A DNA stretch of 64,000 bases, taken from positions 1 to 64,000 of the forward strand of contig JAGHTU010000022.1 in the NCBI GenBank assembly GCA_018065185.1, in the 5' to 3' direction. Source of the stretch: Candidatus Equicola faecalis (GTDB lineage Bacteria; Bacteroidota; Bacteroidia; Bacteroidales; Bacteroidaceae). Below, piece after piece: positions 1 through 64,000 of this stretch; positions within the stretch are counted from its first letter, which is position 1; every line of letters begins with the position of its first letter. The translations under genes were made by a program, and so were the position numbers. The notes under the pieces are model-generated. The model was not told the origin of the DNA and ran no database searches. It saw only the letters and a program-made list of their open reading frames with translations.

Positions 1-1984
1 GATAGTTTGCTGTTTGATTCCATACATTCTTACCTTCACCATCCCAAATAATCTCAGTAGCACCGGTAGCGCATCGTACTAACACTACGCTATCCACTGT
101 CGATAAGGTCTCGCCTACGTAGATGGCGTCTTCCTTCTTGGACATCTTAACAAAATCGCTAGAACCATCAACGCCCCAGGTGATGGCAAACATAGCAGGG
201 TCACTATCGGCAGCTTCTCCTGCTACAAATACAAACTCTTTACGTGCTACAGGAGCCGTATAGGTAAAGGCATCCCAGCCGCCAGTCCATTTTTGCAACT
301 CAGGTACACCTTTATAGAGAAGCCACTGAGCTTTGATGGTACCGGAAACCTTGCCACCTACTTCCCATGCTTCAGGAACATCGTTGGTATAGAGCTCAAC
401 GGCAGTATTGGCAGCAGTGACAAAAATACCATTTGTATAACCTTGACTACTTACATAGAACGAGTCAATCTCGGCGTCCGTGATGGTTACGGTAACATTT
501 TTAGCAACATCGGAAGCAGGGAATTTCGTTAACAACTCTTCCAAAGATGCGAAGACGGTCTTGGTGAAGGTCTTCTCTGCAACTTCACTGCTCTTACCAC
601 CCTTAGTAGCGATAGCCTTAACGGTAGTAGTTGCCGTCAGCGTGAAAGGAGCCTCGTACTTCGTAGAAGTAGCGGAAGGGGTAGAACCATCGAGAGTGTA
701 ATAGATAGAAGCGCCTTCAGTCTCGCAAGACATAGAAACTTCTACAGACTCCTCAAACTCAGTCGATTTTGCCGAGATAACAGGAGCTGCAACGACACCT
801 TCTGGCAGTTCAGTGTTCACGCCAAAGAGGACAAAACGATAGTCATTGGTAGCTGTGAACGTAATAGTGGTTGCACCTTTAGGGTCAAACGTAAAATAGT
901 CGTTTGTCGAAGGGTTGTTTTGCAAGGTAAATGGTGAATTGTTGGTAACACCTGCATCAGCAACGAGAGTATATTCTGTTCCATTAACATCTAACGTAAC
1001 ATTCTTGCCTTTCCAGCCTGCAGCATGAAAGTGGAGGGTCTTGGTAGCAGCCGGAATAGTAACTACGCAAGCACCGGCAGCAGAAGCTGTACCGCATTTA
1101 ATAGCACTTACCGTATCTCCCACAGCAACAATGACCTTAGCTGCAGAAGCAGAAGTGCCACCTGCGGTGGTGAGTTCTACATTGCTCGTATAGATAGTAG
1201 CATATTTAGGCAGAGGAACGGGCTCGCTTACCTTAATACTTGTGATGGTAGTATCGGTAGTGGTCAGGTCTTTATAAGAAGCCATCAGGGTAACAGATGC
1301 ATTGTCTGAAGCCTCTTCAAAAGTTTCGGGATCCAGCGTCCAAGTAATACCACTCTTAATTTGAGAAGTAGAGTCGTTCTTCACATACTTGGTGTAGACG
1401 CCCCAAACTTCCAAACCAGCAGGGTCAAATGCTTCACCAACTTCGTATTCCATCTTGGTAGCCATACCTTTGATAACTAAGCTATCTAAAGTAGCAGGAA
1501 CGGGGGTAGAACCGGCAGACTCAAGCCAAACATTAGTTTGAGTAGCTTTGTACGAACCAAATTGAGTACCGCCATTATTCTTTTGCAAGTAATAGTCATT
1601 AGGATGCAACTTGAGAAGACCTTTATCTGTATCTTCATCAATTGTCCAAACGACAGGTTCCTCCATTACTTGAACTGCACCGTTGTCTTTTGCGTTCTTT
1701 ATTCCCAAATAGAGACCATTGTCAAACTGTATGGTCCAGCCACCAGTAACTTCAGTAAACGTGAGAGCCACAGCATCTGCAACGTCTTCTTTGGCTACAC
1801 CTTTAATGGATTCGGTTTTGGCAGATCCATCAACATAGAAATAATAATCCTTGTCGCCAGTGGTTGCACCAATGTAGTACTTATTACCACTGGTGATTTC
1901 CGCGACAGTAGTGATTTTTTCTGCCAACAACTGCCCGATGCTACAAACGAGTAACATCAGCAAAAAGAAAAGTTTTTTCTTCAT
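1..1984 (-). CDS. Secreted multidomain Ig-like/adhesin protein (3' end outside window)
   Basis: Open minus-strand frame of at least 661 codons that leaves the window at base 1, so its C-terminus is not visible. It begins MKKKLFFLLMLLVCSIG, a clear signal peptide. Then come a ricin/lipocalin-like region rich in Lys/Tyr (YYIGATTGDKDYYFY), a bacterial Ig-like (Big_3 type) domain with the hallmark FDPAGLEVWGVY near residue 190, a stretch resembling chitobiase C-terminal domains (IYYTLDGSTPSATSTKY), and an OB-fold-like segment starting SLEELLTKFPASDV. The Big_3 domain is related to those in the secreted protein at 37.7 kb. The protein is probably exported to the surface, perhaps by T9SS, but its sorting signal would lie outside the window. 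Substrate or partner unknown. Confidence 0.8.
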   Translation of the reverse strand, partial: MKKKLFFLLMLLVCSIGQLLAEKITTVAEITSGNKYYIGATTGDKDYYFYVDGSAKTESIKGVAKEDVADAVALTFTEVTGGWTIQFDNGLYLGIKNAKDNGAVQVMEEPVVWTIDEDTDKGLLKLHPNDYYLQKNNGGTQFGSYKATQTNVWLESAGSTPVPATLDSLVIKGMATKMEYEVGEAFDPAGLEVWGVYTKYVKNDSTSQIKSGITWTLDPETFEEASDNASVTLMASYKDLTTTDTTITSIKVSEPVPLPKYATIYTSNVELTTAGGTSASAAKVIVAVGDTVSAIKCGTASAAGACVVTIPAATKTLHFHAAGWKGKNVTLDVNGTEYTLVADAGVTNNSPFTLQNNPSTNDYFTFDPKGATTITFTATNDYRFVLFGVNTELPEGVVAAPVISAKSTEFEESVEVSMSCETEGASIYYTLDGSTPSATSTKYEAPFTLTATTTVKAIATKGGKSSEVAEKTFTKTVFASLEELLTKFPASDVAKNVTVTITDAEIDSFYVSSQGYTNGIFVTAANTAVELYTNDVPEAWEVGGKVSGTIKAQWLLYKGVPELQKWTGGWDAFTYTAPVARKEFVFVAGEAADSDPAMFAITWGVDGSSDFVKMSKKEDAIYVGETLSTVDSVVLVRCATGATEIIWDGEGKNVWNQTANY

Positions 1985-2013
1985 AAGCATTTGTTTTTGT
2001 TGTTAATAATTAA

Positions 2014-2047
2014 GTTAATAAAAAAAGAATATTTAAGATTAAAAATT
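2014..2047. repeat. Leader repeat, copy 1 (pairs with 2783-2815)
   Basis: A/T-rich block beginning gttaataaaaaaagaatatt lies just upstream of the adhesin start. It matches 2783-2815 at roughly 85% by eye, with two short indels. The two copies are direct repeats and bracket the HEPN/MNT gene pair. Confidence 0.6.
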
Positions 2048-2070
2048 GTCTAGGTTATGCCTTGCAAAAA

Positions 2071-2370
2071 TCACTGTATTATAATTCCTGTGCGCATCAC
2101 ATCTTCGTATAAAGGAGATGGATTGCTGGCATCTAGGAGTACAGGCTCTATCAACGTATTAACAGAACGAGTCGCTCCCCATAAAGACGCAGAGGTGTTC
2201 AGCCAATCCCCCTGAATTTCTGGCAGAACAACAGCAACATCAATGTCACTGTCCTTGTGGGCAGTGCCTTTGCTATATGAACCGTATAAATATACTTGAG
2301 GATTTTCGACAATCCCCTGAATAGCCTGTTTATATGCACGTACTATTTCGATAACCTGTTCTTTATCCAT
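2071..2370 (-). CDS. MNT-type minimal nucleotidyltransferase
   Basis: 99-aa protein with the Pol-beta nucleotidyltransferase signature GSYSKGTAHKDSDIDVAVVL (GS-x10-DxD) at residues 30-49, which binds the NTP and metal ions. The length is typical of minimal nucleotidyltransferases paired with HEPN proteins. In characterised MntA/HepT systems the MNT protein neutralises the HEPN partner by AMPylation. Its start overlaps the end of the upstream HEPN gene by 28 bp, so the two are almost certainly translated together. The pair could be a toxin-antitoxin module, or a nucleotidyltransferase with a substrate-binding HEPN subunit; sequence alone does not decide. Confidence 0.85.
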   Translation of the reverse strand: MDKEQVIEIVRAYKQAIQGIVENPQVYLYGSYSKGTAHKDSDIDVAVVLPEIQGDWLNTSASLWGATRSVNTLIEPVLLDASNPSPLYEDVMRTGIIIQ

Positions 2371-2762
2371 TGTTGCAGTTCATTTGTGTTATCATAAACA
2401 GATTTACAATATTCTGGAGTCAATCGTTCCATCAATGCTTTTTTATATTCAGGATAACGTGATTCAATGTTAAGGGGCATCATTTCATCAATAAATGAGT
2501 TTTGTTTCTCACTCATTAAGCTTGCCAAGCCAGAGCCTTCCGACAATTTTATCAAGTTGTGTGTGTATGGCGGTTCTTCTGGCTGTGTAGCGCACCAATA
2601 AACCTTTAATGTCTTTTCCAAAACCTGATGACACATGAAACCAACATACAACCAACGATGCGTGGTTAACATCGCTTGCGCGGTTTCCAAATCATAATCC
2701 GCAATGTCGAGCCAATATGCGACTCTATCCATAATCTTCTTATGATCGCTTATCTGTGGCAT
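2343..2762 (-). CDS. HEPN domain protein, partner of the MNT gene
   Basis: 139-aa, mostly helical protein of the HEPN superfamily. Visible landmarks are VAYWLDIADYDLETAQAML (helix 1), FMCHQVLEKTLKVYW (helix 2), PPYTHNLIKL and ESRYPEYKKA, matching the PF05168-like group. The canonical HEPN RNase motif R-x4-6-H seen in HepT-type toxins is not evident, so nuclease activity is doubtful. It is the first gene of a two-gene operon with the MNT gene (28-bp overlap). A good promoter lies 73-103 bp upstream. Downstream, the adhesin gene follows on the same strand with no visible terminator, so the cassette may be co-transcribed with it. Confidence 0.8.
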   Translation of the reverse strand: MPQISDHKKIMDRVAYWLDIADYDLETAQAMLTTHRWLYVGFMCHQVLEKTLKVYWCATQPEEPPYTHNLIKLSEGSGLASLMSEKQNSFIDEMMPLNIESRYPEYKKALMERLTPEYCKSVYDNTNELQQWIKNRLSK

Positions 2763-2782
2763 TTTTTTTGGTCGGTAGTATC

Positions 2783-2815
2783 GTTAATAAAAAGAATATT
2801 TGAGATTAAAATCTT
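2783..2815. repeat. Leader repeat, copy 2 (pairs with 2014-2047)
   Basis: Begins gttaataaaaagaatatttg; near copy of 2014-2047 in the same orientation, between the promoter at 2835-2864 and the HEPN start. The arrangement suggests that HEPN/MNT entered an ancestral leader that was duplicated on either side. Confidence 0.6.
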
Positions 2816-2834
2816 GCCTTTGTTTATTTGTGTC

Positions 2835-2864
2835 CAAAGTTACGAACATATTGGAAATATGCAA
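2835..2864 (-). promoter_or_regulatory. Promoter for the HEPN/MNT cassette and possibly the adhesin gene
   Basis: On the minus strand, TTG (2864-2862), 19 nt, then TAACTTTG (2842-2835): a perfect match to the Bacteroidota housekeeping promoter layout. Confidence 0.75.
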
Positions 2865-2909
2865 AATATAAAACCTTATTTTTTATTCTTTATTGTAAAA
2901 ATGTATAAA

Positions 2910-2954
2910 CAAAAAATCACGCAATATCGGCAAGGAAGCCGATATTGCGTGATT
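2910..2954 (-). terminator. Rho-independent terminator of the C1B peptidase gene
   Basis: Perfect 17-bp inverted repeat (arms 2915-2931 and 2938-2954, loop of six) followed on the minus strand by TTTTTGTTT. It starts 24 bp after the peptidase stop codon. Confidence 0.9.
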
Positions 2955-2977
2955 AGTGTTTTAACCCAAATTAGGAA

Positions 2978-4189
2978 CTAAAGCCCCATTTTCTTGCGAA
3001 GGTCTTCAGGAATGGCATTCTTGTTTACCATATAATCCATGGTGTTTGCACAGATGAAAGTCTTTGTCATATACCAAATTCCTTTATACGTGCCCGTCTT
3101 TCCCCAAGAATTCTTTACCATGTAATATTCCTTGCCGTTTTGGTCTTTTGCAATGCCATAGATAAGCATACCATGATCGTCTGTGAGTTCCCAGTTGTCG
3201 AAGCGTTGCTGACGCATCTCCTGTGTAGGGACAATCTCCGGCACTTTGCAACCGAGAGAATCCAGTTTTGAGGTCTTTGATGTCTTGGTGAGCTTCAGCC
3301 ATTTAGCCATGTCGCTTCCTGCAAGTGAAGATGTGGCTTTGGAATCGACAGCGTATGCCACGCCCTGACGTGTGAAGCCGTCTTCAGACACATCACCGCC
3401 CCATGCTACGGTATAGCCGTTCTCAATGGCGTTGTCGATGATGCGCATCATGTCTTCCATAGGCACATTGTAAGAAAGTGGGAAACGCCAGTTGTCCTGT
3501 ACTTCAACGGCAAAACGTGTCCAGAAAGGATGATGAGTGTAGGACGTAACGGTGATATAGTCGTTCCAGTCAAGACCGAGTGATGCCGCAAACTCCTGTG
3601 GTGTATATTCCTTACCCTCATAAGTGAATTTCTCAGGGCACTTGCCTAAATAGGCATCAAGAATGCCTTGCAGACCGACTTTCCACTGATTGGAAATCTT
3701 CTTCGCACTGCTCTTTGCTACAGCTGCAACGTATGGCTCAAGCACGCTGAAAAACTCGTTGAAGTTGTGCAATGAGTCACCATACAGACTTCCTGCGAAT
3801 GGCATTGCATCCTCGGGACAGATACCGTAATGTTGCAAGCAATAGAGTGGGTCATAGGCACTTCCGCCTTGGGAGAATTGACAGTCACCATGGAAACGTA
3901 CCACCTGTGTGGCACGGTCCATATACGTCTTGTTTGCCACGAAAGATTCGCAAAGATCGTATTCCTTGCCGCTCTTCTTCAAAATCTCACTTTCAAAGAA
4001 TGATAGGGTGGAATAAGCCCAGCAGGTACCACTGCGGTTCTGATCCTTGATGCTACTGATAGGATTTTCCTTGATAACAGTAAAAACAGGCTTGTTAGGA
4101 TTTGTTTCCTTTTTTGCCTTTTTTGCAGCCTGCAGGTTACTTGCGCTTAGACAGACTGCCAGAATTCCAAAAAGAACTTTTTTCATCAT
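2978..4189 (-). CDS. Secreted C1B family cysteine peptidase (bleomycin hydrolase/PepC-like)
   Basis: 403-aa papain-fold peptidase with an N-terminal signal peptide (MMKKVLFGILAVCLSASNLQA). The catalytic Cys lies in QNRSGTCWAYSTLSFFES (about residue 56), the His in LTDDHGMLIYG (about 340) and the Asn in MVKNSWG (about 360). Family C1B enzymes are mostly cytosolic aminopeptidases, whereas this one should be periplasmic or outer-membrane associated. Length is close to other Bacteroidota members. Its start lies 53 bp inside the 3' end of the upstream phosphatase gene, so both are probably one transcript with coupled translation; the signal peptide fixes this start. Confidence 0.88.
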   Translation of the reverse strand: MMKKVLFGILAVCLSASNLQAAKKAKKETNPNKPVFTVIKENPISSIKDQNRSGTCWAYSTLSFFESEILKKSGKEYDLCESFVANKTYMDRATQVVRFHGDCQFSQGGSAYDPLYCLQHYGICPEDAMPFAGSLYGDSLHNFNEFFSVLEPYVAAVAKSSAKKISNQWKVGLQGILDAYLGKCPEKFTYEGKEYTPQEFAASLGLDWNDYITVTSYTHHPFWTRFAVEVQDNWRFPLSYNVPMEDMMRIIDNAIENGYTVAWGGDVSEDGFTRQGVAYAVDSKATSSLAGSDMAKWLKLTKTSKTSKLDSLGCKVPEIVPTQEMRQQRFDNWELTDDHGMLIYGIAKDQNGKEYYMVKNSWGKTGTYKGIWYMTKTFICANTMDYMVNKNAIPEDLRKKMGL

Positions 4190-5501
4190 TTTGCTTAAGA
4201 TTTGGTTTTATGTTTTTCTCAAAATTATCAATCTTCTTTAGATAATACTCACGCACATCTTTCCAATGGTAGTAAGGGGCACAATCGGTTTTTATAGGCA
4301 ATGTCGCCTCTTCCTCACAAAGCAGTGCCTTTACCAGTATATCTTCATCGTGGATATCTTTGCGATAGAAGATAAGTTGTATGTTTGTTGCCATAGGGAA
4401 TATCCGATAATTCCTCCACTTGGCTGAAAGCTCTTCGATGTTTTCCACAGGAGCTCCAATATCGTTGATTTCCATAAGGAATGTCAAAGGAAGTACCATG
4501 GTTTCGTGCCCGTAACGTAGTGTTGCGCCAGGCTTCTCAATCATCAGACAGCTGTCTGCCTCTTCAATGATTTTACGTAGCAGGTTGCGCTGTATGTATG
4601 GAGTCACTCCTCCATTGATTGGGTTATGCGAAAAACCAATATACCAACGTGCATTGAATATCTCCCAAATGCCATAAAGCTCGTTAAAGGTGAAAATGTC
4701 ATTAAGGGTGACGGTATGACGGCTCTCACAATTCTGTATGATTGATGCTATGTTAAAAACAGACATCATCAGTTCTCTTTCGCGGATGTTCTGCTTGACG
4801 TAGTCCTTATCCGCAAACAGGGAATTGATGAATCTCGCTGGGTCTAGTTGCTTAGCAGACCACTTTTCCACCACCTCTGCTGTCTTTCTTGACCAGCGGA
4901 AGCTTTCTAACTGGCGGTCGGAGTAGTTCATGTAATACATGTCGTGATAACTTGCATCGTGACGTATCCGCAATTTTGGGTTCAAGGCAATTAACTGTTG
5001 CAAGGCATTTTCCATTGAGAGAATGCAACGTATGACAACCGTGCTTTTTGCATCAATCACTGCAGAATCAGCAAATACTTCTGGAAAACGCTGATACATC
5101 CGCTCTGCTATCTGTCTGTGTTGTTGTGCGCCAAGAAGTGTCAGTTCGCCATAACGGTTCTGTGCTTCATCGGCAAGATACTTTAGGCGTTGCTTTACGC
5201 TTTTGCCTAAGTCGGTAAGTGCACCTGCGCTATCGGCTTTCTCAAATACATTCAAAGGGTTTAAATATTCGCCTTTACCACAAAGATAACGTGAGCCATG
5301 GCGTCCGTAGTGGCTGATGTAAAATGGTGTCTTGCCTTCCGGAGCCGGCGTCAATACACCTTTTGGAGTAGGGTAGGCTAAGTGATTACTTCCTGCCAGA
5401 TTAATGTCTTTCATGATTTCTTCCCTTGCTGTCTGTGCGCCAATTGGCAAAATGCCCAACAAGAAAAGAATAACGATTGATAGAAAATAGTGCTTTTTCA
5501 T
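4137..5501 (-). CDS. Histidine phosphatase, MINPP/acid phosphatase-like, secreted
   Basis: 454-aa protein with signal peptide MKKHYFLSIVILFLLGILPI. The histidine acid phosphatase hallmark RHGSR is seen in ISHYGRHGSRYL (about residue 71), and the distal proton-donor HE pair in RYGHETMVLPL. The spacing and the YISHYGRHGSRY context resemble multiple inositol polyphosphate phosphatases, which remove phosphates from phytate. Periplasmic or surface phosphate release from plant phytate is therefore the best guess, though a general acid phosphatase is possible. The C-terminus runs 53 bp into the next gene. A strong promoter lies 71-100 bp upstream. Confidence 0.85.
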   Translation of the reverse strand: MKKHYFLSIVILFLLGILPIGAQTAREEIMKDINLAGSNHLAYPTPKGVLTPAPEGKTPFYISHYGRHGSRYLCGKGEYLNPLNVFEKADSAGALTDLGKSVKQRLKYLADEAQNRYGELTLLGAQQHRQIAERMYQRFPEVFADSAVIDAKSTVVIRCILSMENALQQLIALNPKLRIRHDASYHDMYYMNYSDRQLESFRWSRKTAEVVEKWSAKQLDPARFINSLFADKDYVKQNIRERELMMSVFNIASIIQNCESRHTVTLNDIFTFNELYGIWEIFNARWYIGFSHNPINGGVTPYIQRNLLRKIIEEADSCLMIEKPGATLRYGHETMVLPLTFLMEINDIGAPVENIEELSAKWRNYRIFPMATNIQLIFYRKDIHDEDILVKALLCEEEATLPIKTDCAPYYHWKDVREYYLKKIDNFEKNIKPNLKQNDEKSSFWNSGSLSKRK

Positions 5502-5571
5502 AGTTGATAAATCTTTATGTAATTCAGTCTATACCGCATTGTTATTTGACAAATTTTATCCTTTCATTTGC

Positions 5572-5601
5572 CAAAGGTACAAAATAAAGTCCCCACCGCA
5601 A
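5572..5601 (-). promoter_or_regulatory. Promoter of the phosphatase-peptidase operon, overlapping the ompA terminator
   Basis: Minus strand TTG (5601-5599), 19 nt, TACCTTTG (5579-5572). The TTG box sits in the loop of the upstream gene's terminator hairpin, so termination and initiation elements share DNA. Confidence 0.75.
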
Positions 5602-5618
5602 AAAGCAGTGGGGACTTT
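5580..5618 (-). terminator. Terminator of the ompA-like gene
   Basis: 11-bp perfect stem AAAGTCCCCAC/GTGGGGACTTT (arms 5608-5618 and 5586-5596) followed by ATTTTGT on the minus strand, 26 bp after the ompA stop. Confidence 0.85.
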
Positions 5619-5643
5619 GTGAAAAAATATTCAGTTATTTCAA

Positions 5644-6792
5644 TTACTTAACAATGAACATTGCTACGCGGTTGAAGTCATACTCGTCAAAGAGCTTGTC
5701 TGTGATACCCATGCCCTTAGCCTCAAGGCGCTCAGCAGCGATACCATACTTCTTGATGAGAGTGTTCTTAACAACCTCTGCACGCTTTTCAGAAAGCTTC
5801 TGGTTCAAATCAGCTGGACCTTCTGGTGAAGCATAACCTTCGATGAGGATGTTTGCATCTGGATGGTTCTTCATGTACTTAGCAACCATTTCGATTTCTG
5901 CAAATTCGTTAGCATCGATAACTGACTTACCCTGACGGAAGATTACAGATGGCTGAAGAGCAACCTTTACAGGAGCTGCTGCAGGAGCAACAACTGGCTT
6001 CTTTGCAAGTTCTGCCTTAAGGTCGTTGATAGTCTTGTTAAGACCAGCAATCATGCGATCCTTAGCGTCAAGTTCTGAACGGAGGTCATTGATCTTTCCA
6101 TTGAGAGCATCGATTTCAGCCTGATCGCGTGGAACGATAGGAGTGAATACACCACCGAGGTTGTAAGCGATACCTGCTGTGAGCTGAACTTGAGCATACT
6201 TGCGATAAAGGTGAGTAGTGCGCTCCATGAACTGAACTTCTGGACGGATGCCGAGCTGAAGCTTCTCATTGAGGTTGAAGTTGAAATCAAGAGCGAAATC
6301 AATTGTTGAATGAGATGTGGCTCTCCAATTCTCAACACCCCAAGTACCAAACTGGTGGAAATAACCAACACCGGCTTCAGCAATGACCTCGAAGAAACGA
6401 GGAGCACCTGCATAACCAGCAAACAGGTTGTTTAGATTTACGAGACCATTAACACCAACATTAAGACCATCAAATAAAGTCTTGTTACCCTGTCCTACAA
6501 GAGATGAGAAATCATAGAAAGGATAAGCAGTGTAGTTGTTGTAATTGTTGTTGTTGATATAAGTCTGAGCCCAAATGCTAGCACCAACAACTGTGTTAAA
6601 GAACTTGTTTACTGAAAGACGAATCACTGGACGAGCATCTTTCAAAATGTTTTGACCAGCGAATGGCTCGTAAACACCACCTTGCAGAGTTACATAAGTA
6701 TTGTCGAGCGGTTTGCTGGACTTGTAACCACCTGCTGCACTTGCGTTAAGTGCGAATACTGCTAAAGCAGCAATCAAAATTAATTTTTTCAT
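5644..6792 (-). CDS. OmpA family outer membrane protein
   Basis: 382-aa major outer membrane protein. Order: signal peptide (MKKLILIAALAVFALNASA), an eight-strand type beta-barrel (about 30-215), a short Pro-rich/coiled-coil linker with heptads (INDLRSELDAKDRMIAGL, about 230-262), then a C-terminal OmpA peptidoglycan-binding domain (about 275-382) with ILIEGYASPEG and the Arg-containing LSEKRAEVVKNTL. The barrel anchors the protein and the C-domain ties it to peptidoglycan, stabilising the envelope. It is monocistronic, with its own promoter and terminator. Similar OmpA-like proteins are abundant in Prevotella and Porphyromonas. Confidence 0.92.
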   Translation of the reverse strand: MKKLILIAALAVFALNASAAGGYKSSKPLDNTYVTLQGGVYEPFAGQNILKDARPVIRLSVNKFFNTVVGASIWAQTYINNNNYNNYTAYPFYDFSSLVGQGNKTLFDGLNVGVNGLVNLNNLFAGYAGAPRFFEVIAEAGVGYFHQFGTWGVENWRATSHSTIDFALDFNFNLNEKLQLGIRPEVQFMERTTHLYRKYAQVQLTAGIAYNLGGVFTPIVPRDQAEIDALNGKINDLRSELDAKDRMIAGLNKTINDLKAELAKKPVVAPAAAPVKVALQPSVIFRQGKSVIDANEFAEIEMVAKYMKNHPDANILIEGYASPEGPADLNQKLSEKRAEVVKNTLIKKYGIAAERLEAKGMGITDKLFDEYDFNRVAMFIVK

Positions 6793-6844
6793 TTCTTTTA
6801 ATGTTTTATAAAACTAGAATTAATATAACTCTCAAAATTCAGTG

Positions 6845-6875
6845 CAAAGTAATAGTATTTTTTCTACATCTCCAA
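6845..6875 (-). promoter_or_regulatory. Promoter of the ompA-like gene
   Basis: Minus strand TTG (6875-6873), 20 nt, TTACTTTG (6852-6845), one mismatch from TAnnTTTG; leaves a leader of roughly 50 nt. Confidence 0.6.
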
Positions 6876-6964
6876 ACTTTTTATAAAAAAAATAAAAATC
6901 GTTAATTTAAGTTTATGTGAGTTTAAGTTATACGCGTAGTAATACCTTATTATATATGTAGGAT

Positions 6965-8299
6965 TTATAATCCCATTTTTGCCATGGCGGCATTCATTAA
7001 CATTTTGCCTTTTGAACCATTCATCATTTTCATCATTTTACGAAGTTGCTCAAACTGCTTCAATAGGCGGTTTACGTCATCAATCTTTCTGCCGGAGCCT
7101 TTTGCAATACGTTTCTTACGTCCCATATCTAGACAGTCAGGATTTTCTCGCTCGTATGGCGTCATGCTGTCAATGATAGTCACGATGCTGTCAAACGCGG
7201 AGTTGTCAACATCAACATCTTTTATCGCTTTCCCCAATCCAGGAATCATGCCGGCAAGGTCTTTTACATTGCCCATCTTTTTGATTTGTTCTATCTGACG
7301 GCGGAAATCATTGAAGTCGAATTTGTTTTTTGCAATCTTCTTTGAAAGGCGAAGCGCCTCTTCTTCGTCAAATTGTTGCTGAGCGCGTTCAACGAATGAG
7401 ACAACGTCGCCCATGCCGAGAATCCTGTCTGCCATACGATCGGGGTGGAATACATCAATAGCTTCCATCTTTTCTCCCGTTCCGATGAACATGATAGGTT
7501 TGTCAACGACCGTTCGCACAGAGATTGCGGCACCTCCACGGGTGTCACCATCAAGTTTTGTGAGTATAACGCCGTCTATTTCGAGACGGTCGTTGAATTC
7601 TTTGGCTGTGTTTACGGCATCCTGACCGGTCATCGCATCAACGACCAAAAGTGTGTTGTCCGGATTTATGGAGTTTTTTAACTGCTTAATCTGGTGCATC
7701 AGCTCTTCGTCTATAGACTGACGTCCTGCTGTATCTACAATGATTGTGTCGTAACTTTTTGCTTTTGCCTCACGGATGGCGTTCTGTGCAACGGATATCG
7801 GGTCGGTCGCACCTTCTTCCATATAAATAGGTACTTCTATCTGTTCGGCTAAAACACGCAACTGCTCCATTGCGGCAGGGCGGAATGTGTCGCAGGCAAC
7901 AAGCAGCGGACGACGGTGTTTCTGCTTTTTCAGCATAAGGGCCAGTTTTCCGGAAAAAGTGGTCTTGCCGGCACCGTTCAAACCTGCCATCAATATTATT
8001 GCCGGGCGATTTTCTAAATTTAATTCACGTGCGTTGCCACCCATCAATGCTGCCAGTTCGTCGTGTACTACTTTTATCATCAGTTGCCCTGGCTTTATGG
8101 CAGTCAGGACATTCATGCCAAGGGCTTTGGTTTTAACTGAGTCTGTAAAAGTCTTTGCTACTTTGTAATTTACATCGGCATCAAGTAATGCGCGGCGTAC
8201 GTCTTTTAGAGTCTCTGCAACGTTGATCTCGGTGATTTTTCCCTCACCTTTGAGTATTTTGAAAGAACGGTCAAGTCTTTCGGATAGATTCTCAAACAT
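6965..8299 (-). CDS. ffh: Signal recognition particle protein Ffh
   Basis: 444-aa SRP54 GTPase that, with 4.5S RNA, binds signal sequences emerging from ribosomes and delivers them to FtsY at the membrane. N-domain about 1-85, G-domain with P-loop GLNGAGKTT (about 106-114), DTAGRQ, TKLDGDTRGGAA, and a methionine-rich M-domain from about 300 (IPGLGKA, RKKRIAKGSGR, KQFEQLRKMMKMM). The P-loop reads GLNGAGKTT where many bacteria have GLQGSGKTT, a harmless variant. Full length. Divergent from the decarboxylase operon. Confidence 0.97.
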   Translation of the reverse strand: MFENLSERLDRSFKILKGEGKITEINVAETLKDVRRALLDADVNYKVAKTFTDSVKTKALGMNVLTAIKPGQLMIKVVHDELAALMGGNARELNLENRPAIILMAGLNGAGKTTFSGKLALMLKKQKHRRPLLVACDTFRPAAMEQLRVLAEQIEVPIYMEEGATDPISVAQNAIREAKAKSYDTIIVDTAGRQSIDEELMHQIKQLKNSINPDNTLLVVDAMTGQDAVNTAKEFNDRLEIDGVILTKLDGDTRGGAAISVRTVVDKPIMFIGTGEKMEAIDVFHPDRMADRILGMGDVVSFVERAQQQFDEEEALRLSKKIAKNKFDFNDFRRQIEQIKKMGNVKDLAGMIPGLGKAIKDVDVDNSAFDSIVTIIDSMTPYERENPDCLDMGRKKRIAKGSGRKIDDVNRLLKQFEQLRKMMKMMNGSKGKMLMNAAMAKMGL

Positions 8300-8358
8300 T
8301 ATAATTTGTCTTTAATTATTTTATATCAAAAAAACGGGCTTTTGCCCCATACGGGTGG

Positions 8359-8366
8359 CAAATTTA
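8359..8366 (-). promoter_or_regulatory. Probable -7 element of ffh
   Basis: TAAATTTG on the minus strand fits TAnnTTTG, 60 bp before the ffh start. No TTG at the ideal distance was seen, so it is weaker than the others. Confidence 0.4.
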
Positions 8367-8389
8367 CATAAAAATATCAAGATAGGGAG

Positions 8390-8418
8390 TTGCCGTTAAT
8401 ACATTTTTATTATCTTTG
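8390..8418 (+). promoter_or_regulatory. Promoter of the decarboxylase operon
   Basis: TTG (8390-8392), 18 nt, TATCTTTG (8411-8418), about 90 bp before the preferred start of the first gene. Confidence 0.65.
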
Positions 8419-8509
8419 CGGAAAAATTATGCACGCATTGAATCGTATGTCGAGGTTTAGCGTTGAATTTAAATAGATGGATATTGACAAAATTATGATA
8501 TACAACCAA

Positions 8510-9442
8510 ATGAAAAAAATCGGATTACTGTTAGTCGTATTCATGACATCCTCTTCAATAATGTTTGGACAAGGTGCCAACAATATCAAAATAAATGAAG
8601 TGATGGTCAATAATACCGATAACTATCTGGATGAGTATGGTCGGAAATTACCATGGGTGGAGTTGGTGAATAATTCGTTCACCACCTATAATGTCCGTGG
8701 TATGTTTATTACCACCAATAAGGAAGTGCTGGATAAAGATATGAGTGTGCCTGAGCGCATGAAGCTCATGGGGCAGATTCCTAATGGCTTCAAAGAGTCG
8801 CTTATAGAGGGACGTCAGCATCTGCTTTTGTATCTGAACTCAAAGCCTGAAAAAGGACCTCGTCACTTGGATGTGGTTGTTGATCCGGCCCAAACTATAT
8901 GGATTGCTCTTTATGATGGTAATGGAAAGAACCTTATTGATTCGGTGACTATACCAGTAATGAAGCCTAATTGCAGTTTTGCACGCATCAAGGATGGTGC
9001 TCCGGTGTGGAAGATACAACCGGTTACAATGGTGACACCTAATTCGGCAAACAATGCAGGGCAAGAGGTTTCAAAGATAGAGAACATAAAGGCAAATGAT
9101 CCTTATGGTATCCTTATGGCAATAATAGCAATGTCAATAGTATTTCTTGCACTTGTCTTACTTTATATATTTATGAAGGGCTTCGGCAAATTAAATATGA
9201 GTATGGAAGCAAGAAAGGAACGCACGGAAAAATATAAAACACTAATTAAAATACGCAAAGCGTCAAAAAAAGCAATTACAATGGCAAAGGATGGTTATCA
9301 GAAAAAGGGCATTAATAAGGAAACTTATATGGCAGTTATCGCAATGGCCCTAAGTGAGTATGCACAGGATGTGCATGATTTGGAAAGTGGTATTATCACT
9401 ATCAAGAGAAAGAACACTGCGTGGAATGCAAAACAATTTTAA
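8510..9442 (+). CDS. OadG-like gamma subunit of a Na+-pumping decarboxylase with an N-terminal lamin-tail-like domain
   Basis: The start at 8510 is chosen because it directly yields a signal peptide (MKKIGLLLVVFMTSSSIM); an upstream in-frame ATG at 8477 adds 11 residues before it. The secreted part opens with INEVMVNN and WVELVNNS, like lamin-tail (LTD) domains, to about residue 180. One membrane helix follows (LMAIIAMSIVFLALVLLYIF, about 210-230), then a basic cytosolic tail, the pattern of OadG/MmdD subunits, which assemble the alpha and beta subunits. It is first of three genes with biotin carrier and beta subunits, so it is assigned to the same membrane complex. The role of the extracytoplasmic domain is unknown. 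Confidence 0.75.
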   Translation: MKKIGLLLVVFMTSSSIMFGQGANNIKINEVMVNNTDNYLDEYGRKLPWVELVNNSFTTYNVRGMFITTNKEVLDKDMSVPERMKLMGQIPNGFKESLIEGRQHLLLYLNSKPEKGPRHLDVVVDPAQTIWIALYDGNGKNLIDSVTIPVMKPNCSFARIKDGAPVWKIQPVTMVTPNSANNAGQEVSKIENIKANDPYGILMAIIAMSIVFLALVLLYIFMKGFGKLNMSMEARKERTEKYKTLIKIRKASKKAITMAKDGYQKKGINKETYMAVIAMALSEYAQDVHDLESGIITIKRKNTAWNAKQF

Positions 9443-9487
9443 GTGAGAATAATCTATCGGGAGTAACAAAATAAAAATATAATAATC

Positions 9488-9940
9488 ATGAAGACTTATA
9501 AATACAAAGTTGAAGGTGTTGAATATTCAGTAAACATTGATGAGATTGAGGGAAATGTGGCAAAAGTAACAGTCAATGATGTTCCTTTTGAGGTTGAACT
9601 GACAGAGCGTATCCGCCCAACTGGTAGTGCACCGAAGAAAGTCGTTGTAGCGACTCCTGCTCCAAAAGTTGAGGTGGCCCCTGTTGCAGCAGCTCCTGTA
9701 GCAACGGCTTCAACAGCAGCAGGTGCTGGTAAAAAGATTCTCGCTCCGCTTCCGGGTACGATAACAAGTGTTGAAGTGGCTGTAGGGCAGACTGTAAAGA
9801 CGGGTGATACTGTGGTTGTGCTTGAGGCTATGAAAATGCAGAACAACATTGAAGCTGAATGTGATGGTACTATCACTTCTGTTTGCGTGAATAAGGGTGA
9901 TGCCATCATGGAGGGTGCAGTGCTTGTTACTATCGGTTAA
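9488..9940 (+). CDS. mmdC: Biotin carboxyl carrier subunit of the decarboxylase
   Basis: 150-aa biotinyl protein. Residues 1-75 form a short N-domain and an Ala/Pro-rich flexible linker (PAPKVEVAPVAAAPVATAS); 80-150 is the biotinyl-lipoyl domain with the biotinylation site EAMKMQ (Lys about 120). The biotin carries CO2 from the carboxyltransferase subunit to the membrane beta subunit. It lies 45 bp after the gamma-like gene and 32 bp before the beta gene. The symbol follows the methylmalonyl-CoA decarboxylase naming; oxaloacetate or glutaconyl-CoA decarboxylase cannot be excluded, because the alpha subunit that sets substrate is not here. Confidence 0.85.
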   Translation: MKTYKYKVEGVEYSVNIDEIEGNVAKVTVNDVPFEVELTERIRPTGSAPKKVVVATPAPKVEVAPVAAAPVATASTAAGAGKKILAPLPGTITSVEVAVGQTVKTGDTVVVLEAMKMQNNIEAECDGTITSVCVNKGDAIMEGAVLVTIG

Positions 9941-9972
9941 TCCTATTACAACACCACAGAGTAATTTCTTAT

Positions 9973-11133
9973 ATGACTGGTACACTCGATTTTTTACTTG
10001 ACAATTTTAATGAGTTTTTGACCTATACTGGCTTTGCCAATGGGCAGGTGGAAAACTATATTATGATTGCAGTCGGTGCTTTCTTTTTGTGGCTTGCCAT
10101 AAAGAAAGATTTTGAGCCGCTGTTGCTCATCCCTATAGGGCTCGGTATCATTTTGGGCAATATCCCTTTCCGTGCAGATGCAGGATTAGAAATAGGTCTT
10201 TATGAGGATAATTCCGTGCTGAATATTTTCTATCAGGGCGTAAAGCAAGGGTGGTATCCTCCACTTGTCTTTTTGGGCATAGGTGCTATGACAGACTTTT
10301 CGGCTCTTCTCAGCAATCCAAAACTGGTGCTTGTAGGCGCAGCTGCACAATTTGGTATTTTTGGCGCGTATATGGTTGCTCTGGCATTGGGTTTTGAGCC
10401 GAATCAAGCTGCTGGTATTGCTATTATTGGTGGTGCAGATGGTCCGACAGCTATATTCTTGTCGTCAAAACTTTCCCCTAACCTAATGGGGGCAATAGCC
10501 GTTTGCGCATATTCGTATATGGCACTTGTCCCGGTGATTCAGCCTCCAGTAATGCGTCTGCTTACTACGAAAAAAGAGCGTCTTATCCGTATGCCTAAGC
10601 CTCGTCAGGTGTCGAAGACAGAGAAAATATTGTTCCCTATTGTTGGACTTTTACTTACTACGTTTATCGTGCCGTCTGGGTTGCCGTTACTTGGTATGTT
10701 GTTCTTTGGCAACTTGTTGAAGGAAAGTACGAAGACAGACCGTCTGTCGTTTACTGCAGGTAATGCGTTGAACAATATCGTCGTGATGTTGCTTGGTCTT
10801 ACGGTAGGTTGCTCGACACAGGCAAGCGAGTTTTTGACACTCAATACGGTGAAGATATTTGCCCTTGGTGCAATGGCGTTCATAATTGCTACTATGAGTG
10901 GTGTACTCTTCGTTAAGATTATGAATATTTTCTTAAAAGAAGGTAATAAACTGAATCCGCTTATTGGAAATGCGGGTGTAAGTGCTGTGCCTATGGCGGC
11001 ACGAATATCGCAAAATCTCGGTTTGGAATATGACCGTCACAATTATCTGCTCATGCATGCTATGGGACCGAATGTGGCAGGTGTCATCGGTTCGGCAGTT
11101 GCTGCAGGTGTATTGCTCGGATTCCTCGGATAA
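9973..11133 (+). CDS. mmdB: Na+-translocating decarboxylase beta subunit
   Basis: 386-aa polytopic membrane protein of the OadB/MmdB/GcdB family. Landmarks: LGIGAMTDFSALLSNP, the conserved IIGGADGPTAIFL (about 153-165) with the Asp implicated in Na+ binding in the family, and the C-terminal NPLIGNAGVSAVPMAAR and HAMGPNVAGVIGSA. It decarboxylates carboxybiotin and couples this to Na+ export. Length and hydrophobic pattern match complete family members. A terminator follows. Confidence 0.92.
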   Translation: MTGTLDFLLDNFNEFLTYTGFANGQVENYIMIAVGAFFLWLAIKKDFEPLLLIPIGLGIILGNIPFRADAGLEIGLYEDNSVLNIFYQGVKQGWYPPLVFLGIGAMTDFSALLSNPKLVLVGAAAQFGIFGAYMVALALGFEPNQAAGIAIIGGADGPTAIFLSSKLSPNLMGAIAVCAYSYMALVPVIQPPVMRLLTTKKERLIRMPKPRQVSKTEKILFPIVGLLLTTFIVPSGLPLLGMLFFGNLLKESTKTDRLSFTAGNALNNIVVMLLGLTVGCSTQASEFLTLNTVKIFALGAMAFIIATMSGVLFVKIMNIFLKEGNKLNPLIGNAGVSAVPMAARISQNLGLEYDRHNYLLMHAMGPNVAGVIGSAVAAGVLLGFLG

Positions 11134-11144
11134 TATAATCAAAG

Positions 11145-11185
11145 AAAGTCCTGAACATGAAATGTGCTCGGGACTTTTTGTTTTA
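11145..11185 (+). terminator. Terminator of the decarboxylase operon
   Basis: Inverted repeat AAAGTCC...GGACTTT with further imperfect pairing (CTGAACA/TGTGCTCG) then TTTTTGTTTT, 11 bp after the beta-subunit stop. Confidence 0.8.
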
Positions 11186-11207
11186 ATATTTTGTATAATA
11201 TAATATT

Positions 11208-12419
11208 ATGAAAGATATGTTCTATAAATTTTTTAGATTTCTCTCCGGCAACCTTATTGTTGCCGTTCTGTTAATGGTGGTGTTAGGAATAGTGTTGGGT
11301 TCTTATATGCCTCTTTGGTTTGTTCGCATCTTTATAACGTTTAATGGGATCTTTACGTCTGTTCTATCTTTCATTGTGCCTGTTCTTATCTTGGCACTCG
11401 TTACTTCGGCTATCTCGGAGACGGGAAGTGGGGCAGGAAAGATGCTTGTGTGGACAGTTGCATTAGCTTATATTTCTACCGTGCTTGCCGGACTTTTTAC
11501 TTTAGGCGTAAGTGATGCGTTGTTTCCACAGATGGTAACAATACATACAGATGCAGGAGGTGGGATGAGTGGCGTGTTGCCAAAAGAAGCACTTGCTCCA
11601 TATTTTACATTTGATTTCCCTCCAATGATGGATACAATGTCGGCATTGTTGTTGAGTTTTATGCTCGGTCTGGCAATGCTGAAATTTAAATTACCAGTAT
11701 TGCAAGGTGCTGTATTGGAGTTGCGCAACGTTGTCATGATGGTGATAGAAAAAACGATTATCCCATTGCTCCCGATATTCATATTTGGCGTCTTTATGAA
11801 GATGACTATTGCAGGAGAGATGCGTATGGTCACTCATGTCTATCTGAAGATTATTGCCGTCATGGTGTTGTTGTTGATGGTTGTATTGCTATTGCAATAT
11901 CTAATTGCGGGATGGGTGAGCAAACGTAATCCGTTTATGCTCTTCCATAAGATGTTTCCTGCTTTTCTAACGGCGTTGGCATCCAGCTCGTCTGCAGCTA
12001 CGCTGCCTGTCACGTTACGTTGTGCGGATAAGATGGGCGCAAGGAAGAATGTCGTGAATTTTGTTATTCCAATGTGTGCTAATATACATCTCAGTGGCGC
12101 ATGTGTGAGAACCATTGCTTTGGCGATTGCTACGATGCTAATGTTTGATGTACCATATTCAGGTGCACAGATGATAGGTTTCATTTTTATTTTCTCTGTT
12201 ACGGTACTCGCTGCACCGGGCATACCTGGTGGTGTGATAATGGCTGCTATCGGTATGATTGAGGCTATGCTTGGTTTTCATGATGAGATGATAGGAATAA
12301 TCGTTACGCTCAGTATTGCTCTTGATAGTGTAGGTACGGCAGTCAATGTCTGTGGGGATGGTGCGTTGATGATGATTGTGAATCGGTTGACAGCCGATGC
12401 GAAGACGAATCATTGTTAA
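11208..12419 (+). CDS. Dicarboxylate/amino acid:cation symporter (DAACS family, SstT-like)
   Basis: 403-aa transporter with about eight membrane spans and two re-entrant loops. The serine-rich hairpin LASSSSAATLPVTLRCAD (about 264-281), IPMCANIHLSGACVR, which replaces the usual NMDGTA region, and GDGALMMIVNRL near the C-terminus mark the DAACS family. The NIHLSGA variant resembles the Ser/Thr transporter SstT group more than aspartate/glutamate carriers, but the substrate remains open. It probably uses the Na+ gradient, which fits its place after a Na+-pumping decarboxylase; it is separated from that operon by a terminator, so co-transcription is unlikely. Confidence 0.82.
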   Translation: MKDMFYKFFRFLSGNLIVAVLLMVVLGIVLGSYMPLWFVRIFITFNGIFTSVLSFIVPVLILALVTSAISETGSGAGKMLVWTVALAYISTVLAGLFTLGVSDALFPQMVTIHTDAGGGMSGVLPKEALAPYFTFDFPPMMDTMSALLLSFMLGLAMLKFKLPVLQGAVLELRNVVMMVIEKTIIPLLPIFIFGVFMKMTIAGEMRMVTHVYLKIIAVMVLLLMVVLLLQYLIAGWVSKRNPFMLFHKMFPAFLTALASSSSAATLPVTLRCADKMGARKNVVNFVIPMCANIHLSGACVRTIALAIATMLMFDVPYSGAQMIGFIFIFSVTVLAAPGIPGGVIMAAIGMIEAMLGFHDEMIGIIVTLSIALDSVGTAVNVCGDGALMMIVNRLTADAKTNHC

Positions 12420-12431
12420 TGGTAACTTTTT

Positions 12432-12462
12432 TTGTGGTTGTCGTTAAAATGTAATAACTTCG
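12432..12462 (+). promoter_or_regulatory. Promoter of the polysaccharide-export operon
   Basis: TTG (12432-12434), 20 nt, TAACTTCG (12455-12462), one base off TAnnTTTG. The transcript would start close to the first gene, leaving a very short leader. Confidence 0.5.
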
Positions 12463-12481
12463 CAACCAAATTGTGTGTTGC

Positions 12482-13174
12482 ATGTTTTGGAGTAGAAGGA
12501 AAACGATAGAAAACACGAATCTATTGCATGGTATGACAGATTATCATTGTCATATTTTGCCAGGCGTTGATGATGGTGTTAAGACAATGGAAGAGAGCCT
12601 TTCTATTCTTAATCGTTATGAGGAGTTGGGAATAGAAGCAGTTTGGTTTACACCGCATGTAATGAGTGATTTGCAGAATACGACACAAAGTTTAAAGGAA
12701 CGTTTTGAAGATTTGAAACAGGCTTATAAGGGTAATGTGTCGTTGAATCTGTCGGCAGAGTATATGCTGGATGAAGGATTTCTTGATTTGTTGGAAAATG
12801 ATGATATTTTGACGCATGCCTTAAGTGGTCATATACTTGTTGAAACGTCATATTTTAATCCTCCCGCAGATTTGATGTCTGTGTTGGAAACAATAAAATC
12901 GAAGGGGTATTTCCCTGTATTAGCGCATCCTGAACGATATATGTATATGGATGACAATATGTATCAGCAAATAAAGGACTTGGAAGTGCGTTTTCAGCTT
13001 AATCTTGGTTCTTTAAGTGGCTGTTATGGTAAACATGTAAGAAAGAAAGCCTTAAAAATGCTGAAAAAACATTGGTATCAGTATGTGGGTACAGATTTAC
13101 ATACGGAAGGTATGCTTGATATGATTCTAGATGCAGAAGTTCCTTATAAAATGTCGGAATATTTAGGGAAATAA
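12482..13174 (+). CDS. PHP-type protein-tyrosine phosphatase (CpsB/YwqE family)
   Basis: 230-aa PHP-fold metal-dependent phosphatase. Metal ligands are visible in TDYHCHILPGVDDG (about 19-32), WFTPHVM, the Glu of LSAEYML, VLAHPERY and GTDLH. CpsB/YwqE proteins remove phosphate from the tyrosine cluster of the BY-kinase that controls polysaccharide chain length; its likely target is the Wzc-like kinase two genes downstream. ATG 12482 is preferred over an in-frame GTG at 12473. First gene of an operon with wza and wzc homologues (31-bp gap). Confidence 0.87.
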   Translation: MFWSRRKTIENTNLLHGMTDYHCHILPGVDDGVKTMEESLSILNRYEELGIEAVWFTPHVMSDLQNTTQSLKERFEDLKQAYKGNVSLNLSAEYMLDEGFLDLLENDDILTHALSGHILVETSYFNPPADLMSVLETIKSKGYFPVLAHPERYMYMDDNMYQQIKDLEVRFQLNLGSLSGCYGKHVRKKALKMLKKHWYQYVGTDLHTEGMLDMILDAEVPYKMSEYLGK

Positions 13175-13205
13175 TAAAGTAGAAAACAATAAACATAGAT
13201 TCAAT

Positions 13206-13997
13206 ATGAAAAAAAATGGTATTTTAATTTTGATGCTGATTACGGTAATAGCACTTTCAGGGTGTAAGACTCCTGAAAATATTACGTATTTCAAGGATAC
13301 TGATTCTATTTCTGCAATACTTACACGTGATGTTGAGCCTTTGAAATTTAAGGTTGGTGATAAGTTGAATATTTTGGTCAAGGCACAGGGCGAAGATGCA
13401 CTTAGCCGTGTCTTCGGTATATTGCCAGGTGAAATGAATTATACACAATCAAATGTTGATCCTCGAAATCCTCAGGTTTATACGGTAGATTCGAATGGTA
13501 ATGTCGATTTCCCTACAATAGGTCTTATCCATGTTGCTGGTATGACACGTGTTCAATTGGCAGAGACTTTAAAGAAAAAGATTATTGAAGAGGGGTATGC
13601 AAAGGACGTAGCAGTTAATGTTTCAACTTTAGAGATGAACTTTAGTGTGATGGGTGAAGTGGCACATCCTGGACGTTTTGAAATCATCAAGGATCATTTG
13701 ACTATTTTGGATGCATTGGCTGATGCGGGAGACCTTACAATATATGGAAAACGTGAGAATATTAAGATACTCCGTCAGGAAAATGACCATAGAAAAGTTT
13801 ACACCATCAATTTGACTGATGCTGGAAACATTGTGTCTTCACCTGCATATTATATCCAACAGGACGATGTGATTTATGTAGAGCCAAATAAGGCTAAGGC
13901 GCAAAATTCGGAAATTGGCAGTATGACAACCTTATGGATATCATTGACAAGTATAGGTATCTCGTTAGTATCGCTTATGTTTAATATTTTGAAATAA
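13206..13997 (+). CDS. Wza-like outer membrane polysaccharide export lipoprotein
   Basis: 263-aa protein with lipoprotein signal LITVIALSGC (lipid-attached Cys about 20). A polysaccharide export (Poly_export) domain covers about 45-135 (FKVGDKLNILVKA, VDSNGNVDFPTIGLIHVAG) followed by a SLBB domain (FSVMGEVAHPGRFEI, LTILDALADAGDL). A C-terminal hydrophobic helix (SMTTLWISLTSIGISLVSLM) matches the alpha-helical barrel that crosses the outer membrane in Wza. It forms the exit channel for capsule or exopolysaccharide together with the kinase 9 bp downstream. Confidence 0.9.
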   Translation: MKKNGILILMLITVIALSGCKTPENITYFKDTDSISAILTRDVEPLKFKVGDKLNILVKAQGEDALSRVFGILPGEMNYTQSNVDPRNPQVYTVDSNGNVDFPTIGLIHVAGMTRVQLAETLKKKIIEEGYAKDVAVNVSTLEMNFSVMGEVAHPGRFEIIKDHLTILDALADAGDLTIYGKRENIKILRQENDHRKVYTINLTDAGNIVSSPAYYIQQDDVIYVEPNKAKAQNSEIGSMTTLWISLTSIGISLVSLMFNILK

Positions 13998-14006
13998 TTT
14001 TAATTT

Positions 14007-16454
14007 ATGGAAACTCATTTGAATACATCGAATGTACAAACCAAAGAGGCTTCGGATAACGTTCTTTTGCAACTGAAAGATTTGTTCCTAATTTGCCGTT
14101 ATCGGTGGTATTGGTTTGTAATTTCGATTGTGTTTTTTTTAGTTGCTGCTTTTTTCTACATTGCGAAACGGCAACCTATCTATACCAGAATGGCCCAAGT
14201 CGAAATTAAGAGTGATAAAGCTGGGCGTAGTATTCGTGGGGCTTCAAGTGGTTTTGGTGATTTGGGATTGATAAACTCAACCAGTTATGTGCAGAATGAG
14301 AAGTATATGTTCCAAAGCCCTGATCTTATGCAGGAGGTGGTCCGGAATCTTCATTTACAATATAATTATACCATAAAAGGTAAATTGCGTACATCAACAT
14401 TGTATGGTACATCCCTACCTGTTGAGGTTAGAATCAGTGGAATGAATTCCGGAAAGGTCGTTGCAATGAAGATTTCGATGAATGAAGATGGAAGTTTTAC
14501 ACTATCGGATTTCGTCCTTAATGGAGAAAAAATAAAAGCAATAGTAGACGGTAATCTCGGAAAGAAACTGAAAACTCCGGTAGGTACTCTTTATGTCATA
14601 CCAACTAATAATTTCAGGCAGACAAATACTTCAATATATGTTACAGGTGTCAGTCTAAAGTCAGCAGCTGATGCCTATCGTAGCAAGTTTTCTGTAGAAC
14701 CATTAGATAAGGAAACCGATATTCTTTCTTTGACCGTTAGGGATGTAAATATAGAAAGAGCCGAAGATTTGCTGAGTATGCTTATTGAGGTTTATAATAA
14801 ACGTTGGGTAGAGGAAAAGAATCAGGTTAAGGTGGCAACGGGCGAGTTTATCCGTGAACGATTGTTGAAACTTGAGAGTGAACTTAACGGCATTGATGAA
14901 GTAATTTCAGATTTCAAGAGTGAGACTGGTGCACCTGATTTGGCTGCTGCAGGTCAGATGTATATGAGCCAAAATCAGGCTAATCAGGACAAACTCACAG
15001 AGTTACAGACACAATTGGAGTTGGGACGTTATCTGCATCAGTTCGTTGCTCAGAAACAGGATGGTTTGATCCCGTCTGGTATTGGTATGAGTTCTGCAGG
15101 TATAGAGCAACAGGTAACAGCATATAATGATCTGGTCTTGAAACGCCAATCTTTGTCGGTGAATAGTAGTGACAATAACCGCCTTGTTAGAGAAATTGAT
15201 TCGCAACTTGCTGATATGCGTTCAACGATCATCAAGAGTGTTGATAATCAGAATCTCGCTCTCCAGAAGCAGATTTCACAGTTACAACTTCGTGGTACAG
15301 ATACCGAAACCAAAATCAGACAGGCTCCTAAACAGGCAAAGATATTGCTTTCTACTGAACGTAAGCAGACGGTTGAACAGACGATTTATATGTATCTATT
15401 GCAGAAGTTGGAGGAAAACGAGTTGTCGCAGGCATTTACTGCATATAATACCCGTGTTGTTATGCGCCCTTATGGAGGAGGTGCTCCAACAGCACCAAAT
15501 ACAAGAAATATCTATCTCATAGCTTTAGCTTTGGGTATATTACTTCCGCTTGCGATAATTTATATCAATGAGGCGATGATAACAACCGTTCGTACAAAAA
15601 AAGATGTTCAGGATGCTCTCACAATACCATTTGCAGGAGAAATACTACAAGCAGAGCCTATTTCTCGTTTTGGAGGTTTATGGAAAAAGACTATTCAAAA
15701 GAGCAAATTTCTTGTCGTAAAACATGGTAAACGTGATGTTATCAATGAGGCTTTCCGTGTGCTGAGAACAAATGTTGAGTTTATTTGCCCAAAGGATAAG
15801 TGTACGATATGGGCTAATACGTCATATAATGTAAACTCAGGAAAAACATTCTTGGCAATGAATCTTGGCTTAACGTTTGCTTTTAAGAAGAAAAGGACTT
15901 TGCTTATTGATTGTGATATGCGTAAGGCATCGTTAAGCGAATATGTTGAAACCCCAAAACATGGTTTGAGTGACATATTGTCAGAGAAAGTCAGTGACTA
16001 TCATGAATTGCTCGTAAAACATCCGGATTCTGAATATCTGACTGTATTGCCAGTTGGTAAATTACCTCCAAATCCAACGGAGTTGATATCCACTCCGAAA
16101 TTTGCAGAGATGTTGAATCAGATGCGTACAGAATATGATATTATTTTCATTGACTGTCCCCCTATCGAAATATTGGCTGATGCACAAATTATCAATCCTC
16201 TTGTAGATAAGACATTGTTTGTTGTGCGTGCTGGTTTGATGGAGCGTTCTTTGTTGGCAGATTTGGAAACTTTATACCAGCAGAAGAAATATAATGGAAT
16301 GAACGTTGTCCTTAATGGTACTCGTGGTATGGATGGTTACTATGGCTATCATTATGGTTATCGTTATAGTTATGCTTATCGCTATTATTATCGCTACGAA
16401 GGCAAACCATCAAAGGCCAGAAAAAAGGCAGGTTTAAAATTATTCAGTTTATAA
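14007..16454 (+). CDS. Wzc-like chain-length determinant with BY-kinase domain
   Basis: 815 aa. First membrane helix YWFVISIVFFLVAAFFYI (about 35-52), a periplasmic Wzz/GNVR region with coiled coils (about 60-500), second helix NIYLIALALGILLPLAIIYI (about 505-525), then a cytosolic kinase: P-loop-like NVNSGKT (about 615), Walker A' LLIDCDMRKAS, Walker B IIFIDCPP. The tail is an extreme tyrosine cluster (DGYYGYHYGYRYSYAYRY) where autophosphorylation takes place in BY-kinases. Phosphorylation cycles with the upstream PHP phosphatase regulate polymer length and export through the Wza homologue. No glycosyltransferases, flippase or polymerase are adjacent; fucI follows after 24 bp. Confidence 0.92.
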   Translation: METHLNTSNVQTKEASDNVLLQLKDLFLICRYRWYWFVISIVFFLVAAFFYIAKRQPIYTRMAQVEIKSDKAGRSIRGASSGFGDLGLINSTSYVQNEKYMFQSPDLMQEVVRNLHLQYNYTIKGKLRTSTLYGTSLPVEVRISGMNSGKVVAMKISMNEDGSFTLSDFVLNGEKIKAIVDGNLGKKLKTPVGTLYVIPTNNFRQTNTSIYVTGVSLKSAADAYRSKFSVEPLDKETDILSLTVRDVNIERAEDLLSMLIEVYNKRWVEEKNQVKVATGEFIRERLLKLESELNGIDEVISDFKSETGAPDLAAAGQMYMSQNQANQDKLTELQTQLELGRYLHQFVAQKQDGLIPSGIGMSSAGIEQQVTAYNDLVLKRQSLSVNSSDNNRLVREIDSQLADMRSTIIKSVDNQNLALQKQISQLQLRGTDTETKIRQAPKQAKILLSTERKQTVEQTIYMYLLQKLEENELSQAFTAYNTRVVMRPYGGGAPTAPNTRNIYLIALALGILLPLAIIYINEAMITTVRTKKDVQDALTIPFAGEILQAEPISRFGGLWKKTIQKSKFLVVKHGKRDVINEAFRVLRTNVEFICPKDKCTIWANTSYNVNSGKTFLAMNLGLTFAFKKKRTLLIDCDMRKASLSEYVETPKHGLSDILSEKVSDYHELLVKHPDSEYLTVLPVGKLPPNPTELISTPKFAEMLNQMRTEYDIIFIDCPPIEILADAQIINPLVDKTLFVVRAGLMERSLLADLETLYQQKKYNGMNVVLNGTRGMDGYYGYHYGYRYSYAYRYYYRYEGKPSKARKKAGLKLFSL

Positions 16455-16478
16455 ACTCAAATTACATCTAACTAATAT

Positions 16479-18302
16479 ATGACTATGAATTATCCGAAAA
16501 TTGGTATTCGTCCAACAATAGATGGACGTCAGGGGGGTATCCGTGAAGGACTCGAAGATAAAACCATGAGCCTTGCGAAGGCTGTGAAAGAGTTAATTGA
16601 GACGAACCTTTATAATGGTGATGGCTCAAAGGTGGAATGTGTTATTTCTGACACTACAATAGGTCGCGTTGCCGAAAGTGCAGCATGTGCTGAAAAGTTT
16701 GAGCGCGAAGGAGTAGGTTCCACTATCACCGTCACATCTTGTTGGTGTTATGGTTCTGAGACGATGGATATGAATCCTCATTACCCAAAAGCTGTTTGGG
16801 GATTCAATGGAACAGAACGTCCTGGAGCTGTATATCTTGCTGCTGTTCTCGCGGCTCATAATCAAAAAGGCTTACCGGCTTTTGGAATATATGGCCATGA
16901 TGTGCAGGACCTAGCAGACAATGCCATACCTACGGATGTGGCAGAGAAAATCCTGCGTTGGGCGCGTGCTGCACAGGCTGTTGCAACAATGCGTGGCAAG
17001 AGCTATCTGTCAATGGGTAACACCTGCATGGGTATCGCTGGTAGTATTGTTGATGCAAATTTCTTGCAGGATTATCTCGGCATGCGTACAGAGTATGTCG
17101 ATTTAGTGGAAATTCTTCGTCGTGTGGATTTCGGAATTTATGACCATGAGGAGTTCCAAAGGGCAATGGAATGGGTCAATAAATACTGCAAACCGCAGGA
17201 AGGGCATGATTATAATGAAGACCGCGCTCTGTTCCCTGGCACGCCAATGACGACCTTCAATGGTAAGGGTAAGGGCAAGAGCCGTGAAGAAAAAGATGCC
17301 GATTGGGAGTTTACGGTGAAGAATATGATGATTATCCGCGACTTGATGGAGGGCAATCCGCGACTTCTTGAAATGGGTTATAAGGAAGAAGCACTAGGGC
17401 ATAATGCAATATGTGGTGGAGTACAAGGGCAGCGCCAATGGACAGATTATAAGCCGAATTTCGATTTCCCAGAGTCGTTGATGTGTACGTCTTTCGACTG
17501 GAATGGTATTCGTGAGGCTAAAATATTAGCTACAGAGAATGATTTTTGTAATGGTATTTCAATGCTTTTCGGGCATTTGCTTACCAATCGTGGGGTTATG
17601 TTCAGTGACGTCCGTACTTATTGGAGTCCTGAAGCCGTTAAGCGTGTTACAGGAAAAGCTCCAGAAGGGCTGGCAGCTGGTGGCTTTATACATCTCATCA
17701 ACTCTGGTGCGACAACACTTGATGCAACAGGTGCTATGAGTGATGCCGAGGGAAAAGCGACAATAAAGGAACCATGGAATATGACCCAAACAGATGTCGA
17801 GGCATGTTTGAATGCTACAAATTGGATGCCTGCTGATCGTGATTATTTCCGTGGTGGTGGCTATTCTGCACATTTTGTGACGCGTGAAGGAATGCCTATG
17901 ACTATGATGCGCCTAAATATGGTGAAGGGACTTGGTCCGGTAATGCAGATTGCTGAAGGCTGGACTGCTGAACTGCCTAAGGAGCAACATGATATTTTGG
18001 ATAAACGCACAGACCCTACTTGGCCTACGACTTGGTTTGTTCCTCGCACAGATTCTTCGATTGACGCATTCAAGGATGTCTATAGTGTAATGAATAATTG
18101 GGGAGCCAATCATGGCGCAATAGCCTACGGACATATTGGTGCTGACCTCATAACATTATGCTCAATACTCCGTATTCCAGTTTGTATGCATAATGTGCCG
18201 GAAGAAAAAATCTTCCGCCCATCTGCATGGAATGCTTTCGGAATGGATAAGGAAGGTGCTGATTATCGTGCATGTCAGAATTTTGGTCCTATATATAAAT
18301 AA
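16479..18302 (+). CDS. fucI: L-fucose isomerase
   Basis: 607-aa aldose-ketose isomerase that converts L-fucose to L-fuculose (related enzymes also use D-arabinose). Diagnostic blocks are [19 protein letters not shown] at the N-terminus, [46 protein letters not shown] with acidic metal ligands, and the C-terminal [18 protein letters not shown] with the His. Length matches complete FucI. It follows the Wzc gene by 24 bp without a terminator and may share its transcript; a terminator separates it from the permease gene. No fuculokinase or fuculose-phosphate aldolase gene is adjacent. Confidence 0.95.
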
Positions 18303-18326
18303 TGTATATGATATTGTAACGTATGG

Positions 18327-18358
18327 AAGTCGGTGGTGTTGAGCACCGCCGACTTTTT
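18327..18358 (+). terminator. Terminator after fucI
   Basis: 12-bp stem AAGTCGGTGGTG/CACCGCCGACTT (one G-U), loop TTGAG, then TTTT; 25 bp after the fucI stop. Confidence 0.85.
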
Positions 18359-18394
18359 AGTTGATTATTAGTCATAATTAAAGAGAACGGAAAT

Positions 18395-19750
18395 ATGGAA
18401 AAAGTAATACAACGGAAGTATCTAATACCATTTATTCTTATTACATCTTGTTTTGCTTTGTGGGGTTTTGCGAATGATATTACAAATCCTATGGTTAAGG
18501 CATTCTCAAAGATTTTCAGGATGAGTGTTACGGAAGGTGCATTTGTACAAGTAGCTTTCTATGGTGGCTATTTCGCTATGGCGTTTCCTGCTGCTATGTT
18601 TATCAGGAAATATTCCTACAAGGCCGGTGTGCTTATGGGATTGGGGTTATATGCTGTTGGTGCTTTCCTCTTCTTTCCTGCGAAGATGGTTGGGGAATAT
18701 CCTTTCTTCCTGATAGCTTATTTTATACTGACTTGCGGATTGTCGTTTCTTGAAACAAGTTGTAATCCTTATATCCTATCCATGGGAAGCGAGGCGACTG
18801 CTACACGTCGTTTGAATATGGCGCAAAGTTTCAATCCTTGTGGCTCGGTATTGGGGATGTTTGTTGCTATGAACTTCATACAGAACCGTTTGAATCCTAT
18901 GAGCAGTGATGAACGGGCGTTGCTTGATAGCGGCCAGTTTGAAGCAATGAAACAGAGTGATCTCCAGATACTGATTACTCCTTATTTGATTATTGCTGCT
19001 GTTATCCTTGTAATGTTCTTCATAATGCTGTTTATGCGTATGCCAAAGAATAGTGACCAAAATCATGATATTAACTTTTTGCCAACACTGAAACGTATCT
19101 TTTCCCTGCCACGTTATCGTGAGGGTGTAATCGCGCAATTCTTCTATGTGGGTGCGCAGATAATGTGCTGGACTTTTATCATACAGTATGGAACACGTAT
19201 TCTCGTTGGTCAGATTCCTAATGATGTGGAGCAGTGCATTCTTAATGTGCTTGGAAATGATGCTGAGGGTATGCTTTCTGAACGTTCAGCCGAAGTACTC
19301 TCACAGGGGTATAACATTATGGCAATGCTTTTATTTATCTGCTCACGTTTCATCTGTACCTATCTTATGAAGTGGTTGAATCCAGGTTTGATGCTTTTGA
19401 TATTCGGTTCATTGGCTATGGTTCTAATTTGCGGTGTGATAGGCATAGATGGTCGCGGTGGTTTGTATTGCCTTGTTGGGGTAAGTGGGTGCATGTCACT
19501 AATGTTCCCGACCATTTATGGTATTGCTTTAGAGGGCATGGGGGATGATGCGAAATTTGGAGCAGCAGGTCTTATCATGGCGATTCTCGGTGGTTCTGTG
19601 CTTCCTCCTGTGCAGGCATTGGTTATTGATATGGGTAAAATCGGTGGATTCCCAGCAGTGAATCTGTCATTTGTCTTGCCTTTCGTTTGTTTTATCATTG
19701 TGGCAATTTACGGATATAGAATGTTTAGGTTTGCAAAGGTAAAAAAGTAG
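18395..19750 (+). CDS. fucP: L-fucose:H+ symporter (FucP, MFS)
   Basis: 451-aa, 12-helix major facilitator of the fucose permease group. Typical motifs are CFALWGFANDITNPMVKAF at the N-terminus (the Asp in a proton-coupling position), QVAFYGGYFAMAFPAAMFI, CGLSFLETSCNPYI and GVSGCMSLMFPTIYGIALEGMG. The family imports L-fucose with protons, and related members import galactose or glucose. Directly downstream of fucI it most likely supplies that enzyme. The central loop is somewhat long. Confidence 0.88.
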   Translation: MEKVIQRKYLIPFILITSCFALWGFANDITNPMVKAFSKIFRMSVTEGAFVQVAFYGGYFAMAFPAAMFIRKYSYKAGVLMGLGLYAVGAFLFFPAKMVGEYPFFLIAYFILTCGLSFLETSCNPYILSMGSEATATRRLNMAQSFNPCGSVLGMFVAMNFIQNRLNPMSSDERALLDSGQFEAMKQSDLQILITPYLIIAAVILVMFFIMLFMRMPKNSDQNHDINFLPTLKRIFSLPRYREGVIAQFFYVGAQIMCWTFIIQYGTRILVGQIPNDVEQCILNVLGNDAEGMLSERSAEVLSQGYNIMAMLLFICSRFICTYLMKWLNPGLMLLIFGSLAMVLICGVIGIDGRGGLYCLVGVSGCMSLMFPTIYGIALEGMGDDAKFGAAGLIMAILGGSVLPPVQALVIDMGKIGGFPAVNLSFVLPFVCFIIVAIYGYRMFRFAKVKK

Positions 19751-19863
19751 TAATTTGACAATAAAATATAACAGAATACTTGACTTTAACACTTACTAAG
19801 TCTAAGATATTCAGTTTGTTCGGGAAATGTTACAAAATAGTGTAAAAAAAAGTTTAAAAAAAC

Positions 19864-19895
19864 TTGCACGATACAATTTTTTATATTTACCTTTG
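19864..19895 (+). promoter_or_regulatory. Promoter of the 55-aa lipoprotein gene
   Basis: TTG (19864-19866), 21 nt, TACCTTTG (19888-19895), about 50 bp before the start codon. Confidence 0.65.
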
Positions 19896-19946
19896 CATTG
19901 TTTTAGAAATAGAATTAATTGTTTTACAAATTAAAAAATCAAAAAA

Positions 19947-20114
19947 ATGAAAAAATTAGTTTTGATGTTCGTAGCTATTGCAGCTATCTCATTTGCATCT
20001 TGCGGTAACAAGACTCAGGAAAACGCTGAAGCTGTTGATACAGTTGATACTACTGTTGTTGACACAGTTGATACTACTGTTGTTGATACAGTTGCTACTG
20101 ACACTGTGCTGTAG
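19947..20114 (+). CDS. Small repeat-containing lipoprotein, 55 aa
   Basis: Short gene with its own promoter and terminator. The protein starts MKKLVLMFVAIAAISFASCG: a signal peptide with a lipobox (FASC) giving a lipid-anchored Cys at residue 19. The mature part is only 37 residues, acidic and Thr/Val-rich, and consists largely of a repeated VDTVDTTV unit; the DNA shows the matching direct repeat (gttgatactactgttgttga occurs in both copies). No enzymatic motif. It is likely an abundant small outer-membrane or periplasmic lipoprotein; function unknown. Confidence 0.75.
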   Translation: MKKLVLMFVAIAAISFASCGNKTQENAEAVDTVDTTVVDTVDTTVVDTVATDTVL

Positions 20115-20159
20115 TTGCTGAATAATCTTCGGTTAATCAGGTTAACTAAACAGAAAAAT

Positions 20160-20190
20160 GCTCGTCATTATTGACGAGCTTTTTTATTTT
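20160..20190 (+). terminator. Terminator of the 55-aa lipoprotein gene
   Basis: 8-bp stem GCTCGTCA/TGACGAGC with loop TTAT, then TTTTTTATTTT. It ends only 14 bp before the mtaB start. Confidence 0.88.
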
Positions 20191-20203
20191 CTATGAAAAA
20201 CTC

Positions 20204-21430
20204 ATGAAGATAGACGACATAAATATAAGTTCTGGTGCCAAAGCCGTATTTTATACATTGGGATGCAAATTAAATTTCAGTGAGACATCAACGTATGCCC
20301 AAATCTTGAAATCAAAAGGTGTTGTCAAGGCACAGCCTGGTGAAAAGGCAGATATTTGTGTTATCAATACTTGTACTGTGACAGATATTGCCGACCGCAA
20401 ATGCCGACAAGCAATAAAACGATTGATAAAAAATCATCCTGATGCGTATGTGGTGGTGACAGGATGTTATGCACAACTGGAATCGGAAACAATACAAAAG
20501 ATTCCTGGGGTGGATTTAGTATTGACAAAAGATCTTCGTGAATTTGTACCATCATGTTCTAAGGGTGACAGAACACGCTATTGGCTTAAAGTACAAGATG
20601 GTTGTGATTATTTCTGTACGTATTGCACGATACCTTTTGCACGTGGCAGAAGCCGTAATGGTAGTATTGTATCTCTTGTGAGCCAGGCTGAGGAAGTCGC
20701 TCGTCAGGGAGGTAAAGAAATCGTTATCACCGGTGTTAACATAGGTGATTTCGGAAAGACCACTGGTGAGAGTTTTATTGACCTTGTACGTGCTTTGGAT
20801 AATGTCTCAGGTATAGAACGTTATCGTATCAGCAGTCTTGAGCCAGATCTTATCAGTGATGAACTGATAGACTTTTGTGCCACAAGCAGCAGATTCATGC
20901 CACATTTCCATATACCTTTGCAGAGCGGTAGTGATGCCGTGTTGAAACTTATGCATCGTCATTACGACACGGCGTTGTTTGCAGACCGAATCTATCGCAT
21001 TAAGCGTCTTATCCCCGATGCTTTTATAGGTGTCGATGTCATGGCTGGTAGTAGGGGAGAGACAGAGGACTATTTCAATGAATCATATCATTTCCTGCAA
21101 TCCTTACCTGTGTCCCAACTCCATGTGTTCCCTTATTCGGAACGGCCCGGCACGAAAGCACTCCGTATTCCGTATGTTGTGGACGAGAAAGAAAAGAAGC
21201 GCCGTTGTCATCTTCTTCTTGCACTTTCTGATGAGAAACTGCATTCCTTTTATCATTCTTTTGAGGGTAAAGAAGCGAAAGTTTTGTTCGAACATGCTCC
21301 CAAAGGTAAGCCTATGCATGGCTTTACGGAGAACTATATCCGTGTTGAGATGCCGACAGAGGCCTCAATGTTCAATGAAATAGTGACAATACGGCTTTCC
21401 GCAGATAATATGAAAAGTCCTAAGGACTGA
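20204..21430 (+). CDS. mtaB: tRNA t6A37 methylthiotransferase MtaB
   Basis: 408-aa radical SAM enzyme that adds a methylthio group to N6-threonylcarbamoyladenosine at position 37 of ANN-decoding tRNAs. N-terminal UPF0004 domain with cluster cysteines in YTLGCKLNFSE, NTCTVTD and VTGCYAQ; radical SAM CxxxCxxC in CDYFCTYCTIPFARGRSRN; C-terminal TRAM-like region. Sequence around the first cysteine (GCKLN) is the MtaB rather than MiaB type. ATG 20204 is chosen because the in-frame TTG at 20171 falls in the preceding terminator hairpin. Ends 3 bp from a convergent gene. Confidence 0.93.
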   Translation: MKIDDINISSGAKAVFYTLGCKLNFSETSTYAQILKSKGVVKAQPGEKADICVINTCTVTDIADRKCRQAIKRLIKNHPDAYVVVTGCYAQLESETIQKIPGVDLVLTKDLREFVPSCSKGDRTRYWLKVQDGCDYFCTYCTIPFARGRSRNGSIVSLVSQAEEVARQGGKEIVITGVNIGDFGKTTGESFIDLVRALDNVSGIERYRISSLEPDLISDELIDFCATSSRFMPHFHIPLQSGSDAVLKLMHRHYDTALFADRIYRIKRLIPDAFIGVDVMAGSRGETEDYFNESYHFLQSLPVSQLHVFPYSERPGTKALRIPYVVDEKEKKRRCHLLLALSDEKLHSFYHSFEGKEAKVLFEHAPKGKPMHGFTENYIRVEMPTEASMFNEIVTIRLSADNMKSPKD

Positions 21431-21433
21431 TAT

Positions 21434-22162
21434 TCAGTTTAGAAGTCCTTCTTCTGTGAAATTGCGTAAGAGGTTTACGTCTTTGCGGAAGGTGTAGGTT
21501 CGCCCGTCAGCACCTTTTGCTGTGCAATATAGGAAATATACTCCTTGCGCTACATCACGTCCATTGTATTTCCCGTTCCATCCGCTTGATTGCGTGTAAG
21601 GGTCTGTCCACTCATATAGTTTCTGCCCCCAACGGTTGAAGATGTACGCATGGAACTCAATCAAGCTTTTAGCACCCTTTTTGGCGTTATAGTAGTCATT
21701 TATGCCGTCGTTGTTTGGACTGAATGCATTTGGAAAGTCGAGGGTGCTTGTCGGTATGCTGACCGTGAATGTTTCTGACCCGCTTAATGCTTCTATCGGG
21801 GCAGATTGGCTTCTTGCTTCCATAGAATAATTCCCTTTGACCATGAAAGAACCGCTTTCAAGGAAGGTGTATGTTGTTATTGTGTCGTAGCGTGTAAGGA
21901 ATGGGTCGCTTTCTTCTTCATCTTTCCGAAATTCCCATGTATAGGTACAGTCGTAAAGGGCAGTATTTTTCGGAGTCATCTGAAAGCGTATCATCACTGG
22001 GGCATCGCCAGAGTATGAGCCACCCGTCATCAAAGAATCTTCCATACCCGGTCGGATCAGGTAATAACTGAATTCTACCTCCGGCAAATCGCTTTCCTGT
22101 GCAAAAACTGCAGTACTACCGATTTGTATCATACAAGCTAAAAGGATGAGATATCTTTTCAT
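21434..22162 (-). CDS. Secreted protein with C-terminal CHU_C (type B) T9SS sorting domain
   Basis: 242 aa: signal peptide (MKRYLILLACMIQIGSTAVFA), a PKD/Ig-like middle (about 30-150), and a C-terminal gliding-motility-associated domain (about 157-242) with the hallmark FPNAFSPNNDGINDYY, IFNRWGQKLYEW and SGWNGKYNGRDVAQGVYFL. This domain directs export through the type IX secretion system, so the protein should reach the cell surface or medium. Unusually small for a CHU_C protein, with almost nothing but one adhesive domain plus the sorting signal. Partner unknown. Convergent with mtaB, only 3 bp apart. Confidence 0.88.
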   Translation of the reverse strand: MKRYLILLACMIQIGSTAVFAQESDLPEVEFSYYLIRPGMEDSLMTGGSYSGDAPVMIRFQMTPKNTALYDCTYTWEFRKDEEESDPFLTRYDTITTYTFLESGSFMVKGNYSMEARSQSAPIEALSGSETFTVSIPTSTLDFPNAFSPNNDGINDYYNAKKGAKSLIEFHAYIFNRWGQKLYEWTDPYTQSSGWNGKYNGRDVAQGVYFLYCTAKGADGRTYTFRKDVNLLRNFTEEGLLN

Positions 22163-22530
22163 GATGAACTTCTTTTTGATATAACGAAATAGTGATATAC
22201 TTTATTATTATGTGTATAGGTCAAGCACGTATCAGTGTCTATAATTAACTTAAACTCTACGGATTAACAGTTTGTAACTGCTAATAAATCGATGTTTTCT
22301 CATCTTTGCCTCGTCCTCTTCCGCTCGTTGCCTACGAATCGTCGTGACAAGTTGAGCAAATCGTCGTGACAAGTTGGGCAAATCGTCGTGACGATTTGGA
22401 GGCTCTGTTGGTTTGACCTTGAGGCATCGTATGTATAAAAGTGATTCTTATACAGTTGGAAATCGCCGCATTTTGGCTCGTTGATGACCTCTGCTTACTT
22501 TATATTTTCGTCGAATTCACGTTGTGATAC
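22163..22530. other. Non-coding interval between the CHU_C gene and the pectinase genes
   Basis: 368 bp with no credible gene. It holds the start-side region of the CHU_C gene and a short tandem array at 22337-22400, described separately. I see no clear terminator for the pectinase operon transcribed from the right, which ends at 22531... reading leftwards into this interval. Confidence 0.5.
22337..22400. repeat. 22-nt period tandem repeat array, locus 1
   Basis: Three contiguous units: 22337-22358, 22359-22380 and a diverged third 22381-22400. Each starts aatcgtcgtgac; the first two continue aagttgAgca and aagttgGgca. On the complementary strand the unit reads CAACTTGTCACGACGATTTG, similar in layout to the array at 32742-32889. 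Confidence 0.8.
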
Positions 22531-25500
22531 TTAATGTTCTTTCAGTAGTCTGTAATATTCCGTTGTGCCGAGCAGGAAGCAGCCTGTGCCGTAGTCTTCA
22601 AAGTCAGGACGACTAGTGTAGGTTACTGGCTGTCCGTCTTTTGGTTCTTTTCCCGTACCCTGCAACCATCCGATGAAGCCGTCTGGGTGTACCACCGTTT
22701 TCAATGCATCCCATGCCTTCTGGCATATAGGCATATATTTTTTTGCAGGGATGATACCTGTGCGTATTCCCCAACTCAGTCCGTAAAGGAAGAGGGACGT
22801 CCCACTTGTCTCCGGACCTCCGAATGTAGTAGGGGAGGCGAGGCTTACGTTCCAGAATCCGTCTTTACGCTGTAGCCGTGCAATAGCTCTTGTCATTGCG
22901 AGATAGTCTTTCACCAATTGTCGGCGTAAGGTGCTCTTTTCCGGCAGACGTTCTATTGTACGGCAATATGCTGCATATACCCATCCGTTGCCACGGCTCC
23001 AATAGGAATTATTTCCGTCTTCTTCCTTGTATGGAGGATTAAAGTCGGCATCGCGCCACCACAAGCCCTCTTTTGCATTCCACAGTCCGCCGTCTTCACT
23101 GTTACGTATCCACATATACAGTTTTTCTGCCTCGGTAGTGTATTTACTGTCACCTGTTATCTGTGACAGATGCACCATTGCCGGCATAGCCATCTGTATG
23201 GCATCTACCCACCACCAGTATTTCTTTTGTTTCATCTGTCCGTCAAAGTCCGCTTCGTCATCGCGTATCTGTGCATCAAAGTTGGCTATGACATTGCTTA
23301 TCATCTTTTCATCTTTTGTCATCTCATAACGCATGAGATAGGTCTGTGCACAACATTGGTCATCAGCATTGCGTGTGTTGACACCATTCCTTACGTCCCA
23401 TTTGTGGAAATTGCCCCATTCATCGACGTAGTCTATATAACTCTTTTGCGGAGCAATGGAATTAAGTGCCATCAAGCCTTCATAATAGACCCCACGTGTC
23501 CAAAGATTACTTGTCCGCTCGCGTTTGACAAAAGTCGGCTTTTTAGGGTCTGGACAGGTGCGCATGAAATATGCGTTTGTTCGTTGTGCTGCTTCAAGCA
23601 CTTCCTGTGCCTCGTTATTTCTGTATGTAATGATGCGTACATGTGAGTTTAGTCCTGAAGCCACAGGTTTCCAGTCGGTGTAGTCGCCTTCCTTGTAATA
23701 TAGTTTAACGAAGTTTATCTCATTGAACTTTCTCCATTTTACCCCTTTTCTGTCGAGGTCAGCAATGCGGTTTGCAGGTAGGTTGGTAACTTCTATACGA
23801 AGTGTGTTGTTGCCCTTTACGATAAACTTCGTGATGTCAAGTTCATAAGGTACGCACCATGCACAACCGGCATATTTTCCATTGACATATACGCGAGCTG
23901 TCTCGCGCACATCGCCAAGGTCAATGATTGTGTGTTCACCACGTTTTTGTCCTTCGCTCTTGAATGTCGTTTCATAGACGCCTGTTCCCATCGTGATATC
24001 TGCATTTGGCAAAGCTAGTCTTTCCCATGTCTTCAGCGTGTCCAGTTTCAGCATGCCATCTACCTTTGGTGTGCTCTCAATGAATGAGAAAGTCCATGGA
24101 GTGTTGGTCAAGTCAAGTGTTGATGCCTTTTCCTCGGTGGACCGACTGCTTAGAAGGCAGTTGCTCTCTTGCACCTCATTATAAGTTCTGATGATGACTG
24201 ATTCGCCAGAGCGCAAGTCGAGGAATATCTTGCCGTCTGTCACTTCTGCACGGGATATATCACCCGTAACAGGGTCGTGGAGGTAAGCATCCTGGAACGG
24301 AACAGACAGCTGTACGTAGTTCCTTACGTCTTTATCCGTAAGGTTGCTGATGAAGTAATGATAGCCTTTATCGTTGCTGCGTCTTATCATCTTCATTCCG
24401 TATGTGGTGCGTATATCTTCTGCTTTTGCCACGCGTGCCATAGCTTTCTTTTCGACACCATATATTATGGTTGCACCCTGCGACTTCAATGTTTCGATAT
24501 GATTGCGGCATTCATCGCTCATGCGTCCGCTTCCCGGGATGATGAGGGCACGATATGTAGTGCCGGCTTCTGTCATGAGAGTCCCGTTTTTGCCGACACT
24601 CACGCCCATTAGGTATTTCTCACTGATGTAATCGCAGTCGTAGCCGGCTTTGTCAATATCGAGAATACTCTTTATGAAGTCCGGTGCCAGTTTGCCCATA
24701 TCGTGTATCGAGAATTGCATAAGCAGTCCCTTTGTGCCTTTACCTTTCGGACGTGCCCACATGTCCCGTACAGGTAGGAATACGAGGAAATCATTGTCTG
24801 GCTTCCCCATCTGCAGGAAGCTCTGACAGCGTGTGATGTAATCGTCAAACGACTGTTGATCGCGCCACAAAGGATTTGTAGGACTCATATCTACTGATGC
24901 ATAGAATTTCCATCCCGGCCATGGGTCGTCTTTTGGAGAGTAGCATGTACCGTGGAAGAATACATGGTTCACCCCAGCGCAGAACAGCAGGTCAAGGTCT
25001 GGTTTGCATTGTGCGAAACTGGTGCGGAAATGCTCTGTGAGCCATGTGAATGTCTCGCTTGACGTTATCGGTTTGCCCATGATGTGTGCAGCCGATGCGG
25101 CATATTTCATCATACTGTAATCAGAGTCATTATGGCGTATCTTACCGCTATCAACCCTTAGTCCTTTGATGCCGAATTCCGACAGACCGAAACCTTCTAT
25201 CTCAGGGATATCCACTGCAGCATAGTTGTCTATAAGGTTGGCAGGTGAGCCATGCGCCTGATTGCGAGTCTTGGCACCATGGCTGTGTGCCCATGCTGTC
25301 CATTGCTCTGTGAAGTTGGAAAGCAGGAGGTCGCCAAGTGTTTCTCGATAGTCGCTCAACACTTTATAATCTTTGTCTTCTACGTCGCCAAGTAGTTCCG
25401 GCATGTGGTCCTCAAGACGGTATCCGCGCAGTCGGTAGAAATCTTCAAAGAAAGTCGGTGTCCAGTCAGCATTATACACTTCGTATGAGTCGTTGAAGAA

Positions 25501-26190
25501 TACCTTCGGATAAGGCACTCCACTTTCTGTGAAAGCTCTGTCAAAACGCTCTAGGTAATGCTTTACGGCAGTCTTGCTGAAATGGTCTATCACCCATCCT
25601 TCACCACCGGGTGCCGCGCGTTTCACCTTTTGTCCTGTACGTCCGGTATATACTGCTATGATGCGAAACATCTCTCCTTCAGGGTACACGAGTATGGTGT
25701 CCAGTTCGGCGAAACGTGCATCTTTCGGATTCCTCACGGAGAGGTCAATTTCTGTCAGACGGAAATGGCTCACCAGCGTGTCAACGCAAACCAGTTTACA
25801 TGCAGCCTCTTCGATTGGTACTTCCGGTCCGCCAAAAGGCCAACCTGTACCACAGTTCATATCCATCTGGATGTCGTACTGGTCGCCGAACATCTGGCAT
25901 GTGCGTAATGCTTCCATCCAGTCACGAGACAAGAATGGGATATTGTTCTTATCATTTCCTTTTACGCCGTATAGTGGCGTTATCTCCAATGTTCCTATAC
26001 CTTTTGAAGCATATTCTCCGATGTTCCATTGCAGGTCATTTGTCGTTACTGCACTTCCCAACCACCACCAGCGGCTTCCTGGTTTCATCTCCTGTGTCAC
26101 CTTTGGCCATGTCTGTGCCATACATTCATTTGTATGGATAAACGAATGAATCAAAAGTGTAAGAGTTAATAGAATGATAATTTTTTTCAT
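22531..26190 (-). CDS. Bimodular GH106 alpha-L-rhamnosidase / GH105 unsaturated rhamnogalacturonyl hydrolase
   Basis: 1219 aa. After a signal peptide ending ECMAQ, the first ~850 residues form a GH106-type module: PGSRWWWLGSAVTTND, MDMNCGTGWPFGGPEVP, VFFNDSYEVYNADW, SSETFTWLTEHFRTSF and a C-terminal beta-sandwich (GVYETTFKSEG, RVYVNGKYAG). From about 870 to the end lies a complete GH105 module (WTRGVYYEGLMAL, YWWWVDAIQMAMP with the likely catalytic Asp, YWSRGNGWVYAAY, PDFEDYGTGCFLL). GH106 removes terminal rhamnose and GH105 removes the unsaturated uronic acid left by lyases, so one protein could process rhamnogalacturonan oligosaccharides from both kinds of end. Second gene after the GH28 protein (47-bp gap), same operon. 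Confidence 0.9.
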   Translation of the reverse strand: MKKIIILLTLTLLIHSFIHTNECMAQTWPKVTQEMKPGSRWWWLGSAVTTNDLQWNIGEYASKGIGTLEITPLYGVKGNDKNNIPFLSRDWMEALRTCQMFGDQYDIQMDMNCGTGWPFGGPEVPIEEAACKLVCVDTLVSHFRLTEIDLSVRNPKDARFAELDTILVYPEGEMFRIIAVYTGRTGQKVKRAAPGGEGWVIDHFSKTAVKHYLERFDRAFTESGVPYPKVFFNDSYEVYNADWTPTFFEDFYRLRGYRLEDHMPELLGDVEDKDYKVLSDYRETLGDLLLSNFTEQWTAWAHSHGAKTRNQAHGSPANLIDNYAAVDIPEIEGFGLSEFGIKGLRVDSGKIRHNDSDYSMMKYAASAAHIMGKPITSSETFTWLTEHFRTSFAQCKPDLDLLFCAGVNHVFFHGTCYSPKDDPWPGWKFYASVDMSPTNPLWRDQQSFDDYITRCQSFLQMGKPDNDFLVFLPVRDMWARPKGKGTKGLLMQFSIHDMGKLAPDFIKSILDIDKAGYDCDYISEKYLMGVSVGKNGTLMTEAGTTYRALIIPGSGRMSDECRNHIETLKSQGATIIYGVEKKAMARVAKAEDIRTTYGMKMIRRSNDKGYHYFISNLTDKDVRNYVQLSVPFQDAYLHDPVTGDISRAEVTDGKIFLDLRSGESVIIRTYNEVQESNCLLSSRSTEEKASTLDLTNTPWTFSFIESTPKVDGMLKLDTLKTWERLALPNADITMGTGVYETTFKSEGQKRGEHTIIDLGDVRETARVYVNGKYAGCAWCVPYELDITKFIVKGNNTLRIEVTNLPANRIADLDRKGVKWRKFNEINFVKLYYKEGDYTDWKPVASGLNSHVRIITYRNNEAQEVLEAAQRTNAYFMRTCPDPKKPTFVKRERTSNLWTRGVYYEGLMALNSIAPQKSYIDYVDEWGNFHKWDVRNGVNTRNADDQCCAQTYLMRYEMTKDEKMISNVIANFDAQIRDDEADFDGQMKQKKYWWWVDAIQMAMPAMVHLSQITGDSKYTTEAEKLYMWIRNSEDGGLWNAKEGLWWRDADFNPPYKEEDGNNSYWSRGNGWVYAAYCRTIERLPEKSTLRRQLVKDYLAMTRAIARLQRKDGFWNVSLASPTTFGGPETSGTSLFLYGLSWGIRTGIIPAKKYMPICQKAWDALKTVVHPDGFIGWLQGTGKEPKDGQPVTYTSRPDFEDYGTGCFLLGTTEYYRLLKEH

Positions 26191-26237
26191 AGGTTTTGTA
26201 GTTTTGTTTTATTGTAATCTGTCGCAAAGTTAATATA

Positions 26238-29200
26238 TTATTGCATTTTTTTCAACCCTTCCCATCTTACGCACCATGTGCCATCTTTCGGGAAACCATC
26301 GTATGTGCAGAGCATCGCAACAGCCGATAGTAATGCACCATTGCCAGGCAGGTATATGCGCAGGCGTCCATCCTGATAGTTGTGCCCATTCTGCAGGTAT
26401 GTGTTCTTTTGTGTGTCTGTGAGAAGTATGTTGAGTGCAGTCTGATATTCTCCCAGTCGTGTGGCAGCCATTGACATCATACCATAATCCCATCCCCAGG
26501 TGGTGAGCCAGTTCCAGTTGGAGACGACATCGGCAAGTGTCGCTCTCATCTTATCCTTGTCATATAGGTATGATGGTGGCAGACAACCACATGCACCGAG
26601 CACGGCAGGGTGGTCGCTGTGTGAAGCACGCTCGAAACTCATTTTTGCAAATTCTGCATCGCTACCGCTTGTGTTTTTCGGTTTATAATTCTTTGTCGGC
26701 ATTCCTGCGGTATATATACCACTACTCTCTGGCAGTAGTGAAATGTTTGGTATTATCTTTGCCCAGAGAGCATTCGGTTTCATTCCCTGACGCTCGCGCC
26801 AGCGCTGTGCCGTCAGTAGCGCATAATGACAATATGCAAGTTCGTAAGGTTGATTATATGCCATCTTCCACGACATACTTTCCTGCATGGCTGTTGCTCC
26901 GCGCACCTCATAGTGTTTCGTCTTTGGGTTGAATGACAGGAAGTCGGCTATGAAATCGGCTGTCTCTTCCACGTGCTGTGCATATTGTTTCAACACTCTG
27001 TCGGCTTCTCCTTTCGTTTCTGCACTTTGGTATAGTTCTTCGGCAAAATAGATATAATGCGGTTGTTGCCAGATGAGGAATGAACCCACGTTTGATGGTG
27101 CTTCGTCCGCCCATGGGTCGGTCATCTTCATCCATCGTATGCCCTTAAAACCTTGTCGAGCGGCAATCTCACGTGCCTTTGGATAAGCCACTTCATCATA
27201 CCATTGCATAGCCTTTTCCATCACTTCCTTATGTCCCCAGAGTGAAAAATCAAGAAGATGCCACCATGCCATTTCCAAATGAGGACGACCGAACCATGTG
27301 TTGTATGTCAGCCCCGACTCTTGTGGTGGCATTGATGTGCGACAGTTTGTGGCTTTTAGATATTGTGATAGCACTACTCGGCGTTCCAGTTCCTTGGCAC
27401 GTGCGTCGCTACATTGTGAGAAATCCACAATACCCCCTTGATTCCAGTAATTGCGCCATGCTGTTTCTGTCATGCCGATGGCTTTTTTATAGGCAGGGGC
27501 AGGCTTGATGTCGCGCGTCATACTGTATGTACAACTGAAAGCGATGGCATTTTCTTCAGTTGAGAGGGTGAAACAATGGGCAGACCGTTGACTTAGACGT
27601 GCCTCTCCTTCCCAGTCGATGCGCACGTAATATTGCGTACTGTCAATCTTGCGCTGAAGGATGGCGTATCTTGGACCACTCTCAATTATCGTTGTGGTGT
27701 GTGCAGATTCCTTTTCCCAATCGTTGCCATCGTCAGAATGTCTGCCGGAAGGGTAGGAGTAGCGGAAAGTCAGACTAGCCTGTCCTGTCTGAAAAAGATT
27801 CGTCAGCAAGAGTGCTGTGATACGGTCTTCATCAGGACTGCATAATGTGTAGGTCTCAACCTGACTTTCCTCTGCTTCGTACATTGATTCTATGCGCCCT
27901 TCCCAAAGGCGGTTTATCTGATGGATGTTCTTCAATTCGGTGATAGGAATTATTTCACCCTGTTTGTTTTTTAGTTCGATGCCTATGCAACCTAAGTTTA
28001 GACGGTGCGGGTTCTCGCGGAAATAGGCGGTGGCGGCAACTTCCCGTTCTGTTGCTCCGCTTTTCGTCTTTTTCTCTACTGCATAGATGCTCTCCCGTCC
28101 GTCGTGTATGGTGTATGATTGTTGTGTCTCCTGCTCTGTCAACGAGAGTGTGTTGGGTGCGGAGTGCCACCCCCATTCAGACTGTGCGCAGAGTGGAACA
28201 CCGTTTGCGTAATATTCTGGATAACTCTGCAGTCCCGTCACATCCACTGTCGTGGCAAAATGGCCGTTGCCCACTGTCAGGGATGACAGTGGGTCGGCTT
28301 TTGTTATTATGGGATTGTTGCGGTCAAGTATCTCTTCACGGTTCAAGGCTGTCAGAGATGTGTCATATCCCATCATCTCCATTTCCAGTGATGCCCAAAT
28401 GAACGGACCGATGCCCTTGGCATCATTGTCGCGCACTTCCTCGCTCATATAATACTCAAAACTCCCGTCACGGCGTGGGTTGTTCTCCGGACCGAGTCCG
28501 GATACGGCGCAACAATTTGTCAGCGATAGGGTTTTGTCTGCGTTGACCTTGATAAAGTTCTTTATCAGTCCGTTATATGCTTCGATGCCTTTCTGTCGGT
28601 AGCTCTCATCAAGATACCCCAGACGTGCACCTTTCAGCAGACAGTATGTGAACATCGATGAGGCTGTCGCTTCAAGGTAGTTGTGTTCATCCTTTACGTC
28701 CAGCACGTCATACCATGCTTTTGATTCCGGGTCTTGATATTTCATCAGGGCTTTCATCGCCTGTTGGAACAGGGCGATTACTTCACCACGGCGTGCATAG
28801 TCCTGTGGCAGAGCATCGAGCACCTCTATCATTGCCATGACATACCATCCCATGGCGCGTGCCCATGAGTGTTGTGAAAGACCAGTCTCCTTGTCTGCCC
28901 AGAACATGACCTTGCGCTCATCCCATGCGTGCTTCCATAGTCCTGTCTTTGCGTCGTATGTGCGTTTGCCTGTTTCTATTATCTGGTCAACTGCATCATC
29001 ATAATATTTCTTTACGTTCTCTTTCTTTCCTTTCAGCATCGGTGCAGAAAGGGTGTAAAAGGGCAATCCCATGTAGATGCCGTCAAGCCATACCTGATAG
29101 GCATAAATCTTCTTATGATGCCACGGACCGGCTTTCGTGCGTGGTTGGTTCTGCAGTTGACGGAAAAACGTCTGTAGGGCTTCCTTCTCTCCCTGCTGTG

Positions 29201-30893
29201 GTGAGAGTTGGTACATGCGGTAGATGAAGCGTGCCGGCCGGATATTGTCGAGGTTGAATGTCTCGTAACTGTAGTTCTCGGTCTTGCCGTCCTTGGCAAT
29301 CATCCTCTCGGGATATGACTTCAAGTATTTCAGTATCTCCTCATTCCCGTATTTCAGGTATGTGTCGAGCATGGATTCTAGTTCGATGCCCACGACATAG
29401 CCCCATTTGGGACGTGTGGCAAAGTCGAGCATATAGCTCTTAGGGCAACGCTTCATTTCTGAGAATGTCATCCATTCGGAGTAGTTCTTGAAGGGCTTCT
29501 CCGTCAGTACAAGACTTCCGTTTATCATCACGTTTTCAAACCGTACGTTCTCCATCTTGCCACGTAGTAGGTTTCCTTTTTCCGTCACTCCATTCCACTG
29601 GCAGTTCTTTACATGTATGTTCTGCACGTTGCACGACTCTTTTAGTCCATCGATGTAAGCGCCGTATTTACTCTTGTTGCAGTTCACATTTTCAAGATAT
29701 ACGTTCTTCACAGTAGGTATGTGTCCGCGCTCTGCCTGTTCGTTGATTTCATAGACGAGGTTTATCTTTAGTACGGCTTCCTTGCATTGCCCCACGCGGA
29801 TGTTGCGCACGTAGATGCCGTCTGTCACACCGCCACGACAGGTGTTTGTCTTGAGTCTTATCACGCGCTCCAGTTCTGGCGAGTCCATATCGCAGTCCTC
29901 CACAAAGATGTTTCCTGCTCCGCCGGAAATCTCGCTACCGATGACCACTCCACCATGACCGTTCTCCATCTTGCATCCGCGCACGATGATGTTTTTTGAT
30001 GCCATGTTGCGTGTGCGTCCATCGCGGTTACGTCCGCTCTTGATGGCTATGCAGTCGTCGCCAGTATTGAAGTGGCAGTTCTCAATCAGTACGCCATCAC
30101 AGCTCTCAGGGTCGCACCCATCACCATTAGGACCGTCATTATCCACGCGCACGCCTCTCACCGTCACGTTCCTGCTCTTCAGGGGGTGAAGCACCCAAAA
30201 CGGGGAGTTTAGGAATGTGGCGTTCTCAATAAGGATGCCGTCACACTGGTTGAAACATACGAATTGTGGGCGCAGACCATGTCCTTTACCGAAACGGCGC
30301 TCGGAAATGGGTGTCCCATTGTCGCTCATCTTCAGTAGGGTGTTGCGTGAACCACGGCTCTGTGCTTCCGGTGTCGCGTCCGTACAACCGAAACGCCCTG
30401 CTCCACACATAGGCCACCAAGTCTGTCTTGAGCCTTGCCCGTCAAACACGCCTTCGCCTGTCACGGCGATGTCGGTCTCCTGATATGCGTATATCAGTGG
30501 AGAGTAGTTCCATAGGTCAAGTCCTTCCCATGAAGTTTCAACGAGAGGGTAGAGATCTGGCTCAAAAGCAAACTTCACCAAAGCCCCTTTCTCTGCCACG
30601 AGCATGACATGGCTTTTCATGCGTATTGCACCTGTCTGCCATTCACCGGCAGGGATAATAACTCTTCCACCACCTTTCTTCGACATCTTCTCGATGGCCT
30701 TGTTTATGGCTTTCTGGTTCTGGGCAGCGGTGTTGGTGGTCTTCGCACCATATTTCGTGATGCTGACGCTACGTGTTGGGAACTGTGGCTGGCGTATGGA
30801 TGCCTCCACCTTCTTGTACTCCGTGTCCCAGATACCCGCTGATGCCGTAAGACTGATGAGGAGTGTTAATGCTAATAGGATTGTTTTTTTCAT
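26238..30893 (-). CDS. Trimodular pectinase: GH28 - GH105 - unassigned six-hairpin-like module
   Basis: 1551 aa with signal peptide MKKTILLALTLLISLTASA. Residues ~40-470: GH28 polygalacturonase/rhamnogalacturonase beta-helix with catalytic NGDGCDPES, NTGDDCIAIKSG, GHGGVVIGSE and VIRLKTN. Residues ~485-848: GH105 with AYQVWLDGIYMGLPFY (Asp ~604), HSWARAMGWYVMAM and NYLEATASSMFTYCL. Residues ~852-1551: a third module opening DPLSSLTVGNGHFATTVD, with ESGLTYNTWFGRPHLEMAWW and LTTWGWDYGMMSMAATR, which looks like an (alpha/alpha)6 glycosidase of the six-hairpin superfamily that I cannot place in a family. GH28 cuts the backbone, GH105 trims unsaturated ends; the third activity is unknown. First gene of the operon. 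Confidence 0.9.
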   Translation of the reverse strand: MKKTILLALTLLISLTASAGIWDTEYKKVEASIRQPQFPTRSVSITKYGAKTTNTAAQNQKAINKAIEKMSKKGGGRVIIPAGEWQTGAIRMKSHVMLVAEKGALVKFAFEPDLYPLVETSWEGLDLWNYSPLIYAYQETDIAVTGEGVFDGQGSRQTWWPMCGAGRFGCTDATPEAQSRGSRNTLLKMSDNGTPISERRFGKGHGLRPQFVCFNQCDGILIENATFLNSPFWVLHPLKSRNVTVRGVRVDNDGPNGDGCDPESCDGVLIENCHFNTGDDCIAIKSGRNRDGRTRNMASKNIIVRGCKMENGHGGVVIGSEISGGAGNIFVEDCDMDSPELERVIRLKTNTCRGGVTDGIYVRNIRVGQCKEAVLKINLVYEINEQAERGHIPTVKNVYLENVNCNKSKYGAYIDGLKESCNVQNIHVKNCQWNGVTEKGNLLRGKMENVRFENVMINGSLVLTEKPFKNYSEWMTFSEMKRCPKSYMLDFATRPKWGYVVGIELESMLDTYLKYGNEEILKYLKSYPERMIAKDGKTENYSYETFNLDNIRPARFIYRMYQLSPQQGEKEALQTFFRQLQNQPRTKAGPWHHKKIYAYQVWLDGIYMGLPFYTLSAPMLKGKKENVKKYYDDAVDQIIETGKRTYDAKTGLWKHAWDERKVMFWADKETGLSQHSWARAMGWYVMAMIEVLDALPQDYARRGEVIALFQQAMKALMKYQDPESKAWYDVLDVKDEHNYLEATASSMFTYCLLKGARLGYLDESYRQKGIEAYNGLIKNFIKVNADKTLSLTNCCAVSGLGPENNPRRDGSFEYYMSEEVRDNDAKGIGPFIWASLEMEMMGYDTSLTALNREEILDRNNPIITKADPLSSLTVGNGHFATTVDVTGLQSYPEYYANGVPLCAQSEWGWHSAPNTLSLTEQETQQSYTIHDGRESIYAVEKKTKSGATEREVAATAYFRENPHRLNLGCIGIELKNKQGEIIPITELKNIHQINRLWEGRIESMYEAEESQVETYTLCSPDEDRITALLLTNLFQTGQASLTFRYSYPSGRHSDDGNDWEKESAHTTTIIESGPRYAILQRKIDSTQYYVRIDWEGEARLSQRSAHCFTLSTEENAIAFSCTYSMTRDIKPAPAYKKAIGMTETAWRNYWNQGGIVDFSQCSDARAKELERRVVLSQYLKATNCRTSMPPQESGLTYNTWFGRPHLEMAWWHLLDFSLWGHKEVMEKAMQWYDEVAYPKAREIAARQGFKGIRWMKMTDPWADEAPSNVGSFLIWQQPHYIYFAEELYQSAETKGEADRVLKQYAQHVEETADFIADFLSFNPKTKHYEVRGATAMQESMSWKMAYNQPYELAYCHYALLTAQRWRERQGMKPNALWAKIIPNISLLPESSGIYTAGMPTKNYKPKNTSGSDAEFAKMSFERASHSDHPAVLGACGCLPPSYLYDKDKMRATLADVVSNWNWLTTWGWDYGMMSMAATRLGEYQTALNILLTDTQKNTYLQNGHNYQDGRLRIYLPGNGALLSAVAMLCTYDGFPKDGTWCVRWEGLKKMQ

Positions 30894-30922
30894 AGTATGT
30901 TATTTAAGGTAAATGAAATAAG

Positions 30923-30961
30923 GCAACGGTATAAGATTTTTATTGCTTATTGCCGTTGCCC
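30923..30961 (-). terminator. Terminator of gdhA
   Basis: 8-bp arms GGCAACGG (30923-30930) and CCGTTGCC (30954-30961) plus partial inner pairing (AATAAG/CTTAT), followed by a T-rich stretch on the minus strand; 34 bp past the gdhA stop and before the GH28 gene. Confidence 0.7.
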
Positions 30962-30974
30962 TTTGTTATGTTTT

Positions 30975-30997
30975 TAGAATTTATAGAACACACCTTT
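30975..30997 (-). repeat. GGGGTGTTCTATTAATT-type element, site a
   Basis: Minus strand AAAGGTGTGTTCTATAAATT, a diverged single copy touching the gdhA stop codon; weakest of the six sites. Confidence 0.4.
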
Positions 30998-32333
30998 ATA
31001 CTATACCCTGTGCCAGCATAGCATTTGCCACCTTCATAAAGCCTGCCACGTTTGCACCTTTCACATAGTTGATATAGCCGTCTTCCTGCTTACCATATTT
31101 CACGCAAGCGTTGTGTATGCCTTCCATGATGCCGTGCAGACGTGCATCCACCTCTTCAGCTGTCCATGAGATGTGTCCTGCGTTCTGGCTCATCTCCAAG
31201 CCTGATGTTGCCACGCCACCGGCGTTGACAGCCTTGCCCGGAGCAAAGAGTATGCGTGCCTGAACGAATGCGTCGATGGCCTCAGGTGTACAACCCATGT
31301 TGGATGTCTCGCCCACGCATGTCACGCCATTGCTGAGTAGCATCTTTGCGTCTTCGCCGTTGAGCTCGTTTTGTGTTGCACAAGGGATGGCAATATCGCA
31401 CTTCACTTCCCAAGGCTTCTTGCCTGCGAAGAATTTTGCGCCAGCAAACTTCTGTGCGTATGGTGCACAGATGTCGTTACCACTTGCACGAAGCTCCAGC
31501 ATATATTCTATCTTCTCCTCGTTCAGACCGGCTTCGTCAAGGATATATCCGTCCGGACCAGAGATAGTTATCACCTTCGCACCGAGCTGTGTCGCTTTCA
31601 GGGCTGCACCCCATGCCACGTTACCAAAACCGGAGATAGCCACCGTCTTATCCTTTATGCTGATGCCTTTGGTGTCGAGCATGTGAGTGATGAAATAAAG
31701 GCTACCGAAACCTGTTGCCTCTGGGCGCACCAGTGAGCCACCGAACTCCAGTCCCTTGCCTGTGAGCACACCGCTCCAGTCGCGTGTGAGTTTCTTATAC
31801 TGACCGAACATATAGCCGATTTCCCTTGCGCCAACGCCTATATCGCCAGCCGGTACATCTACTTCAGGACCGATGTAACGATAGAGCTCATTCATGAATG
31901 CCTGACAGAAACGCATGATTTCTGCATCGCTCTTTCCGCGTGGTGAGAAGTCAGAACCGCCCTTTCCACCGCCCATAGGCAGGGTGGTGAGTGAGTTTTT
32001 GAATGTCTGCTCAAAGCCGAGGAACTTCAATATGCTCAGGTTCACACTTGAGTGGAAGCGTATGCCACCCTTGTATGGACCTATGGCAGAGTTGAACTGC
32101 ACACGGTAACCGATGTTTACCTGCACCTCGCCATTGTCGTCCACCCATGGCACGCGGAACGTGATGATGCGCTCCGGCTCCACGAGCCGTTCAATGATTT
32201 TTGCCTTTTCAAACTCGGGATGTGCATTATATACATCCTCAATAGACACTAATACTTCTTTTACTGCCTGTAGAAATTCTTTCTCACCAGGATGCTTGAC
32301 CTCAAGGTCAGCCATAAGTTTGTCGATATTCAT
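30996..32333 (-). CDS. gdhA: NADP-type glutamate dehydrogenase
   Basis: 445-aa hexameric enzyme that makes glutamate from 2-oxoglutarate and ammonium, the main ammonium entry point in many gut Bacteroidota. Conserved blocks: GPYKGGIRFHSSVNLSILKF, PMGGGKGGSDFSPRGKSD with the catalytic Lys, PAGDIGVGAREIGYMFGQYK, the Rossmann GFGNVAWGAALKA and SNMGCTPEA. Length is that of the bacterial 445-450-aa class. A long leader (about 240 nt) with paired repeat elements precedes it; a terminator follows. Confidence 0.96.
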   Translation of the reverse strand: MNIDKLMADLEVKHPGEKEFLQAVKEVLVSIEDVYNAHPEFEKAKIIERLVEPERIITFRVPWVDDNGEVQVNIGYRVQFNSAIGPYKGGIRFHSSVNLSILKFLGFEQTFKNSLTTLPMGGGKGGSDFSPRGKSDAEIMRFCQAFMNELYRYIGPEVDVPAGDIGVGAREIGYMFGQYKKLTRDWSGVLTGKGLEFGGSLVRPEATGFGSLYFITHMLDTKGISIKDKTVAISGFGNVAWGAALKATQLGAKVITISGPDGYILDEAGLNEEKIEYMLELRASGNDICAPYAQKFAGAKFFAGKKPWEVKCDIAIPCATQNELNGEDAKMLLSNGVTCVGETSNMGCTPEAIDAFVQARILFAPGKAVNAGGVATSGLEMSQNAGHISWTAEEVDARLHGIMEGIHNACVKYGKQEDGYINYVKGANVAGFMKVANAMLAQGIV

Positions 32334-32346
32334 AATCTTTATAGAT

Positions 32347-32370
32347 TTAAGGGGTGCTCTATTAATTACA
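32347..32370 (+). repeat. GGGGTGTTCTATTAATT-type element, site b
   Basis: TTTAAGGGGTGCTCTATTAATT on the plus strand is here split as TTTAAGGGGTG and CTCTATTAATT; it lies just before the gdhA start and is inverted relative to site c. Confidence 0.65.
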
Positions 32371-32523
32371 TTTTAGGTGATTTTAAGATGTTTCTTTAGC
32401 AGATTGTTGGCATACATGAAGGAACGATGCGGGCATCGTGACTGAATGGAAGACAGCAAGATGTAAAGAAAAAGCTAAAAGCATCAAAATAGCAATACAC
32501 ACCCATAGTTTGTTGTTTTTTAT

Positions 32524-32556
32524 TTTGCGGGGAATTATAGAACACCCCTTAAGATT
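32524..32556 (-). repeat. GGGGTGTTCTATTAATT-type element, site c
   Basis: On the minus strand AAGGGGTGTTCTATAATT followed by CCCCGCAAAA. Inverted partner of site b, 155 bp away; in the gdhA transcript the two could close a long hairpin. Confidence 0.65.
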
Positions 32557-32580
32557 AAACTTCCAAATAATTATTCCTTG

Positions 32581-32588
32581 CAAAGATA
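32581..32588 (-). promoter_or_regulatory. Probable gdhA -7 element
   Basis: TATCTTTG on the minus strand. The nearest upstream TTG is 23 nt away, longer than ideal. Would give a leader of about 240 nt. Confidence 0.45.
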
Positions 32589-32642
32589 TAAAAGCATATC
32601 GAAAAAAGATGCAAATAATCATGAAAATCTTTTCTTTTCCCT

Positions 32643-32721
32643 CGCGCGCGTGTGCGCGTATATATAATAAGGTATAGGGGAAGAGTTTCTGAATCCAGTT
32701 ATAAGTTATGAGTTATAAGTT
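32643..32721. repeat. CG-alternating tract with conserved flank, copy 1
   Basis: CGCGCGCGTGTGCGCG followed by tatatataataaggtatagg, ggaaga and a quasi-palindrome ttataagttatgagttataa. The complementary strand at 51240-51325 has the same order of CG tract and taataaggtata with ggaaga. Confidence 0.6.
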
Positions 32722-32741
32722 GTGTTATAAAATAAAAAAAC

Positions 32742-32889
32742 AAACCATCGCGTCGGGTCACGCAAACCATCGCGTGAAACTGCTCTAACCATCAAGGCAA
32801 AAACTAGACAACTCGATTTGCCCAACTCAACGGCTCGATTCACTCATGTTGATGGGTCGATTTGCCCATGTTGACGGGTCGATTTTTGT
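32742..32889. repeat. 22-nt period tandem repeat array, locus 2
   Basis: Units of exactly 22 nt at 32742, 32764, 32802, 32824, 32846 and 32868. The first two begin aaaccatcgcgt; the last four share the pattern aacTnnacNNcTCGATTtgccc, e.g. atgttgacgggtcgattt. Highly degenerate but strictly phased except for one 16-nt step. Confidence 0.75.
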
Positions 32890-32983
32890 TAATTGATAAT
32901 TGACAATTGATAATTGATAACTTTTGTCCCTTTTGTTATCTAAAACAAAAACACTCACATTATTTATTTTCTTTTAAATACAC

Positions 32984-33015
32984 TTGGATTCTTTTGTTTT
33001 TTTTATGTAATTTTG
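32984..33015 (+). promoter_or_regulatory. Promoter of the first AAA_14 ATPase gene
   Basis: TTG (32984-32986), 21 nt, TAATTTTG (33008-33015), 29 bp before the start codon. Confidence 0.6.
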
Positions 33016-33053
33016 CCATTCAATTCCGAAATTGCATAAAAATATGGCTACAA
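32996..33053 (+). repeat. Promoter-start repeat, copy 1
   Basis: 58 bp covering promoter, leader (aattccgaaattgcataaaa) and the first codons (atggctacaa) of the ATPase gene; copy 2 is at 34218-34276 in the same orientation, about 93% alike by eye. Confidence 0.85.
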
Positions 33054-34216
33054 CAAATGTTTATATTCACAGAGAATTAGAGAACGTAATAAAGGAAGCA
33101 ATAGAATATTTTTCTGTTATTTCCATCACAGGTCCACGCCAGTCAGGGAAAAGTACATTACTAAAATATCTGTTCCCTCAATTTAAAAAATACAGCTTGA
33201 AGGATGTAAATATAAGGGAGTTCGCTAAAAACGACCCTATCGCCTTCCTTAATCAGACAACAGATGGAATGTTTATTGATGAGGTGCAAAAGATACCTGA
33301 ATTATTGGAATACATTCAGGGCATAGTGGACGACAACCCTGAACGAAAATTTCTGTTATCAGGGAGTTCTAACTTTGAAGTACTACACGGTCTATGTGAG
33401 TCCTTACCTGGTAGAGCTGGTGTGTATGAATTGATGCCTATGAGTTTTGGGGAGGCAAAGAAACAACTGGAAAATAAGAATATAAATGCTTTACTATACG
33501 AAGGGCTTTATCCTGCCGTCTGTTCTGGGAAAAACAAGGCTAAGTTTTTCTATCCTTCTTACGTCAAAACATATCTTGAGAAGGATGTTAGGGACCTATT
33601 GCACATACAGGACCAATTACAATTCTTGAAATTTATGAAACTATGCGCTACACGAGTGGGATCATTATTCAATGCTTCTGAAGTAGCCAATGAGGTTGGT
33701 GTTGATAGCAAAACCATCACGCGTTGGCTGTCCGTATTGCAAGCATCGTATCTTGTCACCCTGTTGCCTCCTTATTATCAGAATATTAGTAAACGACTGG
33801 TAAAGACGCCTAAACTTTATTTCAATGACCCGGGATTGGCATGCTATCTACTGGATGTTGAAACAGAGCGTCAATTAGACAGGGACAAGATGCGGGGAGC
33901 CCTATTTGAAAATTATATAGTGATGGAGGTAATAAAACATCGTCTAAATCAAGGTCTTGAAGGTGGTGTTTTTTTCTATCGAGACTCCAATCAAAATGAA
34001 GTAGATATACTATTGAAACAGGAAGGAGAACTCGTTGCCATTGAAGTTAAATCATCAATGACTTATAATACGTCATTCGAAAAAACCTTAAAGAAAATAG
34101 ACCAATGTGTAGAGATCCCCGTGAAACATAAAGTCATCATCTATAATGGAGATTTTGAAAATACCACAGGAAAAATCAAACTTATCAACTATAGACATAT
34201 TGATGAGATATTCTAA
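33044..34216 (+). CDS. AAA_14/DUF4143 ATPase (nuclease-tailed)
   Basis: 390-aa P-loop ATPase. Walker A ITGPRQSGKSTLLKYL (about 34), Walker B GMFIDEVQKIPEL, sensor FLLSGSSNFEVL, then a winged-helix segment and a C-terminal DUF4143 region whose NEVDILLKQEGELVAIEVKSS has the E-x-D...E-x-K pattern of PD-(D/E)XK nucleases. The family is widespread in mobile and accessory regions of Bacteroidota and archaea; its job is unknown, with suggestions of defence or toxin-like action. ATG 33044 is chosen over an in-frame TTG at 33032. The gene sits between direct repeats made of its own promoter and start. Confidence 0.88.
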   Translation: MATTNVYIHRELENVIKEAIEYFSVISITGPRQSGKSTLLKYLFPQFKKYSLKDVNIREFAKNDPIAFLNQTTDGMFIDEVQKIPELLEYIQGIVDDNPERKFLLSGSSNFEVLHGLCESLPGRAGVYELMPMSFGEAKKQLENKNINALLYEGLYPAVCSGKNKAKFFYPSYVKTYLEKDVRDLLHIQDQLQFLKFMKLCATRVGSLFNASEVANEVGVDSKTITRWLSVLQASYLVTLLPPYYQNISKRLVKTPKLYFNDPGLACYLLDVETERQLDRDKMRGALFENYIVMEVIKHRLNQGLEGGVFFYRDSNQNEVDILLKQEGELVAIEVKSSMTYNTSFEKTLKKIDQCVEIPVKHKVIIYNGDFENTTGKIKLINYRHIDEIF

Positions 34217-34217
34217 T

Positions 34218-34276
34218 GTTTTTTTATGTAATTTTGTCATCCAATTCCGAAATTGCATAAAAATTATGGCTACAAT
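34218..34276 (+). repeat. Promoter-start repeat, copy 2 (remnant start of a second ATPase gene)
   Basis: Repeats 32996-33053 including a TAATTTTG box (34229-34236) and ATGGCTACAATA. The reading frame stops after five codons, so only the head of a second ATPase copy, or an exchanged promoter, remains. Confidence 0.8.
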
Positions 34277-34297
34277 AATATGAGACGTTAGATATTA

Positions 34298-34442
34298 TGA
34301 GAAAGATTACAGAAGAACAATACAAATTTGCACAATCAAGAGTAGAGGTACTGCTACCATTGATGGATGACACAACTCCTTTGACAGATCCCAAGGCTGT
34401 GGAACTGATGATGATGTCTAATCTGCCCAAATCATCATGCTG
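34298..34442 (+). pseudogene. Broken HigA-like antitoxin N-terminus
   Basis: Begins MRKITEE; after a one-base loss near 34319 the next frame continues YKFAQSRVEVLLPLMDDTT and DPKAVELMMMS, a pattern I recognise from the N-terminal part of HigA-type antitoxins of Bacteroidota. In frame the gene stops after 15 codons, and the helix-turn-helix part is absent. Remnant of a toxin-antitoxin locus. Confidence 0.6.
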
Positions 34443-34508
34443 ATGATTCAAAACCTCAAGCGCAAGGAGCAGAGCGCAAGCATAGCTTGCTACGCAAAGA
34501 GGCAAAAA
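34433..34508 (-). repeat. Interspersed repeat shared with 45573-45645
   Basis: On the complementary strand: tgcgtagcaagctatgcttg, cgctctgctc, then gaggttttgaatcatcagca, tgatgattt. The copy at 45573-45645 is on the plus strand and differs at a minority of positions. Confidence 0.75.
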
Positions 34509-35027
34509 TGTTTCGCCAAGTAATTTGTCAATCATTTATCTGTCATCACTCGCAAAATGATTTGCGTATGTGGAGGAAACAACCAATACTTTTGCAACGC
34601 AAGGCAGTGCAAATTAGGTGAAATATGTGACTAAATTTGAAGTGGAATGATTATTGATCGTCAACACTACATACAGCAATTGGAGAACAAAAGTTGGAAC
34701 GGAAGGGTGAAAATCATGCACAGGAAACTTTTTTTTTTCTGCATCATACATCCGACTCCTTCCGTAAGATGGTAATATTGGACGGCAACAGTCGCTATCG
34801 TGTGGATAAAGATGGTGTCGCATATATAGGCATAATACCATTCTTATTGCAGGCAGATCTGTTAGAGAAATTATAAAAGAATGCGAGTCATTGGCTCTGC
34901 CACTTGGCTAGTCCAAGAAACAAAAATAATTATCAATGATCAATTGTCAATTATCAATTTGCAAAGCTATTTGCAACGCTTTGCAAGAGGGTGAAGAAAA
35001 ATATGTAAAAAAAATTATGAATACTCT

Positions 35028-35058
35028 TTGAATATATGCGGAAATATTCTTAACTTTG
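35028..35058 (+). promoter_or_regulatory. Promoter of the small-gene cluster
   Basis: TTG (35028-35030), 20 nt, TAACTTTG (35051-35058); leader of about 240 nt to the first gene. Confidence 0.6.
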
Positions 35059-35304
35059 TGCTGCAATTTTGAAGGAAATTGCAATGGCGGGGACTTTGTC
35101 TTTCGACCCCTAAAGAAAGATTGGCCACAAGGCTGCGATAAAGCGAGAGCAGAGTGATGAGTGCATTGACTATGCCGAGCGTGAGCAGTCTCGAGCGAAG
35201 CTCAAGGCTGTCAAAAGATAGATGCTGAATAGCAACAGATATATTACATATGGGAAACCAGTTAGGAAATGTAAAGAACATTTCTACTCTATTTTATTGC
35301 AATA

Positions 35305-35520
35305 ATGAATAAGTACGAAATACCATTTATCAATGCATGTATTAGAGCATTCGGTCTGCGTTTCTCTCTCTCTCGGGAGAAAGCCTATGACTATTTGCGC
35401 CGTCATGCTGGATTGTCGTTTCTTATTGAGTTCTATGATGTAGAGCATCTGCAATCTATTGATGAAACAGTGGACGACCTTGTTGTGATGTGTGGTAAAA
35501 ATGGAGGGCAGTTAATTTGA
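35305..35520 (+). CDS. DUF3791 family small protein
   Basis: 71 aa, acidic and helical: NACIRAFGLRFSLSREKAYDY followed by HAGLSFLIEFYDVEHL and SIDETVDDLVVMCGKNGG. The ...IDETVDDL...CGKNGG ending is characteristic of the DUF3791 family, which often occurs in pairs next to DUF3990-type proteins in gut Bacteroidota. No DUF3990 gene is seen here. Function unknown; a role in a toxin-antitoxin-like cassette is only a guess from context. Confidence 0.7.
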   Translation: MNKYEIPFINACIRAFGLRFSLSREKAYDYLRRHAGLSFLIEFYDVEHLQSIDETVDDLVVMCGKNGGQLI

Positions 35521-35542
35521 AAAAAGTAAATGTGGTTTTGAT

Positions 35543-35806
35543 ATGAATTCTTTACCTACAAAGGAGCAGATAAGAGAATACCTAATCTCTAATATAATAA
35601 ATGAGATGGTGCGATACCTTATTGATGAAGAATCTTTGTCATTGGAGCAAGCTATGGACGTAGTTTATCGCTCAAATACTATACAACTACTGCAAATGCC
35701 GGAAGGTGAGCTTTATGTACAAAGTCCGGCATACGTTTATGAGATGATGAAGCAGGAAATATGTAAGGATACTGCTAGTCATTTCCTATCATTCAAAACA
35801 AAATAA
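35543..35806 (+). CDS. Second DUF3791-like small protein
   Basis: 87 aa, 22 bp after its neighbour. SLSLEQAMDVVYRSNTIQLL and GELYVQSPAYVYEMMKQEI fit the second member usually found beside DUF3791 proteins (helix, DVVY..S, then Y...YVYE). No catalytic motif or membrane segment. Probably functions with the upstream gene product. Confidence 0.6.
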   Translation: MNSLPTKEQIREYLISNIINEMVRYLIDEESLSLEQAMDVVYRSNTIQLLQMPEGELYVQSPAYVYEMMKQEICKDTASHFLSFKTK

Positions 35807-35816
35807 ACAAAACATT

Positions 35817-36209
35817 ATGAAAACAAATCGTGGCTTATTGAAGATGATTTTATTGGGTATTATCACGTTAGGTATTTACCCGATTGTAGTGTACTCTCAG
35901 ATTTCTGAAGAGATTAACGTCTTGGCATCGCCTCATGATGGCAAGCATACGATGCACTATTGTCTTATCTTTTTTCTTTTTTCATGGCTGACGCTGAACA
36001 TCGCAACACTTGTGTGGTGGCATCGCATCAGCGGTAGGATTGGGCAGGAGTTGCGCAGACGCAACTTGCAATATTCTTTCGGTGCTTCGGATTTCTGGCT
36101 TTGGAATATCTTGGGTTCGCTGATAGTGATAGGCCCGTTTGTGTATATCCATAAACTGATGAAAGCGATGAATTTCATCAATGCCGATTGGAATAGCGGT
36201 AATAAGTGA
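35817..36209 (+). CDS. DUF4234 membrane protein
   Basis: 130 aa with four hydrophobic segments: LLKMILLGIITLGIYPIVVY, HYCLIFFLFSWLTLNIATLV, and FWLWNILGSLIVIGPFVYIH. The GIITLGIYPIVVYSQISEEIN start and the conserved polar WWHRISGRIGQELRRR segment are typical of DUF4234 inner-membrane proteins. Ten bp after the previous gene, so part of the same transcript. Function unknown. Confidence 0.75.
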   Translation: MKTNRGLLKMILLGIITLGIYPIVVYSQISEEINVLASPHDGKHTMHYCLIFFLFSWLTLNIATLVWWHRISGRIGQELRRRNLQYSFGASDFWLWNILGSLIVIGPFVYIHKLMKAMNFINADWNSGNK

Positions 36210-36239
36210 TATCAAATATAATAAACAAAAGAAATTATA

Positions 36240-36530
36240 ATGCCTAAAGTCCTTCTATACATAACTGCAAAATTGTTTTGGACATTCCTTTTCTACAACA
36301 AGGACTACAATGAGAATCGTGCTCACGTTCATGTTGGCAAAAAGGATACTCAAAATCTTTGCAAGATTTGGTTAGAACCTGATGTAAGCATTGCAACACA
36401 AGGTGACCTGACAGATTCACAGGCAAAACAACTCTTGATTTTGGCAGAGACGTATAGAGATAAGCTATTATCCCAATGGAAGAATTTTAAGGAGGGAAAA
36501 ACAATAAGAATAATTAAAATAAAAAAATAA
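36240..36530 (+). CDS. DUF4160 protein
   Basis: 96 aa; the motif NENRAHVHVGKKD matches DUF4160 (typically (E/D)-x-x-RPHVHV). The family is nearly always paired with DUF2442, as here, and such pairs are often listed as predicted toxin-antitoxin modules. No biochemical function is established that I know of. One base separates its stop from the next start. Confidence 0.75.
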   Translation: MPKVLLYITAKLFWTFLFYNKDYNENRAHVHVGKKDTQNLCKIWLEPDVSIATQGDLTDSQAKQLLILAETYRDKLLSQWKNFKEGKTIRIIKIKK

Positions 36531-36531
36531 T

Positions 36532-36804
36532 ATGTTCACAAAAGAAGGATATTGGAATGTGACTCCGCAGATAAAGTCGATATTGTTCCCTGTGCGTGGA
36601 AAGTGGCAGGTGGACCTTGTAGATGGAAGAAGTGTCGTGATGCCGATAAGTGCTTTTCCATCTTTGAAGAAAGTGCCTGTGAGCCAACGTTCACAATGGT
36701 ATCTCATGGGAGGGGGAGTGACGTGGGATTCCTGCCCGGAAGTGATACATATTGAACAGATATTAGGGGATTACCGAAAATATAATCACGAAGAAGATGT
36801 ATAA
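36532..36804 (+). CDS. DUF2442 protein
   Basis: 90 aa; GKWQVDLVDGRSVVMPISAFPSL and WYLMGGGVTWDSCPEVI fit DUF2442 (beta-rich domain with ...DGR.v.vPl..fP.L and ..G.gi.WpelDe.i). Partner of the DUF4160 gene immediately upstream. Probably the second half of a small cassette whose role is unknown. Confidence 0.75.
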   Translation: MFTKEGYWNVTPQIKSILFPVRGKWQVDLVDGRSVVMPISAFPSLKKVPVSQRSQWYLMGGGVTWDSCPEVIHIEQILGDYRKYNHEEDV

Positions 36805-36845
36805 GGTCAACGACCAAACGACCAAACAAAAACAGTAAAAACCGC

Positions 36846-37561
36846 ATGAAAGAAGAGATGTCTTCTAACGCCTGTTCTAAACTTGACGGAGTCAATGTCG
36901 TCATAAAGAATGACCAGACCGTCCCTATGAACGATTACAATGCAGTCCTATACCTTCAGACCGACAATCTGCTACAGGATACTATTGCTATTATCGATTC
37001 AGCTCGCGACAGTGCATACCGTTCTGTCAATACGTTGATGGTGATTCGCAACTGGCAGTTGGGGCATCGCATCTCCGTCGAAAACTTCAATGGGCAAAAG
37101 CGGGCAGAATATGGTAAAAGGGTTATGGCACAGCTTGCTGCCGACTTGACTAATCGCTACGGACGGGGCTTTGATACGTCTAATCTTTACAAGTTTCTTG
37201 ACTTCTATCGCTCTTTCCCACAGATTTTAGACACGGCGAGTCTAAAATCCATACAACTTACATGGTCTCACTATCGTATCCTTCTCCAAGAACACGATTC
37301 GAAGGCTAGGCAGTGGTACGAAAACGAAGCCATCACGCAGATGTGGAGTGCGCGCACCCTGCAACGCAACATTTCTTCACAGTACTATCAGCGCATGCTC
37401 TTAACACAGCATAGTGATTTGGTAGAGCAAGAGATGCATCAGCTAACGACTCCGCTTCAAAACCAACCAAATATAAGCTCATTCTTCCGTCTGAAGAAGA
37501 ACTTCGTGCAGAAATACAAGCACAAAAGAACATTTATCTATTGCAACATACATCTCCTTAA
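36846..37561 (+). pseudogene. Broken DUF1016 (YhcG-like) nuclease gene
   Basis: Residues 30-190 of the frame match the DUF1016 N-terminal domain (IIDSARDSAYRSVNTLMVIR, NWQLGHRI, AQLAADLTNRYGRGFD, SNLYKFLDFYRSFP, LTWSHYRILLQ, WYENEA). The catalytic PD-(D/E)XK core that should follow is absent. At 37472-37561, in another frame, YKLILPSEEELRAEIQAQKN and a stop (37559-37561) form the C-terminal end of the same family. So the middle was deleted and the frame shifted. In its original frame the broken head runs on without a stop into the next real gene. Confidence 0.8.
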
Positions 37562-37655
37562 CAGCCAGAATCTCACAAAAAGTCATTGGCTTTGCGAGGA
37601 ACAAAAAACATTAAACATTAGACAACTAAACAATATAAACAAAAATCAAAACATT

Positions 37656-40600
37656 ATGAAAAAGAAAATTACATTATTGAAAGTCTTTATGACTTTATGC
37701 TTACTCCTCGTGAGCTTCGGCAATGCGTGGGGAGCGGATTATGAGGAATTATTTAGCATTGCTTCAGATGACGTTGTAAGTAATACTAGTTACGCAAAGT
37801 ACGAAAAGACTGTTGATGGTCGAGATTGGATAATTACTTTCGGTGGTAACAGCAAGTCTGTAGGAACCAACTCAGGTAATAGAAGTAAGTGCAACTTGAG
37901 TAGTTTCTCCAAATATGCCGTTTCTCCTGTAACAACTTCTGAAGTTGCATCTGCTTTTGTCTCAACAACTAGCATTTCAGATGTTTCAAAAATATCTTAT
38001 ACTTTCAATGGAGGAAGTAATCAGACAAATACGAAAGTATATTTAATCTATTCGTCAGATGGTAACACATTTAGTCAGATGAAATTGGCAAGTGTAACTC
38101 AAGGTGCTAAAATATCTTCAGGCACAGCATACGAATTTACTAAATGTTCAGGATATTTTGGTTTGCTATTTGAGGCAACTAATTCATCTGGAAACTGGAG
38201 AATTGACGCTGTAAATATTACATTCTACAAAGAAGGCGACACTCCTTCCAAAACTCTTAAGTCTATCGCCATTTCAGGCACTCCTAAAAAGACGACATAC
38301 GAAGCTGGTGAAGAATTTGATCCTGCAGGATTGACAGTAACAGGTACATACGATGATGAAAGTCAAGCAGAAATTACCTCTGGTATCACATGGAACTCAA
38401 CTCCTAACCCTCTTACCGCAGGAACAACTTCAGTTAGCGTAAAGGCAACAGTTGGCAATATTGAAAGTGATGCTTATCAAGTTAATATTACCGTTTTGGC
38501 TTTAGAAGGTGATGAGCTTACTACAACAAGTGTTGGTTCTCCAAGTTCATACACTACTTGGGCAGATAAGACTGGCTCCCAGAGGGTGGCTAAATATGCT
38601 GGTCAATCAGCAGGTGGTAACAGCTATATTCAAATGAGAGCTCTGTCTCCTTCTGGAATCGTTAGTACGACATCTGGTGGAAACATTCGTAAGATTAAAG
38701 TTGATTGGAACTCTTCTACTGCGAGTAACCGTAGCCTAAAAATATATGGATCTAACACTGCTTATACAGGTACTAATGGGGCTGCCGAATTATATGACGA
38801 AAACGCAAAAGGAACAGAACTCGGTACTATTTCCAATGGGACAACCGAATTGACAATAAGTGGCGATTATGCATACGTTGGTGTGCTCCCCGATGGTGGA
38901 GCAATGTATTTGAATTCCATTACTTTCGTTTGGGAAGAGCCTAAAAAACTTGATCATATCTCTGTAACTGGCACTCCAAAAGATTTCTTCGTTGGTGATG
39001 AGTTTAACCACGACGGAATGACTGTAACTGCTTATTATGATGATGAAACTAATGAAGATGTAACAGCTTCCGCTACTTTCACAGGTTATGATATGGCTAC
39101 TGCTGGCGAACAAGACGTTACTGTTACATATAATGAGAAAACAGCATCTTACAAAATCAACGTTCAAGCAGTTGTTCTTACTTCTGTTGTGGTTTCAGGC
39201 ACACCAACAAAGACAGAATACTTTGTGGGCGAATCCTTCAATCCTGCAGGTTTAACTGTTACTGGTCATTATAACAATGGTACGCAAGCTACAATTACTG
39301 AAGGAATCACTTGGACGATAACTCCTGAAACGTTTACAGAAACAACACAGAACTCTGTTAATGTTAAGGCAACTGTATCAGAAATCACAAGTGATGCATT
39401 CGAAGTTACAGGTTTGACAGTTACTTCTCCTGCTTCTTTATACACACTTACTGCAGAACCTGCTGAAGGCGGTAGTTATACTGTAACAGTCGGAGAAGAT
39501 CCTGCTGTTGAGGTTACAGCAGAAGCAAAGCAATTTATGGTTACAGAAGGAACAGTCATTGTGGTAGAGGCTACTGCTAACGAACATTACAAATTAAACG
39601 AAAGCAAACTATTTGAAGGAAAATATGCAGATGAGACACCAATTACTTTCGATAACACAGGTGTAGCAAAGAAAAAGCAGTTTACTTACGGAACAGCTGA
39701 TGCTACCATCACAGCAAAATTCCTTCAGATGTATGCTGTAAACATTGATAAAAATATTGAACATGGAACTGTCGTTGCTGACCCTGTAGAAAATACTCCT
39801 ACTTCTTTCATTACACTGACCCTTACACCAGATGCACATTATCATTTTGAGAGTGTAACGGTGAAGGATAAAAATGGTGGCGACATTGCATTAGAGGGAG
39901 AACCGATAACTACTGAAGAAGGCATCACAACTGCAAAATTCAGGATGCCTGCTGCTGAGGACACAAAGGGTGCTGTATCAGTTACAGCCACATTCGCAGA
40001 AGATGCAAAATACACAGTTACATTCAGCGTAAATGGTGAAAATACAACAAGCGATGCTAACTATGCTGGTGAGCCTGTTGAGTTCCCGACAGTTTCTCCT
40101 ATTGCAGGTTACACATTCATGGGATGGACAGACGCACCTATCATAGGCACTCAACAAACCGCTCCAGAGTATGTAACAGGTGCAACTTATCCTGACAACA
40201 ACGATAAAGTTTTCTATGCAGTGTTTGCAAAGAAAGAAGGAGAAGATAAATATGTGAAGGTTACTTCTGCTCCTACAGATTGGCGTGGTAAATATCTGAT
40301 TGTTTACGAAGATGGAAAAGTTGCATTTGATGGAAGTCTTGCCGAGCTTGATGCTGTAAGTAATACGAAATCAGTTACAATCTCAAATAATGTTATTGCG
40401 TCAAGTACAGAAATGGATGCTATTGCATTTACGGTAGCATATAAAACTGGAAGCACTAATGTTTATAGTTTGAAGTCTGCAAGTGGAAAATACATTTCAG
40501 GTACTACAACTACTGCAAAAGCAACCAATGGCTTGAAACAAGATGATACAGATGCAAACTATGAAATCAGTTTCAATGGCACAACTATTGAAAGTAAATC

Positions 40601-41339
40601 AAGCGACCAACAAATGGTATTGAAATATAACAAAAATAGCGGTCAAACTCGTTTCCGTTTCTACAAGAATGGTCAAGAAGATATTGCTCTCTACAAGAAA
40701 CAAGAAGCCACTTACTCCAACTACACAACGACTGTTACTACTACCGCCACGATGTCAATCACATCAGCCAAGTGGTCAACATTCATCGCTCCATTTGATG
40801 TAGAAATACCAGAGGGCGTTGAGGCTTATACAGTAACTGCAACTGAAGATGCTCTGGTATATACACCAGTAGAAACAACAATAACAGCATGTACGCCGGT
40901 TGTTCTTTTCAAAGATGTTACCGAAACGTATAAACAGGATTTCGTTGGCGTAGATAATGCTGAAGAAAGAACTTTCCAGACGGAAAGCCTTGTAGGTACA
41001 CTTGATGCTCTTGCAAAAGGTGAAGTTCCTACAACAACGGAAAGTGATGTACCTGTATATCTGTTGCAGAAGCAAAACGAAAAAGTAGGATTCTTCAAGT
41101 TGGACCCTACTAAGCAATATTCTCTCAATGCTAACCGTGCTTATCTTGTAGGTGTTGCAACAGCAAACGCAAAGGCATACTATGGATTTGACGATAATGA
41201 CCCGACAGGCATCAATAATTTGCGTGGTGAGCGGTGGAACGTGCCGAGAGAAGGCATCTTTGACTTGTCTGGTCGCAAACTCTCTGCTCCGCAGAAGGGC
41301 GTCAACATTATCAATGGTATTAAGGTGATTGTTAAATAA
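37656..41339 (+). CDS. Large secreted Ig-like (Big_3) repeat protein with T9SS-like C-terminus
   Basis: 1227 aa from ATG 37656, chosen because MKKKITLLKVFMTLCLLL to AWGA is a complete signal peptide. Then an all-beta domain (about 30-190), three Big_3 Ig-like repeats (each opening I.vSGTP.k..Y..GE.F.p.GLTVT, about 200-590), beta-rich repeats (TLTAEPAEGGSYTVTV), an InlB-like module with GYTFMGWTDAPI, and a C-terminal region ending GIFDLSGRKLSAPQKGVNII and KVIVK. That ending resembles T9SS-type sorting domains of Prevotella. Probably a surface adhesin or carbohydrate-binding protein. The preceding broken DUF1016 gene is in frame with it and must not be merged. Confidence 0.85.
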   Translation: MKKKITLLKVFMTLCLLLVSFGNAWGADYEELFSIASDDVVSNTSYAKYEKTVDGRDWIITFGGNSKSVGTNSGNRSKCNLSSFSKYAVSPVTTSEVASAFVSTTSISDVSKISYTFNGGSNQTNTKVYLIYSSDGNTFSQMKLASVTQGAKISSGTAYEFTKCSGYFGLLFEATNSSGNWRIDAVNITFYKEGDTPSKTLKSIAISGTPKKTTYEAGEEFDPAGLTVTGTYDDESQAEITSGITWNSTPNPLTAGTTSVSVKATVGNIESDAYQVNITVLALEGDELTTTSVGSPSSYTTWADKTGSQRVAKYAGQSAGGNSYIQMRALSPSGIVSTTSGGNIRKIKVDWNSSTASNRSLKIYGSNTAYTGTNGAAELYDENAKGTELGTISNGTTELTISGDYAYVGVLPDGGAMYLNSITFVWEEPKKLDHISVTGTPKDFFVGDEFNHDGMTVTAYYDDETNEDVTASATFTGYDMATAGEQDVTVTYNEKTASYKINVQAVVLTSVVVSGTPTKTEYFVGESFNPAGLTVTGHYNNGTQATITEGITWTITPETFTETTQNSVNVKATVSEITSDAFEVTGLTVTSPASLYTLTAEPAEGGSYTVTVGEDPAVEVTAEAKQFMVTEGTVIVVEATANEHYKLNESKLFEGKYADETPITFDNTGVAKKKQFTYGTADATITAKFLQMYAVNIDKNIEHGTVVADPVENTPTSFITLTLTPDAHYHFESVTVKDKNGGDIALEGEPITTEEGITTAKFRMPAAEDTKGAVSVTATFAEDAKYTVTFSVNGENTTSDANYAGEPVEFPTVSPIAGYTFMGWTDAPIIGTQQTAPEYVTGATYPDNNDKVFYAVFAKKEGEDKYVKVTSAPTDWRGKYLIVYEDGKVAFDGSLAELDAVSNTKSVTISNNVIASSTEMDAIAFTVAYKTGSTNVYSLKSASGKYISGTTTTAKATNGLKQDDTDANYEISFNGTTIESKSSDQQMVLKYNKNSGQTRFRFYKNGQEDIALYKKQEATYSNYTTTVTTTATMSITSAKWSTFIAPFDVEIPEGVEAYTVTATEDALVYTPVETTITACTPVVLFKDVTETYKQDFVGVDNAEERTFQTESLVGTLDALAKGEVPTTTESDVPVYLLQKQNEKVGFFKLDPTKQYSLNANRAYLVGVATANAKAYYGFDDNDPTGINNLRGERWNVPREGIFDLSGRKLSAPQKGVNIINGIKVIVK

Positions 41340-41359
41340 AAATATAGGAGAAACAGATT

Positions 41360-41533
41360 ATGAAAAAGACATATATTGTTCCGATAGTAAAAGAAATCAC
41401 TGTTCGCTTTGAGAATCATCTGTGTTCAGCATCAAATCCACAAATGAACGACCAATACGCTTCTTCTGAAGTAGAGCAGGAAGGTGGAGGTGATGGACTC
41501 GGCAAAGAAGACGGCTTCGAGTGGGATTGGTAA
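41360..41533 (+). CDS. 57-aa acidic small protein downstream of the secreted Ig-like protein
   Basis: MKKTYIVPIVKEITV at the N-terminus, one Cys (HLCSAS), then a Gly/Glu/Asp-rich tail ending EDGFEWDW. It starts 20 bp after the large secreted gene, and a terminator follows. Short proteins beginning MKKxYIxP with an acidic, Gly/Trp-containing tail are frequent in Prevotella and Bacteroides next to exported proteins. There is no signal peptide. Function unknown; a peptide precursor is one possibility. Confidence 0.65.
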   Translation: MKKTYIVPIVKEITVRFENHLCSASNPQMNDQYASSEVEQEGGGDGLGKEDGFEWDW

Positions 41534-41568
41534 ACACACCAATAATGAATAATCTCTAAGATTTATGT

Positions 41569-41602
41569 GAGAGGGCGATGCAAGAGCATCGCTCTCTTGT
41601 TT
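41569..41602 (+). terminator. Terminator of the secreted Ig-like protein operon
   Basis: Stem GAGAGGGCGATGC/GCATCGCTCTC with one bulged base, loop AAGA, then TTGTTTCGT. Confidence 0.6.
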
Positions 41603-41789
41603 CGTAACAAAGAGGAGCAGAGAAAGCCCCCTCAAAATCTCGCAGAGTGGAGACTTTATACCCTCTCTCTCTCTGGGCTGAGACTGAATGTCTCTCTGTT
41701 TGCGATGGCTTGACCTTTAGGTCGTCAACCAACGAAAAACAAAACATGCTGTTTTATCCAAAATAAATGAAAATACTCGTAGGAAATTA

Positions 41790-41819
41790 TTGTAGTTTGA
41801 GGAATAGTTCGTAATTTTG
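41790..41819 (+). promoter_or_regulatory. Promoter of the second AAA_14 ATPase gene
   Basis: TTG (41790-41792), 19 nt, TAATTTTG (41812-41819). The same -7 octamer is used by the other ATPase gene. Confidence 0.65.
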
Positions 41820-41907
41820 CATTCTGATAGTGCATAATATCAAACAATCTGCATCGTTAAGGTGCATTGTGATATGCCAAATCCTTTTAAACCTTAATTA
41901 AATAGGT

Positions 41908-43083
41908 ATGCAACGACTGATAGAAAACTATAAGAGGCTCCTAAAGCTAACAGAAAGCAAATTCCATAGGTATATCTACGACAAGGTGAACTGGAATGGT
42001 CGTCTGGTAGGTATTGTGGGCGCAAGAGGTGTCGGCAAGACAACGATGATCTTGCAACACATCAAGGAAGATATGGACGTGAACAAATGCCTCTATGTAA
42101 ATGCAGAGGATTTTTATTTCTCTTCACACAAGTTGGGGGATTTGGCTGATGAATTTTGCAAGATGGGAGGTGAATATCTGTGTATTGATGAGGTGCATAG
42201 GTACGAAGGTTGGTCTCAGGAACTCAAACTGATTTATGATTATCATCCAGATCTAAAGGTCGTATTTTCGGGGTCATCCATTTTGGACATCAACAAGGGA
42301 GTGAAGGCAGACCTTTCTCGCAGAGCAGTAAAGTACACGATGTACGGGATGTCTTTTCGCGAATATCTGGAACTGTTTGAAGGGATCGTAAGTAAGGTTT
42401 ATTCACTGGAAGAAGTGTTGGAGCATAAGGTGGAAATGGATGCTACTTTTCGTCCCCTGATGTATTTTCGCAGATACATAGAAAAAGGATATTACCCTTT
42501 TGCCTTGGAGAATAATTATGAAGAGAAACTCATGGGTATTGTTACAAAGTCATTGGAAACCGACATCCCAGAGTATGCCAATATGAATGTATCGACAGGT
42601 CGGAAACTGAAACGTCTTATGGCAGTTATTGCTGAGAGTGTACCCTTTAAGCCGAACATGGTCACGCTAGCTGAAGTTCTGGGCATCTCACGTAACAATG
42701 TAGCCGATTATCTGCTGTTTATTGAGGAAGCTGGGCTTATCACGCAGTTACGCGACCAAACGGGCGGTGTACGTTCCTTGGGCAAGGTGGATAAGGTATA
42801 TCTGGAGAACACTAATCTCATTTATGTGATGGCCAAGACAGGTCATGCAGAGATAGGCAACGTGCGAGAAACATTCTTTATGAACCAATTGCGTGTGGTG
42901 GATGATCCTATAACTTCTTCCGTGTCAGATTTCTGCGTTGGTGACTATACTTTCGAGGTTGGTGGACGAAACAAAAAGCAGAAGCAGATTCGGGATGTGG
43001 AGAATGCTTATGTAGTAAAGGATGACCTTGAATATGGAGCATTGAATGTTGTTCCGCTTTGGATGTTCGGAATGTTGTACTAA
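41908..43083 (+). CDS. Second AAA_14/DUF4143-type ATPase
   Basis: 391 aa. Walker A GIVGARGVGKTTMILQHI (about 34), Walker B EYLCIDEVHRYEGW, sensor VVFSGSSILDI, followed by a wHTH-like region (LAEVLGISRNNVADYLLFI) and a C-terminal segment (YTFEVGGRNKKQKQIRD) that replaces the EVK nuclease signature with F-E-V-G-G-R-N-K. It is only distantly related to the ATPase at 33 kb and belongs to another subgroup of the same family. Monocistronic with its own promoter. Function unknown. Confidence 0.87.
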   Translation: MQRLIENYKRLLKLTESKFHRYIYDKVNWNGRLVGIVGARGVGKTTMILQHIKEDMDVNKCLYVNAEDFYFSSHKLGDLADEFCKMGGEYLCIDEVHRYEGWSQELKLIYDYHPDLKVVFSGSSILDINKGVKADLSRRAVKYTMYGMSFREYLELFEGIVSKVYSLEEVLEHKVEMDATFRPLMYFRRYIEKGYYPFALENNYEEKLMGIVTKSLETDIPEYANMNVSTGRKLKRLMAVIAESVPFKPNMVTLAEVLGISRNNVADYLLFIEEAGLITQLRDQTGGVRSLGKVDKVYLENTNLIYVMAKTGHAEIGNVRETFFMNQLRVVDDPITSSVSDFCVGDYTFEVGGRNKKQKQIRDVENAYVVKDDLEYGALNVVPLWMFGMLY

Positions 43084-43420
43084 AGCAAATTCTGTTTGTC
43101 GGTATTCTGCTATGCACTCCGTGCATTCATTTCATTACGCAAAGAACAGAGACAAAAAGCTCTTCCTTTTAGGGCGGATATTGAGTATGTCTGTTTGCGA
43201 CAACTTGAATTATGTATTAATATCAATCAACAGTAAAGATTTTTTATTATGAAACTTCTTAGAAATAGATAAGAACATATTACTGTTTTTGATAAAACCG
43301 AGAGGAAAATTTCTAACTAGCGCGCACTTTATATCATCAACGTATCAATTCCGCCAACGCTTTAATTTTGTATTGTATGCTATTTGTTGTAATTTCGCAA
43401 ACCAATATAGAGTATAAAGA
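43084..43420. other. 337-bp intergenic region before the glycogen synthase gene
   Basis: Contains a copy of an interspersed repeat at 43104-43155 (ttctgctatgcactccgtgc, attt, cattacgcaaagaacagaga) matching 45072-45126, and the promoter at 43368-43397. A frame of about 68 codons across it is not supported by any recognisable protein sequence. Confidence 0.5.
43368..43397 (+). promoter_or_regulatory. Promoter of the glycogen synthase gene
   Basis: TTG (43368-43370), 19 nt, TAATTTCG (43390-43397), one base off consensus; 23 bp before the start codon. Confidence 0.6.
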
Positions 43421-44917
43421 ATGAATGCAACGATGCCGGATTGGATAATCGAATCAAGTTGGGAGGTCTGTAATAAGGTAGGTGGAATTTATACCGTGCT
43501 TGCTTCCCGTGCAAAGACATTGGTGGATAGGATAGGCGACAGGCTGTTGTTCATCGGTCCTGATTTCTGGTTGGGGAAGGAGAATCCCCTGTTTCTCGAA
43601 GATGCTACGATTTACCCCGAATGGCATCAGAGGGCTGTGGAAGACGGCTTGAAGATAAGGACAGGACGATGGAACATACCCGGCACTCCTATTGCTATAC
43701 TCGTGGATTTCCATGATGAGTTCCATAATCGCAATGAGATATATGCCCAGATGTGGGAAGATTATGGCGTGGATTCTCTCCACGCTTATGGCGATTACGA
43801 TGAGGCTTGTATGTTTGCCATCGCTGCTGCAAAGGTGGTGGAGCATCTTTATCGCCATATCATCCTAGGCTGTGGAGAGCATGGACGGGTGATCTACCAA
43901 TGTCATGAATGGATGCTTGGCATGAGCCTCTTGTACGTCAAGAAGCATGTGCCACAGATAGCAACCATCTTCACAACCCATGCCACGACCATCGGGCGGT
44001 GCATAGCAGGCAACGGCAAACCGCTATATGAATATCTGTGGGCATATAATGGCGACCAGATGGCGCGCGAACTCAACGTGGAGAGCAAGCACAGCCTTGA
44101 GAAGCAGGCAGCATGGCATGCCGACTGCTTCACGACTGTAAGCGGCATCACTTCGCGTGAATGTACGGAGTTGCTGGACAAGTCGCCTGATGTGGTGTTG
44201 CCAAACGGCTTTGACGACTCTTTCGTGCCTGCCACCCGTGAGGCGTTTGACGCGCAACGCAACGCAGCGCGTGCGAAACTCACTCAGATGGCACAGCAGA
44301 TGGCTGGCATCACGCCATACGGTGGTGGCGAACCGCTCATCGTCAGCATAAGCGGGCGTTATGAGTATCGTAACAAAGGACTGGACATGTATCTTGAGGC
44401 TATGCGCAGACTGGGACGTGGCGAAGGCATTGGTCGTCAGGTGCTGGCATTCATCTTCGTGCCTTATTATGATGCAAGTGCTGTGGAGGTATATACCGAT
44501 TCTCGGGTGGCTATAATCCCAGTGCCACACTATCTGGAAGACTATTATGAGACAATCATCGGTTGCGACCTCTGTGTGTATCCTTCTTACTATGAGCCTT
44601 GGGGATATACGCCTTTGGAAGCCACGGCTTTCAGCGTGCCTTGCGTCACTACTGACCTGGCAGGGTTCGGGCTCTGGGCAAAAGGCAGGGAAGGAGTGCA
44701 TGTGATACACCGTACAGATTACAACTTTGATGAAGCGACAGGGGAGATAACGTCTGCCATCCGCCGTTTTGCAGGCAGAACTGGTGAGGAGGTGAGAGGT
44801 TTGCGTCAGGCTGCTTCCGCACTTGCAAAGTCGGCATTATGGAAAGAGTTCATCTCCTATTATGACGAGGCTTATGGCGTAGCTTTACATAAAGCATCGG
44901 AAAGAATAATGGAATAA
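43421..44917 (+). CDS. Glycogen synthase, GT3 type
   Basis: 498-aa glycosyltransferase that elongates alpha-1,4-glucan. WIIESSWEVCNKVGGIYTVL at the start is the GT3 (eukaryote/Bacteroidota) sugar-nucleotide loop rather than the GT5 KxGGL form. Others: YQCHEWMLG, TIFTTHATTIGR, TVSGITSRECTELL, LPNGFDDSF, and the C-terminal donor-binding SYYEPWGYTPLEATAFSVPC with the EPWGYTP acid loop. GT3 enzymes usually use UDP-glucose. The next enzyme of glycogen metabolism, the phosphorylase, lies 890 bp downstream beyond a GxxExxY insertion. Confidence 0.92.
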   Translation: MNATMPDWIIESSWEVCNKVGGIYTVLASRAKTLVDRIGDRLLFIGPDFWLGKENPLFLEDATIYPEWHQRAVEDGLKIRTGRWNIPGTPIAILVDFHDEFHNRNEIYAQMWEDYGVDSLHAYGDYDEACMFAIAAAKVVEHLYRHIILGCGEHGRVIYQCHEWMLGMSLLYVKKHVPQIATIFTTHATTIGRCIAGNGKPLYEYLWAYNGDQMARELNVESKHSLEKQAAWHADCFTTVSGITSRECTELLDKSPDVVLPNGFDDSFVPATREAFDAQRNAARAKLTQMAQQMAGITPYGGGEPLIVSISGRYEYRNKGLDMYLEAMRRLGRGEGIGRQVLAFIFVPYYDASAVEVYTDSRVAIIPVPHYLEDYYETIIGCDLCVYPSYYEPWGYTPLEATAFSVPCVTTDLAGFGLWAKGREGVHVIHRTDYNFDEATGEITSAIRRFAGRTGEEVRGLRQAASALAKSALWKEFISYYDEAYGVALHKASERIME

Positions 44918-45071
44918 GATGATTTAGATGTGTGTGAAAAAGCAATATATATGTTTTCGGGCTCTTGCAAATGATTTTTAAGTTTCTCGCTGAGATGAAA
45001 TACGTATTGACTGCATCAATATCCGCAAAATGCCGATTGTTCACATCTAAAGTGAACTTTGTTGTGAACAT

Positions 45072-45150
45072 CGCATTCTGCTATGCACTTCGTGCTCTGT
45101 ATTTCATTACGCAGAGGGCAGAGGCGCACCTTTCAGGTGCTACGCAGAGT
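45072..45150 (+). repeat. Interspersed repeat related to 43104-43155
   Basis: attctgctatgcacttcgtg, ctctgtatttcattacgcag, agggcagagg, then a small palindrome gcacctttcaggtgc. Same orientation as the 43.1-kb copy. Confidence 0.7.
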
Positions 45151-45190
45151 TTTTGCGAGTGATAATGAAGATAGAAAATGAAAGACTAAT

Positions 45191-45568
45191 ATGCAAGAGA
45201 ATGACATATCCAAGATAATCCTTGACCTATGTATTAAGATACATAAGACATTAGGACCTGGTTTGCTTGAAAAGGTCTATGAAGAATGTCTGTGTTATGA
45301 GATATCAAAGGCAGGACTTGATTACGAACGGCAGAAACCGATACCAATCGTTTATGATGGTATGGAAATGGATGAAGCATTTCGGGCGGATATTGTTGTG
45401 GCAGATAAGGTGATAATTGAACTGAAATCAGTCAGCAAAGTGGATGATGTGTTCTTTTCACAATTACTGACATATCTGAAACTGTCAGATAAGAAATTAG
45501 GGCTGTTAATAAATTTCAATACAAAAAGGATGATAGATGGTTTCCATAGAGTAGTAAATGGATTATGA
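45191..45568 (+). CDS. GxxExxY protein (PDDEXK_3 fold)
   Basis: 125 aa with the family signature GPGLLEKVYEECLCYEI (GxxExxY) at 21-37 and the nuclease-like core DIVVADKVIIELKSV (D...E-x-K). Widespread in gut Bacteroidota, often within mobile or repeat-rich DNA; no function proven. Here it stands alone between glycogen synthase and phosphorylase with interspersed repeats on both sides (45072-45150 and 45573-45645), suggesting a mobile cassette. Confidence 0.88.
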   Translation: MQENDISKIILDLCIKIHKTLGPGLLEKVYEECLCYEISKAGLDYERQKPIPIVYDGMEMDEAFRADIVVADKVIIELKSVSKVDDVFFSQLLTYLKLSDKKLGLLINFNTKRMIDGFHRVVNGL

Positions 45569-45572
45569 AATC

Positions 45573-45645
45573 TCTGCGTAGCAAGCAAGGCTTGCGTCTC
45601 TGCTCTCTGCGTCTGAGGTTTTGAATCATCAGTATGATGATTTGT
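45573..45645 (+). repeat. Interspersed repeat shared with 34433-34508
   Basis: tctctgcgtagcaagcaagg, cttgcgtctctgc, then gaggttttgaatcatcagta, tgatgattt. Immediately follows the GxxExxY gene. Confidence 0.75.
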
Positions 45646-45805
45646 GCGGAAATGGAATGTGTGTTGAAACTTGTTTACATAAGCACATCACATTTTGCAC
45701 AACACCTCTATAAGAGGCAAAACCGACTCTGCGAGAAACAAATAAAACGAGAAACATAAAGAATTTGAGAAACTAAATAAAAATAAACTTGATAAATATA
45801 GAAAA

Positions 45806-48370
45806 ATGAAAATTAGAACAAACAAAGTAAATGAGCCGACTTTTAGGGATTTGTCGGTAAAGAGTAAACTTCCGGAGAATATGTTGTGTCTGGACGAACT
45901 GGCACACAACCTGTGGTGGTCGTGGGACCATGAAGCGCGTGAACTGTGGCGCAGTATGGATGCAGACATATATGAGGAGGTGAACCACAGTCCTGTGATG
46001 CTGCTCGAAAAGATGGACCTGCATAGGCTCTCACAACTGTCAGAAGATAAGACTTTCATGCAGAACATGAATAATGTATGTCGCCGTTTCCGTGAGTATA
46101 TGGAGGCAAAGCCTGATGTTGCTCGTCCTTCTGTGGCTTATTTCTGTATGGAATACGGTCTGACACAGGTGCTGAAGATCTATTCCGGTGGTCTCGGTAT
46201 GCTGGCAGGTGACTATCTCAAGGAGGCATCCGACTCCAATGTGGATATGTGTGCTGTTGGTTTTCTCTACCGTTACGGATATTTCACCCAAAGCTTGAGC
46301 ATGGACGGTCAGCAAATAGCCAACTATGAGGCACAGAATTTCAATTCCCTACCGATAACAAGGGTCATGGACGAGAATGGACAGCCTCTCATCCTTGATG
46401 TGCCTTATATGAACTACGTTGTGCATGCTTGCGTGTGGAAGGCACAGGTGGGGCGCGTGCCGTTGTATCTGCTTGATACTGACAACGAGATGAACTCTGA
46501 GTTTGACAAGCCTATCACCCATTCTCTTTATGGTGGCGAATGGGAAAACCGACTGAAGCAGGAAATCCTGCTCGGTATTGGTGGCATGCTGCTCCTGAAA
46601 CGTCTTGGCATAAAGAAAGATATCTATCATTGTAATGAGGGACACGCTGCTCTGTGCAACCTCCAGCGTCTGTGCGACTATATCAAGGAAGACGGACTGA
46701 CGTTCAATCAGGCTCTGGAACTGGTGCGCGCATCTTCATTATATACCGTACATACACCGGTGCCTGCCGGTCATGACTATTTTGACCAAGGACTCTTTGC
46801 AAAGTACCTGTCGGGATATGCTGACGTGCTGGGCATCTCGTTTGATGAGTTTATCGGAATGGGACGTACAAACCCTGACGACCATAACGAGAAGTTCTGC
46901 ATGAGTACCTTTGCCTGCAACACATGTCAGGAGGTGAACGGAGTGAGCAAACTGCATGGATGGGTATCGCAGAAGATGTTTGCAAACATTTGGAAGGGAT
47001 ATTTCCCTGAGGAGAATCATGTGGGGTATGTCACGAATGGCGTTCACATGCCTACGTGGGCATCCAGTGAGTGGATGAGGCTCTATCTTGACAACTTCGA
47101 CAGCACATGGCTGTCTGACCAGTCAAACGAAAAGATATGGGAAGCAATCTACAAGGTGTCTGACTCCGAGATATGGAACACCCGTATGACGATGAAGACA
47201 AAACTGGTGGATTATATCAAGGAGAAGTTCTCACAGCGTTGGTTGCAGAATCAGGGCAACCCTTCGCGTGTGGTCTCTGTGCTGGAAAATATCACACCGA
47301 ATGCGCTCATCATCGGTTTCTGCCGTCGCTTTGCCACTTATAAGCGTGCGCATCTGCTCTTTACGGACATTGACCGTCTGAATCGCATCGTAAACAATCC
47401 GGAACGCCCTGTGATGTTCCTCTTCTCCGGTAAGGCTCATCCTGCCGATGGTGCCGGACAGGGGTTGATAAAGAAGATTTACGAGATATCACAGCGACCA
47501 GAGTTCCTTGGCAAGATTATCTTCCTTGAAGACTATGATATGCGCCTTGCACGCCGTCTTGTTTCAGGTGTGGATATATGGATGAACACTCCGACACGTC
47601 CGCTTGAAGCTTCTGGCACATCAGGCGAGAAAGCCGAGATGAATGGCGTTGTCAACCTCTCCGTGCTCGATGGTTGGTGGCTTGAGGGCTATCGCAAGGG
47701 TGCTGGATGGGCTCTGACAGAGAAGCGCACCTATCAGAATCAGGGGTATCAGGACCAACTGGATGCTGTGACTATTTACAACATGCTCGAAACAGAAATC
47801 ATACCTCTTTATTATAACAAGAACAGGAATGGATATTCGGAGGAATGGATAAAGGTCATCAAGAACTCTATTGCACAGATTGCTCCGCACTATACGATGA
47901 AACGTCAGTTGGACGACTATTATAATAAGTTCTATATCCGTCAGGCACAGCGTTTCAAGGCACTTGCGGCCAATGGTGCGCAACTGGCAAAGGAGATTGC
48001 ACAGTGGAAAGAGTCGGTGGCAGAGCGTTGGGATGCTATCTCGGTGGTCAATGCCGTGGATGTGCTGCCTGCTGACGGCTGTGAGAATGGGCAGAAGTAT
48101 AAGATGTCATACGTTATTGACGAGCAGGGACTGGACGATGCTGTCGGACTCGAGATGGTGCTCATCAGCGAAGCACCGGATGCAAACGGTCGTCAGTTCG
48201 GAAAGGCAATACCGTTTACCGTTACCTCTCACGAGGGCAATCTCTATACGTTTGAAGCAGAGTTTGAACCGTTGAAAGTGGGTGCATTCCGTTATGCTGT
48301 GCGTATGTTCCCGAAGAACGTTAACCTGCCTCACCGCATGGATTTCTGTTATGTTAAATGGATAGGATAA
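45806..48370 (+). CDS. glgP: Alpha-glucan (glycogen) phosphorylase, GT35
   Basis: 854-aa enzyme that releases glucose 1-phosphate from glycogen or maltodextrin. Short N-terminal region with [17 protein letters not shown], then catalytic GT35 blocks: [89 protein letters not shown], and the phosphate/PLP site [20 protein letters not shown]. This is the alpha-glucan family phosphorylase subgroup (about 850 aa), distinct from the E. coli GlgP/MalP type. No strong promoter was found near the start; transcription from the synthase promoter through the insertion is possible. Confidence 0.94.
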
Positions 48371-48383
48371 ACAAAAAGTTTTG

Positions 48384-48391
48384 TATCTTTG
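48384..48391 (+). promoter_or_regulatory. Probable -7 element of the DUF3127 gene
   Basis: TATCTTTG, 19 bp before the start codon; no well-placed TTG seen. Confidence 0.45.
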
Positions 48392-48410
48392 CAAATAAAA
48401 TAAGAAAGAA

Positions 48411-48782
48411 ATGGAAATAACAGGAAAAATCATCGCTGCTCTTGAGGCTCGTGGAGGTACGTCTTCACGCACGGGTGGCACTTGGAAATCACAGGAGTTT
48501 GTCATTGAAACACACGATAACTATCCGCGTAAATGCGTCTTTACCGTCTTCGGTGAAGAGCGTCTGCAGCAGTTTAACATACAGGTGGGTGAGGAAATGA
48601 CGGTTTCGTTTGATATTGACGCACATGAGTGGAATGGTCGTTGGTTTAACGATATCCGTGCATGGAAGGTTGACCGCAATGCCACTGCACCGGTAGCAGG
48701 TGAGGCCGTGACACCAGCAGATGCTCCTGCTCCTCCAGTGGATGCACCGGAGGAAGGCTCGGCAGACGATCTGCCATTCTAA
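48411..48782 (+). CDS. DUF3127 OB-fold-like protein with SSB-like tail
   Basis: 123 aa. Residues 1-88 form the DUF3127 domain (MEITGKIIAALE, WKSQEFVIETHDNYPRKCVF, HEWNGRWFNDIRAWKVDR), whose strand pattern suggests an OB fold. An Ala/Pro/acidic linker leads to the end DDLPF, closely like the DDIPF tip by which SSB recruits repair and replication proteins. A single-stranded nucleic-acid-binding role is thus plausible but unproven. Monocistronic, with a perfect terminator. Confidence 0.85.
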   Translation: MEITGKIIAALEARGGTSSRTGGTWKSQEFVIETHDNYPRKCVFTVFGEERLQQFNIQVGEEMTVSFDIDAHEWNGRWFNDIRAWKVDRNATAPVAGEAVTPADAPAPPVDAPEEGSADDLPF

Positions 48783-48800
48783 GAATAGGGTAGCGCGACA

Positions 48801-48845
48801 AAAAAACGACCACATAAGCAATCCTTATGTGGTCGTTTTTTGTTT
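48801..48845. terminator. Bidirectional terminator between DUF3127 and the restriction gene
   Basis: Perfect 18-bp inverted repeat (48801-48818/48824-48841) with A-run on one side and T-run on the other (GGTCGTTTTTTG). Suitable for both convergent genes. Confidence 0.92.
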
Positions 48846-48979
48846 GCTTTCAGTTCGGGAATGGCGTAAATCTAATTGTTTATGCAAAAGGATTAAGAGG
48901 AACTGACGGTTTTTCATAATAATTCAAATAAACACTTTTTGCTATTCCGGTTGAAGCCACCTCGTCAATGCTTACACTA

Positions 48980-49657
48980 TCATTTATCTACGTCTGGAAA
49001 TTGCAATTTACCATTTTCATCGCGTAATGGTGTTTTCTTTATTTTTTCGATAGGCATTGAAAGTCCAGTCTTTTTACTCCATTTTATATGGCTATTTATA
49101 CCATGCTTTACATATACTCCTAAAACCTCTTCACAAAAAGAAATTAATTCTTTATCTTTTGATTTTTGAGCTAATTCATAAAGGCGAATAAACATTTTTT
49201 TGCCAGTTTCAGTCTGCCCATAATTCTTTTTTCTAAAATTATGTTGTGCGCATAATGTTTGCCCATTTTCAATCGTTGCTTTACCACCAAAATCCTTTGG
49301 CTTGATATGATCAACTTGCAGTTCAACTCCGTCTTCTCTGCCCTTACCACAAATCACACATTTGTAGCCATCTCGTTTCATTATGATTTCTTTTTGTTCT
49401 GGTGTAAAATCCTCTAGTTCACGGTGAACAACAAAATCAGGATCGTAACGATATACTCCTTTTTTTATTTTTTGCAAAAAACCTTTTTGTGCAAGGGAAC
49501 GTATTGCTCTATCTGGGTCGCGAAAGACTTCTCCTGTACGTTCTTTCCACTCTTTCACCACCCAATCAACAACTTCGGGATGTTCAATATCGCGTTTTGG
49601 ATTTTGTGTAAAATACTCCTTTATTAAATCTAATTGTGAAAATTTTCTTTTAGCCAT
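48980..49657 (-). CDS. HNH restriction endonuclease (type II)
   Basis: 225 aa. N-terminal winged-helix-like region (FSQLDLIKEYFTQNP, DRAIRSLAQKGFLQKIKKGVY) may read DNA; the HNH/beta-beta-alpha-metal nuclease follows with CVICGKGREDGVELQVDHIKP, the Asn of ENGQTLCAQHN, and zinc cysteines. Placed 5 bp after a DNA methyltransferase on the same strand, which makes it the restriction partner. The recognition sequence cannot be read from the protein. Confidence 0.88.
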   Translation of the reverse strand: MAKRKFSQLDLIKEYFTQNPKRDIEHPEVVDWVVKEWKERTGEVFRDPDRAIRSLAQKGFLQKIKKGVYRYDPDFVVHRELEDFTPEQKEIIMKRDGYKCVICGKGREDGVELQVDHIKPKDFGGKATIENGQTLCAQHNFRKKNYGQTETGKKMFIRLYELAQKSKDKELISFCEEVLGVYVKHGINSHIKWSKKTGLSMPIEKIKKTPLRDENGKLQFPDVDK

Positions 49658-49662
49658 TTCTC

Positions 49663-50487
49663 TTAAAATAATGATTGTCCTAATCTATTTTTTATTAACT
49701 CACAATAATTTGTATCAAGTTCAATACCTACACCAATGCGATTTGTATCCCTTGCAACAAGTAAAGTTGTACCACTTCCTGCAAAAGGATCAAAAACAGT
49801 GTCTCCAACATAACTGAAAAGTTTGATACAACGATATGGTAATTCTTTCGGGAATGGTGCAGGATGTCCTATTCTTTTTTTGCTTTCTCCGTTAAAAGTC
49901 CAAATACCATTTGTCCAATCTATAAATTCCTCTTTCGATATATCAGAAAGTTTGCTTCCGTGTGTTTTCTTCCATTGATGTTTATAAAATACTGCTATTA
50001 ATTCAACTGGTGCAATCACAGAGGGAGCAGAAGCAGATTTCCAAGATCCCCATGCTGTTCTCCTTGAGATATTACCCTCATTCCATATAATAGTAAATTT
50101 ATACCTCCACCCAACTTCTTGAGCGATCTTTGTCAAGTCAGCACCAACGGAATGCTCACCACCTTTATTTTTGTCTAACGGAATATTTAAGCAAAAACGT
50201 GCCTCGTCATTACTCCAGTCGTAACAATTTTTCATCCAAAGTCGTGAAAATTGCAGATATTGACTATAATCTATTGTATCGTCATTGGAGTTATACTCAA
50301 TTCCCACATTGTAAGGCGGTGAAGTAACAATCAAATCAGCAAAAGGTCTATCAAATAATGTTTTTTCAGTAGAATCACCTTTGTAAAGTGTTACATTTTT
50401 ATCGCAAAAGAAAACATTTGCTTTTTTGCTATTATTAGGTTGGTTAAATGTTGTGTTTATTCTTTTTTCTGCTATAACTAATTCCAT
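49663..50487 (-). CDS. DNA methyltransferase (beta class, N4-cytosine or N6-adenine)
   Basis: 274 aa. Catalytic motif IV DLIVTSPPYNVGIEYNS comes first (about 51-67), the SAM-binding motif I FDPFAGSGTTLLVARD near the C-terminus (about 237), which is the beta-class order. TSPPY is commonest in N4-cytosine enzymes but occurs in adenine enzymes too. It protects host sites from the downstream HNH nuclease. Expressed first in the operon, from a clear promoter. Confidence 0.9.
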   Translation of the reverse strand: MELVIAEKRINTTFNQPNNSKKANVFFCDKNVTLYKGDSTEKTLFDRPFADLIVTSPPYNVGIEYNSNDDTIDYSQYLQFSRLWMKNCYDWSNDEARFCLNIPLDKNKGGEHSVGADLTKIAQEVGWRYKFTIIWNEGNISRRTAWGSWKSASAPSVIAPVELIAVFYKHQWKKTHGSKLSDISKEEFIDWTNGIWTFNGESKKRIGHPAPFPKELPYRCIKLFSYVGDTVFDPFAGSGTTLLVARDTNRIGVGIELDTNYCELIKNRLGQSLF

Positions 50488-50516
50488 TTAAGTAATGTTT
50501 TTAAGGTATTCGTTTA

Positions 50517-50547
50517 CAAAGTTAGCATATATTCAGCATTGAGCCAA
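50517..50547 (-). promoter_or_regulatory. Promoter of the restriction-modification operon
   Basis: Minus strand TTG (50547-50545), 20 nt, TAACTTTG (50524-50517), 30 bp before the methyltransferase start. Confidence 0.75.
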
Positions 50548-50856
50548 AACTACATTTGTCACATATCCTATTATACCATTATACAATTCATCCAAATCTT
50601 CAAGATCCTGCGCCAATGTAGTATGTTATATTTTGCATAGTAATAAGTATAGTTTTTCTCTTTGCAAAATTAGCGCAAGGCGAGTGAAAAGCCAAATTTA
50701 ATATTTTGAGTTTTGCCGAGCCGAAGCCTAATTTCAACAAAGTTAAAATTACCAAAACTTATCAGGGGAGGGCTTGGTTTCCTATCAATTAGGGGTGGGC
50801 TTCAATCAAACGGAGGCCATATTTCTATCGAGGGCAACCCCTATTTCCATAAATGA

Positions 50857-50966
50857 AGTTTGGATACCTATCAAGGGAGTCTCGTATAACCATCGAAGGA
50901 GTGTCGGATTCCCATCGAAGGGGTCTCGTATAACCATCGCAGGGATGCCATGCACGGCATCGGAGG
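50857..50966. repeat. 22-nt period tandem repeat array, locus 3 first block
   Basis: Units at 50857 (21 nt), 50878, 50900, 50922 (22 nt each) and 50944 (23 nt). The middle three share agtctcgtataaccatcgaa followed by gg, with substitutions. Confidence 0.8.
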
Positions 50967-51102
50967 AGCCCCTCGACAGCATCAGAACACCCCTAAGAAA
51001 GCACCGAATATTCCCTCCAATTGGAATATCTGTTCCGCGACTTTGGACGGCGAGAAACGAGCCTTTGAACGCCCTCTTGCAAACGATGGGAAGACGAGGC
51101 AC

Positions 51103-51190
51103 AAACGAGCGCTTGTCGAGGCTTAAACGAGCGTTTGTCGAGGGTCAAACGAGCGTTTGTCGAAAGGTCATCGTGCGTTTGTCAAAAATC
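51103..51190. repeat. 22-nt period tandem repeat array, locus 3 second block
   Basis: Units at 51103, 51125 (22 nt), 51147 (23 nt) and 51170 (21 nt), all near aaacgagcgtttgtcgaggg plus tc. More uniform than the first block. Confidence 0.85.
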
Positions 51191-51236
51191 ATGCGTCCGT
51201 TTCACATGTTTTTTCTATTTCTCATCGCAGAGTTTT

Positions 51237-51325
51237 GCAAGTTATGAGTTATAAGCTCCGAGTCCTTTCAAGTGTTTAGAGTGTCTTCCCTTATACCTTA
51301 TTAAACGCGCGCGCGCGTGCGCGAG
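51237..51325. repeat. CG-alternating tract with conserved flank, copy 2
   Basis: gttatgagttataag, then tcttcccttataccttatta and CGCGCGCGCGCGTGCGCG. On the complement the CG tract is followed by taataaggtataagggaaga, closely matching 32643-32690. Confidence 0.6.
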
Positions 51326-51416
51326 AAAAGAGAAAGTTTTTGCAGACAATAAGCCTCAATCAAGAAATAATTTTTATTTTTGCATATGAATGAGAAAACA
51401 CAACAGAATGCAGCAC

Positions 51417-52364
51417 ATGAAGAAAAGAAACACACTACTTGCACTGGCTTTTTTTGTTTCCTGTCTGTGTGCGTTTTCCCAGAAACTGCCACAGAATGAG
51501 ACATATCTAAAATATATCAGTCAATACAGGAATGTGGCTGTGAACGAGATGTACCGTTATGGCATTCCTGCTTCCATCACCATGGCACAGGGACTGCTGG
51601 AGAGTGGGGCAGGGCAGAGCGAACTGGCAAGGAAAGCAAACAATCACTTCGGAATAAAATGTGGTGGCGACTGGAATGGTCCTACTTCATATCATGATGA
51701 TGATGCAACGGGAGAGTGTTTCCGTTCATACGACTCGGTGCTTGAGAGTTTTGAAGACCATTCGCAGTTCTTGCGTGTGCGCGAGCGTTATTCACGTCTG
51801 TTCAAACTGAAAAGGACAGATTATAAGGGCTGGGCATACGGGTTGAAGGCAGCAGGATATGCCACCTCACCTACATACGCCCAGAGCCTGATACGAATCA
51901 TTGAGACGTATGAGCTTTATAAACTGGACACGGCAGCTCCGGTGCTGTCGCAGACACAGGGTGAAGCCGTTGGTGGAGCAACTGTTGGGTATAACCATGG
52001 TGCACTTCCATCGACAACATCAAGACCTATATATCAATACAACAAAAACTATTATATCGTGGTGAAGCAGGGCGACACGTTCCGTTCACTATCGAAAGAG
52101 TTGGGCATATCACGCCGCAAACTGGCATCTTATAATGAGCGTAACAAGGACGACGTGCTGACTCAGGGCGAGATATTATATTTGAAGAAAAAACAGTCAA
52201 AGGCAGAAAAGAAATACAAAAAAGTGCCACACGTGGTGAAGGCTGGTGAATCAATGTACACCATTGCCCAACGTTATGGTATGAGGCTCGACAAGCTGTA
52301 TAAGATGAATCATCTGTCGGCAGACTATAAGATAAGGGTGGGAGACAAACTGAAAGTACGATAA
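51417..52364 (+). CDS. Secreted N-acetylglucosaminidase (GH73) with two LysM domains
   Basis: 315 aa from ATG 51417, chosen because MKKRNTLLALAFFVSCLCAF is a signal peptide and a -7-like box lies at 51375-51382; in-frame ATGs at 51390 and 51408 are upstream. GH73 domain about 30-165: NEMYRYGIPASITMAQGLLE with the catalytic Glu, NNHFGIKCGGDWNG, FRSYDSVLESFEDHSQFL. Two LysM repeats follow (YYIVVKQGDTFRSLSKELGI and HVVKAGESMYTIAQRYGM). It cuts peptidoglycan glycan strands, probably for growth, separation or remodelling. pdxK-like gene follows at 19 bp. Confidence 0.9.
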   Translation: MKKRNTLLALAFFVSCLCAFSQKLPQNETYLKYISQYRNVAVNEMYRYGIPASITMAQGLLESGAGQSELARKANNHFGIKCGGDWNGPTSYHDDDATGECFRSYDSVLESFEDHSQFLRVRERYSRLFKLKRTDYKGWAYGLKAAGYATSPTYAQSLIRIIETYELYKLDTAAPVLSQTQGEAVGGATVGYNHGALPSTTSRPIYQYNKNYYIVVKQGDTFRSLSKELGISRRKLASYNERNKDDVLTQGEILYLKKKQSKAEKKYKKVPHVVKAGESMYTIAQRYGMRLDKLYKMNHLSADYKIRVGDKLKVR

Positions 52365-52383
52365 TAAATAATTCTAAAAAACG

Positions 52384-53232
52384 ATGAAAGACAAAAGAAT
52401 ACTTACGATACAAGACATCAGCTGTGTGGGTCAGTGTTCACTCACGGTGGCACTGCCCGTGATATCCGCCTGTGGAGTGGAAACTGCCATACTGCCGAGC
52501 TCGGTGCTGTCAAACCATACTGCGAAAGGCTTTTCGGCATGGACATTCTGCGACCTGACGCTAGAGATGCCTAAGATACTGAAGCGCTGGCAGGAGGAGA
52601 ACATCACCTTTGATGCTTTCTATACAGGCTATGTGAGCAAGGAGCAGATACCTATTATCCTTGACATCGTGGAGAAGACAGCAGGTGTGGATGAGGCAGG
52701 GAACAAGGCGATGCTGATTGTGGATCCTGTCATGGCAGACAACGGACTGCTGTATAAGGGGTTTGACGATGACTTTCCTCAGCACATGCTGAGGCTCTGT
52801 TCGAAGGCTGACGTGGTGATGCCTAACATCACCGAAGCAGCCCTGATGCTCGGCATGCCATACGTGGAGCGTCAACACAGTCATGAGTATATAGATGATA
52901 TGCTTCGCGGACTGTATGGGAAAGGTGCAAGGAATGTGGTGCTGACAGGTGTGAGCTTTGACGACAGGGAAGTGGGCATTGCCTGCTTTGACGGGAAGTC
53001 AACGGAGTATTATTTCAATGAGCGTATTGATGCTTCTTACCATGGCACAGGTGATGCCTATGCTTCGGCTCTGACAGGAGCGATGATGCGCGGAAAGACT
53101 CTGCTGGAGGCAGCCTCTATTGCTGCAGATTTCGTGGTGGAGGCTATACGATGCACCATTGATGATGCTTCGCATTGGTATGGCGTGAAATTTGAACAGG
53201 TGCTTCCATACCTTATAAGAAGGTTACAATAG
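52384..53232 (+). CDS. Pyridoxamine/pyridoxal kinase
   Basis: 282-aa ribokinase-fold kinase that phosphorylates B6 vitamers in salvage of pyridoxal phosphate. ILTIQDISCVGQCSLTVALP at the N-terminus, FDAFYTGYVSKEQI, VDPVMADNG, VMPNITEAALMLG and the C-terminal anion hole/catalytic Asp in HGTGDAYASALTGAM. The CSLTVALP start resembles the pdxY/bacteroidal pyridoxamine kinase group. Convergent with the GHL10 gene; a shared hairpin lies between. Confidence 0.9.
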   Translation: MKDKRILTIQDISCVGQCSLTVALPVISACGVETAILPSSVLSNHTAKGFSAWTFCDLTLEMPKILKRWQEENITFDAFYTGYVSKEQIPIILDIVEKTAGVDEAGNKAMLIVDPVMADNGLLYKGFDDDFPQHMLRLCSKADVVMPNITEAALMLGMPYVERQHSHEYIDDMLRGLYGKGARNVVLTGVSFDDREVGIACFDGKSTEYYFNERIDASYHGTGDAYASALTGAMMRGKTLLEAASIAADFVVEAIRCTIDDASHWYGVKFEQVLPYLIRRLQ

Positions 53233-53255
53233 GGAGTGTCGGGAAGAAGATATGA

Positions 53256-53287
53256 AAAAGTGAAGGAATGTTTACTCCTTCACTTTT
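53256..53287. terminator. Hairpin between the kinase and GHL10 genes
   Basis: 12-bp perfect stem AAAAGTGAAGGA/TCCTTCACTTTT (53256-53267/53276-53287). It includes the GHL10 stop codon, so the last codons of that gene are part of its terminator. Confidence 0.75.
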
Positions 53288-54786
53288 ATGTTTGCTGCCT
53301 TGCTCTCGACAAGTATGCGGTTCAATGCCGTGACGGAATACGTCACCTTTGTCTTGCCATCGGTATGAGGGAGCTGGATAAAAGTGTTCTTCGTGGTGGC
53401 GAAATACTGTCCGTTGCGGTAGATGATGTATTCTGTCGGTATGCTGTCCCACGTATCGCCTTCATCAGGTGTCCAGAAAAGCACCTGTGCGCCATCCACC
53501 CAGAATGCTTTGAGTTTTCTTGGCGCAGCTGGAGTGCGCTTGGCAAGCCAAGGCATGGCGATGTTGAGAGTAGGGGTGTTGAAGTATGTTGTGCGCAGTT
53601 TCGTGGCATATCCACCGAGATCGTTCACCACGACACGGGAATACCATTGGCAACTGCCTTTGACGTTGCCACATTCTCTTTCGAGCTTCATCTTCTCATC
53701 CAGTTGATTATATTTCACTGTGCGCTCCACATCCTCGCCTATGATGAGGGCGCGATGTGTGGTGTGCGCATCCCACCACTTTATGAGAGTCTCATAGTCT
53801 GCTACGGAATACCCAATCTGCCAATATATCTGTGGCACGATATAATCCAGCCAGCCTTCTCTTTCCCATAATAGGACATCGGCATAGAGGTCGTCATAGT
53901 TTGACAGTCCGTTAGTATTGCTCCCGTCAGGGTCAACACGTCTGTTGCGGTAGATACCGAATGGCGAGACACCGAATTTTACCCATGGCTTAACCTCATG
54001 TATCGCAGTGTTCAGTTCCTTTATGAAACGGTTTACGTTGTCGCGCCTCCAGTCGGCAATGTTGGTAAAGGCTGTGCCATATCTGAGATATTGTGTGCGG
54101 TCTGGGATGTTCTGACTGGGTGCAGGATATGGGTAGAAATAATCATCAATATGCAGACCGTCAATGTCGTAGCGGTTGACAATATCCTTTACGACGTTGA
54201 TGATATAGTCTTTGTTTTCCTTTATTCCCGGGTTGAGGATGAGCAAGCCGTCATACGCAAACACTCGTTCAGGATGTGTCTTTGCAATATGGTTGGAGGC
54301 AAGCGTTTTTGTGGTCTTTGTGCGGGCACGGTAAGGGTTTATCCATGCGTGGAGTTCCATTTCGCGCTTATGGCATTCGTCCACCATGAATGCGAGAGGG
54401 TCCCATCTTGGTGACGGTGCCACACCTTGCCTGCCCGTCAGGAAACGGCTCCATGGCTCGTATGGACTTTCATATAGAGCATCACACTCTGCACGCACCT
54501 GAAAGATGATGGTGTTTATCCCATCGCGTTTGAGTTCATCAAGCTGGTGTATTAGGTCTGCTTGCATCGTTGCTGTTGACATGCCCTGAAACTGACCATT
54601 GACACATTGTATCCATGCACCGCGGAACTCGCGGTTAAGTCCCTGCAGTTCTATTTGCGAAGTTGTTTCCGTGATGGTTGGTGTGGTGGTCCCAGTCTGT
54701 GTGGATGATGATGATGATTTACAGCCACTCAGGGCTATTATCAGCGAGCCTGTTGTTATGATATATAATAATGATTTTTTTTTCAT
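53272..54786 (-). CDS. GHL10-type (DUF187) glycosyl hydrolase-like lipoprotein
   Basis: 504 aa. Lipoprotein signal with lipobox IALSGC (Cys about 22), a Ser/Thr linker, then a TIM-barrel GHL10 domain (about 50-390): REFRGAWIQCVNGQF, INTIIFQVRAECDALYESPYEPWS, ELHAWINPYRART, DGLHIDDYFYPYP and LDYIVPQIYWQIG. A fibronectin-like domain closes the protein. Relatives such as YngK are suspected cell-wall glycosidases; substrate unproven. Surface or periplasmic, outer-membrane anchored. Downstream of recN with a paired repeat element between. Confidence 0.87.
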   Translation of the reverse strand: MKKKSLLYIITTGSLIIALSGCKSSSSSTQTGTTTPTITETTSQIELQGLNREFRGAWIQCVNGQFQGMSTATMQADLIHQLDELKRDGINTIIFQVRAECDALYESPYEPWSRFLTGRQGVAPSPRWDPLAFMVDECHKREMELHAWINPYRARTKTTKTLASNHIAKTHPERVFAYDGLLILNPGIKENKDYIINVVKDIVNRYDIDGLHIDDYFYPYPAPSQNIPDRTQYLRYGTAFTNIADWRRDNVNRFIKELNTAIHEVKPWVKFGVSPFGIYRNRRVDPDGSNTNGLSNYDDLYADVLLWEREGWLDYIVPQIYWQIGYSVADYETLIKWWDAHTTHRALIIGEDVERTVKYNQLDEKMKLERECGNVKGSCQWYSRVVVNDLGGYATKLRTTYFNTPTLNIAMPWLAKRTPAAPRKLKAFWVDGAQVLFWTPDEGDTWDSIPTEYIIYRNGQYFATTKNTFIQLPHTDGKTKVTYSVTALNRILVESKAANIKVKE

Positions 54787-54795
54787 GATTTTCCT

Positions 54796-54813
54796 TTTAG
54801 GGGTATTCTATTA
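54796..54813 (+). repeat. GGGGTGTTCTATTAATT-type element, site d
   Basis: TTTTAGGGGTATTCTATTAG on the plus strand, between recN and the GHL10 start; inverted partner of site e. Confidence 0.65.
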
Positions 54814-54818
54814 GTTTG

Positions 54819-56540
54819 TTAATTATTTTTTTGCGGGGAATTAATAGAACACCCCTTTAATAGTGAGCGTGCGTTTGATATTGCCTCGCTCGTGATTGTT
54901 GCACCGGAGAGCATCTGTGCAATTTCTGTTATACGTTCTTTGGTCGTGAGTTCACGCATGTGAGTACATGTGGTGAATAGGGTGTCGTCTTTATAGACCT
55001 TATATTGATGCGTGCCCTGTGCTGCTATCTGTGGCAGATGGGTGATGCTGATTACCTGTCTGCCTCCGTTGCCCATCTCTGCCATTATTTCGCCCATCTT
55101 TTCGGCTATCGCACCGCTCACGCCCGTGTCTATCTCGTCGAAGATGATTGTAGGCAGTTTCGTGGCACCGCCTATCATGGCTTTCAGTGACAGCATTACA
55201 CGTGCTGTTTCACCCCCAGAGGCTATCTGCGACACTGGTTGCAGACTGATGTTCTTATTGGCAGACAACATGAATGTCACCCTGTCCTTACCTTTCTTCC
55301 CCAATATCACGTGTCCGGGGTGTGTGGCATCCGTCTCGTCTTCTATCTCCACCTTAAATCTTACGTTTGGCATGCCGAGCTGTATGAGGCGTGTGTGCAT
55401 CTCTTCTTCTATTGCTCTTGCTGCCTTCATGCGCATAGAGGAAATATCTTCGGCTTTCTTCTCAGCCTCAGTTTGTGCCTGCGCCACCTTTCTGCGTGCA
55501 TTCTCCAGGTCGAGGTCGGATATCTCAAGTGCTGATAGGCGTGTCTGTATGTCAGTGAGCAATGCGTTCAGCGCATCAATGTCATCGCATTTGTATTTCT
55601 TCTCCAGTGAGTAGATAAGGTCAAGACGCTGATTGATGTATTCCATGCGGTCGGCATCAAAACTGATGTTGTCCAACAATGAACTTATCTCATGGCTTAC
55701 ATCTTGCATCTCGATGAGCGCACTCTCACAACGCTGCGACAGTTCCTGAGCCGATGCCAGTACGTTGCTTATGGATGAGAGGTGTGAATAGACGTCTGAC
55801 AGTGATGATAAGATGCTGCCTTCGCCATCCTCGCCTTGCAGTATGCTGTCGGCATTGTAGAGGGCTGTCTTTATCTCCTCTGCGTGTGACATCTGTGATG
55901 CCTCTTCCTCCAGTTCCTCTTGCTCGCCTTCTTTCAGGGCAGCGGCTGACAGTTCCTCACATTGGTAACGCAGATAGTCAATGTCTGCGTTTGTGCTGTT
56001 GATGGTCTGCTCCAACCGATCAAGGTTGCGTCTTTCCTGACAGAGGATGTCATACTGTTGTCGATATTCTTCCAATGCCTTGGCATCCTGTGCGATAATG
56101 TCGGTCACATCTATCTGGAAGTCTTCGTCATTAAGCAGGAGATTCTGGTGCTGGGAATGAATGTCCATTAGGCTCGTGCCAATCTCTTTTAGCAGTGACA
56201 GTGGCACGGGAGTGTCGTTGATGAAGGCGCGGCTTTTACCCGAGATGTTTACCTCACGGCGTATGATGCAGTCTCCGGCATCGTATTCGATGTCATTCGC
56301 CTCAAAGAAACTGCGTTTCGTGTCGTCCTCAAAGGCGAAGTGTGCCTCTACCACGCATTTCTCTTTCCCCTCCTTTATGGCTTTTGCATCTGCACGCTGA
56401 CCAAGCAAGAGCCCCACGGCACCGATGATGATGCTCTTTCCTGCACCTGTCTCACCCGTAATCACAGAAAAACCTGCGTGGAAGGTGATATCCAGTTCTT
56501 CGATGAGTGTGTAGTTTCTTATTGAGAGTTCTTTTATCAT
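54819..56540 (-). CDS. recN: DNA repair protein RecN
   Basis: 573-aa SMC-like ATPase for double-strand break repair. N-terminal Walker A VITGETGAGKSIIIGAVGLL (about 28-47), long coiled coils (about 155-370), C-terminal signature QIASGGETARVMLSLKAM, Walker B PTIIFDEIDTGVSG and the D-loop His region ISITHLPQIAAQG. Length is typical. The last codons overlap repeat site e, so the protein ends in sequence derived from it (KGCSINSPQKNN). Same strand as the DUF4835 and exonuclease genes. Confidence 0.95.
   Translation of the reverse strand: MIKELSIRNYTLIEELDITFHAGFSVITGETGAGKSIIIGAVGLLLGQRADAKAIKEGKEKCVVEAHFAFEDDTKRSFFEANDIEYDAGDCIIRREVNISGKSRAFINDTPVPLSLLKEIGTSLMDIHSQHQNLLLNDEDFQIDVTDIIAQDAKALEEYRQQYDILCQERRNLDRLEQTINSTNADIDYLRYQCEELSAAALKEGEQEELEEEASQMSHAEEIKTALYNADSILQGEDGEGSILSSLSDVYSHLSSISNVLASAQELSQRCESALIEMQDVSHEISSLLDNISFDADRMEYINQRLDLIYSLEKKYKCDDIDALNALLTDIQTRLSALEISDLDLENARRKVAQAQTEAEKKAEDISSMRMKAARAIEEEMHTRLIQLGMPNVRFKVEIEDETDATHPGHVILGKKGKDRVTFMLSANKNISLQPVSQIASGGETARVMLSLKAMIGGATKLPTIIFDEIDTGVSGAIAEKMGEIMAEMGNGGRQVISITHLPQIAAQGTHQYKVYKDDTLFTTCTHMRELTTKERITEIAQMLSGATITSEAISNARSLLKGCSINSPQKNN
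54832..54863 (-). repeat. GGGGTGTTCTATTAATT-type element, site e
   Basis: Minus strand AAAGGGGTGTTCTATTAATT then CCCCGCAAAAAAA. With site d it forms an inverted repeat with about 17 of 20 positions paired and a loop of about 22 nt. Confidence 0.75.
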
Positions 56541-56557
56541 TGCTTACTCGATGCGTA

Positions 56558-57499
56558 TCACTGTTTGATCTGTGACCACGAATTGTTCTGTGATGGGTTG
56601 ATGTTGAAAAGTATCTGATAAACGGTCTCTTTCTCTTTCTGTGTGCCTTTGCCTTTGTAGATGTTTACGAGTTCATCTTTCTTGAAGTCGCACCACACTT
56701 GTGGCAGTGTCGAAAGTGGCTTGTCCTGATGTGCTTGGTCTATCTGGCTCAGCGCTGTAGTGATGGCAGCACGTCCACGCTCGGCATTGGTGGCCATCTC
56801 GTCAAGTCCTTTACGGTAGTAGTCGTATTGCAGTTGGCGTAATGGTTTCAGGCGCTCGTCCAGATAGTCGTTGATGACGGAGAAGCGGTTGCGGTCGTCT
56901 TCAAAGGCTTTCCACCCGGGAAATCCGAGACTCTGGCAGTTGTTTACCAGATTCATACAGCGGTTCAGCACATCCGTACCACCCATCGGAGAGAACGTGT
57001 CGAGGTCCATGCCGATGATGAGGTAAGCATAGAAGGCGATGAGTGCCGTGAGCTGGTTGTCCACCACTTCGTCGTTGAATACTATCTGGTCAAACTGTGC
57101 GAACTGGAAGTCGAAGTTTGCATCCTTATTGTTATACAGTGTGGAAGTATATGCCGAATTCCATATCGGTCTGTTGGCTTGCACCATTGCAGTGCAAGTA
57201 AAAGTGTTATCTTCTTTGTTGTATTTCGTTACGGTGATGTTCAGTGAGCATGTGATGCGTTCATTTTTCTGAAACTGCAGATCTGTCCATTGACGCTGGT
57301 TGATGAACTTGTCGAGTGTCTCTTTCAAATTGTCAAAGACGCTCGCATCTGTGCCCTGTATTTGGGAGTGATTGATGTTCACTGTGCAATCAAGCTCCTG
57401 CGCAAAGCAGATAATCGCCTGCACCAGTGCGCAGACGATTATAATGAGTCTTTTCTTTAGAAGTGTTTTCTGCATCGTAGGCTCTTGGTTATGAATCAT
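56558..57499 (-). CDS. DUF4835 exported protein (PorD-like)
   Basis: 313 aa. A basic then hydrophobic N-terminus (MQKTLLKKRLIIIVCALV from residue 9) and AxxCFAQELDC form the export signal. The body matches DUF4835: ELDCTVNINHSQIQGTDASVF, FDNLKETLDKFINQRQWTD, FALIIGMDLDTFSP-type YAYLIIGMDLDTFSPMGG, and SPNPSQNNSWSQIKQ-like C-terminus. Some Bacteroidota members are annotated as a T9SS-associated protein PorD; I take this as family knowledge, not proof. Its ATG at 57499 overlaps the exonuclease stop (TGATG), so translation is coupled. Confidence 0.8.
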   Translation of the reverse strand: MIHNQEPTMQKTLLKKRLIIIVCALVQAIICFAQELDCTVNINHSQIQGTDASVFDNLKETLDKFINQRQWTDLQFQKNERITCSLNITVTKYNKEDNTFTCTAMVQANRPIWNSAYTSTLYNNKDANFDFQFAQFDQIVFNDEVVDNQLTALIAFYAYLIIGMDLDTFSPMGGTDVLNRCMNLVNNCQSLGFPGWKAFEDDRNRFSVINDYLDERLKPLRQLQYDYYRKGLDEMATNAERGRAAITTALSQIDQAHQDKPLSTLPQVWCDFKKDELVNIYKGKGTQKEKETVYQILFNINPSQNNSWSQIKQ

Positions 57500-58284
57500 C
57501 AACGGTGCAGCACCTGCAGACGGAGCTTTGTCAGCACTCTCTTCGTCTCTTCAGGGAAATCGCCGTTCATCATCCATGAATAGTAACCAGGGTCGCGCTT
57601 CAAAGCATCTGCTATGCTCATCCCCTTATATTTACCGAAGTTGAATACAGGCACTTTGTCGGCATTATATACGATGCGGCCTGCGAGATCAACATTGTTG
57701 TTGCGACGTGAGAATTCTGCAAGGAAGTCAACGTCGTTTTCCAGCAATGGGGTGCCATCTTCCTTGTGGTAGAAGTCGAGCTGTGCCTTCAGCACTTCGT
57801 AGGTTGCCATCGTGTCGGCAAGTGCCGAATGGGCTTCCTCCAGGTCTTTCCCACAATAGTATTTATATGCGGCAATTAGTGTGCGCCGTTCTAGTTTATG
57901 ATAGATGTTCTGGACATCCACCATGCGCCGTCCTTCCACTTGGAAATCGACTCCTGCACGGATGAATTCCTCTGCCAGCATTGGCAGATCAAAGTGGTTA
58001 GAGTTGAAACCTGCAATGTCACATCCCTCAAAGTCGGCTGCTACAGACTGCGCCACATCCTTGAAATGAGGACAATCTTTCACGTCGGCATCAGTGATGC
58101 CGTGTACGTCAGATGCTTCCTGTGGAATATGCACTCCGGGGTTGATACGCATCGTATTTGATGTCTCCTGCCCATCGGGCATGACCTTGATATAACTGAT
58201 TTCTACGATGCGGTCTTTGGCAATGTCAATGCCGGTGGTCTCCAAATCGAAGAAAACTATCGGACGTGTGAGGTGTAACTGCAT
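57499..58284 (-). CDS. DnaQ-type 3'-5' exonuclease
   Basis: 261 aa from ATG 58284 (an in-frame TTG at 58290 is rejected). DEDDh exonuclease motifs: VFFDLETTG (Exo I), GFNSNHFDLPML (Exo II), HSALADTMAT (Exo III with His). The C-terminal PVFNFGKYKGMSIADALK and GYYSWMMNGDFP form the exodeoxyribonuclease X-like tail. It may serve as the epsilon proofreading subunit or as a separate repair exonuclease; it lies directly after dnaN in the same direction, which favours a replication or repair role. Confidence 0.9.
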   Translation of the reverse strand: MQLHLTRPIVFFDLETTGIDIAKDRIVEISYIKVMPDGQETSNTMRINPGVHIPQEASDVHGITDADVKDCPHFKDVAQSVAADFEGCDIAGFNSNHFDLPMLAEEFIRAGVDFQVEGRRMVDVQNIYHKLERRTLIAAYKYYCGKDLEEAHSALADTMATYEVLKAQLDFYHKEDGTPLLENDVDFLAEFSRRNNNVDLAGRIVYNADKVPVFNFGKYKGMSIADALKRDPGYYSWMMNGDFPEETKRVLTKLRLQVLHR

Positions 58285-58296
58285 GGTCAATTATTT

Positions 58297-58317
58297 TAAG
58301 GGGGAGTTCTATTAATC
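58297..58317 (+). repeat. GGGGTGTTCTATTAATT-type element, site f
   Basis: TTAAGGGGGAGTTCTATTAA on the plus strand, overlapping the dnaN stop codon and lying just before the exonuclease start; single arm, no partner seen nearby. Confidence 0.6.
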
Positions 58318-59433
58318 GTTGAGCAACATAGGCATTACAAGCATCAACAATGTCTCGTCTTCTGCCTGCTGGGCAGGAACGATGATGCCGGCACGTGAAG
58401 GGTCTGCCAACTTAATGATGACCTCCTGTGATTCGATGTTGTTGAGTATTTCAACGAGTGATGTACCCTTGAAACCAATGCTCATCGGTGCACCGAAATA
58501 TTCGCATGCCAGTTCCTCATTTGCACTTGTGGAGTAGTCAATGTCTTCAGACGACAGTATAGCCTTGTTATTCTCCAGTTTGAAACGTATGAGATAACTG
58601 CTCTGTGATGCAAACACGAGCACACGTTTCAAGGCTCCCAGCAATGCCTGACGGTCAATAGTCAGGTCATTAGGGTTGTTCTGAGGAATAACAGAGTTAT
58701 AGTTAGGGTATCTGCCTTCGATGAGACGGCATGTGAGTGTGGTGGTGCCAAATTGGATTGTTGCACTACCCTCATTGAACTTTATCTCCACTTCTCCTTC
58801 TTTTGGCAGGAGTGATTTCAATAGCATAGCAGGCTTCTTTGGCAGGATGAAGGCTGCTGGCTCGTTGCCGGCAATCTTGAAGTTCTCGTTGCGCACCAAC
58901 TTGTGTCCGTCACTTGCCACGATAGTCAGGTTGTCGCTCTTTACATCAAAGAACAGACCATTCATCACCGGACGGAGCTCGTCCTGTGCTGTTGCAAAGA
59001 TTGAACGTGAGATGGTCTTGTTTAAGTTTTCTGCATCAATCTTCAGAGTCGTGACATCTTTCTCTTCGAAGTTAATCTGCGGATAAGTCTCTGCATTCTG
59101 TACTGGTATTCGGTTCTGACCATTATGATATTTAATGGTGACAGACATCTCGTCAGTGTTTACGTCAAATGTCAGTGGCTCTTCTGCAAATTCTTTTGTG
59201 GCATCAATGATAGTCTTTGAAATGAGGCAGAAAGAGACATCCTCACTGCTCTCGTTGAGTTCGATATCGGATTTGAGAACATTCTCACCATCGCTGGCTG
59301 TGATAGTGAGCGTATTGCCCTTTACTTCAAACAGGAAAGAGTCAAGAATAGGCAGTGCATTCTTTGACAAGATGACGCGTGAAAGAGCCTGTAAGTGGCT
59401 GCTGAGTGTTGTGCTAGATAATGTAAAGTTCAT
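58312..59433 (-). CDS. dnaN: DNA polymerase III beta subunit (sliding clamp)
   Basis: 373-aa ring-forming processivity clamp. Three repeated domains; recognisable blocks are ILSKNALPILDSFLFEV, LTITASDGENVL, LRPVMNGLFFDV, IVASDGHKLVR, EGRYPNYNSVIP and the C-terminal MLVMPMLLND (normally ..vMPmrl). Its own promoter precedes it, away from dnaA as usual in Bacteroidota. First gene of the dnaN-exonuclease-DUF4835-recN set. Confidence 0.96.
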   Translation of the reverse strand: MNFTLSSTTLSSHLQALSRVILSKNALPILDSFLFEVKGNTLTITASDGENVLKSDIELNESSEDVSFCLISKTIIDATKEFAEEPLTFDVNTDEMSVTIKYHNGQNRIPVQNAETYPQINFEEKDVTTLKIDAENLNKTISRSIFATAQDELRPVMNGLFFDVKSDNLTIVASDGHKLVRNENFKIAGNEPAAFILPKKPAMLLKSLLPKEGEVEIKFNEGSATIQFGTTTLTCRLIEGRYPNYNSVIPQNNPNDLTIDRQALLGALKRVLVFASQSSYLIRFKLENNKAILSSEDIDYSTSANEELACEYFGAPMSIGFKGTSLVEILNNIESQEVIIKLADPSRAGIIVPAQQAEDETLLMLVMPMLLND

Positions 59434-59481
59434 AATTAATTATATTTTTTGTTTGTTTATTATTCTATAATAAAATGGTGT

Positions 59482-59512
59482 ACAAATTTATAGAAAAAAC
59501 GGATGATAAGCA
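59482..59512 (-). promoter_or_regulatory. Promoter of dnaN
   Basis: Minus strand TTG (59512-59510), 20 nt, TAAATTTG (59489-59482), about 50 bp before the start. Confidence 0.7.
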
Positions 59513-59586
59513 AATTATTATTGTGGCTTTTTCTTAATGTTTCTTTCAGGGCGTTCATAGGTGATAGGTGTATGCTATGTACAAAA

Positions 59587-59622
59587 GAAAGGCTGACTCC
59601 CGATGCTTTTGATGAGTCAGCC
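59587..59622 (-). terminator. Terminator of the isomerase-kinase-transketolase operon
   Basis: 9-bp stem GGCTGACTC/GAGTCAGCC (59614-59622/59591-59599) followed on the minus strand by TTTCTTTTGT; 32 bp after the last gene. Confidence 0.85.
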
Positions 59623-59654
59623 TTCCTATTATTGTTTGCCTGTGGGCTTTTCTG

Positions 59655-61085
59655 TTATCCGTGTACGTAGAGGTCCCAGCCGAGATAAGAGTCTATGGCT
59701 TCGGCGAGAATCTCCTTCACTTTACCTCGACATGCTGCCACATGATGTTCAAAGCCGTTCTTACAGATGAACTTCATGAGCGTCTGTAGATTGTCAACGT
59801 GTGTCACAGCGATGCAACCATCCATACCGTAAGGGTCGTTTGTGATTGTACCTTCACCGAGATATGCCTTGATGCAACCAGAGGTATCATCTGTTGAAAT
59901 GCGGAAAAATGTGAAGTCGCCTTCCGAAACTTTTGCACTCACAGCACCGAAAGTGTGTACCTTACCAAGTGTGCGTCCTAGCACACCGAGCGGCGCCAGT
60001 GCCAACTCCTTGTTTCCTACGAAACGGCTTGGGAAGTTACCGCAGTGTGTGCAGACGCATTTGTTGCGGTCTTCGGCAAAGTTGTTGTTCCAGTCCATGA
60101 TGGCTGAAGCCTCTTTCCCTGCCAGTGTCAGTGCCAGCATTGAAACGGCTCCGGCGATATCGGTCTCACAGGCGCAAGGTATGAGTTTGTCGCCGAGCAT
60201 AGACATTGTCACGCAAGCCGCGCAACCGAAGTTCTGCTCCAGCGAGTCCCAGCACTGTATGGCGAGGGCATCGCACTGGTTGGCTTCCTGCCAACGCTCC
60301 ACAGCCAGTGCGAAGCGTGCTATCAGTGGCATCTTCTCCTCATATGCCTCTGGCACTTTCGCATAGTGTTTTATCGTGGCGATTTTCTCTTTCAGGTCTT
60401 TGTCATCATCTTGAATCTTCTGTGCGGCAAAGATAATCTCTGACAGGTCGGCAGGTACAACTGTTATGCCGTAAGCCTGCAGGAGTTTTTCACTTGCGCG
60501 GCAGGTGTTGAAGCCCAGTGGACGTGTACCGATCTGTCCGATGCGTGCATGGCGCAGTCCGTTCACCACGCGACACACACCGGCGAAGCGGTGGAGGTCG
60601 CTTTTCAGCAATGGACTATAGATGGAATAGGTATGCAGGGTGGTGTCTGTGAAAGGGATTCCGTACTGGTAGAGGTTGTTGCACACTGAAATCTTTCCGC
60701 AGAAAGCATCGCGGCGTGAGTCGAGGTCCACCTTGTCGTTCTCATCATCACAAGCCTGCACGAGGATAGGCACGTTGAGGTCAGCAACGGAGATGGCGTT
60801 AATGATTCCTATTTCGAAACCGAAGTTCGGCAGAGAGATGATGATACCGTCAATGTCGTCACGGTGCTTGCGGAAGAGTTCGGCGCATTTTAGTCCGTCT
60901 TCCCTTGTCTCAATGCTGCTGCTTCCTGTCGGTGTCGCATCTTCCGGCAGGATGACATAATCAAACCCTTCTTCGTCAAGTGTCTTTAACAGTTGACGGC
61001 GTACGTCGCGAGCCAGTTCTGAATTAAAATAAGCGCGTGTGCCGATTATGACACCGAAACACAGTTTTTTCTTTAGCATGTTCAT
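59655..61085 (-). CDS. FucI/AraA-superfamily sugar isomerase-like protein
   Basis: 476 aa. The fold resembles L-fucose/arabinose isomerases: N-terminal Rossmann-like region (FGVIIGTRAYFNSELARDVR, GIIISLPNFGFEIGII), a middle domain with HARIGQIGTRPLGFNTCRAS, and a C-terminal part with ALAIQCWDSLEQNFGCAACV and HCGNFPSRF. It is far from the FucI at 16.5 kb. Start 61085 is chosen because the longer frame from 61136 would overlap the kinase gene. Last gene of the operon with FGGY kinase and split transketolase, so it probably isomerises the sugar that the kinase phosphorylates. D-apiose is a candidate; see findings. Confidence 0.8.
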   Translation of the reverse strand: MNMLKKKLCFGVIIGTRAYFNSELARDVRRQLLKTLDEEGFDYVILPEDATPTGSSSIETREDGLKCAELFRKHRDDIDGIIISLPNFGFEIGIINAISVADLNVPILVQACDDENDKVDLDSRRDAFCGKISVCNNLYQYGIPFTDTTLHTYSIYSPLLKSDLHRFAGVCRVVNGLRHARIGQIGTRPLGFNTCRASEKLLQAYGITVVPADLSEIIFAAQKIQDDDKDLKEKIATIKHYAKVPEAYEEKMPLIARFALAVERWQEANQCDALAIQCWDSLEQNFGCAACVTMSMLGDKLIPCACETDIAGAVSMLALTLAGKEASAIMDWNNNFAEDRNKCVCTHCGNFPSRFVGNKELALAPLGVLGRTLGKVHTFGAVSAKVSEGDFTFFRISTDDTSGCIKAYLGEGTITNDPYGMDGCIAVTHVDNLQTLMKFICKNGFEHHVAACRGKVKEILAEAIDSYLGWDLYVHG

Positions 61086-61102
61086 AATATCTGTTTTTAG
61101 AG

Positions 61103-62575
61103 TTATTTGATTATTTGTCCTACGGCATGTGTCCATCCATGGTAATCGCGTGCCGTCTTTTCTTCGTTTTCGGCTTTAGGCGTTATGCGGTTGCCTGCCT
61201 TGCGTATTGTGGCTGCCTCTTCAAATGTTGCCCATCGTTTCATGGCAAAGCCGTTGATGATGTATGCACCGAAGGCAGAAGCATCTTCCACCTCGCTACA
61301 CTCCACAGGGACGCTGAGCAGGTCGGCTTGCAACTGCATGAGGAAGTGGTTCTTTGTCGGTCCGCCATCGGCACGCAGTTCGCGTAGCGTGATTCCTGCC
61401 GCATCGGTCATCGTGCGTATGAGGTCTGTTATCTGGTAGGCTATGCTTTCGGTGGCTGCACGCACCACATGTGCGCGTGTGGACGACAGGGTAAGTCCCA
61501 GTATGGCTCCCCGTGCGTCTGACTTCCACCATGGTGCGCCCAGTCCCGCAAATGCCGGCACCATATACACACCGCCATTGTCTGGCACAGAGGTGGCGAG
61601 ACTCTCACATTCCGCTGTCTCGGAGAGCATCTCCAACTGCTCTTTCACCCATTTTATTGTTGCTCCCGTGCAGTGTATGTTTCCTTCGAAGGCATAGAAA
61701 ACCTTGCCTAGAGCCGCAAAGCCCACGCTTGTGACGAGTCCGGGAGGTGCAAGGGCGCATCCTTCGCCGATGTTGACCATTACTGACGACCCTGTGCCGT
61801 AGGTAGCTTTCCCCAGTCCTTCTGTGAAACACATCTGCCCGGCGAGTGCTCCGTGGCTGTCGCCCAGTACACCGGCAATCGTCGCAGGTTTTGTGAATAG
61901 TCCCTCTACGGTGGTCTCCCCATAGACGGCATCGCATGGTAGCGGTTGTGCCATCATCTGCCTTGGTATGGTGAGCATCGCCAGTAGGTCGTCATCCCAG
62001 TCAAGGGTATGGATATTGAAAAGCATTGTGCGCGAGGCATTGGTGTAGTCTGTGGCATGCACTTTGCCTTGTGTGAGTTTCCATATCAGCCATGAGTCAA
62101 TAGTGCCCATGAGCAACCGACCTTCTTCGGCATCTTCACGTGCGCCGGGCACGTTGTCGAGAATCCATTTTGCTCCGCTCCCCGAGAAATATGGGTCAAT
62201 GAGCAGTCCGCTCTTCTCCTGCACCATCGGTCCGTAACTCTTTACCTTCAGTTCATTGCAGATATCGGCTCCGCGCATACATTGCCACACTACAGCGTTG
62301 CACACCTGATGCCCCGTCTCTTTGTTCCACACCACAACAGTTTCCCTCTGGTTGGTTATTGCCAGGCTGTAATCTTCATCGCGCTGGTCGCCAACAAGGT
62401 CAGATATCACCTTCACGCAGTTTCGGTAGATTTCTTCTGCATCATGCTCCACCCATCCGCTACGCGGATAGTATTGATGGTGTTCGCGTGAGGCTGTTTT
62501 CAGTAGCTGTCCCTGCTCATCAAAGAGCAACGCTTTCGTTGCCGATGTGCTTTGGTCTATGGCGATTATTTTCAT
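61103..62575 (-). CDS. FGGY family carbohydrate kinase (glycerol kinase-like)
   Basis: 490 aa with both FGGY halves: IAIDQSTSATKALLFDEQGQ (ATP-binding start), GWVEHDAEEIYRNC, WNKETGHQVCNAVVWQCMRG, and in the second half LGDSHGALAGQMCF, GKATYGTGSSVMVNIGE, GGVYMVPAFAGLGAPWW and LRADGGPTKNHFLMQLQADL. Closest by eye to glycerol kinase, but its place between an isomerase and a transketolase pair suggests a ketose such as apulose or xylulose as substrate. Spacing to neighbours is 14-18 bp, so one operon. Confidence 0.87.
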   Translation of the reverse strand: MKIIAIDQSTSATKALLFDEQGQLLKTASREHHQYYPRSGWVEHDAEEIYRNCVKVISDLVGDQRDEDYSLAITNQRETVVVWNKETGHQVCNAVVWQCMRGADICNELKVKSYGPMVQEKSGLLIDPYFSGSGAKWILDNVPGAREDAEEGRLLMGTIDSWLIWKLTQGKVHATDYTNASRTMLFNIHTLDWDDDLLAMLTIPRQMMAQPLPCDAVYGETTVEGLFTKPATIAGVLGDSHGALAGQMCFTEGLGKATYGTGSSVMVNIGEGCALAPPGLVTSVGFAALGKVFYAFEGNIHCTGATIKWVKEQLEMLSETAECESLATSVPDNGGVYMVPAFAGLGAPWWKSDARGAILGLTLSSTRAHVVRAATESIAYQITDLIRTMTDAAGITLRELRADGGPTKNHFLMQLQADLLSVPVECSEVEDASAFGAYIINGFAMKRWATFEEAATIRKAGNRITPKAENEEKTARDYHGWTHAVGQIIK

Positions 62576-62589
62576 TTCAGTAGAGTTAA

Positions 62590-63528
62590 TTATTTTACAA
62601 ACTCTTTCGCGGCTTTGACGATGCCGTCAGCATCGAGCCCATAGTGGTGGAAGATTTCCTTGTTTGTTCCGTGTACGGCATTTTCATCAGGGATGCCGAG
62701 GATTCGAACTGGCACAGGGCTTTCTGATAGTGTCTCTGTGACGATGCCACCGAGTCCGCCAAACTGCGAATGTTCCTCTACGGTGATGATGCGCCCAGTT
62801 TCGCAGGCAGCCTTGCGCACAGCTTCTGTATCGAATGGCTTGATGGAAGAGCAGTCGAGCACACGTGCGGAGATGCCTTCTTCTTTCAGTCGTTTCCCTG
62901 CCTGCAGAGCGTGCCATACGGTTTCGCCGGCAGCGATGATGGTGAGGTCGTTACCCTCAAGGAGCGTTATCGCCTTACCTATCTCAAATGGGCAGTCGCC
63001 GTCGTATACCTCAGGCACTTCTGCGCGCCCTACGCGTACGTACGCTGGTTCGTCAAAATCGACTAGTGTCTTTACTAATACCTCCGTCTGCTTTGCATCG
63101 CATGGTAGGAATATATTCATGCCAGGGAAACAGCGCAGCACGGCGATGTCATGTAGCGAGTGGTGTGTTGCTCCCAATGCTCCGTAAGCCACTCCTCCTG
63201 ACACTCCGAGTATGGTCACGGGGTTGTGGCTATAAGCCAAGTCCACTTTCACCTGTTCCAGTGAGCGTGCCACATAGAAACATGCCGGACCGCAACAGAA
63301 CACTTTCTTTCCGCTGTGTGCCAATCCTGCCGAGATGCCTACAGCATCCTGCTCGGCAATGCCACATTCCACCAGTTGTGCTGGCAGTTCGTTGGCGAAA
63401 TCGGTCAGCGTCACAGAGCCGCGTGCATCGGTGGTGACAGCAATAATATCTTTATCTTTCTTTGCCAGTTCCAACAATGTGTCGGTAAAGGCTTTTCTAC
63501 ATGCTTTTTCCATTGTTGTTGAGTTCAT
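62590..63528 (-). CDS. Transketolase C-terminal subunit
   Basis: 312 aa covering the pyrimidine-binding and C-terminal domains: CGIAEQDAVGISAGLAHSGK with the catalytic Glu, YSHNPVTILGVSGGVAYGALGATH, HDIAVLRCFPGMNIFLPCDA, then the C-domain (ITVEEHSQFGGLGGIVTE). The thiamine-diphosphate-binding half is encoded by the gene just upstream; stop and start adjoin as TAAATG. Split transketolases of this kind occur in secondary sugar pathways, including apulose-4-phosphate transketolase AptAB. Confidence 0.9.
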   Translation of the reverse strand: MNSTTMEKACRKAFTDTLLELAKKDKDIIAVTTDARGSVTLTDFANELPAQLVECGIAEQDAVGISAGLAHSGKKVFCCGPACFYVARSLEQVKVDLAYSHNPVTILGVSGGVAYGALGATHHSLHDIAVLRCFPGMNIFLPCDAKQTEVLVKTLVDFDEPAYVRVGRAEVPEVYDGDCPFEIGKAITLLEGNDLTIIAAGETVWHALQAGKRLKEEGISARVLDCSSIKPFDTEAVRKAACETGRIITVEEHSQFGGLGGIVTETLSESPVPVRILGIPDENAVHGTNKEIFHHYGLDADGIVKAAKEFVK

Positions 63529-64000
63529 TTAGTCCTGCAATGCTTTTATCCGTTCCTCTATCTCGTTGAGAGCCTGTGTGTATTGCTCCTGTGTCGGCAC
63601 ACCGTGATGCCATTTCGCCACGTTCTCCATATACGATACTCCCTTGCCCTTCGTGGTGTGCGAGATGATGAGGTGAGGCTTTCGGCATGTATAGTCTATG
63701 GCTTTGAATTTGCAGATGATCTCTTCCATGTCGTCACCATCAATCTCAATGACGTCCCATCCGAAGGCTGTCCATCGTGCATTCATGTCTTCTAGTGTCA
63801 TCACGTCTTCCGTGCACCCCGATATCTGTAGCATATTGCGGTCAATGATAGCCACGAGGTTATCCAGTTTATAGTGACTGCCTGCCATCGCTGCTTCATA
63901 GATACTACCTTCGCCCTGTTCGCCGTCGCCCATCAACACGAATGTCTTGTAGGCTTTGCCGTCCATCTTGGCTGCAAGTGCCATTCCTACACCGATAGGC
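63529..64000 (-). CDS. Transketolase N-terminal subunit (5' end outside window)
   Basis: C-terminal 157 residues of the thiamine diphosphate-binding subunit, running off the right edge. Visible are PIGVGMALAAKMDG, VLMGDGEQGEGSIYEAAMAG (the GDG...N ThDP motif), LVAIIDRNMLQISG, AFGWDVIEIDGDD and IISHTTKGKGVSYMEN with the H-T-x-K-G-x-G motif. Pairs with the downstream C-terminal subunit to make one enzyme. The rest of the gene and any upstream members of the operon are not visible. Confidence 0.92.
   Translation of the reverse strand, partial: PIGVGMALAAKMDGKAYKTFVLMGDGEQGEGSIYEAAMAGSHYKLDNLVAIIDRNMLQISGCTEDVMTLEDMNARWTAFGWDVIEIDGDDMEEIICKFKAIDYTCRKPHLIISHTTKGKGVSYMENVAKWHHGVPTQEQYTQALNEIEERIKALQD

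What the first reader, a model, noticed from the sequence alone, without database searches (positions are those of the whole stretch)
26238..30893. Three-enzyme fusion: GH28, GH105 and an unassigned third glycosidase-like module
Two pectin-active modules are directly recognisable by catalytic motifs, and both are followed by about 700 residues (852-1551) that look like an (alpha/alpha)6 six-hairpin glycosidase (LTVGNGHFATTVD, WFGRPHLEMAWW, WGWDYGMM). I cannot place it in a known GH family. In a protein otherwise devoted to rhamnogalacturonan, the third module probably acts on the same polymer, so its activity can be predicted by association.
Basis: partly seen in the sequence, partly recalled or inferred. 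Interest (0 to 1): 0.72.

Follow-up and report, generated by a model that had tools for sequence, protein, structure and literature searches.

The report
GH65-like third module in pectinase fusion
One bacterial protein joins two known pectin-cutting enzymes to a third module that is a distant cousin of the GH65 sugar-cleaving enzymes; it likely helps take rhamnogalacturonan, a complex plant pectin, apart, and the same three-part protein is widespread in Prevotella relatives.

The parts
26238..30893 (-). whole ORF, 1551 aa: signal peptide-like start + GH28 + GH105 + GH65-like module 3
30837..30893 (-). N-terminal signal peptide-like stretch, residues 1-19 (read from the sequence; no predictor run)
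   Evidence: translation; coordinates
29514..30803 (-). GH28 module, residues 31-460; motifs NGDGCD (256), GDDC (278), GHGG (312), RLK (346) present (motif set recalled); nearest NCBIfam model BT4155 alpha-galacturonidase, 296 bits, below its 800-bit cut-off
28371..29480 (-). GH105 module, residues 472-841; WLDG Asp604 aligns with the Asp of YteR (1nc5) that is Asn in entry 2gh4
26241..28340 (-). module 3, residues 852-1551: beta-sandwich + (alpha/alpha)6, GH65-like, uncharacterised
26880..26882 (-). Glu1338 (module 487), predicted general acid, equivalent of Glu472 of the GH65 hydrolase
26373..26381 (-). Asn1505-Gln1507 (module 654-656), where the GH65 hydrolase has its base Glu616; no conserved acid here
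26487..26489 (-). Asp1469 (module 618, WGWD), invariant; candidate relocated base
27273..27281 (-). His1205-x-Glu1207 (module 354-356, PHLE), invariant; candidate base or sugar-binding residues
27318..27320 (-). Glu1192 (module 341), invariant; next to the position of the phosphate-site Lys of GH65 phosphorylases; candidate base
27126..27128 (-). Lys1256 (module 405), invariant; aligns with +1-subsite Trp391 of the GH65 hydrolase; predicted to contact a carboxylate on the aglycone
22531..26190 (-). next gene, same strand, 47 bp downstream: GH106 (BT4145-like alpha-L-rhamnosidase, 1225 bits, cut-off 1300) + GH105 fusion, 1219 aa; probable partner

Best explanation
Residues 852-1551 are predicted to fold as a GH65-like module (beta-sandwich plus (alpha/alpha)6 barrel) and likely act as an inverting exo-alpha-glycosidase that trims rhamnogalacturonan-I fragments in the same polypeptide as GH28 and GH105. 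Shown by the calls: the three-module architecture, the GH65-like predicted fold and profile similarity, the conserved acid position (Glu1338), the lost GH65 base, and the genomic association with RG-I enzymes. Inferred: that it is an active hydrolase; that one of the invariant acids Glu1192, Glu1207 or Asp1469 activates the water in place of the GH65 base; that Lys1256 at the +1 site binds the carboxylate of a galacturonic-acid aglycone. In this model GH105 removes the unsaturated uronic acid left by a lyase, GH28 removes galacturonic acid, and module 3 removes an alpha-linked sugar (L-rhamnose or galacturonic acid are the leading guesses; not decided) so that the other two can proceed.
Against: No assay and no characterised close relative; the sugar removed is unknown. 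The alignment around PHLE and around the GH65 Lys538/Gln539 is not stable (gaps that stretch differently), and the model is weakest at 342-345. The GH65 base is replaced by Gln, the change that abolished activity in FjGH65A (E616Q), so activity needs a relocated base that is only proposed. Five of 18 stand-alone loci show none of the families counted. All 3 annotated actinobacterial loci (two of them carrying the same protein; the plasmid gene tables are incomplete) show no pectin gene: MFS transporter and GH3, or GH97. Seven of 19 module-3 genomes lack PL11. GH92, the control, is itself enriched (odds ratio 4.2), so part of the co-occurrence is genome richness, and shared ancestry was not corrected for. 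The adjacent gene already supplies a GH106 rhamnosidase, which weakens the rhamnosidase guess.
Confidence: 0.6

Rival explanations
1. Module 3 is simply a divergent GH65 enzyme acting on alpha-glucosides or alpha-galactosides that accompany pectin, not on the RG-I backbone.
For: GH65 is the nearest family by fold and profile; public records name some distant copies 'glycoside hydrolase family 65' or 'protein-glucosylgalactosylhydroxylysine glucosidase'; annotated actinobacterial copies neighbour GH3 or GH97, not pectinases.
Against: The -1 residues Trp343/Asp344, which the FjGH65A paper reports as conserved in the GH65 enzymes it compared, align with Leu355/Glu356 of the module (register uncertain by about two); Lys538/Gln539 have no stable match; the base Glu616 is missing; PL11 and GH106 co-occur far more than a GH92 control.
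Confidence: 0.2
2. Module 3 is an alpha-L-rhamnosidase for Rha-alpha-1,4-GalA at the non-reducing end, so that one polypeptide holds the three exo-enzymes needed to unpick the RG-I backbone.
Against: A GH106 rhamnosidase is encoded 47 bp downstream, and 16 of 19 module-3 genomes have GH106, so this activity is already supplied.
Confidence: 0.2
3. Module 3 is a glycoside phosphorylase.
For: GH65 is rich in phosphorylases; the hydrolase base is absent here.
Against: The phosphate-binding Ser, Ser, His, Lys of GH65 phosphorylases are Trp, Gly, Tyr and Ser/Thr in this family; the protein starts with a signal peptide-like stretch, and phosphorolysis outside the cytoplasm would be unusual (general knowledge).
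Confidence: 0.05
4. Module 3 has lost catalysis and only binds pectin.
For: GH65 base position is Gln; E616Q abolished activity in FjGH65A.
Against: Glu487, Glu356, Glu341, Asp618, His354, Lys405 and His577 (module numbering) are unchanged in 49 of 49 representatives under 70% identity, which a dead enzyme would not be expected to keep.
Confidence: 0.08

Closest known systems
GH65 kojibiose hydrolase FjGH65A (7fe3; PMC8626586, abstract and sections 7-9 read)
   Same: N-terminal beta-sandwich plus (alpha/alpha)6 barrel over nearly the whole module; general acid position conserved; signal-peptide hydrolase of Bacteroidota
   Different: Glucose-site Trp/Asp not matched and Lys/Gln without a stable match, +1 Trp/Glu replaced by Lys/Met, base Glu616 replaced by Gln; 13-14% identity
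Human PGGHG (GH65; 9sd4-9sd8)
   Different: It carries the two catalytic glutamates E430/E574 of the deposited mutants; the second has no acidic counterpart here (by alignment to the related GH65 hydrolases)
GH95 alpha-1,2-L-fucosidases and GH139 RG-II fucosidase BT984
   Different: Weaker profile match for GH95 (68.8%); by the printed alignment the Asp of IDGN, recalled as the GH95 catalytic Asp, falls at Pro665 of the module
B. thetaiotaomicron RG-I pathway BT4145-BT4183 (PMC8002723, passages read)
   Same: GH28, GH105, GH106, PL11, esterase and GH2 partners of that pathway recur around this family
   Different: The passages seen name no GH65-like enzyme in that pathway
Segatella copri NQ544_01830, 'tandem GH28-GH105' (PMC11784079, passages read)
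   Same: Same first two modules; upregulated on homogalacturonan and RG-I together with a PL1 gene
   Different: A third module is not mentioned in the passages; I could not check whether it has one

Membership tests
GH65 | Overall fold (beta-sandwich, linker, (alpha/alpha)6) | tested here: met
   (predicted models)
GH65 | Score over a curated family model by the window's own module | tested here: not met
   No Pfam or NCBIfam match for the window's module. Of 30 family members, 5 touch PF03632 at E <= 1; of 10 members rescored, 4 touch it and 1 clears its 27-bit cut-off (L008, 31.7 bits). Kojibiose hydrolase NF053734 touches 7 of 30 and reaches 37 bits at best among the 10 rescored, cut-off 800
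GH65 | General acid Glu (Glu472 in FjGH65A) | tested here: met
   Glu1338 in 4 of 4 alignments; 392 of 392 sequences
GH65 | Hydrolase general base Glu616 | tested here: not met
   Aligned residue Gln in 390 of 392 (one Leu, one Asp); highest acid fraction in module 646-667 is 0.45 in 49 representatives
GH65 | -1 glucose site Trp343, Asp344, Lys538, Gln539 | tested here: inconclusive
   Trp/Asp align with Leu/Glu in 4 of 4 but register is uncertain; Lys/Gln have no stable partner
GH65 | Branches inside the GH65 clade | tested here: inconclusive
   Module 3 is its own clade (SH-aLRT 99), sister to sampled GH65 hydrolases plus phosphorylases, but long branches meet and only Bacteroidota GH65 were used
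GH65 phosphorylase | Phosphate site Lys, His, Ser, Ser | tested here: not met
   Ser/Thr, Tyr, Trp, Gly
GH95 | Profile similarity and catalytic Asp | tested here: inconclusive
   hhalign 68.8%, E 4.5e-5; 1 of 30 members touches PF22124 at E 0.006
GH28 (module 1) | Family model over cut-off and motif set | tested here: met
GH105 (module 2) | Family model over cut-off and catalytic Asp of YteR | tested here: met
Clan GH-L type inverting alpha-glycosidase | Measured inversion on an alpha-glycoside | not testable with these tools
   needs enzyme assay

The most novel reading that the evidence does not exclude
Module 3 founds a new glycoside hydrolase family, sister to GH65, that has moved its catalytic base from the last barrel loop to an invariant acid elsewhere in the pocket (Glu1192, Glu1207 or Asp1469) and turned an alpha-glucosidase scaffold into an exo-enzyme for the rhamnogalacturonan-I backbone; in Prevotella it completes a one-polypeptide exo-machine with GH28 and GH105.
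Probability: 0.4. Interest if true: 0.65.

Novelty: new variant of a known kind. Interest (0 to 1): 0.5.

Why it matters
A family with 4237 hits in one search and 7990 in another (the sets may overlap) is matched by no Pfam model in more than 8 of 30 members scanned, and I found no function for it in the papers searched (open-licence library only). It sits in rhamnogalacturonan loci of Bacteroidota and in pectin loci of Asticcacaulis. Naming its activity would fill a gap in pectin breakdown annotation, and the lost GH65 base gives a clear test of how clan GH-L enzymes can rebuild their catalytic machinery.

Tried and rejected
Phosphorylase reading: rejected on the missing phosphate-site residues. 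Polysaccharide lyase reading: not pursued, because the top PDB matches of both models are GH65/GH95-type enzymes over nearly their whole length with the beta-sandwich first. Direct Pfam, NCBIfam and PDB sequence searches with the window's module gave nothing (part A). Genome richness as the cause of co-occurrence: tested with GH92 (odds ratio 4.2, p 0.004) and by stratifying; GH92 is enriched too, but far less than PL11 (odds ratio 77) or GH106 (47). Relatedness of the genomes was not corrected for, and one module hit (G203, 58 residues with a stop) was left out of the counts. The window's own genome was counted in the 19; without it PL11 is 11 of 18 and GH106 15 of 18. GH28 and esterase families were not profiled genome-wide. 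Literature: no paper on DUF4450, which recurs beside the module (0 papers); 'GH28-GH105' occurs in one paper. Two more papers were looked at in passages without finding the module (PMC11107044; PMC4769552). dbCAN was not available. Atomic coordinates of the models were not available, so pocket geometry is inferred from sequence alignment.

Full report
What is there. The reported ORF exists exactly as described: 1551 codons on the minus strand, 26238-30893, starting ATG and ending in a stop. Residues 31-460 are GH28 and 472-841 GH105 by Pfam and PDB sequence search. The GH28 motif set (recalled) is present. The GH105 module aligns best with YteR-type enzymes (4wu0, 1nc5), and its WLDG Asp604 falls on the YteR Asp that is Asn in the entry 2gh4. 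YteR-type GH105 enzymes remove unsaturated galacturonic acid from rhamnogalacturonan fragments (general knowledge). The nearest NCBIfam model for GH28 is the RG-I pathway enzyme BT4155, well below its cut-off. Forty-seven bases downstream on the same strand is a second fusion, GH106 (BT4145-like) plus GH105. The gene upstream is a glutamate dehydrogenase by its sequence (read, not searched). The rest of the 2.1 Mb genome (89% complete) holds two PL11 genes, a second GH106 and a third GH105.

The third module by sequence. Residues 852-1551 match no Pfam model at E up to 10, no NCBIfam model and no PDB sequence. They belong to a large family: 4237 proteins at E up to 0.001 among 7998 scored for the module alone, 850 among 7990 for longer proteins, 7990 of 7999 for a distant member; each search lists only its best 120. 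Names given in these lists include Prevotella and Rhodothermales, Longimicrobiaceae and Gemmatimonadaceae; most rows have no name. Some records call their copy 'glycoside hydrolase family 65' or 'protein-glucosylgalactosylhydroxylysine glucosidase'. Plasmid records add Asticcacaulis (4), Arthrobacter (2), Paenarthrobacter, Nonomuraea and Streptomyces (1 each) at 32.7-35.8% identity. In the window's own genome there is one copy.

Catalytic residues. In FjGH65A (PMC8626586, sections 7-9 read) Glu472 is the acid, Glu616 the base, Trp343/Asp344/Lys538/Gln539 hold glucose at -1, and Trp391/Glu392/Thr407 line +1. In four MAFFT alignments with different partners Glu472 always falls on Glu487 of the module (Glu1338 of the protein), Glu616 always on Gln656 (Gln1507), Trp391 on Lys405 (Lys1256), Glu392 on Met406, and the two phosphate-binding serine positions of GH65 phosphorylases on Trp615-Gly616. 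Over 392 aligned sequences (30 of alignment A1, 354 database hits and 8 plasmid-borne proteins; partly redundant) Glu487, Glu356, Glu341, Asp618, His354, Lys405 and His577 never vary; Gln656 is Gln in 390, Leu in one and Asp in one. In 49 representatives (rows under 500 residues dropped, then greedily under 70% identity) the same seven are unchanged, and no position from 646 to 667 is acidic in more than 45%. So the acid is kept, the GH65 base is gone and the phosphate site is absent. I infer a hydrolase with a base elsewhere; Glu341, Glu356 and Asp618 are the candidates because they are invariant and align beside GH65 residues that line the -1 or phosphate/water site. Two weak points: the alignment at PHLE is uncertain by about two residues (the hhalign output gaps it differently), and the model has its lowest confidence at 342-345.

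What polymer. Among 18 stand-alone homologue loci from unnamed Bacteroidota genomes, PL11 is a neighbour in 6, a DUF4450 protein in 6, and GDSL esterases, GH28, GH105, GH106 and BT4151/BT4156-like GH2 recur. Counting PL11, GH105, GH28, GH106, GH78, GDSL esterase and those GH2, 13 of 18 have at least one: 12 by the table (L051 only through GH78), plus L045, whose GH88/105 is seen. L049, L052, L053, L054 and L055 have none by the same test, and a Pfam scan of 9 of their neighbours found none either. In 296 Bacteroidota genomes (19 with full-length module 3), PL11 over cut-off occurs in 12 of 19 against 6 of 277, GH106 in 16 of 19 against 28 of 277, GH88/105 (E <= 0.001) in 17 of 19 against 84 of 277; the control GH92 in 13 of 19 against 95 of 277. 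Leaving out the window's own genome, PL11 is 11 of 18 and GH106 15 of 18; within GH92-positive genomes PL11 is 9 of 13 against 5 of 95. Shared ancestry was not corrected for. In Asticcacaulis, 4 of 4 plasmid loci hold a pectate lyase and a DUF4450 gene near the module; 3 of 4 also show GH88 and galB; these four may be one inherited locus. Against this, the 3 annotated actinobacterial loci (two carrying the same protein, one Streptomyces) show no pectin genes; the Nonomuraea record has no annotation there, and one Arthrobacter record was not opened. So the family may be wider than pectin.

Published context. S. copri NQ544_01830 is described as tandem GH28-GH105, upregulated on homogalacturonan and RG-I together with a PL1 gene (PMC11784079, passages). 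I suspect it is the same architecture but could not check its C-terminus. The B. thetaiotaomicron RG-I pathway summary (PMC8002723, passages) names no GH65-like enzyme in the passages seen. Searches of an open-licence library listed no title or abstract start that names this module; five papers were opened (PMC8002723, PMC11107044, PMC11784079 and PMC4769552 in passages, PMC8626586 in sections), the rest were seen as listings.

Verdict. The module is a divergent GH65 relative that fails defining GH65 features, so I do not file it as GH65; it probably works like a clan GH-L inverting alpha-glycosidase. RG-I as substrate is supported for Bacteroidota by context only, and the bond cut is undecided: the +1 Lys suggests a uronic-acid aglycone, which would fit Rha-alpha-1,4-GalA, yet a GH106 rhamnosidase is encoded next door.

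Noticed in passing
22531-26190 (-): A second pectin fusion directly downstream: GH106 (BT4145-like) plus a second GH105, 1219 aa.
   Followed up: partly
L125:3661-8256 (own genome contig C10, 111660-116255, outside the window): 1531-aa ORF with a PL11 rhamnogalacturonan lyase at its N-terminal end and autotransporter-type PATR repeats near residue 704, followed by a GH2 gene; the rest of the ORF is unassigned.
   Followed up: no
L126 (own genome contig C62, 22000-32000): A further RG-I-like cluster: GH106 (1029 aa), GH2 and a SASA-type esterase.
   Followed up: no
L039, L040, L044, L046, L050, L056; L117, L118, L121, L123: A DUF4450 protein of about 1050-1250 aa recurs near module 3 in 6 of 18 Bacteroidota loci and 4 of 4 Asticcacaulis loci; the one Bacteroidota copy scanned also has a partial six-hairpin (rhamnosidase-type) signature. 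No paper in the searched library mentions DUF4450.
   Followed up: partly
36846-41339 (+): The 1497-aa ORF looks like two genes read in one frame: a DUF1016-type N-terminal piece, then at about residue 271 a signal peptide-like start and a secreted-type protein with Big_3 repeats.
   Followed up: no
16479-19750 (+): L-fucose isomerase followed by an MFS transporter, a few kb from the pectin fusions.
   Followed up: no
L036:7451-12111: In one Prevotella MAG the fusion is split right after GH105 into 894-aa and 651-aa frames.
   Followed up: no
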